From Chloroflexota bacterium (lineage in GTDB: Bacteria > Chloroflexota > Anaerolineae > Anaerolineales > VGOW01): a stretch of DNA of 40,360 bases. Position 1 is the first letter of the stretch; the number at the start of each line of letters is the position of its first letter. Below are positions 1 to 40,360 of the stretch, piece by piece. The stretch covers positions 1-40,360 of the forward strand of contig VGOW01000033.1 of NCBI GenBank assembly GCA_016875735.1, in the 5' to 3' direction. The notes under the pieces were generated by a model. That model was not told the origin of the DNA, made no database searches, and saw only the letters and a list, made by a program, of their open reading frames with translations. The position numbers were made by a program, and so were the translations under genes.

Positions 1-123
1 ATTGATTTGGCTGACCAGAAGATACTGGCAATAGTCCAAGCGGGTGACGTTTTGAGTTTTGGGTCGCATACTCCCAAACTTATCGGCTTTTTGCCTGTTC
101 GTCAAACACTCAGTTTTGCGTAA
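1..123 (+). CDS. C-terminal 40 residues of an unidentified protein, possibly a transposase
   Basis: An open frame enters from the left edge and ends at a TAA at 121-123. I do not recognise the protein. Codon use is AT-richer at third positions than in rarA next door, which hints at foreign origin. The stop lies inside TTTTGCGTAAGTCCTA (116-131), whose reverse complement reads as an outward end of the GGACTTACGCA type. I associate that with insertion-sequence termini, where transposase genes often stop inside the terminal repeat. An IS right end is therefore a reasonable inference, but the other end is outside the window. The frame could also be chance. Confidence 0.3.
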   Translation: MDLADQKILAIVQAGDVLSFGSHTPKLIGFLPVRQTLSFA

Positions 124-137
124 GTCCTAAAAAACAG

Positions 138-1547
138 CTACCGCGCCATTCTGCGTTTGATGGCAATGACCTCGTCCACCGATAGATCGGGCAGATCGGT
201 GGCGGCCTCGATGTTCAACGCCCGGCGCTGGGCCTCGCGCCACCGCGCCAATCGATCTTTCACCGCCGCCTCGTATCCCTCCTCCGACGGATTGTAAAAA
301 TACGTGCCGAGCAGCGCGGTGGGCAAATACTGCTGGCCCACATGATGGCCTTCGCGTTCGTGAGGGTAAACGTACCCCTGTCCGTGTCCGAGTCCCTTCG
401 CGTCGCGATTTGAATCCTGCAAGTGGCGCGGCACGTCCACTTTGCCTTCCTTCGCAATTTTGTCGTAGGCTTTGAAGTATGCGCCGGTGCTGTTGCTCTT
501 CGGCGCGGTGGCGAGATACAGGGTGGCTTCCACAATGGGGAAGACGCCTTCGGGCATCCCCACATATTCGAACGCCTGCGCCGCCGCGTTGGCCACCACC
601 AGCCCCATCGGGTCGCCCAGCCCAATATCCTCTCCGGCCAAAATCAACAGCCGCCGCAAAATGAAGCGCGGGCTTTCTCCGGCATACAGCATCTTCGCCA
701 GCCAATACAGCGCGGCGTCGGGATCACTCCCGCGCACGCTTTTGATGAAGGCGCTGATCGTGTCGTAATGCGCGTCGCCGTCTTTGTCGTAAAGCACGGC
801 GCGGCGTTGAATCGATTCCTGCGCCACATCGAGCGTGACGCGGGTGACGCCGTCACCGTTTGGGGGCGTGGACTCGACGGCCAATTCGAGCGCGTTGAGC
901 GCGTTGCGCGCGTCGCCCCCGGCAATGTTCACGAAATGATCGAGCGCGTCGTCGTCGATCTGCACTCTGCGTTGGCCGTACCCGCGCTCGGAGTCGGCGA
1001 GGGCGGCGCGCAGAATCGCTTTCACCGCCTCGTCGCTCAGCGCGCGCAGTTGAAAGACGCGCGAGCGCGAGACAAGCGCGGCGATCACTTCGAAGTATGG
1101 GTTCTCGGTGGTCGCGCCGATGAGGACGATGGCGCCGTCTTCGACGTGCGGCAGAAGCGCATCCTGTTGAGCCTTGTTCCAGCGGTGAACTTCATCCACG
1201 AACAGGGTGGTGCGGATTCCGTTCAACTTGCGCCGCTCTTTGGCTTCGGCGATCACCGTTCGCAGTTCGGCCACACCGGCCAGCACGGCGCTGATGTTGG
1301 CGAAGTGAGAGCGGGTGGAATTGGCGATGATCTGAGCGAGGGTGGTTTTGCCCGTGCCGGGCGGCCCCCATAGCAGGATGGACGAAAAGAGTCGGTCGGC
1401 TTCGATGGCGCGGCGCAAGAGTCGCCCCGGCCCCACGATCTCCTCCTGCCCCACGAACTCATCGAGCGTGCGCGGGCGCATCCGCGCCGCGAGGGGGGCT
1501 TCGGTGGTCAGGCGGCGCGAGAGGGCGTGGTCGAAGAGGTCCATCAT
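138..1547 (-). CDS. rarA: Replication-associated recombination protein A (RarA/MgsA), AAA+ ATPase
   Basis: 469 residues, close to the usual family length. RarA is a clamp-loader-like AAA+ ATPase that acts at stalled replication forks. Walker A GPPGTGKT is at about residues 61-68 and Walker B LFVDEVH at about 115-121, followed by the family signature RWNKAQQD. The sensor region [11 protein letters not shown] and the C-terminal tetramerisation domain (ending near [21 protein letters not shown]) are present. I chose ATG 1547 over the upstream GTG 1580 because it forms a 4-base ATGA overlap with the stop of the HNH gene, which implies translational coupling. It is the last gene of a tight minus-strand set that starts with an AbrB-like fragment. 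Confidence 0.95.
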
Positions 1548-1972
1548 TCTTGCGGCGGCCACCAGCCCGCGCTTACCCACAATCGCCGGGCCACAACAAT
1601 CTCAGGGTTGTTCAGTTGCAACGCAACAACAGTGGCTCGTCCTCGAGGCGTTTTGCCGATGATAAGCGTGCCATCGCTGTTCCACTCGAAATGTTCAACC
1701 CAGACATCCAGTCGAGGGTTGAACAAAGGGACAGTGTCTCCTATATCGGGGTCACGCGCAGAAGTTAAGGCGCCCTTGAAGCCATTGCAACGATTGCAGG
1801 CCAACCACAAGTTTTCTTCGACTGACAGGCCGCCTTCGGCAATCGGCACAAGGTGCTCGATTGTCATCGGCATTCCAGCCAGTTCCTCACTTCGCAGACA
1901 ATAACCGCAACGATAGCGGGCCTGCTCGGCCACTTTTTGGCGCAGGGCTTCGGGAACGCGAGCAGAGGCCAT
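1544..1972 (-). CDS. HNH endonuclease family protein
   Basis: 142 residues with a zinc-ribbon HNH domain: CGYC near residues 22-25, the catalytic-type EHLVP near 39, and CNRCN near 58-62, giving two Cys pairs to hold the fold around the metal-binding His and Asn. The domain cuts DNA in this family; the target here cannot be read. The C-terminal half (residues about 75-142) is not recognisable. The upstream RHH-like gene ends TGA sharing its A with this ATG (1972), and the gene itself overlaps rarA by four bases, so all three are probably made from one message. A TTG at 1975 is a less likely start. Confidence 0.8.
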   Translation of the reverse strand: MASARVPEALRQKVAEQARYRCGYCLRSEELAGMPMTIEHLVPIAEGGLSVEENLWLACNRCNGFKGALTSARDPDIGDTVPLFNPRLDVWVEHFEWNSDGTLIIGKTPRGRATVVALQLNNPEIVVARRLWVSAGWWPPQE

Positions 1973-2400
1973 CAAGCAGCCAGGCTAAGTTGGTGCAGTT
2001 CGGCAGGGGTCGGGATTCGCAAGCCGCGAAAACGGAGCAGCACCGCCGCGCGCGCTTTGCGGAGCGTGATGAGATCAGCGGATTCTTGCAGAGCAGCCAA
2101 CTGATTATGCTCTGGCTCATTTAATTGTCCCGTTTTGTTTTTGTCGAGCAGGGTTTCAAGCGCACTTTGTCTATCGGCTGGCATTCTTTCCAGCATAACC
2201 CGCCAGAGCGCCTCATCGCTGAGAGCCTCGAGGGACACGAGTTCGGCTTGTGTATCGGCGGACAAGCCTTCCAGTGAAGGCAGGGATGTTTGCAGTGCAG
2301 TCAGGACAACGGCTTCGAGCGGCTGATTAGTGGCCTGAGCGGCGCGGCGGATTGGCTCATACAAAGTATCAGGAATCTGGATGGTAACTGTTTGAGTCAT
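1972..2400 (-). CDS. Ribbon-helix-helix-like N-terminal protein upstream of an HNH nuclease
   Basis: 142 residues, unnamed. The first 35 residues (TVTIQIPDTLYEPIRRAA) have the strand-helix-helix pattern of RHH DNA-binding antitoxins. The remainder is predicted helical and rich in Leu, Glu and Ala. Proteins of this shape are, as I recall, often paired with an HNH gene in Chloroflexota and cyanobacteria, which would fit an antitoxin-like or accessory role, but that is inference. Start ATG 2400 overlaps the stop of the preceding 74-residue frame (ATGA), and the stop shares a base with the HNH start. Confidence 0.6.
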   Translation of the reverse strand: MTQTVTIQIPDTLYEPIRRAAQATNQPLEAVVLTALQTSLPSLEGLSADTQAELVSLEALSDEALWRVMLERMPADRQSALETLLDKNKTGQLNEPEHNQLAALQESADLITLRKARAAVLLRFRGLRIPTPAELHQLSLAA

Positions 2401-2621
2401 GCGGCGGCATCCTTTCCTGCGAAGAGTATAACACGGGCAAGATGAGTTTGGCCGCGAACGGCTGACCGTTCATCGCGCTTTTCCCGCATCAACGCCTTCA
2501 ACAACCCGCGCCCTTTGTATTTCCCTCGCAGGCGGTGAATGTATCCGCGCGTGATAGGAGTCAAGACGATACGGCCTGCTTGCTCATCGATCTCAAAGTG
2601 AATGCGCACGCCAGCCTCCAT
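2397..2621 (-). pseudogene. C-terminal part of an AbrB/MazE-type antitoxin, N-terminus lost
   Basis: 74 residues starting GVRIHFEIDEQAGRIVLTP, which matches the second half of AbrB/SpoVT swapped-hairpin antitoxins. The tail (LRGKYKGRGLLKALM) matches the linker seen in VapB/MazE relatives. The first hairpin (the usual IPKEIR segment) is absent. Upstream of RLGMEAG the frame runs straight into the phosphodiesterase remnant, so the start was deleted. The ATG at 2621 sits within what would be the middle of the domain. The end overlaps the RHH-like gene by four bases, so the reading frame still serves coupling. It may be translated as a fragment, but DNA binding is unlikely. Confidence 0.5.
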
Positions 2622-3247
2622 GCCCAGCCTGCGGCCGGATCGAGATCGACTCGCTGGTAGGAGACGCCAAAGGCGTTGGCTCCAGCGGGCTGACCGGCCA
2701 GATCGTAGTTGACCAACACGCCGCGGTTGGAGAAGAAGTTGCGGAAATCAATGACCGGCCCCTGCAGGTTGTGGGTGCGCGCCCCCACCCATTCGACCGA
2801 AACAACTTTCTTGCCCGCGCGCTCGGCGGCCTGATGAAGGGTATCGGCCTGCAGAATGGATGCGCCCAGGCTTGTGCGATTGTTGAAGTTGGATTCGCCA
2901 GTGCGATGGAAGGTGTTGTTGGTGGAGCCGTGTTCGCCGGGCCACGTGCCGGTGGCCAGCGTGTACCAGCCCACGCCCGTGTTGGGCGGGAAGCCCTGCA
3001 GGAGGCCGTTATCGCCGTGGACGCCGTCGTGCACGAGTTCGGCATAAGTGGGCATAAGGCCTTCATCGGCATAACGCTCCATGAGGTCGGGCCTCATGCC
3101 GTCGGAGACGAAGAAAATGACTTTGCTCACCGGCAGTTTGTCATCCTTCACCGCAACCGACTCACGAGGAGCCGCCGTAGCTGGAACATAGGCAATCCCC
3201 AATACAACCGCAAGTATCACAACAGCATTCAATAGTTTGATCTTCAT
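2561..3247 (-). pseudogene. Truncated type I phosphodiesterase / alkaline-phosphatase-superfamily protein
   Basis: Starts at ATG 3247 behind a strong GGAGGAGG site, with a signal peptide (KIKLLNAVVILAVVLG...ATAA). The first metal-binding motif FFVSDGMRPD and the nucleophile-bearing segment YTLATGTWPGEHGS are clear, as is the later VDLDPAAGW. Family members run to 450 residues or more and carry further metal ligands (DxxGH and His) in the missing C-terminal half. Homology stops at about 2630, exactly where the AbrB-like frame begins; the last 20 or so residues before the stop at 2561 are antitoxin DNA read in the wrong frame. It is a secreted enzyme gene cut by a deletion, so activity is unlikely. 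Confidence 0.75.
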
Positions 3248-3549
3248 AATCCTCCTCCATTGTGCTATCAGCGATAAGCGACTGGGTGCGCAAATCACAC
3301 TCAATCGCCTATTACTAACGGTTCCATTCCCCGGGATAATCTGAAGTCAACGAGCAACAAACTGCACAAGGTCTATGCGGGTTAGGCGTGTGGGCGAACG
3401 CTCACCTCCTTCACAAGCAATAGTCATAAACTGCCAATGTCGGGGTGATTTAGTCCAGTTATGTCACAAATGCTCTTCCTTCGCGCATTTTCAACGTTTC
3501 TTCGCGTAAGTCTGGATCAAGTGAAGATGGAATTCGCAGGGCAGTGCGG
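3248..3549. other. Gene gap between two decayed secreted-protein genes
   Basis: About 300 bases. It must hold the promoter of the phosphodiesterase remnant on the minus strand. I see no RNA gene, no convincing terminator and no ORF that looks coding. Confidence 0.4.
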
Positions 3550-4042
3550 TTATGGCGTAACGTCGAATGTGGCAAGCCAATCCAGATCGTCGGCGCGATC
3601 CACGCGGTACACGCCGCCGGTACCGGCGCAGTTGCCGTTGATGCCGAAGGAAGTGACGCCGCCAACCACGTTGGAATTACCAATGAAGTTCGGGCCGCCC
3701 GAATCGCCAAAACAGGTGCCGCCGGTGTTGGCGTTATTGGACAGCAACAGCGAGAAGTCGCCGGTGAAGCCGGTGTTGATTTGGAGCAAATGAGGGTAGG
3801 CTACCATGCGCTCACGAATGGCAACGGTCTTCCATGACGCTGCATCGGGGAAACTCTTTTGGAGGCCATAACCAACAGCGGTAAAGGTTACATCCTGCTG
3901 TCCGCGTTTGTTCTTTAACTTGTCCAATTGATCCGTGGCCGTTGCCATCCAGCTCGCCGTCGGTGACGGCGCCGGCCGAGGTGATGGTGATCGCCAGCAT
4001 CACCATCGCGGCGATCAGAGCATAGAGTAGTTTTTTGTTCAT
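3550..4042 (-). pseudogene. Trypsin-like serine protease with an internal deletion
   Basis: The 5' part (ATG 4042, AAAAGGAA upstream) encodes a signal peptide, MNKKLLYALIAAMVMLA, and the mature start VTDGELDGNGH typical of S1 proteases. The 3' part, in another frame, runs from about 3940 to TAA 3550 and carries the Ser motif TCFGDSGGPNF, the S1 pocket region (GGVTSFGINGNCAGTGGVYRVD) and a normal C-terminus. The join at about 3931-3940 removes the segment that should hold the catalytic His (TAGHC) and Asp, roughly 100 or more residues, and shifts frame. The protein cannot be an active protease. The clean junction resembles that in the neighbouring phosphodiesterase. Confidence 0.8.
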
Positions 4043-4456
4043 TTCCTTTTCTCCCGTGTTGAGAGTCTCCTCGTTGGTTGGATAGGTGCTAGAAATTGCT
4101 AAAACAATCGATCCGTTGATGCCGAGCAACACGTTCAGTCTTGAGGTATCACCTCCTTTGGGTGTACGCCGACTCGAGAGATAAACAACAGGGTGCCGCC
4201 CTCGATAACGCTGCCTCCTTGGCGCTTTCTCGATGAAAGCAGACATTGGTTTTGTAAAATCTGTTCGGGAAGACCAGTAAACCCACCCACTCCGATCCTA
4301 AATACCGTCGCTGGTTTGGAAAAGTTACAGGTTGTTGGCGTTAGTTGGCAATGATTTTCATCGACGCATTTGCCGATTCACGGCACTTTCGCCAAAATAT
4401 CAAGAATCACACAATCAGTGCAGATAACCACAGATTTCCAACAAAGGAGCGTCTTT
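4043..4456. other. Divergent intergenic region
   Basis: About 410 bases between the protease remnant (minus) and the PH-like gene (plus). Short frames here show no homology I recognise. Promoters for both sides must lie here, but I cannot pick a confident -35/-10 pair. No hairpin-plus-T-run is visible. Confidence 0.4.
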
Positions 4457-4882
4457 ATGGGCGTCAAATTGCGAGACGGAGAGAAACTGCTTTACGACAA
4501 AGAGCGCGTGGATTTTGCGGTGTATAAATCTGCCCCGGCCATCCATGCGGCGGGTTCGGTGCCCGGCCTCCACAGCATCAAACTGTACATCACCGACCGC
4601 CGGGTGATCGTTCAAGGGGCAATACTGGGCGGCGTCCAGATCGCCGAGTTCGATTTGTGGTACCCGGGCAAAGTCGGGTCGCCGGAAGAAGACATGCTGG
4701 AAAAAGTGACCGCCGGATCGGGCAAGCCGGGCGGCCCATACGTTCACCTGATCGCCCGGGCCAATGAACACGGCCCACTTCGATCCGATGTCGCCGAGTT
4801 GTACATTTACACCGAGGATGCCAGGCGAATCGTGGAATTGCTCGAACTCAACCTCGCGCCGCCGCCCACCGAGTGGCGGTAA
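4457..4882 (+). CDS. Conserved protein with a PH/GRAM-like fold pattern
   Basis: 141 residues, unnamed. The start ATG 4457 follows AAAGGAG at 4443-4449, which decides against the in-frame start at 4370. The segment HSIKLYITDRRVIVQ followed by EFDLWYPGK resembles bacterial PH-like (GRAM-type) domains, in which a ...LYLTNRRLI... strand is diagnostic. No signal peptide or membrane segment. It is followed by its own terminator, so it is monocistronic. Function unknown. Confidence 0.7.
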   Translation: MGVKLRDGEKLLYDKERVDFAVYKSAPAIHAAGSVPGLHSIKLYITDRRVIVQGAILGGVQIAEFDLWYPGKVGSPEEDMLEKVTAGSGKPGGPYVHLIARANEHGPLRSDVAELYIYTEDARRIVELLELNLAPPPTEWR

Positions 4883-4902
4883 GCCGCTCACCGCCCTCAG
4901 CC

Positions 4903-4937
4903 AGCCATCGGCGACTTCGATTGCCGGTGGCTTTTTT
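4903..4937 (+). terminator. Rho-independent terminator after the PH-like gene
   Basis: GCCATCGGC (4904-4912) pairs with GCCGGTGGC (4923-4931) with one G-T wobble and an extra A-T pair, then T6 at 4932-4937. Confidence 0.85.
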
Positions 4938-4949
4938 ATTGCCGGGGGT

Positions 4950-4978
4950 TTGGCACACCTCATCAGATCAGGTACAAT
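4950..4978 (+). promoter_or_regulatory. Sigma-70-type promoter of phoU
   Basis: TTGGCA at 4950-4955 and TACAAT at 4973-4978 with a 17-base spacer. The ATG at 4977 lies inside the -10 box, which rules it out as the phoU start. Confidence 0.75.
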
Positions 4979-5009
4979 GCCGCCTCCTGATTATGTGAGG
5001 AATCTCCCC

Positions 5010-5675
5010 ATGCCACCCTCCACCCGCTCCATGCTGGATCGCGAATTCAGCGCTATTCAACACAACATCCTCCGACTCGGCAGTTTGGTTGACTCTGCCA
5101 TCGCCCGCTCGATACAAGCGCTCAAAGAACAGGATGTGGAATTGTCGAAGCAGATCGTCATTGACGATCAGGCCATCAACGATCTGCGATTCACCATCGA
5201 AGAGGAATGCCTTGCCCTCATCGCCACCCAACAGCCGATGGCCAGCGATCTTCGCGCCGTGATCTCGGCCATGAATATCGTGAATGATATGGAGCGCATG
5301 GGCGATCACGCCACGGGCATCGCCAAAACGGTGATCCGCATGGGCGGCGAGCCTCTGCTCAAACCGCTGGTCGATATTCCGCGCATGGCCGATCTGGCTC
5401 GCGGGATGCTGAAGAAGTCGCTCGACGCTTTTCTCGCCCGCGATGCCGAGTCGGCCCGCGCGGTCGCCGATCAAGACGACGAGATCGATCACCTCTACAA
5501 TCAAATCTTCCGCGAACTACTCTCATTCATGATCGAAGACCCGGCCACCACCACGCGCGGCACCTATTTGCTGTGGGCGGCTCACAACCTCGAGCGCATC
5601 GGCGACCGGGCGACCAACATCGCCGAGCGGGTGATCTTCATGACCACCGGCACAATGAAAGAGTTGAACAAATAG
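5010..5675 (+). CDS. phoU: Phosphate transport system regulatory protein PhoU
   Basis: 221 residues, normal for the family: two similar three-helix halves. Each carries the metal-cluster type motif: MNIVNDMERMGDHATGIAK in the first half and AAHNLERIGDRATNIAE in the second (E/DxxxD pattern). PhoU links the Pst transporter to PhoR and limits phosphate uptake and signalling. No pst or pho genes are near, so it is an isolated copy under its own promoter. ATG 5010 has GTGAGG upstream and is the first start downstream of the predicted transcription start. Confidence 0.95.
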   Translation: MPPSTRSMLDREFSAIQHNILRLGSLVDSAIARSIQALKEQDVELSKQIVIDDQAINDLRFTIEEECLALIATQQPMASDLRAVISAMNIVNDMERMGDHATGIAKTVIRMGGEPLLKPLVDIPRMADLARGMLKKSLDAFLARDAESARAVADQDDEIDHLYNQIFRELLSFMIEDPATTTRGTYLLWAAHNLERIGDRATNIAERVIFMTTGTMKELNK

Positions 5676-5767
5676 AGCCTATCTCTACCTCTTTCCAGGT
5701 GGCCGTCACCTTCTAACAGGATGCGGTTGACCAAAACAGCGCAAGGCAACCTTGTGACATTTTGCAA

Positions 5768-5797
5768 TTGACGCCCTCTCTTTCCCCGCGTTATAAT
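5768..5797 (+). promoter_or_regulatory. Promoter of the FMN-riboswitch transcript
   Basis: TTGACG (5768-5773), 18 bases, TATAAT (5792-5797). The aptamer begins about 13 bases after the expected transcription start. Confidence 0.85.
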
Positions 5798-5816
5798 CTT
5801 GGCAACCAAATATAAA

Positions 5817-6028
5817 ACCTTCGGGGCAGGGTGCAAATCCCGATCGGCGGTATATCGGCCACACGCTGAAAACGTTTCCCATCAGGCGACAGCGTCACGA
5901 TGAGCCCGCGAGCCGGTTTCCCAATTAGCACGATCCGGTGAAATTCCGGAGCCGACAGTAATTCGCATCTCGTAGGGGCAGGCCTTGCGCTTGCCCATTG
6001 AATGCGATAAGTCTGGATGAAAGAAGGT
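5817..6028 (+). promoter_or_regulatory. FMN riboswitch (RFN element)
   Basis: P1 ACCTTC (5817-5822) pairs with GAAGGT (6023-6028). Between them are the conserved RFN blocks in order: GGGGCAGGGTG near 5823, ATCCCGATCGGCGGTA near 5837, GAGCCCGCGAGCC near 5900, GATCCGGTGAAATTCCGGAGCC near 5932, GACAG, and GTCTGGATGAAAGAAGG near 6011. This element binds flavin mononucleotide and normally represses riboflavin synthesis or import when FMN is plentiful. A GC-rich terminator follows 45 bases later, so control is probably at transcription. The P5-P6 side carries an extended variable insert (about 5960-6000), longer than usual. Confidence 0.95.
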
Positions 6029-6073
6029 AGCATCAGTTCGCAGTGGCGCGGGCTGTGCTGTATGTTTGCGCGT

Positions 6074-6116
6074 CCCCGAGGGCCGCGGGCCTTTGCCCGC
6101 CGTCGTCGGGGTTTTT
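6074..6116 (+). terminator. Riboswitch-controlled intrinsic terminator
   Basis: Outer stem CCCCGA (6074-6079) with TCGGGG (6106-6111), inner stem GCGGGC (6085-6090) with GCCCGC (6095-6100), then TTTTT (6112-6116). It lies between aptamer and permease, the right place for an FMN-dependent off switch. Confidence 0.85.
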
Positions 6117-6208
6117 AATTTTCGCGCATCGAGCATGGGCGGGCGGTTTCGATCCGCGCCTTTGCCTCGCCGTGCCCCGCAGGTGAACGAGACTGCAAGG
6201 CATTTTTT

Positions 6209-7021
6209 ATGGCTGTCGCAAACCCGCTCAACACACCTATTCCTTCGGAGCCAAACTTCAAGCCGCGCTCTCTGCGCGCGCACCGGCTGTTGTTGCTGCC
6301 CGTATCGCTGGCAGTGATGCTGTTGGTTTGGCAGAGCGCAATTTGGATCAACGGCTTCCCGGCTTTCATTCTTCCGCCGCCCGCCCGCGTGTGGCAACGA
6401 ATGATCATCGCCCTGAGCGATGGAACTTTGCTCCGGCACACGGCCATCACCCTCAGCGAATCGCTGGGCGGGCTGGCCGTGGGGCTAGCCGTGGCCGCGG
6501 CGCTGGGTTACCTCCTGGCCCGCTCGCGCACGGTCGAGCGGCTTCTCGCCCCGTACATTGTCGCTTCGCAATCCGTCCCCGTTGTCGCCATTGCGCCTCT
6601 GCTCATCATTTGGTTCGGCTCCGGCCTCACCTCCAAAGTTCTCATCTGCGCCCTCATCGTGTTCTTCCCCGTGCTCATCAACGTCATCGTTGGCGTGCGC
6701 TCGGTGGAGCCCGACCTGCGCGATCTCATGCGCACCCTGCGCGCCAATCGCTGGCAGCTCTTCTTTCATCTCGAACTGCCGGCGGCCATGCCCATGCTCT
6801 TGGGCGGGTTGAAGATCGGCGCGACCCTCTCGGTGATCGGCGCGGTGGTGGGCGAGTTCGTCGGCCCCAACAACGGGCTCGGTTCCCTCATCACCGCCGC
6901 CCGCAACCAGTTCGACACCGCCCTCGTCTTCGTCGCCGTCATCGCCCTCATCGCCATCGCCATGGGAATGTATGGAACGGTGGCGCTGCTGGAAAAGATA
7001 CTGCTTGCATGGAAAGACTAA
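6209..7021 (+). CDS. ribX: RibX-type ABC transporter permease (riboflavin or precursor uptake)
   Basis: 270 residues of the binding-protein-dependent permease family (BPD_transp_1, ThiX/SsuC-like). About six membrane segments: one near 28-45, then 85-105, 118-135, 140-160, 200-220 and 235-258. The coupling-helix EAA-type loop is at about 165-200 (VEPDLRDLMRTLRANRWQLF...LPAAMPMLLGGLK). ThiX-like permeases with an upstream FMN riboswitch have been described as RibX of the riboflavin importer RibXY in Chloroflexi; substrate assignment rests on that riboswitch. First gene of a three-gene unit. The ribosome site is weak (AAGG at 6197-6200). Confidence 0.85.
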   Translation: MAVANPLNTPIPSEPNFKPRSLRAHRLLLLPVSLAVMLLVWQSAIWINGFPAFILPPPARVWQRMIIALSDGTLLRHTAITLSESLGGLAVGLAVAAALGYLLARSRTVERLLAPYIVASQSVPVVAIAPLLIIWFGSGLTSKVLICALIVFFPVLINVIVGVRSVEPDLRDLMRTLRANRWQLFFHLELPAAMPMLLGGLKIGATLSVIGAVVGEFVGPNNGLGSLITAARNQFDTALVFVAVIALIAIAMGMYGTVALLEKILLAWKD

Positions 7022-7038
7022 CTTTTGGAGACAAACCG

Positions 7039-8013
7039 ATGCGAAAACTTCTTACCCTCATCTTCACCGCCGCCCTCGCCGTTGCCTGCGCCGGGAGTCC
7101 GACTCCGGCCCCCACCGCCGCGCCGCTCACACACGTCAAACTGGCGATGGGCTACATTCCCGATATTCAGTTCGCGCCGTTTTATGTGGCGGAGGCGAAA
7201 GGTTACTTTGCGGAACAGGGCATCGAGATCGAATTTGTGACCATGTTCGAGAATGACGCCGTTCCGCTGGTGGGCGCCAACGAGCTGCAGTTTGCCAACG
7301 TGAGCGCCGAGCAGATCATTCAAGCGCGGGCGCAGGGCCTGCCGGTGGTGTACGTGATGAAGTGGTGGGAGCAGTATCCGGTCGCCATCGCCTCGAAAGC
7401 CGAACTTGGAATCAAAACGCCCGCGGATCTCGCCGGGCGCAAAGTGGGACTGCCCGGCCTCTACGGCGCATCGTACATCGGCTGGCAGGCATTGCTCAAC
7501 GCCGAGGGCCTGCCCGACGACGCCGCCCAACTCGAATCCATCGGCTTCACTCAAGCCGAAGCGATCTCTGCCGGAACGGTGGACGCGGCGGTGGTGTACG
7601 CCAACAATGAGCCGGTGAAACTCGCCGCCGCAGGCGAGCAATTAAATGTGATCGTCGTCGCCGACTACGCGCAGTTGGCGAGCAACGGCCTCGTCACCAA
7701 TGAGCAAACGATCAAATTTCATCCCGAACTGGTGAAGGGCATGATCACCGCCGCGCTCAAAGGGCTGGCCGACACCATCGCCAACCCCGATGAGGCCGTT
7801 CAACTTTCGCTCAAGCACATCGACCCCGCGCCCGACGCGGCCATCGCTCGCAAAGTGCTCGATGCCTCCATCGAAATGTGGAAGACGGATTCCCCCGGCG
7901 TTTCCGATAAAGCGCGGTGGGAGGTCACACACGCTGTTCTGCTCGACATGGGATTGATCACCTCGCCGATTGATCTTGAGCAAGCGTTTACGAATGAGTT
8001 TGTGAAACCGTAA
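7039..8013 (+). CDS. ribY: RibY-type substrate-binding lipoprotein
   Basis: 324 residues with a lipoprotein signal: MRKLLTLIFTAALAVAC, lipobox AVAC with Cys17. An NMT1/THI5-like periplasmic-binding domain follows: KLAMGYIPDIQFAPFYVAEAKG, then GIEIEFVTM, then NELQFANVSAEQIIQA and LAGRKVGLPGLYGAS. This family binds thiamine precursors or, when under FMN riboswitches, riboflavin. A Pro/Thr-rich tether follows the Cys. Start ATG 7039 has TTTTGGAG nine bases upstream. It overlaps neither neighbour but is clearly in the permease operon (17-base gap). Confidence 0.85.
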   Translation: MRKLLTLIFTAALAVACAGSPTPAPTAAPLTHVKLAMGYIPDIQFAPFYVAEAKGYFAEQGIEIEFVTMFENDAVPLVGANELQFANVSAEQIIQARAQGLPVVYVMKWWEQYPVAIASKAELGIKTPADLAGRKVGLPGLYGASYIGWQALLNAEGLPDDAAQLESIGFTQAEAISAGTVDAAVVYANNEPVKLAAAGEQLNVIVVADYAQLASNGLVTNEQTIKFHPELVKGMITAALKGLADTIANPDEAVQLSLKHIDPAPDAAIARKVLDASIEMWKTDSPGVSDKARWEVTHAVLLDMGLITSPIDLEQAFTNEFVKP

Positions 8014-8014
8014 A

Positions 8015-8073
8015 GCGTGAAGCGGGGGCGTGAAGCGATCCCGCCTCACGCTCCACGCCTCACGCTCCACGCC
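8015..8073. repeat. Heptad inverted element A, between ribY and the ATPase
   Basis: Right arm is four exactly phased heptads, TCACGCT/CCACGCC twice (8046-8073), ending one base before the ATPase ATG. The left arm (8015-8037) holds GCGTGAA twice, the inverse of the same unit. It replaces any Shine-Dalgarno sequence for the ATPase and could fold as a hairpin inside the operon message. Confidence 0.75.
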
Positions 8074-8074
8074 A

Positions 8075-8827
8075 ATGACTCCCGTCCTCTCCATTCAACA
8101 CGCCAGCCTTGTGTACCCCAACGGCAATGGCGGGTTGCTTGCCCTCGACAACCTTTCGTTCGACGTTGCGCCCGGCGAATTCGTGTGCGTCATCGGGCCG
8201 TCGGGCTGTGGCAAGAGCAGCATGCTCAAACTTTTTTCGGGCCTGCGCCGCCCCACCGAAGGACAGATCATCTTCGAGGGCGAGCCGCTCGTTCATCCCC
8301 GGCGGCGCATCGGTGTGGTGTTCCAAAAAGCCAACCTCATGCCGTGGCGCACCGTTCTGCAAAACATCACCCTGCCGCTCGAACTCGAGCGCGTGCCGGG
8401 CGAAGCCGCCATGAGCCGCGCCCGCGAATTGGTGGAACTGGTGGGCCTCGCCGGATTCGAAAACGCGCGCCCGCGCGATCTGTCCGGCGGAATGGAACAG
8501 CGCGTCGCCATCGCCCGCGCCCTCGTCCACCGCCCCGACGTGCTTCTGCTCGACGAGCCTTTCGGCTCGCTCGACGCCCTCACCCGCGAGCGAATGCACC
8601 TCGAACTTCTGCGTATTTGGGATCGCTACCGCAAAACGGTGATCATGGTCACGCACTCGATCTCCGAAGCCATCCTGCTCGCCGACCGGGTCATCGTGCT
8701 CACCGCCCGCCCCGGCCGTCTCCGCGCCGATCTGCCCATTCGCCTTCCCCGCCCCCGCACACTCGAGCAAGTCTTCACCCCCGAATTCGGCGCGCTGGTC
8801 ACCCAAGTGCGCGCGGCGATTGAATAG
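8075..8827 (+). CDS. ABC transporter ATPase subunit of the RibXY-type importer
   Basis: 250 residues of the nitrate/sulfonate/taurine-type (SsuB/ThiZ-like) ATPase family. Walker A GPSGCGKSS is near residues 41-49, the Q-loop VVFQKANLMPW near 83, the signature LSGGMEQRVAIARAL near 134, Walker B VLLLDEPFGSLDA near 158, and the switch His VTHSISEA near 192. It energises the RibX permease. I prefer ATG 8075: the in-frame start at 8030 would make the repeat element part of the protein. The stop is 20 bases from the convergent methyltransferase stop. Confidence 0.9.
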   Translation: MTPVLSIQHASLVYPNGNGGLLALDNLSFDVAPGEFVCVIGPSGCGKSSMLKLFSGLRRPTEGQIIFEGEPLVHPRRRIGVVFQKANLMPWRTVLQNITLPLELERVPGEAAMSRARELVELVGLAGFENARPRDLSGGMEQRVAIARALVHRPDVLLLDEPFGSLDALTRERMHLELLRIWDRYRKTVIMVTHSISEAILLADRVIVLTARPGRLRADLPIRLPRPRTLEQVFTPEFGALVTQVRAAIE

Positions 8828-8847
8828 CGCCCCTTGAGCGCCCCCGG

Positions 8848-9736
8848 CTATCTGGCCCAATCGAGATTGCGGCCAATGAGCAATTCCATCATTTCTGCAT
8901 GGTGCGTGTTTTTCATCGGCACGGCATGCGCGTCAAAACCGTGCGCCTGAGCAAGCGCGCGAACTTCCGGCGCGTCGTCGTAAGTCATCAAAAAATCGCC
9001 GGCAATTTTGCTGGCAATTCTGAATAACTCTTGATGGTCAAGTTCCGAGTGCAAATACAGACGGCTTCCGGCTCGTTTTCCCCCTGCCGTGTAAGGCGGA
9101 TCGATAAAAAAATACCGTATCGGGTTGATACGCATGTTTACGCATCATCTTCATGCCGTCGCCGTGAACGAAGGCCATGTGGTCGCGGATTGTTCCAATA
9201 TCAAGAATGCGTTTTTTTAGTGTGAGCGGATACCAGCGAGACTTAATGCCCTTTCCAGCTTCGCCATTCTTTACTTTTCCGGCTCCGGGCGCAAGAATCC
9301 CCCCTCGATTAACGCGATTCCTCAAAATCGTTTGAAAGGCTCTGTCTTGGATACTCCGGGCTGGCTCGGACAAAACGCTTTCGACATTTGCTGGCGTCAT
9401 GCGAAAGGAAATGATACGGTTGGCGAGTTCAGCGCCGTGCTTGCCTAACACCGCCTGCCACACTGCCGCAACCTGCTCATCGAGCTCCACCATCGTGACA
9501 TGATCGGCGAGCTTTTCGAAAGCCACCGTCAAACTCACAATTGCGCCGCCCGCAAACGGTTCGATAAATTCGCAGGGGCGGGCAGGGAGACTCGAAAGCC
9601 ATTGGCGAATGTACGGCACTAGCCAAGTCTTGCCGCCGGGATAGCGAAACGGACTCCGCTGAGGCACGGAAGCAACATTGATGATGTGCCCCTTCAGGCG
9701 CGGCACCGGCAAGAGAGGAAGTTGGGCGCTTGCCAT
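8848..9736 (-). pseudogene. D12-class DNA adenine methyltransferase, frameshifted in a T7 run
   Basis: The N-terminal frame (ATG 9736) has the SAM motif FRYPGGKTWLVPYI, EFIEPFAGGAIVSL and VELDEQVAAVW. The catalytic motif DPPY falls in the next frame: FFIDPPYTAGGKRAGS, continuing to TAG 8848. The break is a run of seven A on the plus strand (9106-9112, T7 on the coding strand); six would restore one frame of about 296 residues, the right size for the family. This may be a dead gene, a sequencing or assembly error, or a reversible slippage switch. Its start shares a base with the nuclease stop (TAATG), so the two form an R-M operon. Confidence 0.85.
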
Positions 9737-10617
9737 TATGATTCCAACAAGTCAGTAAGCGTAGGCGCGTCGGGCGGGTTGTTATCTTCCGACTTCTCGT
9801 CAAGCCTGCTTTGCAGATGTTCGATGAAGTTCTTTATCGGGCCGGGCTCGGGCATTGTAATCTTGTCCAACGCGGACTTGAACTGAGTGTAAACAGTCTT
9901 CGATAACGTCAAGTTATATCGTTGGCGGCTCGAGTCAAGTTGGAGATCATAAACGAGCCACGCGACATCGGCCCTGTCGCGCTTGACTTCGGGCAATTTA
10001 GGCAGGGTTTTGTAGAAGCCACTGTGCAGAGCAATCGCTTGCTTCTTGCCCCATGAATGCAATATGCCGCCCTTGTAGATCAATTGCGGCGCGAGTCGTT
10101 TTCGAGAAGAGGAGAGATAGTCGGCGCGCGGGTAAAGTTTGTTGCCCGACCAGTCGAAGCTGCCGATTTTCTCTGGGGTCTTCATGTAACGTTCAAACGG
10201 TTGGCGGATATTGCCGGAAATATACACCGCCTGAACTTCCAACGCGCCAAAATCAAGCAGACGGCCCCGGTCATCGTAGGAAACCAAAACCACGTCAATG
10301 TTGCCTGCCGATTTCCCATTTCGATCATCGAGTCGAACTTCGGTGAGCGTCGTCCAACGGCTGTCCTCGGAGAAGAAGAAGTCGGCGGCGTGTTCAGCAA
10401 TGAGCCATTCTTGCCGAAAACGAACGGGGCACGTGATCGCCAATTCGTCGCCATCGTGAATAGAGCAAACACCCAATGGGTCGTTGGCCTTATCTTTTGT
10501 GCAAGAGGGGACACGATTGTTGTGTGGACAAAGCCTGCTTTTGCGGGCGCGTTTGGCTTCAGATGAAAAACTGTGGGGCGGAAATCCAAATACTTCGGCG
10601 AGCGGGTGCCTGGGCAG
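9736..10617 (-). CDS. NotI-family type II restriction endonuclease, start codon unclear
   Basis: The core SAGNIDVVLVSYDDRG...DFGALEVQAVYISGN is the NotI-type PD-(D/E)xK site (Asp of GNID, Glu and Gln of LEVQ). It is followed by YLSSSRKRLAPQLIYKGGILHSWGKK and LPKLPEV. Family homology continues upstream of the first canonical start (TTG 10476): a four-Cys metal site, CPHNNRVPSC...GVCSIHD, and before it HPLAEVFGFP. This frame stays open to a TAG near 10676 but contains no ATG, GTG or TTG; the CTG at 10617 is the only near-cognate candidate. Either a rare start is used or the start has been lost. The TTG form would lack part of the metal site. A partner methyltransferase lies immediately downstream. 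Confidence 0.75.
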   Translation of the reverse strand: MPRHPLAEVFGFPPHSFSSEAKRARKSRLCPHNNRVPSCTKDKANDPLGVCSIHDGDELAITCPVRFRQEWLIAEHAADFFFSEDSRWTTLTEVRLDDRNGKSAGNIDVVLVSYDDRGRLLDFGALEVQAVYISGNIRQPFERYMKTPEKIGSFDWSGNKLYPRADYLSSSRKRLAPQLIYKGGILHSWGKKQAIALHSGFYKTLPKLPEVKRDRADVAWLVYDLQLDSSRQRYNLTLSKTVYTQFKSALDKITMPEPGPIKNFIEHLQSRLDEKSEDNNPPDAPTLTDLLES

Positions 10618-10675
10618 GGGCTGATTGTATACGGATTTTGAGAAATGATCGTGGATGGCGCTCTGGGATTTACGC

Positions 10676-10681
10676 TATAAT
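10676..10681 (+). promoter_or_regulatory. -10 box of the PpiC lipoprotein gene
   Basis: A perfect TATAAT ends 11 bases before the GTG start, so transcription should begin only a few bases ahead of, or at, the start codon. No clear -35 hexamer at 16-18 bases. No ribosome-binding site fits in between, which points to a leaderless message. Confidence 0.6.
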
Positions 10682-10692
10682 CCCTCGCCAGC

Positions 10693-11604
10693 GTGAAAAC
10701 GATTGTTGCGATTCTGCTGATCGCAGTGGCGATAACGGCCTGCGGTGGAACAGCTCTCCCAACCACGGCGGCCCCCGGCGGGGAGACGGCCTCCCCCACC
10801 TCGGCCCCGTCTCCCACTACCGAACCGAGTCCCACTCCCGTCCCGCTGGCCGCCGCCGTCAACGGCCAACCCATCCTGCTTTCCGATTACGAAATTGAAG
10901 TGGCGCGATACGAGGCCGGAGCGACCGGACTCGGACGCGATCTCACGCAGGAAGGCGATTACCGGGCGAAGGTACTCGAGGCGCTGATTAATGAAGCATT
11001 GATGTTGCAAGCGGCGCAGGCCGCCGGTGTGACAGTGGCCGACTCCGATGCGCAGACGTTGTATGACGAGATCGTGGCCGAGCGCGGCGGGCAGGCCGCC
11101 TTCGAAGCATGGCTGGCGGTGAACCTTTACACCCCCGAACAGTTCCGCGCCGAACTGCGCGACGGGATGATCGCCAATGCGATGCAATCGCAAGTGGCGG
11201 CCAGCGTGCCCCTCGACGCCGAGCAAACCCACGCCCGTCATATCCTGGTTGCGACAAAAGAAGAAGCCGATACAATTCTGGCTGAACTTTCGGCTGGCGC
11301 AGATTTTGCAACACTGGCGGTGAGCCGTTCGCTCGACGCCTCGCGCATCAACGGCGGCGACCTGGGCTGGTTTCCGGCTAGCGGCCTCACTCAGCCCGAA
11401 GTGGCGCAGGCGGCTTTTGCCCTGCAATCGGAGGAGATCAGCCCGCCGGTGCAGAGCGCGCTCGGCTTTCACATTGTGCAGACTCTGGAGCGCGGCGTGC
11501 GGCCCCTCTCGGCCAGCGCGCGGGCGCTGTTGCAAAAGCAGGCCGTCGAGGCGTGGAAAGCCGATCTGCGGAGCAAGGCCGCTATCGAAAGATTCGTGCC
11601 GTAG
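10693..11604 (+). CDS. PpiC/parvulin-type peptidyl-prolyl isomerase lipoprotein (SurA/PrsA-like)
   Basis: 303 residues. Lipoprotein signal MKTIVAILLIAVAITACGG with Cys17, then a Thr/Ser/Pro spacer to about residue 52. A SurA-N-like helical region follows (VNGQPILLSDYEIEVARYE...LINEALMLQAA), then a PpiC domain at about 175-275 with ARHILVATKEEADTI, DFATLAVSRS, NGGDLGWF and GFHIVQTLERG. It should fold exported proteins at the outer face of the membrane. GTG start, probably leaderless. The next gene follows after 15 bases. Confidence 0.9.
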   Translation: MKTIVAILLIAVAITACGGTALPTTAAPGGETASPTSAPSPTTEPSPTPVPLAAAVNGQPILLSDYEIEVARYEAGATGLGRDLTQEGDYRAKVLEALINEALMLQAAQAAGVTVADSDAQTLYDEIVAERGGQAAFEAWLAVNLYTPEQFRAELRDGMIANAMQSQVAASVPLDAEQTHARHILVATKEEADTILAELSAGADFATLAVSRSLDASRINGGDLGWFPASGLTQPEVAQAAFALQSEEISPPVQSALGFHIVQTLERGVRPLSASARALLQKQAVEAWKADLRSKAAIERFVP

Positions 11605-11619
11605 GAAGTGGAGCAAAAC

Positions 11620-12432
11620 ATGACTCAACGTGGACGTGGCTCAATCATCGTGAATTTGCTGACGCTGTTGGTGCTGTTCGCCACCTGCCTCATGTGCGCC
11701 TCCACCGCCATCCTCTTTGCCAATCCGTATATCGGACTCAATCCCTTTCCGCCGCCGACTCTTCCGCCCATCGCCGTGCTGGCCTCGCCCACTGCCACTT
11801 CGACCACCTCCCTGTTCCCCACCTTCCCTCCTGCGTGGACGGCGACTCGCGAACCCTCTGCCACTCGAACAGCCACCCTCACGCCACAACCCGGCGCCGT
11901 CGTCACCGAAACGCCCACGCCCGAAGCCGCCAGCGAGACTCCCACCGCCACCGCGACTCTCGACGAAACTCAGATCGCCGAACTCACGCAAGGAGTCACC
12001 ACCAACACGCCCGAACCTACCAACACCTCTGCGCCCACCTTCACCCCCACCAAGACGCGCTCAGCCTTCCCCTTCACCGTGCAGGGCGGAGCGCCCACGC
12101 CCATCCAAAACTTCGCCAACTCTGCCGGGTGCAATTGGATGGGCGTCGCTGGGCAAGCCTTCAACCTCGAAGGCAACCCGATCATCGGCCTCATCGTGCA
12201 TCTCGAAGGCGGCGGCATCAGCACCGACGCCATCACCGGAACCAAGACCGCTTACGGCGCGGGCGGCTACGAATTTTTCCTCAACGACCGCCCGGTGCTC
12301 ACCCTCGGCGAATATCAGATTCAACTGCGCGATCAAAACGGCACCACGCCCCTCTCCGATGTGGTCGTGGTCAACACCTTCGCCGATTGCAGCAAGAACC
12401 TTCTGCTCGTCAACTTCGTGCAGAACCACTGA
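11620..12432 (+). CDS. Membrane-anchored protein with a long Thr/Pro linker
   Basis: 270 residues. One N-terminal membrane segment (about residues 10-33, IIVNLLTLLVLFATCLMCASTA) is followed by about 110 residues of low-complexity Thr/Pro/Ala linker, then a globular C-terminal domain of about 110 residues. That domain begins CNWMGVAGQAFNLEGNPI and includes GYEFFLNDRPV, suggesting a small beta-sandwich (carboxypeptidase-regulatory-like) fold. Probably an exposed surface protein; function unknown. ATG 11620 is preceded by GTGGAGC. It is cotranscribed with the PpiC lipoprotein, which could assist its folding. Confidence 0.75.
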   Translation: MTQRGRGSIIVNLLTLLVLFATCLMCASTAILFANPYIGLNPFPPPTLPPIAVLASPTATSTTSLFPTFPPAWTATREPSATRTATLTPQPGAVVTETPTPEAASETPTATATLDETQIAELTQGVTTNTPEPTNTSAPTFTPTKTRSAFPFTVQGGAPTPIQNFANSAGCNWMGVAGQAFNLEGNPIIGLIVHLEGGGISTDAITGTKTAYGAGGYEFFLNDRPVLTLGEYQIQLRDQNGTTPLSDVVVVNTFADCSKNLLLVNFVQNH

Positions 12433-12434
12433 GC

Positions 12435-12513
12435 GAATGCGGAAGGATGAATGCAGAATGCGGAATACAGATTCGCAATTCATCATTCCGCATTCCACAT
12501 TCCGCATTTCACA
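12435..12513. repeat. Heptad inverted element B, abutting the rsmI start codon
   Basis: Left arm of five phased 7-mers from 12435 (GAATGCG, GAAGGAT, GAATGCA, GAATGCG, GAATACA). Core GATTCGCAA. Right arm of five phased 7-mers (TTCATCA, TTCCGCA, TTCCACA, TTCCGCA, TTTCACA) ending at 12513; the rsmI ATG is at 12514. The arms are near-complementary. No ribosome-binding site remains between element and gene. Confidence 0.9.
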
Positions 12514-13338
12514 ATGGGCACGCTTTACATCGTCGCCACTCCCATCGGCAACCTCGAGGACATCTCGGCCCGCGCCCTGCGCGTTCTGCGCGAAGCCAGC
12601 CTCATCGCCGCCGAAGACACGCGGCGCACCGCCAAACTCCTCTCGCACTTCGGCATCGCCACGCCCACCACCAGTTACTTCGAGCACAACAAACTGACGA
12701 AACTCGATTCGATCCTTGACCGATTGCAGGCGGGCGATGTGGCCCTCGTCTCCGATGGCGGCCTGCCCGGAGTCTCCGATCCGGGATACGAACTGATCCG
12801 GGAAGCGATCGCGCGCGGGGTAGCCGTCGTTCCCATCCCCGGCCCGTCGGCCATTCTCTCTGCCCTCGTCGTCTCCGGCCTGCCCACCGATTCGTTCGCC
12901 TTTCTCGGCTTCCTTCCGCGCAAAGCCAACGACCGCGCCGCTGTGCTCGCCGCCAACGCTTCCGATTCGCGCACGCTCATCTGCCTCGAAGCCCCGCACC
13001 GCTTGCTCGATTCGCTGGCCGACATCCGCCGCGAACTCGGCGACCGGCGCATGGCCGTGTGCCGCGAACTGACGAAGATGCACGAGGAAATCTTTCGCGG
13101 CACCGCCGCCGAAGCCATTGCCCATTTCAATCGAGGCGAGGTGCGCGGAGAGATCACGCTCGTTATCGAGGGGCGGCGCGATGAGCCGATCGCCGAGGCG
13201 TGGAATAATGCCCGCATTCGCGCCGCGCTGGCCGATCTCATCGCATTGGGCATCGAACGCAAAGAGGCGGCCAAACAGATCGCCGCGCAGAGCGGCTGGG
13301 ATCGGCGCGAAGTCTATAAAATTGCAATCGACATATGA
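12514..13338 (+). CDS. rsmI: 16S rRNA (cytidine(1402)-2'-O)-methyltransferase RsmI
   Basis: 274 residues, the family norm. RsmI methylates the ribose of C1402 in the decoding centre. N-terminal GTLYIVATPIGNLEDISARA, then AAEDTRRT, YFEHNK, ALVSDGGLPGVSDPGY and PIPGPSA form the tetrapyrrole-methylase-type SAM site. The C-terminal helical tail (KEAAKQIAAQSGWDRREVYK) is typical. ATG 12514 is chosen because MGTLYIVATP is the conserved beginning; the longer frame from 12451 only reads the repeat element. The stop overlaps the next gene by ATGA. Confidence 0.95.
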   Translation: MGTLYIVATPIGNLEDISARALRVLREASLIAAEDTRRTAKLLSHFGIATPTTSYFEHNKLTKLDSILDRLQAGDVALVSDGGLPGVSDPGYELIREAIARGVAVVPIPGPSAILSALVVSGLPTDSFAFLGFLPRKANDRAAVLAANASDSRTLICLEAPHRLLDSLADIRRELGDRRMAVCRELTKMHEEIFRGTAAEAIAHFNRGEVRGEITLVIEGRRDEPIAEAWNNARIRAALADLIALGIERKEAAKQIAAQSGWDRREVYKIAIDI

Positions 13339-14393
13339 ACCTCGACGACCTCTCTCGCTTTCAACAACTCGATCCACAAAACATGCTCGGCCACATCGAC
13401 GGCCTGCCGACTCAAATCGAGGCCGCGTGGGCGCGCGCGCAAACCCTGCCCTTGCCCGATTTCAACGGCGTGACTCAAGTGGTGTTGTGCGGCATGGGCG
13501 GCTCGGCCATCGGCGGCTCGTTGCTCGCGGCGCTCACCGCCAGCGAATGCCGCGTGTCGCTCACCGTCTCGCGCGATTACGATCTCCCGGAGTGGGCGCG
13601 CGGCCCGCACACACTCGTCATCGGCTCGTCGCACTCCGGCAACACCGAAGAAACGATCTCGGCCTTCCGCCAAGCCATCGAGCGCAAAACGAAATTGATG
13701 GCGATCACTTCCGGCGGGCAAATTGCCGATCTGTGCCGGGGGGCGGGCGGCGCCGTTTGGGAGTTCGATTACAAATCCCAACCGCGCGCGGCCATCGGTT
13801 ATTCGTTCACCCTGCCGCTGGCTCTGTTCTGCCGCGCAGGTTGGATCGCCGACAAATCGGCGGACGTGGCCGGAGCAGTGGCGGCGATGCGCGAACAGCA
13901 AAAGACTCTGCGCGCCGACTCGCCGGTGACGGGCAACCCGGCGAAACGGATGGCCGGGCAATTCATGGATCGATGCGCGTTGATCTTCGGGGCGGGGATG
14001 ATGGGGACGGTGGCCCGGCGGTGGAAAGGGCAAATGAACGAAAACGCCAAAGCGTGGGCGCAATACGATGAACTGCCGGAGATGGATCACAACAGCGTCG
14101 TCGGAATTTCTAATCCCGAAGCGTTGATCGCCAAATATATGGTTGTGTTTTTGGAATCGGACTTCGATCACCCGCGCAACAAGATTCGCGCGTCGGCCAC
14201 GCGCGAGTTGTTCCTCACCGCCGGTTTCAACACCGACGTGATTCGCGGCGTGGGGCCGTCGCCGTTGGCGCAACTGCTCACCTGCCTGCACTACGGCGAT
14301 TACGTCAGCTATTATTTGGCGATGGCCTATGGCGAAGACCCGACACCGATTGGGCCGATCAACGTGCTGAAGGAACGACTCGCAAAAGCGTGA
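13335..14393 (+). CDS. Bifunctional phosphoglucose/phosphomannose isomerase
   Basis: 352 residues. Two SIS folds: the first with VVLCGMGGSAIGGSL (about 49-63) and IGSSHSGNTEET (about 95-106), the second with FGAGMMGTVARRWKGQMNENAK (about 217-240). The C-terminal TGFNTD/GVGPSPLAQLL and YYLAMAYGEDPTPI segment matches the archaeal-type PGI/PMI family, which interconverts fructose-6-P with glucose-6-P and mannose-6-P. Four-base overlap with rsmI. The stop codon lies within repeat element C. Confidence 0.9.
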   Translation: MNLDDLSRFQQLDPQNMLGHIDGLPTQIEAAWARAQTLPLPDFNGVTQVVLCGMGGSAIGGSLLAALTASECRVSLTVSRDYDLPEWARGPHTLVIGSSHSGNTEETISAFRQAIERKTKLMAITSGGQIADLCRGAGGAVWEFDYKSQPRAAIGYSFTLPLALFCRAGWIADKSADVAGAVAAMREQQKTLRADSPVTGNPAKRMAGQFMDRCALIFGAGMMGTVARRWKGQMNENAKAWAQYDELPEMDHNSVVGISNPEALIAKYMVVFLESDFDHPRNKIRASATRELFLTAGFNTDVIRGVGPSPLAQLLTCLHYGDYVSYYLAMAYGEDPTPIGPINVLKERLAKA

Positions 14394-14512
14394 AGGGGTG
14401 AGAGGGTGAAGGGGTGGCCAGATGAGAAGATGAAGGGATGAGTGGATGACAAGGCGATGTTTTTTGATCGCTCTCTCATCTCGTCACCCTCTCATCTTGC
14501 CATCTTGTCAGC
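14390..14512. repeat. Octamer inverted element C between convergent genes
   Basis: From 14390, eight phased 8-mers on the GTGAAGGG/ATGAGAAG theme. The core GCGATG-TTTTTT-GATCGC follows. The right arm has five phased 8-mers (CTCTCATC, TCGTCACC, CTCTCATC, TTGCCATC, TTGTCAGC) at 14473-14512. The period is 8 here, not 7. It contains the stops of both flanking genes, and its T6 core hairpin could act as terminator. Confidence 0.85.
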
Positions 14513-14929
14513 AACGCCCCGTTTCTTCAACTCCGCCAACGCGCCCGTCCACGGCTTGCCCACCGTGTTGCTTTTCGGCAGTTTCACCGTGTTGAGTTTG
14601 TTGGCGATCTCCGGCATGAGCAACGCCAACTCGCCCCAGTCGTTGAGCAGCGCCGCCTCGCGCACTTTCGCCGCCACCGTCTGCGACCAGGCCCACTGCA
14701 TCCGAAACTGATCGGCTTTGACCCAATAATCGCGCTTCTCCCACGCCCGCACCGACTCATCCACCGTGTTGTGAATGACCGTGAGCGACAGCGAAAGAAA
14801 GGCAGCCATATCGCGGGCCTCGTCGTCGATCTGTTTTTTGGCGGCCAGCTCGCGGATGGTGATCATCACCGCTTTGATAAGTTGCGTGCGCTGCTTTCCG
14901 GCAGTGTCGGTTTTGATGAGGCGGCTCAT
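14492..14929 (-). CDS. Conserved all-helical hypothetical protein
   Basis: 145 residues, not recognised. Predicted nearly all helical, with conserved-looking aromatic patches (WEKRDYWVKADQFRMQWAW) in the middle. No signal or membrane segment. The last few codons (ADKMAR and stop) lie in the right arm of element C, so the present C-terminus was probably set by the element. Codon use matches neighbours, and antisense frames look worse, so I take it as real. Confidence 0.6.
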   Translation of the reverse strand: MSRLIKTDTAGKQRTQLIKAVMITIRELAAKKQIDDEARDMAAFLSLSLTVIHNTVDESVRAWEKRDYWVKADQFRMQWAWSQTVAAKVREAALLNDWGELALLMPEIANKLNTVKLPKSNTVGKPWTGALAELKKRGVADKMAR

Positions 14930-14943
14930 TTGGCTCCTGTGCT

Positions 14944-15102
14944 ATCAGCAATCAGCAATTAGCGGTCAGCGCTCAGCGGCTTGTTTCTCCGTTGAGTGCT
15001 GACCGCCTCTTTGTTTTTGGGTTGGCGCGATTTTCTCCGAAGGGTCGCAGTCTGTCAAGAGATTGCTGACGGCTATCTGCTAATCGCCAACTGCCAACCG
15101 CT
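14944..15102. repeat. Heptad element D, two arms separated by about 60 bases
   Basis: Left arm: ATCAGCA, ATCAGCA, ATTAGCG, GTCAGCG, CTCAGCG phased from 14944 to 14978, with a short inverse (TTGAGTG, CTGACCG) after a 13-base core. Right arm from 15063: TTGCTGA, CGGCTAT, CTGCTAA, TCGCCAA, CTGCCAA, ending on the stop codon of the next gene (15101). The reverse complement of the right arm is the same TCAGCAA-type unit drifting toward TTGGCAG. Confidence 0.85.
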
Positions 15103-15895
15103 ACTTTCTCTGGAACACGAGCCGCACTGCTCCGGCATACGATTCATTTTCGACATCGGCGCAGGTGGGGGCGGCAATGCCGGTGACGGGCGGCGTGCGA
15201 CTGCCCACTTGCGCGTTGTACATCACGCCCACCATCATCAGGAAATCACCGTAGCTCGAACTGATCTCCGGCTTGAGGCCGGTCACGAATCCATCTTCGC
15301 CCTCGCCCCACGTCACCGTCACGCGAACGCCGGGCAGGGGCGAGCCGTCGGCGTCGATCACATCGACGATGATGAGCGGCAGTCGCTCGGCATCGTTGCA
15401 ATACGGTTCGCGGGTGATCAGTGTGTAATCGTACCCGGGCGTTGCGGTGGGTGTGAGGGTGGGGAACGTTGTGAGGCTGGGCGCGGCAAGAGGAGTGGGC
15501 GGCGGGGTGGATGTTTCGGTGGGAAGCGGAACGGGCGTGGAGGCCGGACTCTCGGAGGCGCTTGCCACTGGCTGGACGCCGCCACTCAAATCGGCGGCCA
15601 AGGCCGCCAAGGCCGAGGCGTCTTTTCCTTCGGCGGCCATTCTCTGCGCAAGGGCGGTGATCGTTTGAGTCGAATCGGGATCACGCAGAGCGGCGAGTCG
15701 CTCGCGAGCGCGGTCGAGGTTTCCGTCGGCTTGGTAGGCCGAGGCGACGAGGAGGAGATATTGCTCGCGGTAATCGGCGCGAAGCGAGGAAGGATCGGTG
15801 TCGGTGTATTTGACCGGGCTGATGGCCCAGCCGTAGAGGAGGCCGAGGGCGATGCCGAGAATGATTCCGAGAATGATGAGGGAGGGGCGGATCAC
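15101..15895 (-). CDS. Membrane-anchored protein with helical N-domain and surface C-domain
   Basis: 264 residues. A membrane segment at about 3-24 (RPSLIILGIILGIALGLLYGW) is followed by a helical repeat-like stretch (SLRADYREQYLLLVASAYQADGNLDRARERL) resembling a TPR pair. Next comes a Pro/Thr linker at about 110-155, then a domain of about 110 residues (LPLIIVDVIDADGSPLPGVRVTVTW) with a carboxypeptidase-regulatory/Ig-like look. GTG start at 15895 with no ribosome site. The first 100 residues are clearly paralogous to the next gene upstream. Function unknown; probably cell-surface. Confidence 0.75.
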   Translation of the reverse strand: MIRPSLIILGIILGIALGLLYGWAISPVKYTDTDPSSLRADYREQYLLLVASAYQADGNLDRARERLAALRDPDSTQTITALAQRMAAEGKDASALAALAADLSGGVQPVASASESPASTPVPLPTETSTPPPTPLAAPSLTTFPTLTPTATPGYDYTLITREPYCNDAERLPLIIVDVIDADGSPLPGVRVTVTWGEGEDGFVTGLKPEISSSYGDFLMMVGVMYNAQVGSRTPPVTGIAAPTCADVENESYAGAVRLVFQRK

Positions 15896-15902
15896 GGGGA
15901 TG

Positions 15903-15983
15903 GGTGGTTGGGTGGTTAGGTGGTTAGGTGGTTGGGTTTGAGGTTTGAGGTTTGAGGTTTGGAGTTTGGAGTTTGATGTTTGC
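15903..15983. repeat. Tandem element E with an 8-to-7 period switch
   Basis: Four phased 8-mers (GGTGGTTG, GGTGGTTA, GGTGGTTA, GGTGGTTG, 15903-15934) pass without a break into seven phased 7-mers (GGTTTGA three times, GGTTTGG, AGTTTGG, AGTTTGA, TGTTTGC, 15935-15983). No inverted arm. It fills the whole gap between two paralogous minus-strand genes. Confidence 0.9.
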
Positions 15984-15985
15984 GT

Positions 15986-16339
15986 TTACCGCGGCAGCGG
16001 TGGGGGGACTGCGCCGAGGGCGGCGGCGAGCGCGGAAAGAGCGCGGAGGTCGTCGAGCGCCGCGCCGCGCTGGATTTGGGCGGCGGCAAGATCGGCGACG
16101 TGCTGGCCGGGATCGACGAGGTTGAGGGTGGCGAGTCGGGCGCGGGCCAGATCGAGATCACCGTCGGTGCTATAGGCTTGGGCGATCATCACCACGTAAT
16201 CGGCTTGGTAATCGGCGCGGAGAGAGTCGGGCGCGGTGTCGGTGTATTTCACCGGGTTGATCTGCCAGCTGTAGATCAGGCCGAGGGCAATGCCGAGGAT
16301 GGCTCCGGCGATGAAGTTGAACAGCGCTGTGCGAGTCAT
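15986..16339 (-). CDS. Short paralogue of the downstream anchored protein
   Basis: 117 residues: membrane segment at about 6-24 (FNFIAGAILGIALGLIYSW), then NPVKYTDTAPDSLRADYQADYVVMIAQAYSTDGDLDLARARL. That aligns closely with the N-terminal part of the 264-residue neighbour (SPVKYTDTDPSSLRADYREQY...). It ends in a short Pro-rich tail where the neighbour continues into linker and surface domain. A tandem duplication with loss or gain of the C-domain fits. The gene starts right after the tRNA-Leu terminator and has no clear ribosome site. Confidence 0.7.
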   Translation of the reverse strand: MTRTALFNFIAGAILGIALGLIYSWQINPVKYTDTAPDSLRADYQADYVVMIAQAYSTDGDLDLARARLATLNLVDPGQHVADLAAAQIQRGAALDDLRALSALAAALGAVPPPLPR

Positions 16340-16340
16340 T

Positions 16341-16368
16341 AAAGCAAACGGGGCGCTCTACCGCCCCG
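16341..16368 (-). terminator. Terminator downstream of tRNA-Leu
   Basis: Reading the minus strand, CGGGGCG (16368-16362), a 6-base loop, CGCCCCG (16355-16349), then TTTGCTTT. Confidence 0.7.
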
Positions 16369-16407
16369 CGTTCCCCTCAGTGTGCATGATATAATCGCCT
16401 CGTTGTG

Positions 16408-16490
16408 TGCCGAAGGTGGGAGTTGAACCCACACACCCGTAAGGGCATCGCATTTTGAGTGCGACGTGTCTGCCATTCCACCACTTCGGC
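16408..16490 (-). tRNA. tRNA-Leu (anticodon CAA)
   Basis: 83 nt. Acceptor GCCGAAG/CTTCGGC, anticodon stem CGCA/TGCG with loop CTCAAAA giving CAA, long variable arm, and GGGTTCAACTCCC T arm. CCA is not encoded. Confidence 0.95.
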
Positions 16491-16540
16491 CAATGCGGAA
16501 AGTATAGGCGAGAGCGAGGGATCGGTCAAGGGAATCGCGA

Positions 16541-16873
16541 ATGAAAACGCTGGATCAAAAACTGCTGGCCGAGGTGGTGCGGCGAATTGCGCAGGCAGTT
16601 AATCCGGAGAAGATCTACCTGTACGGCTCGCACGCTTACGGCACGCCACGCGAAGACAGCGATGTGGATTTGCTGGTGCTAGTGGAAAAGAGCGACTTGC
16701 CATCGTATGCGCGGGTGCGCGCGGCATACGGGGCTTTGCGGGGAATACTCATCCCGGCTGAAATCAAAATGGTCACGAAAGATGAATTCGAACGCCACCT
16801 CAAATGGGTGGTCTCCATAGAACGCGAGGCGGTGGAGAAAGGCAAGATCATCTATGAGCGCGCCAGAGGATGA
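16541..16873 (+). CDS. MNT-type nucleotidyltransferase (antitoxin-like)
   Basis: 110 residues of the minimal nucleotidyltransferase family. The motif GSHAYGTPREDSDVDLLVLV (about 29-48) has the GSxxxG and DxD metal site intact; the third Asp-like position is near IPAEIKMV. In MNT-HEPN pairs of the MntA-HepT type this partner AMPylates and silences the HEPN toxin. It overlaps the HEPN gene by 20 bases. Confidence 0.9.
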   Translation: MKTLDQKLLAEVVRRIAQAVNPEKIYLYGSHAYGTPREDSDVDLLVLVEKSDLPSYARVRAAYGALRGILIPAEIKMVTKDEFERHLKWVVSIEREAVEKGKIIYERARG

Positions 16874-17276
16874 CACTCGACTCTGGCTCATCAAAGCCGC
16901 CAGCGATCTAATGGCGGCTCAACGGCTGATCGACATCGAACCGCTGATTTTGGATGCCGCTTGTTTCCACTGCCAACAAGCGGCTGAGAAGTCGCTCAAG
17001 GCGTTCTTGGTTCACAAATCCGTCCGCTTCGACAAGACACATAACCTTGCATATCTTTTGGGGCTTTGCGCCCCTCATGACCAACAATTCAACAGCCTGG
17101 TTGAACTTGGGGATCTGTTGACGCCTTATGCTGTGGAAGTGCGGTACCCGGGCGATGCGCTTGCCCCACCGCTTGAGGAAGCGCAAGAAGCGTTGAAGGC
17201 TGCAAATACCATTTGGGATTTTGTTTTGGCCCGCATCCCCTCAGAACATCATCCTTCAAGCAACCCGTCTTCATGA
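16854..17276 (+). CDS. HEPN domain protein, partner of the MNT protein
   Basis: 140 residues, PF05168-like HEPN helical bundle. DTRLWLIKAASDLMAAQRL opens helix 1, ACFHCQQAAEKSLKAFLV is the family core, then RFDKTHNLAYLL holds an R-x4-H arrangement at about residues 58-63. Whether that His/Arg pair is the RNase site or the structural KTHDL motif of the non-toxic subgroup cannot be decided by eye. ATG 16854 lies inside the MNT gene; the stop overlaps ychF by four bases (ATGA). Confidence 0.85.
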   Translation: MSAPEDDTRLWLIKAASDLMAAQRLIDIEPLILDAACFHCQQAAEKSLKAFLVHKSVRFDKTHNLAYLLGLCAPHDQQFNSLVELGDLLTPYAVEVRYPGDALAPPLEEAQEALKAANTIWDFVLARIPSEHHPSSNPSS

Positions 17277-18367
17277 AACTCGGCATCATCGGCCTCCCCC
17301 AATCTGGAAAGACAACCATCTTCAATGCTCTCACTGGCGGCAGCAAGCCGGTGGGCCACATGGCCGGTGGCGGCCGCTTCGAAGTCAATCACGCCGTCGT
17401 CAACGTGCCCGATGAGCGCGTGGGCAAACTGTCGGCGATGTTCAACCCGAAGAAGACGATTTACGCGCAGGTCACGTACGCCGACATCGCCGGGCTCGAA
17501 GAGGGCGCGGGCAAGAGCGGCTTCAGCGGCCCACTGTTGAATCAGTTGGCGCAGATGGATGGATTCATTCACGTTGTCCGCGCCTTCGAGAATCCGAACG
17601 TTCCTCACCCCAGTGGCAGTGTCAACCCCTCCCGCGATGTGAACTCGGTGGAAACCGATCTGCTCCTGCAAGATTTGGTGGCGGTGGAGCGCAAACTAGA
17701 GCGCGTGAACGACGAACTACGCAAAGGCGGAGTGAAAGATAAGACCGCCGCTCAACGCGAACTGGCGCTCTTCCAACGATTGCACGAAACCCTCTCCGCC
17801 GAAACGCCTCTGCGCGAAATGGGACTGCCGCACGAAGATGAAAAGACTCTCTCATCATATGCCTTTCTGACTCGCAAGCCTCTGCTCACCGTGTTGAACA
17901 TCGACGACGAGACCAAAGACGAGCCGACTCTGCCGGGATACCATCGGCCACACACAGGCGTGGTGGCCCTGCGCGGGCGGCTGGAGATGGAGATCGCTCA
18001 ACTCTCCGCCGAAGATGCCGCCGCCTTCCTCGCCGATTACGGAATCTCGGAGCCGAGCCTGCGGCGCATGATCCGCCTCTCGTATGATCTGCTCGGCCTG
18101 CAATCGTTCTTCACCGTGGGCGAGGACGAAGTGCGAGCGTGGACGGTGAAGCGCGGAGCGGCCGCTCCCGACGCGGCGGGTGAAATCCACACCGACTTGC
18201 GCGAAGGGTTCATCCGCGCCGAAGTGTTCGGTTACGATGATTTGATGTCCGCCGGAAGCGTGGCCGAAGTGAAGCATCACGGCAAGTTCCGGCTCGAAGG
18301 CAAAGAGTACGTCGTGAAAGACGGCGATATACTCAACATACGGTTCAGCCCACCGGCGAAGAAGTAA
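17273..18367 (+). CDS. ychF: Ribosome-associated Obg-family ATPase YchF
   Basis: 364 residues. G1 GLPQSGKTT (7-15), the DxxG switch YADIAGLEEGAGKS, the coiled coil about 125-170, the modified G4 (LNIDDE instead of NKxD, the reason YchF prefers ATP), and a C-terminal TGS domain (EVRAWTVKRGAAAPDAAGEIHTD...GDILNIRF). YchF acts on ribosomes and in stress responses. Start ATG 17273 matches the conserved MKLGIIGLPQSGKT start and overlaps the HEPN stop, so it is translationally coupled to the MNT/HEPN pair. Confidence 0.95.
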   Translation: MKLGIIGLPQSGKTTIFNALTGGSKPVGHMAGGGRFEVNHAVVNVPDERVGKLSAMFNPKKTIYAQVTYADIAGLEEGAGKSGFSGPLLNQLAQMDGFIHVVRAFENPNVPHPSGSVNPSRDVNSVETDLLLQDLVAVERKLERVNDELRKGGVKDKTAAQRELALFQRLHETLSAETPLREMGLPHEDEKTLSSYAFLTRKPLLTVLNIDDETKDEPTLPGYHRPHTGVVALRGRLEMEIAQLSAEDAAAFLADYGISEPSLRRMIRLSYDLLGLQSFFTVGEDEVRAWTVKRGAAAPDAAGEIHTDLREGFIRAEVFGYDDLMSAGSVAEVKHHGKFRLEGKEYVVKDGDILNIRFSPPAKK

Positions 18368-18370
18368 ACG

Positions 18371-18490
18371 TTGGTGATTGGTAATCGGTAATTGGTGATC
18401 AGTAATCCGTAGTCAGTCGTCAGTGATCAGTAGTCAGAGGAGTCTCCGGCCTCCAACTTCTGACTTCCGACTTCTGACTTCTCCCTCCCC
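18371..18490. repeat. Heptad element F, mixed families, between ychF and the peptidase
   Basis: Ten phased 7-mers from 18371: TTGGTGA, TTGGTAA, TCGGTAA, TTGGTGA, TCAGTAA, TCCGTAG, TCAGTCG, TCAGTGA, TCAGTAG, TCAGAGG. The unit drifts from TTGGTAA to TCAGTAG. A small palindromic core GGAGTCTCCGGCCTCC follows, then ACTTCTG, ACTTCCG, ACTTCTG, ACTTCTC (18456-18483), and CCTCCCC directly before the ATG at 18491. The second arm is not a faithful inverse of the first. Confidence 0.9.
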
Positions 18491-20254
18491 ATGCCCTATC
18501 AACAAACTCGTTGGAAACTCGATGCGCTCGTTCCCGCCGAGGAAGGCGCAAAAGAGAAAGCGCTGAAGACTCTCGAAAGCAAAATCAAAAAGGCCGAGCG
18601 CTGGCGCAAGCAACTCAAGCCTTCCATGCCGGTCAAAACATTTCTGACTGTGCTGAAGGATTTCGAGGCCATGAACGCCGAAAGCCACAGAATCGGCGCC
18701 TACGCTGCGCTCCTGTTCTACGCCGACACGCAGAATCAGGATGCGCTGGCGATGTTCGGCAAAGTTCAGCAGCTGTTGGCCGAAGCAGAGAATCGCACGC
18801 TGTTCTTCTCGCTGTGGTGGAAGTCGCTCAACGACAAACAGGCGGCCCGGCTCATCAAAGAGTCGGGCGACCTGCGCTATTGGCTGGAGAGCATTCGGCG
18901 CTTCAAGCCGCACACGCTCTCCGAGCCGGAAGAGAAAGTGATCAATCTCAAAGACACCACCGGCTTCCGCGCCCTCGACACGCTGTACGACATGATCACC
19001 AGCAAGCTCACCTTCACGCTCGAAGTGGACGGCGAGAAGAAAACGCTGACCGAAGACGCGCTGATGGTTTACGTGCGCGACCCGCGGCCCGAAGTGCGCG
19101 CGGCGGCTTATCAAGAACGCTTGCGGGTTTACGCCGAGAGCGCCACACTGCTTTCGCACATCTACGGCACGATGATGCGCGACTGGCGCAACGAGAACGT
19201 CACCCTGCGCAAATATACCAACCCCATCGCCGTCCGCAATCTCGGAAATGACCTGCCCGATAAAGTGGTGGACACCCTGCTCAACGTCATCCGCGACAAC
19301 GCCGGAGTGTTCCAGCGCTACTTCAGACTCAAAGCCAAATGGATCGGCATGGGCAAACTACGGCGCTACGATATTTACGCGCCGCTCGCCGGAGCCGAGA
19401 AGCAGTACGACTACGACGCCGCCGTGAGCATGACGCTCGACGCCTTCAACTCATTCTCGCCGCGTGTGGGCGCGTTGGCCAAGCAGGTGTTCGACGACGG
19501 GCACGTGGACTCGGAAGTGCGGCAAGGCAAACGCGGCGGCGCATTTTGCTACAGCGTTCTGCCGGGGCAGTCGCCGTTTGTTCTGCTCAATTACAACGGG
19601 CGCGCGCGCGATGTGGCCACCATGGCGCACGAGATGGGGCACGCCATTCATGCCCTGCTCGCCGCCGATCACTCGGCGCTCACTTTTCACTCCGCCCTGC
19701 CGATGGCGGAGACCGCCTCCGTGTTCTCCGAAATGGCGCTGACCGAGAAACTGCTGGCGCAGGAAACCGATCGCGCCGTGCGCCGCGACTTGCTGGCGGC
19801 GGCGCTCGATGACGCTTACGCCACCGTGGGGCGGCAAGGCTTCTTTGCCCTGTGGGAAAAGGAAGCGCACGAGATGGTGAAGGCGGGCAAGACCGCCGAC
19901 GAAATGGCGGCCCGTTATCTCGAAACACTCCACGAACAGTTCGGCGACGCAGTGGAAGTGAGCGAAGATTTCAAGTGGGAATGGATTCACATCCCGCACT
20001 TTTACGGCACGCCCTTCTACGTGTACGCCTATTCATTCGGCCAACTGCTGGTGCTGGCGCTTTACCAAATGTATCGAAGGGAAGGCGAAACGTTCAAGCC
20101 GAAGTATCTCAAAATTTTAGAATACGGCGGCTCGGAGTCGCCGATGCGGATTCTGAAAGAGGCCGGCATCGACATCGCCTCGGCCAAGTTCTGGCAGGGC
20201 GGCTTCGAGGTGATCCATGGAATGATTGATGAGTTAGAAAAAATGGAGGGGTAA
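18491..20254 (+). CDS. pepF: M3-family oligoendopeptidase F
   Basis: 587 residues, the usual PepF size. Zinc site MAHEMGHAIH with His380, Glu381 and His384; the third ligand glutamate is in AETASVFSEMA at about 407-414. The helical M3_N domain occupies the first 200 residues, and YDIYAPL, FCYSVLPGQSPFVLLNYNG and WIHIPHFYGTPFYVYAYSFGQLL are characteristic. It is a cytosolic metallopeptidase that trims oligopeptides. No signal peptide. The 5' side is entirely repeat element F, with no Shine-Dalgarno sequence visible. Confidence 0.95.
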   Translation: MPYQQTRWKLDALVPAEEGAKEKALKTLESKIKKAERWRKQLKPSMPVKTFLTVLKDFEAMNAESHRIGAYAALLFYADTQNQDALAMFGKVQQLLAEAENRTLFFSLWWKSLNDKQAARLIKESGDLRYWLESIRRFKPHTLSEPEEKVINLKDTTGFRALDTLYDMITSKLTFTLEVDGEKKTLTEDALMVYVRDPRPEVRAAAYQERLRVYAESATLLSHIYGTMMRDWRNENVTLRKYTNPIAVRNLGNDLPDKVVDTLLNVIRDNAGVFQRYFRLKAKWIGMGKLRRYDIYAPLAGAEKQYDYDAAVSMTLDAFNSFSPRVGALAKQVFDDGHVDSEVRQGKRGGAFCYSVLPGQSPFVLLNYNGRARDVATMAHEMGHAIHALLAADHSALTFHSALPMAETASVFSEMALTEKLLAQETDRAVRRDLLAAALDDAYATVGRQGFFALWEKEAHEMVKAGKTADEMAARYLETLHEQFGDAVEVSEDFKWEWIHIPHFYGTPFYVYAYSFGQLLVLALYQMYRREGETFKPKYLKILEYGGSESPMRILKEAGIDIASAKFWQGGFEVIHGMIDELEKMEG

Positions 20255-20336
20255 CTTCCAACCTCAAACTCCAAACTTCCAAGAGAGCCTCCAACGCATC
20301 GAAGGCTCTTTTTGGAATTCGAAGTTTGGAGTTCAC
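20253..20336. repeat. Heptad element G with bidirectional terminator core
   Basis: Left arm: AACTTCC, AACCTCA, AACTCCA, AACTTCC, AAGAGAG from 20253, including the last bases of the peptidase stop. Core hairpin AGAGCC (20284-20289) with GGCTCT (20304-20309) followed by T5, a plausible terminator. Right arm AGTTTGG, AGTTCAC (20323-20336) reaches into the htpG stop. It separates two convergent genes. Confidence 0.85.
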
Positions 20337-22189
20337 CGCCCCACCGCCGCTTCCATGATCTGCTGAATGCGCGGAAGCATGGAAGCCGGATCGGGGTGCA
20401 GGCCTTCGATGAGCAGTGCGCTCTCGTACAGCTGATCGATGCACGCCGACACAAGGGACTCCGACTCCCCCGCGGCGGCCATCTCGGCCAATCGCCGGAT
20501 GATCGCGTGGCGGCGATTGATCTCCAGCACACGCTTGGGTGTCTCCGCCTCTTTGCCCAGCAATCGGCGAATGCGATCCATCTCCGCGCCGCTCGCGCCG
20601 TCGGGGGCCACCAACCGCGCCGGGCTGTCCACCAGCCGCTCCGAATCGCGCACATCGGCCACCCTCTCGCCCAACTGCGATTTGAATCGCGCAATCAATC
20701 CATCGAACTCGCCCGATGGAGTCTCCGCCTCCGCCGCTTTTGAGTCATCTTTTGGAAGATCGAGCGCCGGGTCGTCCGCGTTTTGTAGCTTGAACCCTTC
20801 GTACTCGCGCAAGCCTTGCACCATAAAACTGTCGAGCGGATCGGTGAGATACAGCACTTCGAGATTATGCTTGCGGAAGGAATCGAGGTGAGGACTGATG
20901 GAGGCCGATTTGGCGCTGTTGGCCAAAAGATAGTAAATGGATTTCTGACTCGGCTGAACGCGGCCAACGTAGTCCGTCAGCGGCGCCATTTCGCCCTCGC
21001 CCGTCCGCGAGGTGTGGAAGCGGAGCAGTGGATACAACTTCTCGCGCCCGGCGTGATCGAGCGCCACGCCTTCTTTGACATACGCCCCGAACTGCTTCCA
21101 AAACTCGGCGTACTTCTCTTTGTCGTCGGCGGCCAGTTTCTTCAGTTCGTCGATCAACTTGTGAGTGAGCGCGGTTTTGATCCGCTCCATCACTTTGTTC
21201 GATTGCACCGTCTCGCGCGACACGTTGAGCGGCAAATCTTCCGAATCCACCACGCCCTGCACAAAACGGAAGTGATGAGGCAGGAGGTCTTTGCAGTAAT
21301 CTTGAATGAGCACTTTGCGCGAATACAGTTTGAGTCCTTCTTCGCGCCGCGCCGAGAGGAGGCCGCGCTCGCCTTTGGCCGGGATGAACAGCATGGCATA
21401 CACTTGCACCGGCGCGTCGGTGTTGAGGTGCGCGCGCAAGAGCGGCGGCTCGAACTCCAGCGTGAACTGGCGGTAGAATTCGCTGGCCTGCTCGTCGGTC
21501 ACCGACGCGAGCGACTGCCGCCAAAGGGCGGTCTGTTTGTTCACCGCGCGATCTTTGATGTAAATGGGGAAGGCCACGAAGTCGGAATGCTTGTGAATGA
21601 TCTGCTCGATGCGCCAGTCTTTGCCGAACTCGCCGGCGTCGTCTTTCAGTTTGAGGGTGATGACGGTGCCCCGATCCGGTTTGTCGGCGGGGGCGAGGGT
21701 GTACGAGTCGCCGCCCTGAGTTGTCCATGTCCACGCAGATGAATCGGGGCGATAGGAGCGGGAGGTGACCACGATCTCGTCGGCAACCATCAGCGCCGAA
21801 TAGAATCCGACTCCGAATCGGCCGATGATGTCGTCGGCCTTTTGCCCGGCTTGGAGCGATTCGAGGAAGGCCGCCGCGCCCGAATGGGCGATGGCGCCGA
21901 GATTCTCCACCAGCTCTTCTTTGGTCATGCCGATGCCGGTGTCGGCGATGGTGAGAGTCTTGCCGTCGTCGGAGCCGGTGAGGGTGATCTTGAGTTCGGC
22001 GTCGTGATCGAGCACGTCGCGGTGGGTGAGCATCTCGAATTGGATGCGGTTGAGGGCATCGGAAGCGTTAGAGATGAGTTCGCGGAGGAAGATTTCGCGC
22101 TCGGTGTAGAGGGAGTGGGCGAGGATGTTGAGCAGTTGGCGCACTTCGGCGCGGAATTCGATCTTTTCAGCGGTGGGCGCGTCGGGCAT
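20333..22189 (-). CDS. htpG: Chaperone HtpG (Hsp90)
   Basis: 618 residues. The GHKL ATP-binding domain shows ELISNASDALNRI (about 40), IADTGIGMTKEELVENLGAIAHSG (about 79-102) and GRFGVGFYSALMVAD (about 122). The middle domain has FELEFEPPLLRAHLN-type sequence, ALLFIP-like YAMLFIPAKG, and GVVDSEDLPLNVSRET with the catalytic-loop Arg. The C-terminal dimerisation domain is present but short. ATG 22189 follows AGGAG eight bases upstream. The C-terminal stop is set inside repeat element G. Confidence 0.95.
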   Translation of the reverse strand: MPDAPTAEKIEFRAEVRQLLNILAHSLYTEREIFLRELISNASDALNRIQFEMLTHRDVLDHDAELKITLTGSDDGKTLTIADTGIGMTKEELVENLGAIAHSGAAAFLESLQAGQKADDIIGRFGVGFYSALMVADEIVVTSRSYRPDSSAWTWTTQGGDSYTLAPADKPDRGTVITLKLKDDAGEFGKDWRIEQIIHKHSDFVAFPIYIKDRAVNKQTALWRQSLASVTDEQASEFYRQFTLEFEPPLLRAHLNTDAPVQVYAMLFIPAKGERGLLSARREEGLKLYSRKVLIQDYCKDLLPHHFRFVQGVVDSEDLPLNVSRETVQSNKVMERIKTALTHKLIDELKKLAADDKEKYAEFWKQFGAYVKEGVALDHAGREKLYPLLRFHTSRTGEGEMAPLTDYVGRVQPSQKSIYYLLANSAKSASISPHLDSFRKHNLEVLYLTDPLDSFMVQGLREYEGFKLQNADDPALDLPKDDSKAAEAETPSGEFDGLIARFKSQLGERVADVRDSERLVDSPARLVAPDGASGAEMDRIRRLLGKEAETPKRVLEINRRHAIIRRLAEMAAAGESESLVSACIDQLYESALLIEGLHPDPASMLPRIQQIMEAAVGR

Positions 22190-22268
22190 GAGAGGACTCC
22201 TGTGTGAGGGTGTGCGCGAAAAAGTGTATCAGCCGAAGATAAGAAAAATGTTGGCGAGGGCGCGGCTC

Positions 22269-22970
22269 TCACAGCGACATCAGTTCGCCGATGCCACGAA
22301 TGATGCGGCAGTCGGCGTCGGGGAAGATGTTGCGGCGGTCGATGAGGATGGGGATGAGGCCGGCGTTGCGCGCGCCGACGATGTCGGCAAAATAATTGTC
22401 GCCAATGTAAACGGCAGTGTCGGGCGTGGCTTTGGCGAGATGCACAGCCTTGAGGAAAATTTCGGCTTCGGGTTTCCACGAGGCGGCCTGCGCGGCGGAG
22501 AGGGTGAAGTCGAAGAGATCGGTGAGGCCGATTTCCGCAGTCACGGTGTCGAGCGGAGAGGCGCGGTTGGAAACGAGTCCGAGGGTGATGCCGGAGTTGT
22601 GGAGGTGGGTGAGAGTCGGGCGCACGTCGTCGGGCACGACTGGGGTGTGGATGAATTCATCGCGGAACCATTCTTCCAATTTCAACGAGTAGTCGTCGAG
22701 CGGGCCGCTGACGCCGAGAAACTGCATTTGCTGAACGCTGTAAGCCAACCAAAATTTGTCTTTGCCGTGCTCGGCGAGATCGGCATCCACTTGATGCCGC
22801 TTCGACCAGTATTCGTGCTGCCAGCGTTCGAGTCGGCGGGGAGCATCGTCGTCGAAGAGGTGACCGAGCCGGGCGCAGAAGAGGATGAACTGCTCGGCGG
22901 GGGAGTGGTCGGAGAGGAGGAGCGTGCCGTCGAGGTCGAACAGGATGGCGCGCGGTTTGCCGTTGATCAT
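22269..22970 (-). CDS. HAD-superfamily hydrolase (haloacid dehalogenase-like phosphatase)
   Basis: 233 residues. Motif I ILFDLDGTLLLSD (about 9-21), motif II LVSNRASP (about 125), motif III Lys in SAAQAASWKPEAEIF (about 152), motif IV YIGDNYFADIVGA (about 182). A four-helix cap lies between motifs I and II (class C1). It probably dephosphorylates a small metabolite; substrate not readable. Start ATG 22970 is the first codon of the conserved region. Separated from htpG by 79 bases. Confidence 0.9.
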   Translation of the reverse strand: MINGKPRAILFDLDGTLLLSDHSPAEQFILFCARLGHLFDDDAPRRLERWQHEYWSKRHQVDADLAEHGKDKFWLAYSVQQMQFLGVSGPLDDYSLKLEEWFRDEFIHTPVVPDDVRPTLTHLHNSGITLGLVSNRASPLDTVTAEIGLTDLFDFTLSAAQAASWKPEAEIFLKAVHLAKATPDTAVYIGDNYFADIVGARNAGLIPILIDRRNIFPDADCRIIRGIGELMSL

Positions 22971-23088
22971 GCGGCTATTGTATCGTGACTCGCGCGGCGC
23001 GTGGGCGGTCGCGCCTTTGGCTTTGACAGTGAGCCGATCCGCCGTAACTCGCCAACATAAAGGACAAATGAAAATCTGCTCACAGCCA

Positions 23089-23118
23089 TTGACGGCCTCG
23101 CCTTCCGGACTTTATACT
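23089..23118 (+). promoter_or_regulatory. Promoter of the FtsX/MacB-type permease gene
   Basis: TTGACG (23089-23094), 18 bases, TATACT (23113-23118). The start ATG 23150 is about 25 bases past the expected transcription start and has GGAAGGA in front. Confidence 0.8.
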
Positions 23119-23149
23119 TTGTGAGCGTTTGCTCTGTTGGGAAGGACGT

Positions 23150-25540
23150 ATGCTGAGTTACCCTCGCTGGCGCAAAGTTCTGCGCGACATTTGGAATAAC
23201 AAATCCCGCACCCTGCTGGTGGTGCTGTCCATTGCCGCCGGGGTGTTTGCCATCGGCGCCATCAACGCCACGCAAATCATCCTCGCCCACGATCTGAGCG
23301 CGGTGTATTCGACCACCAACCCGCCGAGCGCCATCATCGGCGCTTCGCCGTTCGATGAAGATTTGCTGGACACCATCCGCGCCATGCCGGAAGTGAAGGA
23401 CGCCGACGCGCGGCGCGGACTCAACGTGCGGGTGAATGTGGGGCCGGACGAATGGCTGGATATGAATCTGTACGCGGTGCGCGATTACGATGACATCCGC
23501 GTGGACAAAATTTTGCCCGAACTCGGCGCGTGGCCGCCGCCGGAAAAAGAAATACTCGTCGAGCGGCAGTCGCTGGCGCTCATCGGCGCGGAAGTGGGCG
23601 ACGCCATCCTCATCGAGATGCCCGATGGCAAACGCCGCCAACTGCCCATCGCCGGACTCACGTATCATTTGCTTCAGCCGCCCGCGCACTTCACCGGCGT
23701 CGCTTCGGGATACGTGAGCCGCGACACGCTGGAATGGCTGGGGCTGACTCGCGACTTCACCACCCTCACTTTCGTCGCCGCCGAAAATGATCGCGACCAA
23801 GAACACATCGAGCGCGTGGCCGAAAAGGTGCGGCGCAAGATCGAGAACAGCGGGCGCGTAGTGTTCAACACCTTCGTGCCCACGCCGGGCAAGCACCCCG
23901 CCGACGACGCATTACAGCCGCTTCTGCTCGTGCTCAGCGCCCTCAGTTACATGGCTCTGCTCATGAGCGGTTTCCTCGTCATCAACACCATCAATGCCCT
24001 GCTCGGCCAGCAGATCAAACAGATCGGCATCATGAAATCGGTGGGCGCGGTATCGAGGCAATTGTTCATCATCTATCTGGTGATGATCGCGCTCTTCAGC
24101 CTTTTGGCGTTGGGGATCGGAATCCCGTTGGGGGCGTTGGGCGCGTACGGGCTTTCGAGTTACGCGGCGGGGCTGATCAATTTTGAGATCACCAGCTCGC
24201 CCATCCAGCCGCGCGTGCTGATGCTGCAAGTGATCTTCGGGCTGTTGGTGCCGTTGGCCGCCGCCTTCCTGCCCATCCTCAACGGGGTGACGGTCAACGT
24301 GCGCGAGGCCATTTACGCGCAGGGCGGCAAAGTGTACGGCTTCGGCGAGCACCTGCTCGATACTCTGATTCACCAGATTCGCGGATTGCCCAGCACCATC
24401 CTCATCGCTCTGCGCAACAGCGTGCGCGCCAAAGCCCGGCTGGCCTTCACCCTCATCACCCTCACATTGGGCGGCGCGGCCTTCATGGGCGTCTATAGTG
24501 TGCGCTCGTCAGCGCTCAACACCTTGCGCGACGCGAAAGAGTATCGCGCTTGCGACATCGAAGTGCGATTCAGCCGCCCGTATCGACAGCAAGTTTTACA
24601 AGACATTGCGCTCGGTGTGCCCGGAGTCGCCCAAGTTGAAAGTTGGGGATTCACGGTCGCCCGCCGAATCCGGGACGACGACACCGAGAGCGCGAGCATT
24701 CAAGTGTTCGCCCCGCCCGCCGACACTCAATTCATTCGCCCGGCGCTGATCAGCGGGCGCTGGCTCTTGCCGGGCGACGCCAACGCGGTGGTGGTCAACG
24801 CCGACTTCGTCAAAGACGAAACGGATGTGAAAGTGGGCGACACGATCACGCTGGACATCAACGCGCAAAAGAAAGATTACAAAGTGGTGGGCGTGGTGCG
24901 GAGCGTGCTGGCCGGGCCGTTCGCCTACATCAACTACCCGTTCTTTGCTTCGTATGCCGCGCGCGACGCCGGCCGCGCCGGAATTTTGCAGGTGATGATC
25001 GACGACAAAAGCCCCGAGTCGCAAACGCGAGTGGGGCAGGCGCTGGAGGCGGCTTACAAAGGCGCAGGCTTCGACGTGAGCAACATCCGCACCACCGCGC
25101 AAGCCGGAAACTTTCTCGGCGAGCAGTTCAACATTCTCATCGTCTTTCTGTTCATGATGGCCGTCATCGTGGCCGGGGTAAGCGCGCTCGGCCTCTCCGG
25201 CGCGATGAGCATGAATGTACTCGAACGCACGCGCGAGATCGGCGTGATGCGCGCCGTGGGCGCATCCGATGCGTCGGTGCTGTTGGTGTTTTTGATCGAG
25301 GGGGTGTTTATCGGCGTCGCCAGTTGGGCCAGCGGCTCGGTGTTTGCCGTGCCGCTCAGCAAGATATTGAGCGATCAGGTTGGCAACGCGCTGCTCAACA
25401 CGCCGCTGTTGTACGTGTTCCCGCCGGAGGGTGTGGCGCTGTGGTTGTTGGGCGCAGTGCTGTTGGCCGCCATCGCCACCTTCATGCCCGCCCACCGCGC
25501 TTCGCGGTTGAGTGTGAGAGAAGTTCTGGCGTACGAATAA
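23150..25540 (+). CDS. Large FtsX/MacB-type ABC transporter permease, orphan
   Basis: 796 residues. One N-terminal membrane segment (about 19-42, LLVVLSIAAGVFAIGAINAT), an extracellular MacB-core-like domain to about 245, then three FtsX membrane segments (about 260-385). A second membrane/extracellular/FtsX repeat follows (segment about 430-450, ectodomain to about 655, three segments about 660-785). The signature LERTREIGVMRAVGA near 685-700 and QQIKQIGIMKSVGA near 280 mark both FtsX halves. Such proteins work with a MacB/LolD-type ATPase in lipoprotein or peptide export; none is encoded nearby. Followed by a strong terminator, so it is transcribed alone. Confidence 0.9.
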   Translation: MLSYPRWRKVLRDIWNNKSRTLLVVLSIAAGVFAIGAINATQIILAHDLSAVYSTTNPPSAIIGASPFDEDLLDTIRAMPEVKDADARRGLNVRVNVGPDEWLDMNLYAVRDYDDIRVDKILPELGAWPPPEKEILVERQSLALIGAEVGDAILIEMPDGKRRQLPIAGLTYHLLQPPAHFTGVASGYVSRDTLEWLGLTRDFTTLTFVAAENDRDQEHIERVAEKVRRKIENSGRVVFNTFVPTPGKHPADDALQPLLLVLSALSYMALLMSGFLVINTINALLGQQIKQIGIMKSVGAVSRQLFIIYLVMIALFSLLALGIGIPLGALGAYGLSSYAAGLINFEITSSPIQPRVLMLQVIFGLLVPLAAAFLPILNGVTVNVREAIYAQGGKVYGFGEHLLDTLIHQIRGLPSTILIALRNSVRAKARLAFTLITLTLGGAAFMGVYSVRSSALNTLRDAKEYRACDIEVRFSRPYRQQVLQDIALGVPGVAQVESWGFTVARRIRDDDTESASIQVFAPPADTQFIRPALISGRWLLPGDANAVVVNADFVKDETDVKVGDTITLDINAQKKDYKVVGVVRSVLAGPFAYINYPFFASYAARDAGRAGILQVMIDDKSPESQTRVGQALEAAYKGAGFDVSNIRTTAQAGNFLGEQFNILIVFLFMMAVIVAGVSALGLSGAMSMNVLERTREIGVMRAVGASDASVLLVFLIEGVFIGVASWASGSVFAVPLSKILSDQVGNALLNTPLLYVFPPEGVALWLLGAVLLAAIATFMPAHRASRLSVREVLAYE

Positions 25541-25566
25541 GCGCCTATGTGTATCACTGGCTAAAC

Positions 25567-25604
25567 CGACGCGGTCTTGTGGAGCAGACCGCGTCGATTT
25601 TTTT
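25567..25604 (+). terminator. Strong intrinsic terminator after the permease gene
   Basis: Perfect 9-bp stem GACGCGGTC (25568-25576) / GACCGCGTC (25587-25595), then T7 at 25598-25604. It marks the left border of the accessory island. Confidence 0.95.
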
Positions 25605-25617
25605 GATTCGACGTAGA

Positions 25618-25976
25618 GTACTTGTTTAGCGTTCAACGGGTTCAGGGCCGTCAGCAAGTGCTAAAGGGCAGGAAAAGAGCGTCCAACCAGCAATTGACAA
25701 GCGGCGATAAGTGAACTACCTTGAACCAGATGACCAAACCCGATAACGTTTTGCAACGGCCCGCAGACCCGCGCGAGGCGCGTTTGGCCGAGTTGGAAAC
25801 TCAACTCCGGCAAGCGGGGCCGCGACGCATTCGATTTTGACCAGCGTTCTGGCAACCTGTCGTCAACAAGGTTTCTCCATCCTAGACTCATTGGTCAAGA
25901 TCCAGCGAAACCTAGGCAACACACTCAAGTCTTTGGCCCCGCCTCTGCTGGATACTTCTTGACGCTAAACAAGTAC
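25618..25976. mobile_element. 359-bp element with 15-bp terminal inverted repeats (MITE-like or IS remnant)
   Basis: GTACTTGTTTAGCGT at 25618-25632 is repeated in perfect inverse as ACGCTAAACAAGTAC at 25962-25976. Inside, no transposase survives. One short plus-strand frame (25730-25840, 36 residues, MTKPDNVLQRPADPREARLAELETQ) looks like the coiled-coil opening of a transposase that is cut after about 28 residues. The right end directly abuts a methyltransferase fragment. I see no target duplication. It may be an internal-deletion derivative moved in trans by a related IS elsewhere. Confidence 0.7.
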
Positions 25977-25977
25977 C

Positions 25978-26316
25978 TATTTTTATTGGCTGAACTTCTA
26001 CGATGGTTTCAAGGCGGGCAAACAATGCGTTGAGATGTTTCCCTGCACGAATTTCTCTGATGAGATGAAATCTATTTTGACCCAAGTATGCCGAGAGTTG
26101 ATGTCCGACCTGAAGAAGAAATCGACTCGTTTGCGGGCGTACTACGCTAAAACTGGCAATGTTGAGTACGACCAGTTCTATCCACGAAACTCTAAACTCA
26201 TCATCGACGAGATCGACCGGGTGCTGGCGAAGCACTACGGGTTCACGGAGGAGGAGTTGGATTTCATCATCAACTACGACATCAAGTATCGGATGGGGAG
26301 GGAGGAGGGGGAGTGA
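25978..26316 (+). pseudogene. C-terminal fragment of an Eco57I-type restriction/methyltransferase
   Basis: The open frame begins one base after the inverted repeat (YFYWLNFYDGFKAG) and continues to TGA 26316. The segment SKLIIDEIDRVLAKHYGFTEEELDFIINYDIKYRMG is the characteristic C-terminus of large Eco57I-class methylases. SDLKKKSTRLRAYYAKTGNVEYDQFYPRNSK precedes it, as in that family. About 110 residues remain of a protein normally near 1,000. The catalytic part (NPPY) is absent from the window, so a larger deletion accompanied the insertion. Confidence 0.8.
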
Positions 26317-26361
26317 GTGAGATTTGGGATTGGCTTACTTCCGAAGAGATCACATCTCATT

Positions 26362-26706
26362 TCATTCGATTTGCAAAGTGAAAGCGATTGCCTTTTCAAT
26401 CTTGTCCACCCACGAGTCCGACAAAGTGCCAAGATAGTCTGTAAGCCGGGCACGATCCACGGTTCTAATCTGATGACCCAATGCCACAGAATCCTCATAG
26501 AGGCCCCCCACGCCTTGGGGGACAAAGACGCAACTGGGGAGTTGGCGATATTTATCAACTTGTGAGGCAGTGAAGGGAACAACGACCAGTGTGCGCGTGT
26601 ACTGGCTAATCGAGTCGCGCTGTAGGATAACAACAGGCCGCTTGCCGTATTGCTCGGAGCCCCGGGTGGGATTTAAGTCCGCAAAGTAAATATCGCCCCG
26701 TTTCAT
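26362..26706 (-). CDS. mazF: MazF/PemK-family endoribonuclease toxin
   Basis: 114 residues. Opening MKRGDIYFADLNPTRGSEQYGKRPVVILQ is the diagnostic MazF beta-strand with catalytic Arg region. VVVPFTASQ carries the second active-site strand, and HQIRTVDRARLTDYLGTLS the conserved C-terminal helix lead-in. MazF cuts single-stranded mRNA at short motifs. It is third in a minus-strand operon, 20 bases after the putative antitoxin. It is convergent with the methylase fragment, whose stop is only 46 bases away. Confidence 0.95.
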   Translation of the reverse strand: MKRGDIYFADLNPTRGSEQYGKRPVVILQRDSISQYTRTLVVVPFTASQVDKYRQLPSCVFVPQGVGGLYEDSVALGHQIRTVDRARLTDYLGTLSDSWVDKIEKAIAFTLQIE

Positions 26707-26726
26707 CGGACGGTTGCTATCCGGCT

Positions 26727-27020
26727 TTAAGCGGCATTTTTGAGATCATGGTCGAGCAGGCGGGCATACTCATCCATCCCCATTTCGGCCAACGCCGCGT
26801 CTTCGTCGGCAAGCGCCTCGTAAATCTTTCCGACCCGGTCCATATCCCTATCGGCCATTTCTGACAATGCCGCGGCTTTCTCTGGCGGCACTTCTTTCCA
26901 GATCCATTGACCGATGATGATTTGCGACGGCGCGCTGGCAGTGAAGGGGGACGGATAAGGGGTTAACATGGGCCGGGATTGGAAAACTATAATCCCGGTC
27001 GTGTTCGAAAAGGTGTTCAT
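26727..27020 (-). CDS. Putative MazF antitoxin of unrecognised type
   Basis: 97 residues from ATG 27020, which has AGGAGG nine bases upstream. The N-terminal 45 residues (IIVFQSRPMLTPYPSPF...) do not look like AbrB, RHH or Phd folds. The C-terminal half is acidic and helical (MADRDMDRVGKIYEALADEDAALAEMGMDEYARLLDHDL), like the toxin-wrapping tails of many antitoxins. Position before mazF and small acidic character support the antitoxin call; there is no family match I can name. It begins two bases after the stop of the Clp-fold protease gene. Confidence 0.6.
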   Translation of the reverse strand: MNTFSNTTGIIVFQSRPMLTPYPSPFTASAPSQIIIGQWIWKEVPPEKAAALSEMADRDMDRVGKIYEALADEDAALAEMGMDEYARLLDHDLKNAA

Positions 27021-27022
27021 GA

Positions 27023-28024
27023 TCAAGCCTCCTGTGTTGAGATGGCTTGTGTCTGCCATTGACCCGCTTCGACTTGCAAAAGAGGAGGTTGGCCGGGTTG
27101 AGCAACACGCACTTTAAGGACAGTCCGGATTTCGTCGGAGAACATCCGGCTTTCGATCATCGCAACTGGCAAACTAAGTTCTGGCGCGCTATCAGTAAGC
27201 GCGGCCGGGTTGAAAGGCCGTCCAAGTTGCAGTTCTTGTTCGTATTGCATGAATAAGCGCATCATGGATTTCTCAATTTCCGGCAGCGCAAACACGACCG
27301 GAATGCCAAGTTTTTGAGCTTCACCCCGGCTGATCGTATAACTGTGGTAATACAGTTTCTCCGCCAATTCATCTACAATCCGCCCAATCGCCCGTTTTCG
27401 CACATCGTCCGTGTAGTGCATTTCGAGCAATCTTGTGGCTAACAGGCGTGTCAGAGCGTGTGAGCGGTAAATTGCGCCGATGGCTAATGGATGAACCCGA
27501 TGAGTCAAATGGCCAAATGCAGTGATTAAGTTGTCTTGATCCGCAATGCCAATACGGTCGCGGGCTAAACTGAAAAAGCCCATGATATCTTCAACGCTAA
27601 TTTGTGTTTTAGGTTCGTTAGGTTGGTCGGCATTGGGAGGGTTATAGGGGGTCTGTACGCTTGAGTCGATGGGCGAGAGTTCGCTCAACGGCCCCATGAT
27701 GATCTCATTTGCCCCAAGCGCCAACATGGTAGCGGCGCTATGAGCCTTGTATGGAATCAGAACACCCAAATGCTGACAATACTCTCGGAGCAAGCTAGCC
27801 AACCGCCATGGCACCATTGTGTCACCGCCGGTGCTGAAAAGGAAAACATCTATCTTATTCGCAGTCTGAAAGCTCGATAGGTGGTTGTAGAATCGTCTTA
27901 CTACATCCATAGCCATTTGCGCCTGAAAAGGATGCGGGCGGTCGGATGTCACGTAAGTGATAACACGCGAGCCGCGCAAATCTTCTAATTCTCGGATGAG
28001 TTGAAGACGATCTAGAAGGGCCAT
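27023..28024 (-). CDS. SDH-family Clp-fold serine protease
   Basis: 333 residues resembling PF01972 (serine dehydrogenase proteinase). FLFSTGGDTMVPWRLA (about 61-76) forms the oxyanion strand, KAHSAATMLALGANEIIMG (about 93-111) carries the predicted nucleophile Ser96, and LSELSPID (113-120) matches the family's GPIDP segment. No signal peptide or clear membrane helix; residues beyond 200 (YYHSYTISRGEAQKLGIPV) fit the C-terminal part of the fold. It heads a three-gene operon with the putative antitoxin and MazF. A TATACT box at 28074-28069 is a possible -10. Base composition is lower in GC than the flanks. Confidence 0.85.
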   Translation of the reverse strand: MALLDRLQLIRELEDLRGSRVITYVTSDRPHPFQAQMAMDVVRRFYNHLSSFQTANKIDVFLFSTGGDTMVPWRLASLLREYCQHLGVLIPYKAHSAATMLALGANEIIMGPLSELSPIDSSVQTPYNPPNADQPNEPKTQISVEDIMGFFSLARDRIGIADQDNLITAFGHLTHRVHPLAIGAIYRSHALTRLLATRLLEMHYTDDVRKRAIGRIVDELAEKLYYHSYTISRGEAQKLGIPVVFALPEIEKSMMRLFMQYEQELQLGRPFNPAALTDSAPELSLPVAMIESRMFSDEIRTVLKVRVAQPGQPPLLQVEAGQWQTQAISTQEA

Positions 28025-28137
28025 AGTAATCTGTGGACAAGTCAGATGGTTGGCGTATCTTCAAACAAAGTATAGCATAACTGATGGAATATGCGCCCGA
28101 ATTGACCAAGCGGGACGAAAAGAAGATGGAAAAAGAG

Positions 28138-28203
28138 AACCCCATTTAGCCTAACAAACATCGGCATCTGACGCATGGCGTCAGACTTCGGCTAAACAGG
28201 GTT
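28138..28203. repeat. Three-part palindromic element upstream of the protease operon
   Basis: AACCC-ca-TTTAGCC (28138-28151) pairs with GGCTAAA-ca-GGGTT (28190-28203), leaving a symmetric ca/ca internal loop. Inside is a separate perfect hairpin TCTGACGC (28167-28174) / GCGTCAGA (28178-28185). There is no T-run next to it, so it is not an ordinary terminator. The compound shape suggests a mobile palindrome or an attC/REP-like folded target. Confidence 0.8.
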
Positions 28204-28255
28204 CAGGTTGATTACAGTGTATTGCAAGGGATGAGGTAGTGTCAACCATGAAAAA

Positions 28256-28323
28256 TCTTCGGAAATAACGGGTAGGCGACAGCAGTGCCGTCGCCCGCGC
28301 CGCAAAATTGCTATTTCCGAAGA
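28256..28323. repeat. Long palindrome overlapping a Y1-transposase fragment
   Basis: Perfect 12-bp arms TCTTCGGAAATA (28256-28267) and TATTTCCGAAGA (28312-28323), with inner stem GGCGAC (28275-28280) / GTCGCC (28290-28295). The right arm is part of the coding frame of the Y1 fragment. REP-type palindromes are the substrates of Y1 (RAYT) transposases, so the association is suggestive. Confidence 0.8.
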
Positions 28324-28534
28324 AGTCTGCTACATTCACCACAACCCGCACAAGCATGGGTTTGTGAGCGACTCGTATTCATCGTATGCCGCCATTCCTA
28401 TCCGCGAATTGATCGGCGAGGATGAAGATTGCGCCGACGCAATCTTCGTTCCTCAAAAAAATTTATTCTTCTACTCAAAAATCCAAAAATTAAAACTGGC
28501 TGAAAAACAGCCCCTAATGCCCAATTTTGAGTAA
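28301..28534 (+). pseudogene. C-terminal fragment of a Y1 (REP-associated, IS200-like) transposase
   Basis: Frame ISEEVCYIHHNPHKHGFVSDSYSSYAAIP continuing to TAA 28534. The YIHxNPxKHGFV...YSSY signature is typical of the end of the Y1/RAYT domain, downstream of the HuH and catalytic Tyr motifs, which are absent here. The 5' portion is gone; the frame begins inside the palindrome at 28256-28323. It ends three bases before the next transposase start. Confidence 0.7.
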
Positions 28535-28536
28535 CC

Positions 28537-28998
28537 ATGGATCTGACTGACGAACAATGGCAGGTGGTCGAGCCGCTCCTCTCTGCCCCCAAACCCGCCG
28601 CTCCCGGCCGTGGCCGGCCTCCTCAAGACGCCCGCGCCATCCTCAATGGCGTCCTCTGGAAAATGCGCGCCGGAGCCGCCTGGACTGTCTTGCCCGCCGC
28701 CTACCCCTCCCATCAAACATGTTACCGCTACTATCGCGTCTGGAAAGCCTCCGGCCTGCTTCAGACCATCATCGCCGCCCTACACAAAGACCTGATCGCG
28801 CGTGGCAGGCTGGACCCTTCCTCGGCTCTTCGGCAGGGTCAAGTCCGAGTCGTGTCTGTCGCTGGCAAGATCACATTCATATTCTCCCCGCGCTTGCGCG
28901 GCGCCTGGCAGGCTTCTATCGCGACGATCCTGCTTCGAATGGCTTACAAAAAAGTTGCCAAACGGTTCAAATCGGGCCAGGCAATATCGTCGGATTAG
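28537..28998 (+). CDS. Short IS5-group transposase with DUF4096 domain
   Basis: 153 residues. The N-terminal DUF4096-type helix-turn-helix region is intact: MDLTDEQWQVVEPLL, GRGRPPQDARAILNGVLWKMRAGAAW, LPAAYPSHQTCYRYYRVW. The remaining 60 residues (VSVAGKITFIFSPRLRGAWQASIATILL) do not contain a recognisable DDE motif, and no second transposase frame follows before tRNA-Asp. Either a solo DNA-binding relic or the first half of a split transposase whose second half is lost. No terminal inverted repeats were found by eye. Confidence 0.7.
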   Translation: MDLTDEQWQVVEPLLSAPKPAAPGRGRPPQDARAILNGVLWKMRAGAAWTVLPAAYPSHQTCYRYYRVWKASGLLQTIIAALHKDLIARGRLDPSSALRQGQVRVVSVAGKITFIFSPRLRGAWQASIATILLRMAYKKVAKRFKSGQAISSD

Positions 28999-29046
28999 GG
29001 ATTGCTGGAGGCGGCCTCCGCCAGTCGGAGCGCCGACTTAAACGCA

Positions 29047-29076
29047 AAAGCCCCAGTCACCTGACCGAGGCTTTTT
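29047..29076. terminator. Bidirectional terminator between transposase and tRNA-Asp
   Basis: AAAGCCCCAGTCA (29047-29059) pairs with TGACCGAGGCTTT (29062-29074) over 13 positions with two wobbles, with T5 on the plus side and a T-rich end on the minus side. Confidence 0.8.
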
Positions 29077-29082
29077 GGGTGA

Positions 29083-29159
29083 TGGCGGACCCGACGGGAT
29101 TCGAACCCGCGATCTCGGCCTTGACAGGGCCGCATGTTAGGCCGCTACACCACGGGTCC
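29083..29159 (-). tRNA. tRNA-Asp (anticodon GTC), CCA encoded
   Basis: 77 nt including a genomic CCA. Acceptor GGACCCG/CGGGTCC, anticodon stem CGGCC/GGCCG with loop CTGTCAA giving GTC, T arm GCGGGTTCGAATCCCGT. Its 3' end faces the accessory island. I found no copy of the 3' end at the island's far border. Confidence 0.97.
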
Positions 29160-29264
29160 GGTAACGGCGCGCGAGATAATACCATACGGGTATGGCGCTG
29201 TCAATGAATCGATCGCGCTGTGCGCGCACTGGCCGTTTTTTGTTTCTGCGGCTACCATTACTGC

Positions 29265-29864
29265 GTGCCGCCGCAAACGTTTCGAGTCTTCGTTGCCGTT
29301 CAATTCTCTGACGGGCTCCGCCGACAATTAGCCGAAGCCATCGCCCGCCTCTCGCGCGCTGTGCCCCCTCGCTCGGTGCAATGGGTGAAGGCCGAGAACA
29401 TTCACATCACCCTCAAGTTTCTTGGCGACACCCCGGTGAACGACATCGCCAAAATCGGCGAGGCCCTCACCTCGGCAGTAAGCGCCGCCGAGCCATTCGA
29501 GTTTGCGCCGAATGGCTTCGGCTGTTTCCCCGATGCGCGCAAGCCGCGTGTGGTGTGGATTGGCGTCGATCACGAGGGCGGACAAAAGTTGAAGGCGCTG
29601 GCCTCAGCCGTCGAAGCCGCGCTGGCCCCGCTCGGCTATCCGCCGGAGCCGCGCCCCTTCTCGCCCCACGTCACTCTCGGGCGGATTCGCCGCGAGACGC
29701 CGCCGCGCGATGCCTCTCGCGTGGGCGCCGTCATCGCCGCCCAACCCGCCGCCCAGTGGCCCGCCGAAAAAGTGTCGGCGGCGCATTTGATGAAAAGCGA
29801 CCTTCGCCCCGGCGGATCGGTTTATACTTCTCTGCGCCTCGCGCCGTTGAGGCCGCATTCGTAA
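29265..29864 (+). CDS. thpR: RNA 2',3'-cyclic phosphodiesterase (LigT/ThpR)
   Basis: 199 residues of the 2H phosphoesterase family. The two H-x-T motifs are NIHITLKFLG (His47) and SPHVTLGRIR (His135). They form the pocket that opens 2',3'-cyclic phosphate ends of RNA. The start RVFVAVQFSDGLR is conserved, so I chose GTG 29265 over 29220, which would add a non-conserved Cys-rich leader. No Shine-Dalgarno sequence seen. Confidence 0.92.
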   Translation: MPPQTFRVFVAVQFSDGLRRQLAEAIARLSRAVPPRSVQWVKAENIHITLKFLGDTPVNDIAKIGEALTSAVSAAEPFEFAPNGFGCFPDARKPRVVWIGVDHEGGQKLKALASAVEAALAPLGYPPEPRPFSPHVTLGRIRRETPPRDASRVGAVIAAQPAAQWPAEKVSAAHLMKSDLRPGGSVYTSLRLAPLRPHS

Positions 29865-29893
29865 CGGAGCGCAAAATAGAATCTCGGATAACT

Positions 29894-29949
29894 GCTCAGT
29901 AGCACTCTTCGACTTCGTTCCGCAAAAAGCGCGGAACTTCGCTCTGAGC
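29894..29949. repeat. Two-part hairpin between thpR and the phosphatase gene
   Basis: Outer GCTCAG (29894-29899) / CTGAGC (29944-29949) and inner GTTCCGC (29917-29923) / GCGGAAC (29931-29937). No T-run, so not a classic terminator. It ends ten bases before the GTG start of the next gene. Confidence 0.55.
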
Positions 29950-29958
29950 GCTTGGCTT

Positions 29959-30681
29959 GTGAGCATCAGATATATGCTGAAGCGTTTATACCTGCGCGAC
30001 GTGGGCGACGAATACACCGGCGATAGCCGCCGCGTGCGAACCGGCCTGCTCTATCGCTCCAGCGGCATCAACCGACTCCGCGCTGACGAACGCAACCAAC
30101 TTCGTGAATTGAGACTCCGCCACATCATCGATCTGCGCGAACCGGCCATCGCCGCGCGCTGGCCCGACCCGATCATTGCCGAAACCGCCACCCAACTGCC
30201 GGTGGGCATGGGCATCTTAGAAACGGTGAAAGTGGGCGACGTGCTGAGGCGGCGAGTCGACTTCCACAAACTGGCTCACAGCGGCTTGTACGCCGACGTG
30301 CTCGAGTCCAACGCCGACTCCGTGCGCCGCTTTTTCAACTCCCTGCTCGATCATCCCACTCCGGCTCTCGTCCACTGCACGGCGGGCAAAGATCGCACCG
30401 GCATGCTCGTGTCGGTGTTGTATGCCGCGCTCGGCGTCCCGCGCCAACGGATCATCGACTCGTATATGGCCATCATGCCTCACCTCGAACAACATTTCCC
30501 TTCCACCATCAAATGGCTGGTGCGGGCATTCGACGGCCCCCCGCTGGCCTATTCGGTCATTCCCCATTACATCGAACGGATGCTGGACTGCATCGAAGAA
30601 AAACACGGGGGCGCCGATGGCTACTTCCAATCCATCGGCTTCGGGCGGCTGGACTCACTGCGCGCTATGTTTCTCGGCTGA
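29959..30681 (+). CDS. Tyrosine-protein phosphatase (Y_phosphatase3 / dual-specificity-like)
   Basis: 240 residues. The P-loop VHCTAGKDRTGM has Cys140 and Arg146 in the C-x5-R arrangement, with the AGKDRTG variant of lipid or tyrosine phosphatases of the Y_phosphatase3 family. RTGLLYRSSGINRL and LRHIIDLREPAI are the conserved N-terminal strands. Starts at GTG 29959; ATG 29974 (MLKRLYLRD) is an alternative. Cytosolic; substrate not readable. Confidence 0.88.
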   Translation: MSIRYMLKRLYLRDVGDEYTGDSRRVRTGLLYRSSGINRLRADERNQLRELRLRHIIDLREPAIAARWPDPIIAETATQLPVGMGILETVKVGDVLRRRVDFHKLAHSGLYADVLESNADSVRRFFNSLLDHPTPALVHCTAGKDRTGMLVSVLYAALGVPRQRIIDSYMAIMPHLEQHFPSTIKWLVRAFDGPPLAYSVIPHYIERMLDCIEEKHGGADGYFQSIGFGRLDSLRAMFLG

Positions 30682-30809
30682 CTTGCGTTTTCGCTTTCCG
30701 AGCAACTTCATACAACCGAGCGGGTTAAAACTTCTGGCTTTGCTTGCGGAGGTGTTCATGCGCGATCACTGAAACGACTCTCACCCCCTCACCTGAACTG
30801 TTCATTACC

Positions 30810-30834
30810 GAAGGCCGGGTCCCCGCCCGGCTTC
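30810..30834 (+). promoter_or_regulatory. Leader hairpin before the permease ribosome site
   Basis: GCCGGG (30814-30819) / CCCGGC (30826-30831) with flanking GAAG/TTC pairs across a bulged G. It lies 10 bases upstream of GAGGAGG and could affect translation, or terminate weakly. No T-run. Confidence 0.4.
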
Positions 30835-30855
30835 CACCACCGAGGAGGAATGACA

Positions 30856-32514
30856 ATGGCAGGTACGGCAACAACCCCCGAAGTCTTCACCCGAAAGGCC
30901 TCCGGCCTCGTGCGGGTGATGTCTCCCTATTCCGCATTCGTGTACAACATTCTCACCATGGGCCTGATCTTCCCCTGGACCTATCTGTGGGCGCCGGGCG
31001 CACTGCCGGGCGGCAGTCTTGTCTGGGGCATTCTTCTGGCCACCCTCATCGAAATCCCCATCGCCTTCGCCTACGTATGGCTGTCCACCGCTCTGCCGCG
31101 TAGTGGCGGCGACTACGTTTTCCAAAGCCGCGTGTTCGGCGGCGGCATCGCCTTCACAGTGGTGTTCTCCGGGTTCGTCATTTGGATTTTGCAATGGGTG
31201 GCGCTCTCCGGCTGGCTCGTGGCCTATCTCGGCTTTGCGCCGCTCTTTCTCGGCCTCGGCGCCACGATGGGCAATGCCGCGCTATCGGGCATCGGCGTAT
31301 GGTTCACCACCGGCAGCGGCATCATCGTCACCAGCATCGCCAATGCTCTGCTCTCGCTGGTGCTGTTGGTGAGCGGCTTCAAGAATTACGTGCGCTTTCA
31401 GCACGTGATGTGGTGGGGCACGCTGTTGGCTTTTGGAGTCGTGTTCTTCGTGCTGTTCACCACCCCGCCCGCAACTTTTGTGGAACGACTCAACGCCTTC
31501 GCGGCGGCCTCCGGCGGCGCGGCCAACTTTTACGAGACAGCAGTGACCGCCGTCACCGGCGCCGGAATCGATCTCAACCCGCCGTTCTCGTTGTGGGCGA
31601 CTCTGCTGGTGGCCCCCATCGCCTGGACATCGCTGCAGTGGGCAACGTATTCGGCCCAGCAGAACGGCGAGATCAAAGACGCGAAGAACTTCAACGCGCA
31701 GACTTTCATCATGGTCGGCTCGCTGGTCTTCACCGGCTTGTTGCTGGCGCTGCTGGCCGTGGGCATCGAACGAGTGGCCGGGCCGCAATTCTTGTATGTG
31801 GCCGGAGCCGGATACTGGTCGCTCATCGGCGAGGCCAACATTGCCGGGTTCAATCTGTGGCCGCCGATCCTCGCCGTGGCCCTCACCGCCAGCCCGTTGG
31901 TGGTGCTCATCATCGGCGTCGGCTACATCCTCAACGGCTTTCAGATCGTCTGCAACTGTTACATCGGCATGACGCGAGTGATGGTGGCCATGTCACTCGA
32001 CCGCCTCTTGCCCGAATGGTTCAGCAAAGTGGACGACACACTGCACACGCCGGTCAATGCCCATCTCGCCTATTTCCTCGCCAGCATCCCGGTCATCCTT
32101 GCCTACAACCTCGTGCCGGGATGGGTCGGCCTCACGCTCGGCGTGACCTTTGGGTGCGGTTACGTGTTCGTAGTGACGAGTCTGGCAGGCGCATTGCTGC
32201 CATACAAAGCCAAAGATTTGTACGACGCCTCGCCCGGCTCGAAATACACGGTGGGCGGCGTCCCGCTCATTACCGTGCTTGGCGGTTTGGGCGCGGTGCT
32301 GGGCACGCTCATGGTGCTGGCTTTTCTCTTCGCGCCGCAGCTCGGCGTGCTGGGCAACTGGAACTTCGAGAACTTCCCCTTCAATCTCTGGGCGCAGATC
32401 ATCGCCGCGCTGGTGATCCTCGTGTCGCTGTTGCTGTATGTGTGGATGAAGAGCAGTCAGCAAAGCAAAGGCATCAACGTGGATTACGCGTTCAAAGAGA
32501 TACCGCCGGAGTAA
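30856..32514 (+). CDS. APC-superfamily amino acid/amine permease
   Basis: 552 residues with about 12-14 membrane segments. The first half has SGLVRVMSPYSAFVYNILTMG and LPRSGGDYVFQSRV, the APC consensus around TM1-TM3. Later come TSLQWATYSAQQNGEIKDAKNFNAQTF and CNCYIGMTRVMVAMSLDRLLPEWFSKV, the APC loop before TM9. I chose ATG 30856 because GAGGAGG (30842-30848) is seven bases from it but only one from ATG 30850. Next to a methylglycine dehydrogenase and a choline-kinase-like gene, a quaternary amine or methylated glycine is a reasonable substrate; that is inference. Confidence 0.9.
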   Translation: MAGTATTPEVFTRKASGLVRVMSPYSAFVYNILTMGLIFPWTYLWAPGALPGGSLVWGILLATLIEIPIAFAYVWLSTALPRSGGDYVFQSRVFGGGIAFTVVFSGFVIWILQWVALSGWLVAYLGFAPLFLGLGATMGNAALSGIGVWFTTGSGIIVTSIANALLSLVLLVSGFKNYVRFQHVMWWGTLLAFGVVFFVLFTTPPATFVERLNAFAAASGGAANFYETAVTAVTGAGIDLNPPFSLWATLLVAPIAWTSLQWATYSAQQNGEIKDAKNFNAQTFIMVGSLVFTGLLLALLAVGIERVAGPQFLYVAGAGYWSLIGEANIAGFNLWPPILAVALTASPLVVLIIGVGYILNGFQIVCNCYIGMTRVMVAMSLDRLLPEWFSKVDDTLHTPVNAHLAYFLASIPVILAYNLVPGWVGLTLGVTFGCGYVFVVTSLAGALLPYKAKDLYDASPGSKYTVGGVPLITVLGGLGAVLGTLMVLAFLFAPQLGVLGNWNFENFPFNLWAQIIAALVILVSLLLYVWMKSSQQSKGINVDYAFKEIPPE

Positions 32515-32524
32515 GAAATAGAGA

Positions 32525-32640
32525 GTAGAGGATTGGAGGATTGGATGACTGGAGGCCGGAGCCGCTGCGACTTCGGCCTCCACCATTTATGAGTCCCGCA
32601 ACCCTGCACATTCCAATCCTCTAATTCTCTGATTCTCTTT
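32525..32640. repeat. Octamer inverted element H between permease and dehydrogenase
   Basis: Left arm: AGGATTGG, AGGATTGG, ATGACTGG in phase (32529-32552). Core hairpin TGGAGGCCG (32550-32558) / CGGCCTCCA (32574-32582). Right arm: CCAATCCT, CTAATTCT, CTGATTCT in phase (32613-32636), the inverse of the left unit drifting to TCTCTGAT. The period is 8. The right arm ends ten bases before the ATG of the next gene. Confidence 0.85.
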
Positions 32641-32646
32641 TCATCT

Positions 32647-35160
32647 ATGCCTCTCCCTTCCCACACCTCCATCACCATCATCGGCGGGGGGATCGCCGGA
32701 TGCAGTATTGCCTATTGGCTCGCTCGACTCGGGCGCCGGGATGTGCTGCTGCTCGACAAAGGCGAGCTGACCAGCGGAAGCACATGGCACGCCGCCGGTC
32801 TGCTCACTCACTTTCACACCTCGCCCGCGCTGATGCGAATGCGCAAACACAGCATCGCCCTCTACCGCGATCTGCAACACGAAGCGGCCGCGAGCGGTCG
32901 GCATCACATCGGCTGGAACGAGGTGGGTAGTTTGCGCGTGGCTTCGAGCCGCAACCAATTTATGTTTTTGCAGAGGCAGGTGAGCATGGCCAAAGCCATC
33001 GGCCTCAACGTGGAAATTATTTCGCCCGCCGAAGCGATGAAGATTTTCCCGCACATGTCGAATAAAGAGTTGTACGGCGCGATCTATTTGCCGAACGACG
33101 GGCACGTCGATCCGAACGGGGTGACGATGGAGATCGCCCGCCGGGCGCGGGAGATGGGTGTGACGATTTCCACCGCGACGCGGGTGACGGGCATCGAGCG
33201 CGGATCGCGCGGGGAAGTCGTCGGCGTCCAAACCGAACACGGTTCCATCCGAACCGAGATCGTGATCAACGCCGCCGGGATGTGGGGGCAACAAGTCGGC
33301 GCGATGGTTGGCGTCAATCTCCCCATGACTCCGCTCGTCCATCAACACGTCGCCACCAAACCAATCCCCAATTACCAATTACCCAAACACACTCCCTGCC
33401 TCCGCGACCCCGAATATCTTTTTTACATGCGCGAGGAACAGGGCGGCTTTCTCATCGGCGGGTTCGAGGAAGAGCCGGTGGCCTGGTCGGTGGGCGGCGT
33501 GCCGTGGGACTTCACCGGCAAACTGCTTGCGCCCGATTGGGAATTGTTCGCGCCGATCATGGAAGGCGCGATCCGCCGCATTCCGATTCTTGAGAAGGCG
33601 GAGTTGACGCACCTCGTGAACGGGCCGGAGTCGATCACGCCCGACTCGCGCCCGTTGTTGGGGCCCCTGCCCGGCGTGCCGGGCTTTTGGGCCGCCTGCG
33701 GACTCTCGCACACCGGCTTCGGCGCGGGCGCGGCCATCGGCGAGATCATTGCCCATTGGATCGTGAACGGCGAGCCGCCCTACGATGTGACCGAGATGAA
33801 TGCGCGCCGCTTCGGGCCGAACATGGAAGATCGCGCCTACGCCGCCGAGCGCGCGCGAGAGTCGTACCGCTACTATTACGTGTTGCGCTACCCGCACGAT
33901 GAAAACGAGTGGGCGCGGCCTCGACGACTCAGCCCATTGCATACGCGCTGTGAAAAACTTGGCGCGGCCTTCGGCGAGAAGAACGGCTGGGAGCGGGTGA
34001 ACTTTTTCGAGCCGGGCTCGACCGGGCGGCGGATGGGCGCGGAACAAAAGCGATGGGGATGGGGGCGGCCTCCGTTTTTTGATCGCGTGGGCGAGGAGCA
34101 CCGCGCGGCGCGCGAGCGAGTCGCGATCTGGGATATGACCTCGTTCGGAAAGATTGATGTGAAGGGCGCGGGCGCGTTGGCTCTGCTTCAACAGTTGTGC
34201 GACAACGATGTGGACAAGCCGGTGGGCAGTGTGACATACACGCAGTTCCTCAATGAGCGCGGCGGCATCGAAAGCGATGTGACCGTTGCGCGAGTGGGCG
34301 AGGATCATTTCCGCGTGATCACTGGCAGCAATTTTGTGGCCGGCGATTTGGGATGGATTCGGATGCGCGTGGGGGCGGATGGCCATCCGCCCCCGCAAGT
34401 TTGGGACGTGACCGACGAATGGGCGGCGATTGGGCTGTGGGGGCCGCGCGCGCGCGATGTGTTGGCGGCGGTGACGGACGCCGACGTGTCGAATGGCGGC
34501 TTCCCGTACATGACGGCGAAATGGATCCGAATCGGCGGCGCAGAAGTGTGGGCGCAGAAAGTCACGTATGTCGGCGAATTAGGCTGGGAGTTGTATATCC
34601 GCAACGACGACGCGGGCGCGGTGTGGGACGCGCTGATGGAGGCGGGCCGCCCGCATGGCATCACGCCCGCCGGATACAAATCGCTCGACTCACTGCGGCT
34701 CGAAAAAGGCTATCGCTATTGGAGCAGTGACATCACCCCGAGCGAGACTCCGTACGAGGCCGGGCTGGGCTTCTGCGTGAAGTTGGGCAAAGGCAATTTC
34801 AATGGAAGAGAGGCGTTGGTGAAGTTGAGAGAGAGCGGGGTGAAGAGGAAGTTGCGCACGGTGACCCCCACCCCGAACCCCTCCCCCGTTGGTGACTTCG
34901 CCAACGGGGGAGGGACAAGGTCGGGGGTCGGGGTGATCTACGGCGGCGAGGCGGTGTATGCCAACGGCGAGATCATTGGCCGACTGCGGTCGGCGGGCTA
35001 CGGCTACACCGTCGGCAAATGGATCGGTTACCTCTATTTGCCGCTGGAGTTGTCGAAAGAAGGCACGCCGCTCGAAGTGGAAGTGTTTGGCGAACGAGTG
35101 AGCGCAACGGTGGCAGCGGCTGTGTTGTACGACCCGAAAGGGGAGAGGGTGAAATCGTAA
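32647..35160 (+). CDS. FAD-dependent sarcosine/dimethylglycine dehydrogenase-like protein (DAO-GcvT fusion)
   Basis: 837 residues. The FAD domain opens with IIGGGIAGCSIAYWLARLG (about 11-29) and LLDKGELTSGSTWHAAGLLTHF, where the His would be the covalent-flavin-type position. The DAO substrate domain runs to about 380 (GPESITPDSRPLLGP). Then an FAO_M segment and a GcvT folate domain (about 430-720: WDMTSFGKIDVKGAGALALLQQLCDND, PYEAGLGFCVKLGKG), and a GcvT C-terminal barrel (from about 765). The enzyme would demethylate dimethylglycine or sarcosine, passing one carbon to tetrahydrofolate. Two low-complexity repeat elements are read through in frame at about residues 239-248 and 739-763. Confidence 0.92.
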   Translation: MPLPSHTSITIIGGGIAGCSIAYWLARLGRRDVLLLDKGELTSGSTWHAAGLLTHFHTSPALMRMRKHSIALYRDLQHEAAASGRHHIGWNEVGSLRVASSRNQFMFLQRQVSMAKAIGLNVEIISPAEAMKIFPHMSNKELYGAIYLPNDGHVDPNGVTMEIARRAREMGVTISTATRVTGIERGSRGEVVGVQTEHGSIRTEIVINAAGMWGQQVGAMVGVNLPMTPLVHQHVATKPIPNYQLPKHTPCLRDPEYLFYMREEQGGFLIGGFEEEPVAWSVGGVPWDFTGKLLAPDWELFAPIMEGAIRRIPILEKAELTHLVNGPESITPDSRPLLGPLPGVPGFWAACGLSHTGFGAGAAIGEIIAHWIVNGEPPYDVTEMNARRFGPNMEDRAYAAERARESYRYYYVLRYPHDENEWARPRRLSPLHTRCEKLGAAFGEKNGWERVNFFEPGSTGRRMGAEQKRWGWGRPPFFDRVGEEHRAARERVAIWDMTSFGKIDVKGAGALALLQQLCDNDVDKPVGSVTYTQFLNERGGIESDVTVARVGEDHFRVITGSNFVAGDLGWIRMRVGADGHPPPQVWDVTDEWAAIGLWGPRARDVLAAVTDADVSNGGFPYMTAKWIRIGGAEVWAQKVTYVGELGWELYIRNDDAGAVWDALMEAGRPHGITPAGYKSLDSLRLEKGYRYWSSDITPSETPYEAGLGFCVKLGKGNFNGREALVKLRESGVKRKLRTVTPTPNPSPVGDFANGGGTRSGVGVIYGGEAVYANGEIIGRLRSAGYGYTVGKWIGYLYLPLELSKEGTPLEVEVFGERVSATVAAAVLYDPKGERVKS
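33361..33388. repeat. In-frame heptad run I inside the dehydrogenase gene
   Basis: CCAATCC, CCAATTA, CCAATTA, CCCAAAC in exact 7-base phase. It is the inverse of the TTGGTAA unit in element F. It encodes PIPNYQLPKH between HQHVATK and the conserved LRDPEYLFYMREE, where relatives as I recall them have a short variable loop. Confidence 0.75.
34862..34935. repeat. In-frame palindromic element J inside the dehydrogenase gene
   Basis: Left arm of C-rich units (34864-34892), a 8-base core around TGACTTCG, right arm (34901-34934) that is its near-inverse; CCCCCGTTGG / CCAACGGGGG is perfect. It encodes TPTPNPSPVGDFANGGGTR, a stretch foreign to the GcvT fold, placed between RKLRTV and VIYGGEAVYANGEIIG. 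The length is a multiple of three with no stops, so the protein continues normally. Confidence 0.9.
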
Positions 35161-35161
35161 T

Positions 35162-36058
35162 ATGCCAATCACCATCGAACAAGTTGTCGAACGCATTTCA
35201 GATTGGAAGGGGAGACATGTCGCCATCCAACCGTTGAGCGGCGGCCTCACGAACACGAACTATCGAGTGAACGTTGACGACGCCCCATTCGTCGTGCGCA
35301 TCCCCGGCGCAAACACGGCACTGCTGGCGGTGGATCGAGCCAACGAGCATCACAACACTCAGGCGGCGAGCGAGGCCGGTGTGTGCCCGAAGGTCATTCA
35401 CTTTTTGCCGGATGAGAATGTGATGGTGCTGGAATTCATTCACGGCGAGACAATGAGCATCCCCAAATTACAGGGGCCGGGGATGCCGACTCGAATGGCG
35501 CAGTCGCTCAAGCGTTTGCACGCCGGGCCGCGCTTCCTCCACGACTTCAACATGTTCCGCCTCACCGAGTTCTATCTCAAGATTGCGGACGAGCACGGCG
35601 CGCGCATCCCCGACGGCTATCGAAGTTATCTCCCGCGAGTGAATCGGATCGAGGCCGCCTTTGCCCGCCATCCTTTGCCCGCCGCGCCGTGCCACAATGA
35701 TTTGTTGGCCGAGAATTACATCGACGACGGGCGGATGCTGTGGGTGATCGACTTTGAATACAGCGGCAACAACGACCCGACGTTCGAGTTGGGCAACACT
35801 TGCCAGGAGCAGCAATTCGACGAGCCGCGCATCGAAGAGATGTGCGCGGCCTATTTCGGCGAGGCCTACCCCGACAAATTGGCGCGCATGAAGCTGAACA
35901 TGATCATGTCCGATGTGGGCTGGACGCTGTGGGCGGCGATACAGGCCAAAATTTCGACGATTGAGTTTGACTTTTGGGGTTGGGCGGTGGAGCGTTGGGG
36001 AAGGGCCGCCGCTAAAATGGACTCGCCCGAATTCGAGAAGTGGTTGAGCGCGGTGTAA
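35162..36058 (+). CDS. Choline/ethanolamine kinase-like phosphotransferase
   Basis: 298 residues of the APH/choline kinase fold. Gly-rich loop LSGGLTNTNYRV (about 25-36), Brenner motif PCHNDLLAENYI with catalytic Asp (about 180), and the choline-kinase motif IDFEYSGNNDPTFELGN (about 197-213) with the second metal Asp. It would phosphorylate choline or a related amino alcohol. ATG 35162 is one base after the dehydrogenase stop, so the two are co-translated. With the permease upstream they form one transcription unit ending at a perfect terminator. Confidence 0.9.
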   Translation: MPITIEQVVERISDWKGRHVAIQPLSGGLTNTNYRVNVDDAPFVVRIPGANTALLAVDRANEHHNTQAASEAGVCPKVIHFLPDENVMVLEFIHGETMSIPKLQGPGMPTRMAQSLKRLHAGPRFLHDFNMFRLTEFYLKIADEHGARIPDGYRSYLPRVNRIEAAFARHPLPAAPCHNDLLAENYIDDGRMLWVIDFEYSGNNDPTFELGNTCQEQQFDEPRIEEMCAAYFGEAYPDKLARMKLNMIMSDVGWTLWAAIQAKISTIEFDFWGWAVERWGRAAAKMDSPEFEKWLSAV

Positions 36059-36062
36059 AAAG

Positions 36063-36097
36063 AAAACGCCGAGTGTTTGCGAAACACTCGGCGTTTT
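36063..36097. terminator. Perfect bidirectional terminator
   Basis: A 16-bp perfect stem (36063-36078 with 36082-36097) around the loop GCG, A-rich on one side and T4 on the other. It separates the convergent choline-kinase-like and two-TM genes. Confidence 0.95.
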
Positions 36098-36099
36098 GA

Positions 36100-36513
36100 T
36101 CACGGCTGAACGACTCTCACTGCGGGTTGCCTCTTCTTCCACCCGAGGATGAGGGCGATAACGCCGAACAGCCATGTGGCCGAACGGATGCCCACAGCCA
36201 GCACGCCGATGGCGTAAACAATGCCGCCCAACCCGGCGGCCAGCAGAATCCAATTCTGCCGGGCGCCGGTTCGGCGCTCGACTTCGGCCCGCGCCTCGCG
36301 CATCAATTTGTGTTTGAGTTCGCCCACGAACGCCGCGCGCGGCGCGATGGGCCGAAGCGCCGACTTCACGCGCCCGGCAACGTCGAGCAGCTCGCCGATC
36401 ACTTTTTCCTGCGGCCCGGCGTGGGCCGCCAGCAGTTCCCGGCTGTCGTCGCGCCCGCCGATCAATGCCTCGGTGTGGCGGTTCACCAACTCTGTCACTT
36501 CTGTTTCTTTCAT
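36100..36513 (-). CDS. Two-TM protein cotranscribed with an ECF sigma factor (possible anti-sigma)
   Basis: 137 residues. A helical, charged N-terminal region (about 1-80) precedes two adjacent membrane segments (about 86-104, WILLAAGLGGIVYAIGVLAVG, and about 110-124, ATWLFGVIALILGW) and a basic tail. No zinc-binding HxxxCxxC anti-sigma motif is visible. It starts 18 bases after the sigma gene stop, and ATG 36513 has GAAGGTG upstream. Position directly behind an ECF gene makes a regulatory membrane partner plausible, but not shown. Confidence 0.65.
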   Translation of the reverse strand: MKETEVTELVNRHTEALIGGRDDSRELLAAHAGPQEKVIGELLDVAGRVKSALRPIAPRAAFVGELKHKLMREARAEVERRTGARQNWILLAAGLGGIVYAIGVLAVGIRSATWLFGVIALILGWKKRQPAVRVVQP

Positions 36514-36531
36514 CGTTACACCTTCACTTCA

Positions 36532-37113
36532 TCAATGCCCGTTCGGCGGCGGCAGTGGCCGCCCGGTGCGCCGCTCCAAATCGTCGCGCAGGGTGAGCAG
36601 GGTGCGGTGGTACAGACTCTTGATCGCGCCCTCGCTCCGATTCAATACCGCGCCGATCTCGGCGTTGGACATGTGCTCGACAAACTTGAGGATGAGCAGC
36701 TGCTGGCGCTCGGCCGGAAGCTGCCGAATGATGTCCAACAAAAACTCTTGCTCCTCGCGGCTCTCGGCGGCGTATTCGGGGGCCTCGCTCTGAATGCCGT
36801 TCACCACGTATTCGTCGAGAGGCACGATCTTTCGCCGCCCCTGATCGCGATGCCAATTGGCGACCAAATTGTGAGCGATGCGATAGAGCCACGCCGAGAA
36901 CGGCAGGCCGCGATCGGAGTAACTCGGAAGCCGCTTGAGCGCCCGGAAGAACACCCGCGCCGTCAGGTCTTCGGCGTCGTGTTCGTTGCCGGTGCGGTAA
37001 TACACATAACTGTAGATTCTGCCGACGTACCGCTCATACAGTTCGCCAAAGGAGGTCGGATCGCATTTGGCGAGTTCGATGAGGCGATGTTCGTCGGGCG
37101 CGGGCGATTTCAC
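36532..37113 (-). CDS. ECF-type RNA polymerase sigma factor
   Basis: 193 residues. Region 2 FGELYERYVGRIYSYVYYRTGNEHDAEDLTARVFFRALK (about 17-55) includes the DAEDL core-binding helix. PFSAWLYRIAHNLVANWHRD is the end of region 2. Region 4 RQLPAERQQLLILKFVEHMSNAEIGAVLNRSEGAIKSLYHRTL (about 130-172) has the helix-turn-helix. It starts at GTG 37113; no Shine-Dalgarno sequence evident. Its regulon probably answers an envelope signal if the downstream membrane protein is its anti-sigma. Confidence 0.93.
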   Translation of the reverse strand: MKSPAPDEHRLIELAKCDPTSFGELYERYVGRIYSYVYYRTGNEHDAEDLTARVFFRALKRLPSYSDRGLPFSAWLYRIAHNLVANWHRDQGRRKIVPLDEYVVNGIQSEAPEYAAESREEQEFLLDIIRQLPAERQQLLILKFVEHMSNAEIGAVLNRSEGAIKSLYHRTLLTLRDDLERRTGRPLPPPNGH

Positions 37114-37277
37114 CGGGGAGCGTGTCTCCTATCGGCCCGCGTGTTTCATATGAAAACACTGAAAGGCCGAAAGCGTTGCGAGGTGTGTGTTGCGACATGA
37201 TAGCAGGGGCGCAACGGTTGCGCAAGGAAAGACCCGCTCCCCACCCCTCCACAGCCATTCCGCCGATGGGGAGAGGG

Positions 37278-37283
37278 TATAAT
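37278..37283 (+). promoter_or_regulatory. -10 box of the yqhQ-like gene
   Basis: Perfect TATAAT 18 bases before ATG 37302, leaving a leader of about 12 bases with a weak GGAG (37291-37294). Confidence 0.6.
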
Positions 37284-37301
37284 GCCCGCCGGAGTGAAAC
37301 G

Positions 37302-38225
37302 ATGACAGAAAGACTTCCGACTTACGGCGGGCAAGCGGTGATCGAAGGTGTGATGATGCGCGGCTCGCAGGCGCTGGCGGTTGCGGTGCGCGATCCCAGC
37401 GGCAACATTCAACTTCGCACCGAGCCGCTGAGCAACCTGTATCGCGGGCGGCTGAACAAAGTTCCGTTCCTGCGCGGACTGTTGGGTTTGTGGGACGCGC
37501 TGGGGCTGGGGATGAAGAGCCTGATGTATTCGGCCAACGTGGCCGCCGGAGAAGAAGTGAAAATCGAGGGCGGCGCGATGTGGGCCACCGTGCTCTTCTC
37601 GCTGGCGCTGAGCATCGGCCTGTTCTTCCTCCTCCCTGCCGCCGCCGGCGCGGGCGTCGAATGGGGATCGCGCGCGCTGTTCGGGGCGGCGCCCACCGGC
37701 GCGATCGGCTGGGTGGGCAATTTGGCCGAAGGCCTGATCCGGCTGGCATTGATCGTCGGTTATGTTTGGGGCATCGGCTTCATTCCCGATGTCAAACGAC
37801 TCTACGGCTATCACGGCGCAGAGCATAAAACCATCAACGCCTTCGAGGCCGGAGCGCCGCTCACGCCGGAATCGGTGGCGCAGTTTCCGTTGGAACACCC
37901 GCGATGCGGCACGGCGTTTTTGCTCGTCGTCGTCGTGCTCTCCATTCTGATTTTTTCCGTGCTTGGCCCACTGCCGCTGGCGACGCGGTTGATCTCACGT
38001 TTGCTTTTGGTGCCAGTGCTGGCCGCCATCGCTTACGAATACCTGCGCTTCACCGCGCGATACATCTCCAACTCGTTCATCCGCGTCATCGTCGCGCCCA
38101 ATTTGCTCATGCAACGGCTGACGACTCGCGAGCCGGATTTGCAGATGCTCGAAGTTTCGATTGCGGCGTTCGAGACGATGCGCAAGACCGAAGGGGAGGC
38201 CGCCACCGGGGGCATGATCGCCTGA
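37302..38225 (+). CDS. DUF1385 family membrane protein (YqhQ-like)
   Basis: 307 residues. The family opening TYGGQAVIEGVMMRGSQALAVAVRD is followed by membrane segments at about 90-112, 130-155, 210-228 and 235-255. The hallmark motifs YGYHGAEHKTINAFEAG (about 167) and HPRCGTAFLLVVVVLS (about 199) are intact; their His/Cys residues suggest metal binding. Function unknown in the family. The frame extends upstream to 37122 but the conserved start and the TATAAT box favour 37302. Confidence 0.93.
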   Translation: MTERLPTYGGQAVIEGVMMRGSQALAVAVRDPSGNIQLRTEPLSNLYRGRLNKVPFLRGLLGLWDALGLGMKSLMYSANVAAGEEVKIEGGAMWATVLFSLALSIGLFFLLPAAAGAGVEWGSRALFGAAPTGAIGWVGNLAEGLIRLALIVGYVWGIGFIPDVKRLYGYHGAEHKTINAFEAGAPLTPESVAQFPLEHPRCGTAFLLVVVVLSILIFSVLGPLPLATRLISRLLLVPVLAAIAYEYLRFTARYISNSFIRVIVAPNLLMQRLTTREPDLQMLEVSIAAFETMRKTEGEAATGGMIA

Positions 38226-38292
38226 CCCTCCGCAGGGTTGTGTCGAAACCACAGATTTCACGGAGATCTATTTTCCCATCGCTGCTTTGCAT

Positions 38293-38865
38293 TCACCTCG
38301 CCCCCAACACGCTCAACAGCATCCTCACCATTCGCGCCGTCGCGCCCCAGATCACGTGCCCATCCACTTCGCGGAAGTAAAACACTTCGGCGGGCGGGCC
38401 GCCCGTGGGCGGCTGATAGCAGCGAATCTCCACGTTGGCCGGATCGGCCAACCACTTGAGTGAAACGCCGAACACAGCCGAGCATTCGCGCGGATTGATC
38501 ACAAATTCATACGGAAACGGGATGACGCCGACAACGGGGGTGATGTGATACTGAGTCACCGTGAGCAGCTCGTCGAGCCGACCGATCAACTTCACATCGC
38601 CGCGCCTCAACCCGATCTCCTCTTCGGCCTCGCGCAGAGCGGTATCCTCCGGCGACTCGTCGCCCGGATCGATGCGCCCGCCGGGAAATGACACCTGCCC
38701 CTTGTGATCGTCCACCGTGTCGGTGCGGCGGGTGAAGAGGAGATGCCACTCGCTGTTGTGCTCATACAGCGGCACGAGCACCGCCGCCGGGCGCGCGTTC
38801 CATTCGGCGGTCACCGCGCGGCCGCGGGCGGCGAGTGTGGATTGAAGTGAGTCGATGAAATTCAT
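38293..38865 (-). CDS. CoA-type Nudix hydrolase (NudL-like)
   Basis: 190 residues. The UPF0035/NuCoA motif LLFTRRTDTVDDHKGQVSFPGG leads into the Nudix box GGRIDPGDESPED...REAEEEIGL (about 62-85), with the RExxEE metal site intact. The combination defines the coenzyme A diphosphatase group, which cleaves CoA and acyl-CoAs to 4'-phosphopantetheine and ADP derivatives. ATG 38865 fits the usual N-terminus. Confidence 0.92.
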   Translation of the reverse strand: MNFIDSLQSTLAARGRAVTAEWNARPAAVLVPLYEHNSEWHLLFTRRTDTVDDHKGQVSFPGGRIDPGDESPEDTALREAEEEIGLRRGDVKLIGRLDELLTVTQYHITPVVGVIPFPYEFVINPRECSAVFGVSLKWLADPANVEIRCYQPPTGGPPAEVFYFREVDGHVIWGATARMVRMLLSVLGAR

Positions 38866-38902
38866 TCAGGATCGGCGTCGTCGAAACATGGCGATTGCAT
38901 AT

Positions 38903-38973
38903 CACCACAGAGAACACAAAGGGCACAGAGATTCTAAAAATCTTTCTCTGTGTTCTCGGTGTTCTCTGTGGTG
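38903..38973. repeat. Inverted element K supplying the C-terminus of TrmI
   Basis: Perfect 15-bp arms CACCACAGAGAACAC (38903-38917) and GTGTTCTCTGTGGTG (38959-38973), with ACAGAGA/TCTCTGT units between. On the minus strand the right arm is read as LTTENTENTEKDF, the last residues of TrmI, after a normal family end. Confidence 0.9.
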
Positions 38974-39779
38974 AGTTCCTTGGTGATTTCTTCCGGCTGT
39001 TCGCGCGCCGAGGGGATGACCGGGCGGGCAAACACAAGATAGCCCGTGTGCGCCACCATTCGATCCACCGGCCTCAAACGGGCGGGCACGGTTTTGTAGT
39101 TGCGCACGAAAATTTCGATCACTTCATGTAACACAAACCATTCGCGCTGAAGCGAGGTGAGCAGATCGGAAACTTGGTTGACGGTGGGAACGAGGCAGCC
39201 GAAGTGGCCGCCCCCCCTCAGCGCCCGATGCGTTTGCGAGCAATAGTCGTAGGGGTTCGGCACGTCGAGAAAAAACGCTTCCGCGTCCGTTTCGTCGAAG
39301 CCCTCTTTGATGTCGCGCAGTTTGAACGTCACGCGGTCGAGCAGCCCGGCGAGTTCGAGATTGCGGCGGGCGATGTTCTGCATGTCGGGGCGCACGTCGT
39401 AGGAGATCACGCGCCCGGTGGGGCCAACGGCGTTGGCGAGGGCGAGGGTGAGGCCGCCGCTGCCGGTTCCGGCTTCCAACACTATCATGCCGGGCCGCAC
39501 GTTGAGTTTCATCAAAATGAAGCCGAGGTCTTTCGGGAAAAGAATCTGCGATTGCCGTTTGGCTTCGACGATAAGATCGTGAATGGATGGCGCAAGCAGA
39601 TAGAACGGCCTGCCGAGATGGGTGAGGATTTTGGATCCGTAGGGAACGCCGATGAGGTTGTCGTGCATGAGCACGCCGCGGTGCGTTTCCAACCGGCCCC
39701 CCGGCGCGAGCCGGACGAGGAAGTAGCGCCCGTCGGAATCCATAATTTGAGCCAGATCATTAGTGGAGGCATTAATCAT
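38934..39779 (-). CDS. trmI: tRNA (adenine(58)-N1)-methyltransferase TrmI
   Basis: 281 residues. A short N-terminal beta domain (FLVRLAPGGRLETHRG...GSKILTHLGRPFYLL), then a Rossmann SAM domain: motif I VLEAGTGSGGLTLALANAVG (about 97-116), RVISYDVRPDM, and motif IV EAFFLDVPNPYDY (about 162-174). It makes m1A58 in the T loop of tRNAs. Start ATG 39779 is seven bases after TATAAT, so the message is probably leaderless. The last 13 or so residues are read from repeat element K and are not part of the fold. Confidence 0.93.
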   Translation of the reverse strand: MINASTNDLAQIMDSDGRYFLVRLAPGGRLETHRGVLMHDNLIGVPYGSKILTHLGRPFYLLAPSIHDLIVEAKRQSQILFPKDLGFILMKLNVRPGMIVLEAGTGSGGLTLALANAVGPTGRVISYDVRPDMQNIARRNLELAGLLDRVTFKLRDIKEGFDETDAEAFFLDVPNPYDYCSQTHRALRGGGHFGCLVPTVNQVSDLLTSLQREWFVLHEVIEIFVRNYKTVPARLRPVDRMVAHTGYLVFARPVIPSAREQPEEITKELTTENTENTEKDF

Positions 39780-39786
39780 GAAAGGG

Positions 39787-39792
39787 ATTATA
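39787..39792 (-). promoter_or_regulatory. -10 box of trmI, leaderless
   Basis: TATAAT on the minus strand, seven bases from the trmI ATG. The expected transcription start coincides with or directly precedes the start codon. Confidence 0.65.
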
Positions 39793-39818
39793 ATGCGGAA
39801 AGCGAACAAATATTTCCC

Positions 39819-39848
39819 TTGACCGGCCTGTGATGCCGCTGGTATAAT
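39819..39848 (+). promoter_or_regulatory. Promoter of the tRNA-tuf operon
   Basis: TTGACC (39819-39824), 18 bases, TATAAT (39843-39848). Divergent from the trmI promoter, with only about 27 bases between the two -10/-35 edges. Confidence 0.9.
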
Positions 39849-39885
39849 CTTGACGCGCCAGCAGGTCGGCGTATTTTTTTCGCTT

Positions 39886-39958
39886 GCCGACGTAGCTCAA
39901 TCGGCAGAGCAGCCGATTTGTAATCGGCAGGTTACGAGTTCGACTCTCGTCGTCGGCT
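39886..39958 (+). tRNA. tRNA-Thr (anticodon TGT)
   Basis: 73 nt. Acceptor GCCGACG/CGTCGGC, anticodon stem GCCGA/TCGGC with loop TTTGTAA giving TGT, T arm ACGAGTTCGACTCTCGT. CCA not encoded. Confidence 0.97.
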
Positions 39959-39991
39959 CTGGGTTGGTTGGGCGAAACGGCCCGAACATAG

Positions 39992-40075
39992 GCACAGGTA
40001 TCCAAGTGGCCAAAGGACGCTGACTGTAAATCAGCTCGGCAACGCCGTTCGGGGGTTCGATTCCCTCCCTGTGCA
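39992..40075 (+). tRNA. tRNA-Tyr (anticodon GTA)
   Basis: 84 nt with a long variable arm. Acceptor GCACAGG/CCTGTGC, anticodon stem GCTGA/TCAGC with loop CTGTAAA giving GTA. CCA not encoded. Confidence 0.97.
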
Positions 40076-40091
40076 CAAGCGTAGGTTGCTT

Positions 40092-40164
40092 GCCCACGTA
40101 GCTCAGTCGGTAGAGCACACCCTTGGTAAGGGTGTGGTCACGAGTTCAAGTCTCGTCGTGGGCT
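40092..40164 (+). tRNA. tRNA-Thr (anticodon GGT)
   Basis: 73 nt. Acceptor GCCCACG/CGTGGGC, anticodon stem CACCC/GGGTG with loop TTGGTAA giving GGT. CCA not encoded. Last tRNA before tuf. Confidence 0.97.
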
Positions 40165-40233
40165 CTGCGGTTCAATCGAGGGCAAACTATTTGTAAGCGG
40201 CGCTCTTATGGGCGCAATGTAGGAGATTGATCA

Positions 40234-40360
40234 ATGGCAAAAGAGAAATTTGACCGGAGCAAACCGCATGTCAACGTGGGGACGATGGGGCACATCGATC
40301 ACGGCAAGACGACGTTGACGGCGGCCATCACCAAAGTGCTGGCGATGAAGAAACTGGCTT
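40234..40360 (+). CDS. tuf: Elongation factor Tu, N-terminal part (runs off the window)
   Basis: 42 residues visible: [33 protein letters not shown], with the G1 loop GHIDHGKT. Start ATG 40234 has AGGAGA eight bases upstream. EF-Tu brings aminoacyl-tRNA to the ribosome. Cotranscription behind tRNA-Thr/Tyr/Thr is a classic bacterial arrangement (compare tufB of E. coli). Truncated by the end of the sequence, not by mutation. Confidence 0.97.

What the first reader, a model, noticed from the sequence alone, without database searches (positions are those of the whole stretch)
26362..28024. Three-gene operon: SDH-type Clp-fold protease, unknown antitoxin, MazF
The protease gene ends two bases before the antitoxin start, whose ribosome site lies in the protease coding end, and MazF follows 20 bases later. 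Antitoxins are normally destroyed by general proteases such as Lon or Clp; a dedicated serine protease encoded in the same operon would be a self-contained trigger. The antitoxin has no fold I recognise. Location in a mobile-element-rich island next to restriction genes fits a defence or stabilisation module.
Basis: partly seen in the sequence, partly recalled or inferred. Interest (0 to 1): 0.8.

Follow-up and report, generated by a model that had tools for sequence, protein, structure and literature searches.

The report
Toxin-antitoxin module with its own protease
A bacterial self-poisoning gene pair (toxin plus antidote) carries its own protein-cutting enzyme, and related sets across bacteria and archaea use an antidote whose front end matches the enzyme and whose back end matches the toxin, which suggests a built-in release switch.

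Summary
Confirmed. On the minus strand lie an SDH-type Clp-fold protease (27023-28024), a 97-aa protein without any known family (26727-27020) and a MazF/PemK toxin (26362-26706); gaps are 2 and 20 nt. The order protease - small protein - toxin recurs. MazF/PemK follows in five other loci, from bacteria to Heimdallarchaeota; in other loci the toxin is Fic/Doc (4 operonic, 2 convergent). A PIN-like protein, a retropepsin, or no third gene also occur. In a blind Pfam scan around 96 relatives, Fic and PemK are the two commonest families downstream and are absent among recurrent families upstream. A tree forces at least 3 (MazF) and 4 (Doc) changes of association. The small protein behaves as a two-headed adapter: its N-half tracks the protease clade whatever the toxin (permutation p 2e-4), its C-half tracks the toxin type across protease clades (p 0.002). 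Predicted nucleophile Ser96, Asp120 and His227 are invariant. Best reading: a dedicated protease controls an antitoxin built as its client. Whether cutting frees the toxin, matures the antitoxin, or the antitoxin restrains the protease is not shown. No description was found in the open-access papers searched. The window's own N-half shows no sequence match to other partners.

The parts
27023..28024 (-). SDH-type (Ser-Asp-His) Clp-fold serine protease, 333 aa; predicted nucleophile Ser96, with invariant Asp120 and His227; extra C-terminal beta strands (residues 282-327) ending near invariant Trp323
   Evidence: PF01972 4.3e-13; S96 96/96, D120 96/96, H227 95/95; AlphaFold2 pLDDT 94.4; Z about 13 to 1510-N and ClpP
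26727..27020 (-). Antitoxin / protease partner, 97 aa: residues 1-45 mostly disordered, 46-96 one helix ending in a MazF-antitoxin-like segment (residues 59-92)
   Evidence: no family in five libraries; model; residues 59-92 match ordinary MazF antitoxin L171 (0 of 2000 shuffles as high)
26362..26706 (-). MazF/PemK-family mRNA interferase toxin, 114 aa
   Evidence: PF02452 1.6e-28; 4me7/4mdx (EndoA) 9e-23 with R23 and T46 aligned to the EndoA Arg and Thr known (from memory) as catalytic
27028..27033 (-). AGGAGG ribosome-binding site of the antitoxin gene, inside the protease coding end, 7 nt from its ATG
   Evidence: read from sequence
28216..28245 (-). promoter-like TTGACA-18-TACACT upstream of the operon (weak; about as many such sites as expected by chance)
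   Evidence: 3 sites found in the region, 1.9 expected in shuffles

Best explanation
A type II toxin-antitoxin module with a dedicated protease. The antitoxin is a two-part adapter: its C-terminal helix neutralises MazF, while its N-terminal, disordered, Ser/Thr-rich segment stands where ordinary antitoxins have another (often DNA-binding) domain and is the client segment of the SDH protease made from the same mRNA. The protease (S96/D120/H227, no ATPase domain) engages that segment; under a signal not identified here it cleaves or removes the antitoxin and MazF cuts mRNA. Shown here: the operon, its recurrence with unrelated toxins, the invariant residues, the two-way tracking of antitoxin halves. 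Inferred: physical binding, cleavage, direction of the effect, trigger, and (for the window's own clade) that the N-half is the protease-specific part.
For: Same order protease - small ORF - toxin in 12 loci with MazF/PemK (6) or Fic/Doc (6, of which two have Doc convergent on the opposite strand). Blind Pfam scan: Fic 6 and PemK 5 are the commonest families downstream; neither is among the upstream families hit by two or more ORFs. At least 3 and 4 changes of association on the tree. N-half similarity follows the protease clade between partners with different third genes (+3.25 z, p 2e-4); C-half follows toxin type between protease clades (+1.06 z, p 0.002); cross effects about 0.1-0.2. Small partner ORFs also follow proteases without a toxin and share the 'GLTSxxQL' segment with antitoxins of PemK and Doc systems. 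Catalytic residues invariant. Fold nearest to 1510-N and ClpP. Precedent: MaOC1, encoded beside a ParE/ParD-like pair, cleaves the antitoxin and stops growth (PMC7935541).
Against: No experiment. The protease gene comes first, so unregulated activity would always remove the antitoxin; a trigger is needed and none is visible. Partners of toxin-less proteases show that the small protein has a role apart from toxins. In the window's own clade (window, L059, L060) the N-halves do not match other partners and resemble each other only weakly, so for this locus the N-half assignment rests on position, composition and analogy. The permutation tests ignore relatedness and use 21 sequences chosen by hand.
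Confidence: 0.5

Rival explanations
1. Protease addiction, like toxin-antitoxin-chaperone (TAC) systems: the protease protects or matures the antitoxin (for example by trimming the N-terminal tail) and loss of the protease, not its activation, frees the toxin.
For: Same design as TAC, where a short extra segment makes an antitoxin depend on a SecB-like chaperone and is transferable (PMC5105189). The protease is encoded first and its gene abuts the antitoxin gene, as expected of a factor needed for antitoxin function.
Against: The catalytic residues are invariant, which a pure chaperone role would not require; trimming would.
Confidence: 0.25
2. The protease is itself an effector; the small protein's N-half restrains it, and in this form the antitoxin restrains two effectors (protease and toxin).
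For: Proteases with a small partner but no toxin are common, including a solitary pair in E. coli prophages, as expected if protease plus partner is already a complete unit.
Against: Partners are small and Ser/Thr-rich and the one modelled is disordered in its N-half, more like a client than a folded inhibitor. Toxicity of the protease alone is unknown.
Confidence: 0.18
3. Chance stacking: a mobile MazF pair landed behind an unrelated protease gene.
For: Both gene types are mobile; the locus is patchy (0 of 4 other genomes of the genus have the protease) and lies near an IS fragment.
Against: Recurrence with downstream bias, a three-member MazF clade across long branches (95/99), and antitoxin N-halves that track the protease.
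Confidence: 0.04

Closest known systems
MaOC1 orthocaspase with adjacent ParE/ParD-like TA pair (Microcystis aeruginosa PCC 7806; PMC7935541)
   Same: Protease gene directly followed by antitoxin and toxin; there the protease cleaves the antitoxin and growth stops.
   Different: Cysteine (caspase-like) protease; found juxtaposed in a single Microcystis strain; different toxin; cleavage probably at the antitoxin C-terminus; no modular antitoxin reported.
Toxin-antitoxin-chaperone (TAC) modules with chaperone-addiction segment (PMC5105189)
   Same: Three genes; a short transferable antitoxin segment ties an ordinary antitoxin to a third protein.
   Different: Third protein is a SecB-like chaperone; segment is C-terminal; the chaperone protects the antitoxin.
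COG2856 (ImmA/IrrE) Zn-protease - Xre - RelE/PIN three-component systems predicted by Makarova et al. 2009 (PMC2701414)
   Same: Protease encoded with antitoxin and toxin; proposed to cut the antitoxin or a repressor.
   Different: HEXXH metalloprotease, often fused to the HTH antitoxin; the words 'serine protease' and 'ClpP' do not occur in that survey.
1510-N / NfeD-type protease (Pyrococcus; PDB 3viv, 3bpp)
   Same: Closest solved fold together with ClpP (Z 13.1); nucleophile Ser aligned with Ser96. From general knowledge it cuts a stomatin encoded in its own operon at a hydrophobic tail.
   Different: Membrane protease with a Ser-Lys dyad; no toxin-antitoxin link.
MazEF/PemIK type II TA (MazF of L171; B. 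subtilis EndoA)
   Same: Same toxin family; L171 has the same antitoxin C-terminal segment.
   Different: No protease gene; antitoxin has a different N-terminal part.

Membership tests
SDH-type Clp-fold protease (PF01972) | profile match above the curated cut-off | tested here: met
   49.4 bits vs 31.3
SDH-type Clp-fold protease (PF01972) | Ser, Asp, His residues and Clp/SppA fold | tested here: met
   S96, D120, H227 invariant; Z about 13 to 1510-N/ClpP; S96 aligned with their Ser
NCBIfam NF047768 'SDH family Clp fold serine proteinase' (equivalog) | score above 250 bits | tested here: not met
   62.7 bits: a related but distinct subfamily
SDH-type Clp-fold protease (PF01972) | proteolytic activity | not testable with these tools
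   -
MazEF/PemIK type II TA | MazF/PemK-fold toxin | tested here: met
   PF02452 1.6e-28
MazEF/PemIK type II TA | adjacent antitoxin with MazF-binding C-terminus | tested here: met
   by similarity to the antitoxin of L171 beside a 53% identical MazF; binding itself not tested
MazEF/PemIK type II TA | DNA-binding domain in the antitoxin (autoregulation) | tested here: inconclusive
   no RHH, AbrB or HTH profile hit; residues 1-41 predicted disordered from a four-row alignment
MazEF/PemIK type II TA | toxicity neutralised by the antitoxin | not testable with these tools
   -
TAC modules | SecB-like chaperone as third gene | tested here: not met
   third gene is a PF01972 protease
COG2856-Xre-toxin systems | HEXXH metalloprotease with Xre HTH | tested here: not met
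   neither feature in the three proteins
Known anti-phage defence systems (PADLOC) | match to a PADLOC profile | tested here: not met
   no hit for any of the three proteins

The most novel reading that the evidence does not exclude
SDH proteases with a small partner protein are an ancient unit in bacteria and archaea. Toxin-antitoxin pairs plug into it repeatedly by putting the protease-specific segment in place of the antitoxin's usual N-terminal domain, giving a general class of protease-gated toxin-antitoxin systems with interchangeable toxins and possibly a transferable protease tag.
Probability: 0.45. Interest if true: 0.88.

Novelty: new variant of a known kind. Interest (0 to 1): 0.76.

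Why it matters
What activates toxin-antitoxin systems is a long-standing open question, usually answered by general proteases (Lon, Clp). A dedicated, co-encoded serine protease with an antitoxin that carries a protease-specific segment makes the trigger step directly testable. Swappable toxins would make it a recurring design rather than a single case, and the N-terminal segment could be a portable tag for controlled protein removal in both bacteria and archaea. It would also give a first role to a protease family with almost no literature.

Tried and rejected
Antitoxin P0001 as a query found nothing usable: no relatives in viral contigs or plasmids, and weak hits in the phylum that were chance stretches of larger ORFs or frames with stops. 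Close relatives within the order mostly have other neighbours, so order-level sampling alone would have wrongly refuted the finding. An alignment of nine proteases was too diverse for the genome scan; A2 with five rows worked. Patescibacteria relatives are followed by 200-230 aa proteins, not by toxins. PIN as a third toxin is weak: L002 reaches Pfam PIN only at 2.2e-4 (below cut-off), L129 has no PIN hit, and PIN also occurs three times upstream. Ordinary MazF operons of the same genome (C68, C103) have antitoxins with other N-termini. Flanks in sister genomes did not give an empty site. PADLOC tallies around the loci show R-M and helicase genes; the four 'mad2' and 'PDC-S23' matches downstream were not traced to their proteins. 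The tree joins L045 with L002 on long branches, so that placement is unsure.

Full report
OBSERVATION. On the minus strand the window holds three intact ORFs: a 333-aa protease (27023-28024), a 97-aa protein (26727-27020) and a 114-aa toxin (26362-26706). The protease matches PF01972 (SDH_protease, 4.3e-13) and the toxin PF02452 (1.6e-28); the 97-aa protein matches nothing in Pfam, NCBIfam, PADLOC, PHROGs or the PDB sequences. The protease falls far short of NCBI's SDH equivalog cut-off (62.7 of 250 bits), so it belongs to a distinct subfamily. MazF keeps R23 and T46, aligned to the Arg and Thr of B. subtilis EndoA that are known (from memory) as catalytic.

RECURRENCE. Within the order, relatives of the protease mostly have other neighbours, and none of the four other genomes of the genus has it. 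Full-length relatives farther away changed the picture: in L044 and L045 the protease is followed by a small ORF and a Fic/Doc toxin. A scan of 84,980 species genomes (295 relatives, best 80 kept) and further draws gave 96 different loci of the subfamily. MazF/PemK follows in the window, L059, L060 (Aminicenantes), L122 (Heimdallarchaeum), L180 and L181; Fic/Doc in L044, L045, L120, L137 and, convergent on the opposite strand, in L187 and L188. Those of them scanned one by one exceed the Pfam cut-off; the blind tally counts the rest; loci are. A PIN-like protein follows in L002 (2.2e-4, below cut-off) and perhaps L129 (no hit). An unknown 103-aa protein follows in L085, L086 and L093. A retropepsin-like protein follows in L101, L102, L113, L117 and L125, where the partner ends in DUF5678. 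Most other loci have no such third gene. The protease is rare: 21 of 400 genomes in the phylum and 1-4% in three other phyla.

CONTROLS. ORFs of 90 aa or more within 800 bp were collected blind on both sides of the 96 proteases and scanned with Pfam. Downstream, Fic (6) and PemK (5; the window's MazF was lost to a longer overlapping ORF) were the two commonest families; upstream, neither was among the families hit by two or more ORFs. A partner-like ORF (45-150 aa, Shine-Dalgarno, within -45 to +75 nt of the stop) follows 39 of 89 subfamily proteases, 0 of 19 canonical PF01972 proteases and 30 of 325 other long ORFs. On the tree the MazF label needs at least 3 and Doc at least 4 changes on well-supported branches; window, L060 and L059 form a MazF clade (95/99) with long branches, so that linkage is old.

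THE ANTITOXIN IS MODULAR. An ordinary MazF in the same phylum (L171, 53% identical, no protease) has an antitoxin whose C-terminus matches residues 59-92 of the window's small protein (0 of 2000 shuffles as high), while its N-terminus is different. L059 and L060 share the same C-terminus. Partners of PemK in other protease clades end in WDNxxDxxW, and ordinary PemK antitoxin L189 ends in WNSKEDEYWDDY. Ordinary Doc antitoxins L190 and L191 have a different, ribbon-helix-helix-like N-terminus (my reading) and end in LYRKLAE or LYKKLAE. Conversely the segment GLTSxxQLxDxT is shared by partners of toxin-less proteases (L127, L130, L186) and by partners in PemK (L122) and Doc (L137) systems, with weaker matches in L120, L044 and L085, all in one protease clade. 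Over 21 partners, N-half similarity tracks protease clade among pairs with different third genes (+3.25 z, p 2e-4) and not toxin type (0.10); C-half similarity tracks toxin type between clades (+1.06 z, p 0.002) and not clade (0.16). The permutations ignore relatedness. N-halves are Ser/Thr-rich and poor in charge (21% and 17%, against 10% and 30% in nine ordinary antitoxins). AlphaFold2 leaves residues 1-41 of the window's protein disordered and makes 46-96 one helix (shallow alignment).

THE PROTEASE. Ser96 and Asp120 are invariant in 96 of 96 and His227 in 95 of 95 aligned relatives, with or without a toxin. The model (pLDDT 94.4) is closest to the 1510-N protease and ClpP (Z about 13), and a profile search aligns Ser96 with their nucleophile. 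Extra C-terminal strands (282-327) end near an invariant Trp323. That S96, D120 and H227 form one triad in space was not measured.

MECHANISM. The most economical reading is that the antitoxin ties two proteins together: its N-half is the protease's client segment and its C-half the toxin inhibitor. Cutting would release MazF. This last step is inferred; the precedent is the orthocaspase MaOC1, encoded beside a ParE/ParD-like pair, which cleaves the antitoxin and stops growth of E. coli (PMC7935541). Two rivals stay open: the protease protects or matures the antitoxin, as the chaperone does in TAC modules (PMC5105189), or the protease is itself an effector restrained by the N-half. For the window's own clade the N-half shows no sequence match to other partners, so its role here is by analogy.

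NOVELTY. The open-access papers searched hold almost nothing on this protease family and no protease-antitoxin-toxin system of this kind. The 2009 survey of TA systems mentions no serine protease but predicted metalloprotease-Xre-toxin trios (PMC2701414). Subscription papers and preprints were not searchable, so priority is not certain. [quoted passage not shown]

Noticed in passing
L039:5989-7160 (E. coli prophage on NZ_CP081794.1; 47 of 5426 E. coli genomes): A solitary SDH protease on the strand opposite to the neighbouring prophage genes, between the Q antiterminator and lysis genes, overlaps an unannotated 59-aa Ser/Thr-rich ORF (MDNKSSTGNF...): a laboratory-accessible protease-partner pair.
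   Followed up: partly
L101, L102, L113, L117, L125 downstream of the protease: In five loci (one clade, different phyla) the partner ends in a DUF5678 domain and is followed by a retropepsin-like aspartic protease: possibly the same plug-in logic with a non-toxin pair.
   Followed up: partly
L085:5320-5628, L086:4419-4727, L093:5369-5674: A third gene of about 103 aa without Pfam match (PQYDIYIPLKYNDGR...), beginning inside or just after the partner gene; a candidate unknown toxin.
   Followed up: no
L187:1338-1802 and L188:2755-3117: Fic/Doc genes lie on the opposite strand, convergent with protease and partner, yet still adjacent.
   Followed up: partly
L078, L088, L090, L091, L095-L098, L100 (Bacillota): Toxin-less proteases with a 56-72 aa partner ending in an acidic, Ser-rich tail (ENSSSWP in Moorella); four downstream ORFs in the whole set match HSP20.
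   Followed up: no
L061-L084 (Patescibacteria and others): A large protease clade often followed by 200-230 aa proteins (some with membrane segments) or DUF6941-type proteins, in part near DNA methylases or restriction genes.
   Followed up: no
window 26035-26316 (+): 93-aa ORF ending LDFIINYDIKYRMG, which looks (from memory) like the C-terminal remnant of a restriction-modification methylase; no significant Pfam hit.
   Followed up: partly
L043 (Klebsiella quasipneumoniae plasmid pHNLW22-3, 4150 bp): A tiny ColRNAI-type plasmid has a distant SDH-type homologue (WP_250681205.1) as one of only six annotated genes.
   Followed up: no

Follow-up and report, generated by a model that had tools for sequence, protein, structure and literature searches.

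The palindrome lodged in a dehydrogenase gene of a Chloroflexota bacterium, represented by a MAG of Anaerolineae type, is very probably one copy of a family of short (about 50-75 bp), non-autonomous hairpin repeats, whose copies within coding regions would have survived in frame and in loops through purifying selection. The window, which is the whole stretch of 40,360 nucleotides that was analysed, belongs to a genome of 4.15 Mb distributed in 150 contigs (G000), and the host gene occupies positions 32647-35160 of its forward strand. As indicated by its open reading frame, Pfam and structure matches, this gene encodes a protein of 837 residues similar to DMGDH and sarcosine dehydrogenase, where the Pfam domains DAO, FAO_M, GCV_T and GCV_T_C follow each other in a DMGDH-like order and with a DMGDH-like fold. 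Among solved structures, the closest ones are those of dimethylglycine dehydrogenases (4p9s and 4pab_B), with an E value of 1.5e-158 for the rat enzyme 4p9s (phmmer) and a Z score of 48.5 for 4pab_B (rmsd of 2.8 over 789 aligned residues).

The whole hairpin repeat, delimited by its palindromy, its folding and related copies elsewhere in the genome, spans positions 34862-34936 and is composed of a C-rich outer arm, a core hairpin and a G-rich outer arm (TGACCCCCACCCC ... GGGGTGA). This imperfect palindrome folds as single-stranded DNA with -34.8 kcal/mol, compared with -23.8 ± 2.7 kcal/mol for dinucleotide shuffles (z = -4.06), and none of the 200 shuffles folded as well. The core hairpin of 36 bases (CCCTCCCCCGTTGGTGACTTCGCCAACGGGGGAGGG, 34879-34914) is built on a stem formed by CCCTCCCCCGTTGGTGA (34879-34895) and TCGCCAACGGGGGAGGG (34898-34914), with a complementarity of 94%, the inner part of which covaries between copies. 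On the minus strand, a layout scan with a shuffled-flank control revealed at 34865-34914 the succession of a C-block, an 18-nt hairpin loop, a G-block, GTTC and a second G-rich block, a relaxed version of the intrastrand-triplex motif (TM) as defined in PMC4666352. The palindrome is in frame within an intact open reading frame, and both its position and the residues that it encodes, 740-762, had been correctly given by an initial sequence-only reading. Translation and alignment with homologues assign to the element 23 codons of the forward strand (34864-34932), corresponding to T740-G762, which read TPTPNPSPVGDFANGGGTRSGVG.

In the AlphaFold model of the host protein (mean pLDDT 78, pTM 0.81, built with 20 sequences), the insert lies in the turn that joins strands 734-741 and 769-772 in the C-terminal barrel, and pLDDT falls below 50 at its residues 752-760. 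According to this model, the insert occupies a disordered turn or loop. Its residues probably lengthen that loop in a neutral way and without an ordered structure. When the whole gene is compared with its closest orthologue, which is found in a species of the same genus (G002, 83% protein identity), values of dN 0.118 and dS 0.916 are obtained (dN/dS of about 0.13), whereas the region 3′ of the insert gives dN 0.172 and dS 1.429 (dN/dS 0.12). These pairwise figures, which carry no date relative to the insertion, indicate that purifying selection acts on the host gene at both sides of the insert, and the enzyme with its insert probably still works. Three residues N-terminal of the insert, a Cys to Arg change is observed at residue 737 (codon CGC, 34855-34857), where the window protein has Arg (KLR) and nearly all close homologues have Cys (KLC).

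A close-up view of the insertion site shows that the G002 orthologue reads KLCTV-IMNGGV-VIYGG and the window protein KLRTV-(23)-VIYGG, with 6-8 residues of the native loop missing from the latter at the insert. The element had been credited with adding about 23 residues and, in fact, 23 are encoded, but the net gain with respect to homologues is 15-17, because native loop codons are missing. Among the 29 closest homologues in the order, the alignment places an insert at this site only in G006, a member of another family of the order; since the homologues are without it, the insert is lineage-specific, in agreement with what the sequence-only reading had anticipated. The G006 insert (locus L032) reads ILTPGPSPKGRGRE (LTPGPSPKGRG), in the same register and the same phase as the one of the window, and its DNA is also palindromic (CCCTCTCCC-AAA-GGGAGAGGG). 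It was the only similar case, and no homologue was found carrying the same residues on DNA that is not palindromic. Both inserts may derive from one old event, later lost in G002, or from two separate events, and the sequences fit either possibility. A shared old insertion of this kind would also suit the idea that the enzyme family inherited a longer loop at this place from its ancestor, palindromic by chance, and that no mobile or copied repeat is involved. We consider this idea very unlikely in view of the about 60 related copies present in unrelated genes and intergenic sites of G000 and, G006 apart, of the lack of the insert in every homologue of the order-wide set. A different insert, an array of 73 residues made of PSPRRRGVGGEV units, occupies the same spot in L093, from a Chloroflexi MAG that is more distant. 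Homologues L091 and L093, both from Chloroflexota MAGs, contain in-frame repeat-like inserts at sites about 81, 458, 579 and 744, with the sequences (NETAG)n, PQRSDRAEGNAAA, QGTSRQGTSR and the 73-residue PSPRRRG array.

The dispersed family to which we ascribe the window element was surveyed with the pattern CCCTCYCC-N8-38-GGRGAGGG, using as a control the same pattern read backwards. The genome G000 has 59 pattern sites against 6 of the control, related copies being also recovered by BLAST, and 12 to 39 sites against 0 to 2 are found in sister genomes of this genus, the sister species G002 having 39 against 0. The 36-base core is the same in two intergenic copies, and several members of the family are double hairpins. 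Comparison between copies revealed Watson-Crick pairing of 83% at five inner positions of the stem, while a control with the 3′ halves reshuffled among copies reached a mean pairing of 45% and a maximum of 61%; the mean number of inner pairs out of 5 was 4.4 for intragenic and 4.0 for intergenic copies. Altogether, the family is dispersed, and compensatory differences between its copies preserve the pairing of the inner stem. Searches in Rfam (E up to 1) gave no family at gathering score for the element, with sub-threshold, chance-like hairpin matches only, and a literature search on coding palindromes in Chloroflexi, covering few subscription journals, retrieved no paper on this hairpin family.

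The flanks of 51 copies were scored with a codon model trained on the G000 genome, in a survey that rests on the strict core pattern and the codon-usage score and that demanded an open frame. In 16 of these copies, located in 15 genes, both flanks are coding in one frame, which is open through the element; this count leaves aside two copies, one in an ORF of 29 residues and the other N-terminal in an ORF of 159 residues. The genes concerned include MnmA, an Elp3-like protein, an ABC-F ATPase, a class I methyltransferase and a ThiP-like permease, as well as a macro domain protein, glycosyltransferases and DNA methylases (Eco57I-type among them). For MnmA, the macro domain and the Eco57I methylase, the Pfam match encloses the element; in the other host genes tested by orthologue alignment, the element corresponds to an insertion or a variable loop. 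All three reading phases are used by the copies within genes, so that no particular peptide is conserved. The sister species G002 adds seven more internal in-frame copies and one at an N-terminus.

Two paralogous DNA methylases (L137 and L146; G000 C39 and C2) have in-frame hairpins at about the same place, single in one and double in the other, and an Eco57I-type methylase (L138; G000 C43) has two adjacent in-frame hairpins directly before its NPPY motif, with a third similar peptide (TPTPTLPHPKNADGGGSWEGV) upstream of both. Moreover, at L132 (G000 C36), a DUF559 protein and an HsdM-like methylase have C-terminal tails supplied by copies of the element (APSPLSRCASPSGEGAGGEG and LTPGPSPDDKKQMRRRERGEGGEG, respectively). 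An assembly artefact was considered as the origin of the inserts and rejected, given that 15 genes are affected and that the independent genomes of sister species behave likewise.

On the other hand, ten copies have flanks coding on one strand but in different frames, and two more have flanks in one frame with the element closed. Different Pfam domains are found at either side of the element in seven loci (L120, L124, L126, L130, L132, L133 and L144), three others give the same picture when their proteins are read (L123, L136 and L151), and in the last two one flank is without a family (L122 and L156). Among the different-frame and closed copies checked, none was found to interrupt a conserved gene, a contrast of 15 genes to none that in part reflects the poor visibility of broken genes. 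As broken genes are hard to see and vanish, a formal P value is not relied on. Intergenic copies have an open frame with a probability of 0.68, and therefore a random insertion in a coding region would be in frame and open with a probability of about 0.23. The preservation of frame expected from the single case of the window is thus seen at the genomic scale, whereas the proposal that insertion length or frame is selected stands in part: frame is kept, but this is best read as survivorship under purifying selection, because each of the three phases is used by some of the elements.

The same copies bear on whether the hairpin could be skipped at the RNA or the translation level, either by an intron-like removal or by ribosome bypassing, to give a protein without the insert. 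Hairpin elements are bypassed in yeast mitochondria, the hairpin of the window is a strong one, and a GC-rich hairpin in the mRNA could stall ribosomes. If skipping took place, frame and internal stops would not matter, yet the copies within genes are open and in frame, as seen in a search that demanded an open frame and with a check of the out-of-frame class that disclosed no split gene. With the Rfam result, where no family reached its gathering score, skipping appears to us extremely unlikely.

The comparison originally made with the Rickettsia palindromic elements (RPEs) is apt, since it is the same phenomenon, as is also the case of intragenic REPs. RPEs are AT-rich. They are palindromic repeats that occur both in intergenic regions and in frame within unrelated protein genes (Ogata et al. 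2000, reviewed in PMC2229807 and PMC10969869), and the window family resembles them in its intergenic and in-frame copies, the latter in many unrelated genes with conserved host proteins. As a functional class the likeness holds in G000, where a dispersed multi-copy palindromic family is present and in-frame copies are found in several unrelated conserved genes and absent from their homologues. RPEs differ in their length of about 150 bp (PMC10969869) and their unrelated sequence, against a family of about 50-75 bp where three phases are used. Moreover, the RPE sequences of R. conorii reportedly end in CGTC (PMC3733652), a tag absent from the ends of the window element (TGACCCCCACCCC and GGGGTGA). 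The tetranucleotide GTAG is likewise absent at the hairpin end from the window copy and the other copies inspected, and is present in a separate repeat of G001, G002 and G003. Having no GTAG or CGTC tag, the window element falls outside the RPE and GTAG sequence families and would be, at most, a variant of the triplex motif.

Many genera have been reported to have REPs inside genes, and Chloroflexi to have GTAG repeats (Di Nocera et al. 2013, PMC3733652). In that work, insertions in flexible linkers or loops were regarded as possibly neutral, and two Xanthomonas species were found to have different REPs at about the same site of recB (PMC3733652). Intragenic GTAG/CGTC REPs are similar to the window family as short hairpins that occur as singles and dimers, encode 20-30 residues and lie in genes of known function, but the arms of the window element are C-rich and G-rich blocks and its ends are untagged. 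The description of such inserts as unusual outside Rickettsia is overstated, because intragenic palindromic repeats have been published for several other genera (PMC3733652, PMC2229807) and the sister species also carry in-frame copies of unrelated repeat families. The Coxiella QMITE and the enterobacterial RU/ERIC in-frame MITEs (PMC5896051, PMC2759123) are, in the same way, short non-autonomous repeats fused in frame, but they are longer, have other sequences and, unlike the window element, several of their fusions are at gene ends.

In its sequence, the element is close to the intrastrand-triplex motif TM_ECO or PIT, CCCTCNCCC-N3-6-GGGNGAGGG-N3-GGGNGAGGG (Holder et al. 2015, PMC4666352). 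The window arms CCCTCCCCC (34879-34887) and GGGGGAGGG (34906-34914) match its first two blocks exactly, whereas the first loop has 18 nt and its own covarying stem, the second loop has 4 nt, and the third block is GGGGTGGGGG. The strict motif with one mismatch allowed occurs in 2 of the 51 copies, the window copy not fitting it, while the relaxed layout with a second G-rich block occurs in 23 of 51 compared with 0.34 expected with shuffled flanks. TM_ECO has been reported as always intergenic in E. coli MG1655 (PMC4666352), in contrast to about a third of the examined G000 copies, which are coding. This abundance of triplex-like layouts, the covariation of the stem and the pairing of intragenic copies, as good as that of intergenic ones, are features that an element with a selected function in place might show, either as a regulatory mRNA hairpin, as triplex-forming DNA or through a useful peptide. 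However, the spread mechanism itself can yield covariation, and the copies are in unrelated host genes and in three phases, are absent from close orthologues and are replaced by unrelated repeats in sister species, which make a selected function unlikely.

In this regard, the same loops of several proteins carry different repeats across the genus. The dehydrogenase orthologues of G002 and G003 (L031 and L042) have an in-frame GTAG-type palindrome, GTAGGGGCGATTCATGAATCGCCC, at about residue 631, which in G003 takes the form of a tandem array, (AIHESPVP)n. For the family of this palindrome, 17 to 26 pattern sites were counted in each of three genus members, against 0 for the control. Both L031 and L042 also hold an 8-residue insert, GSTGSPC, at about residue 716. 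The MnmA loop contains the C-rich hairpin in G000, the GTAG-type palindrome in G001 and a GDAPA tandem array in G003, and the ThiP loop contains the C-rich hairpin in G000 and a GTCATTGCGAGG-type repeat in G001, presumably a CGTC-type REP. The G001 ThiP-like permease (L182) has an in-frame loop repeat, GTCATTGCGAGGAGCG...GAAGCAATCTC, which resembles a dimer of CGTC-type REPs. In the Elp3 loop, related C-rich hairpins are found in G000 and G002, in different phases and with an identical 5′ junction, and G003 and G004 hold remnants related to them; the junction common to two species fits an old insertion remodelled later as well as a repeated insertion. More generally, repeats in the same loops are compatible either with several insertions into loops that tolerate them or with exchange between copies that reshaped an old insertion. 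We suggest, as a plausible proposal that still falls somewhat short of probable, that in this genus permissive enzyme loops are repeatedly overwritten in frame by unrelated palindromic repeats, among which we count C-rich triplex-like hairpins, GTAG REPs, CGTC-type REPs and short tandem arrays. Such a turnover would be a main source of change in loop length between closely related species, and gene conversion may exchange the inner hairpins of existing copies, which would account for different phases at one junction.

For the favoured reading of the window element, as a member of a non-autonomous family shaped by survival, the following steps can be envisaged. Hairpin copies would spread or be copied into new places, selection would remove most coding insertions, including the out-of-frame and core ones, and the surviving copies would keep frame and fall in exposed loops, one arm or part of the native loop codons often having been lost. 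The likeliest guess for the mover, and a quite tentative one, is a transposase of the Y1/RAYT type with the hairpin in single-stranded form as its substrate; the main alternative would be that one existing copy serves as template for another, through template switching or gene conversion. Four Y1_Tnp matches are present in the genome, three without a C-rich copy within 1.5 kb and the fourth with loose matches nearby, and the strict pattern found no GTAG-tagged repeat beside the Y1 genes. No family copy was caught moving, neither between-strain insertion polymorphism nor a clean target-site duplication being observed.

Other repeats are found in the window. A second imperfect palindrome, made of ATTCCGCATT / AATGCGGAAT units, lies at 12435-12513, and a 30-base inverted repeat (TCACCACAGAGAACACAAAGGGCACAGAGA) with a 13-base spacer and 87% complementarity is located at 38902-38974. 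Short TTTGGAGTTTGGAGTT-type repeats, partly inverted relative to each other, occur at 15937-15990 and 20250-20333, and a 108-base direct repeat with 80% identity is found at 15769-15876 and 16207-16314, 438 bases apart.

Beyond the single site of the window, the chief interest lies in the fact that, across a genus, the same loops of orthologous housekeeping proteins are occupied by palindromic repeats unrelated to each other. Protein-coding palindromes are extended in this way to Chloroflexota MAGs, and with an element of the triplex-motif type that had been reported as intergenic in E. coli. For annotators, peptides such as TPNPSPxG...GGG should be taken as translated repeat DNA and not as domains. 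As sister species differ in the repeats that occupy a given loop of orthologous proteins, the genus is a natural test set for the effects of repeat insertions on proteins, for the decay or replacement of the inserts, and for the question of whether survivorship alone accounts for the keeping of frame.
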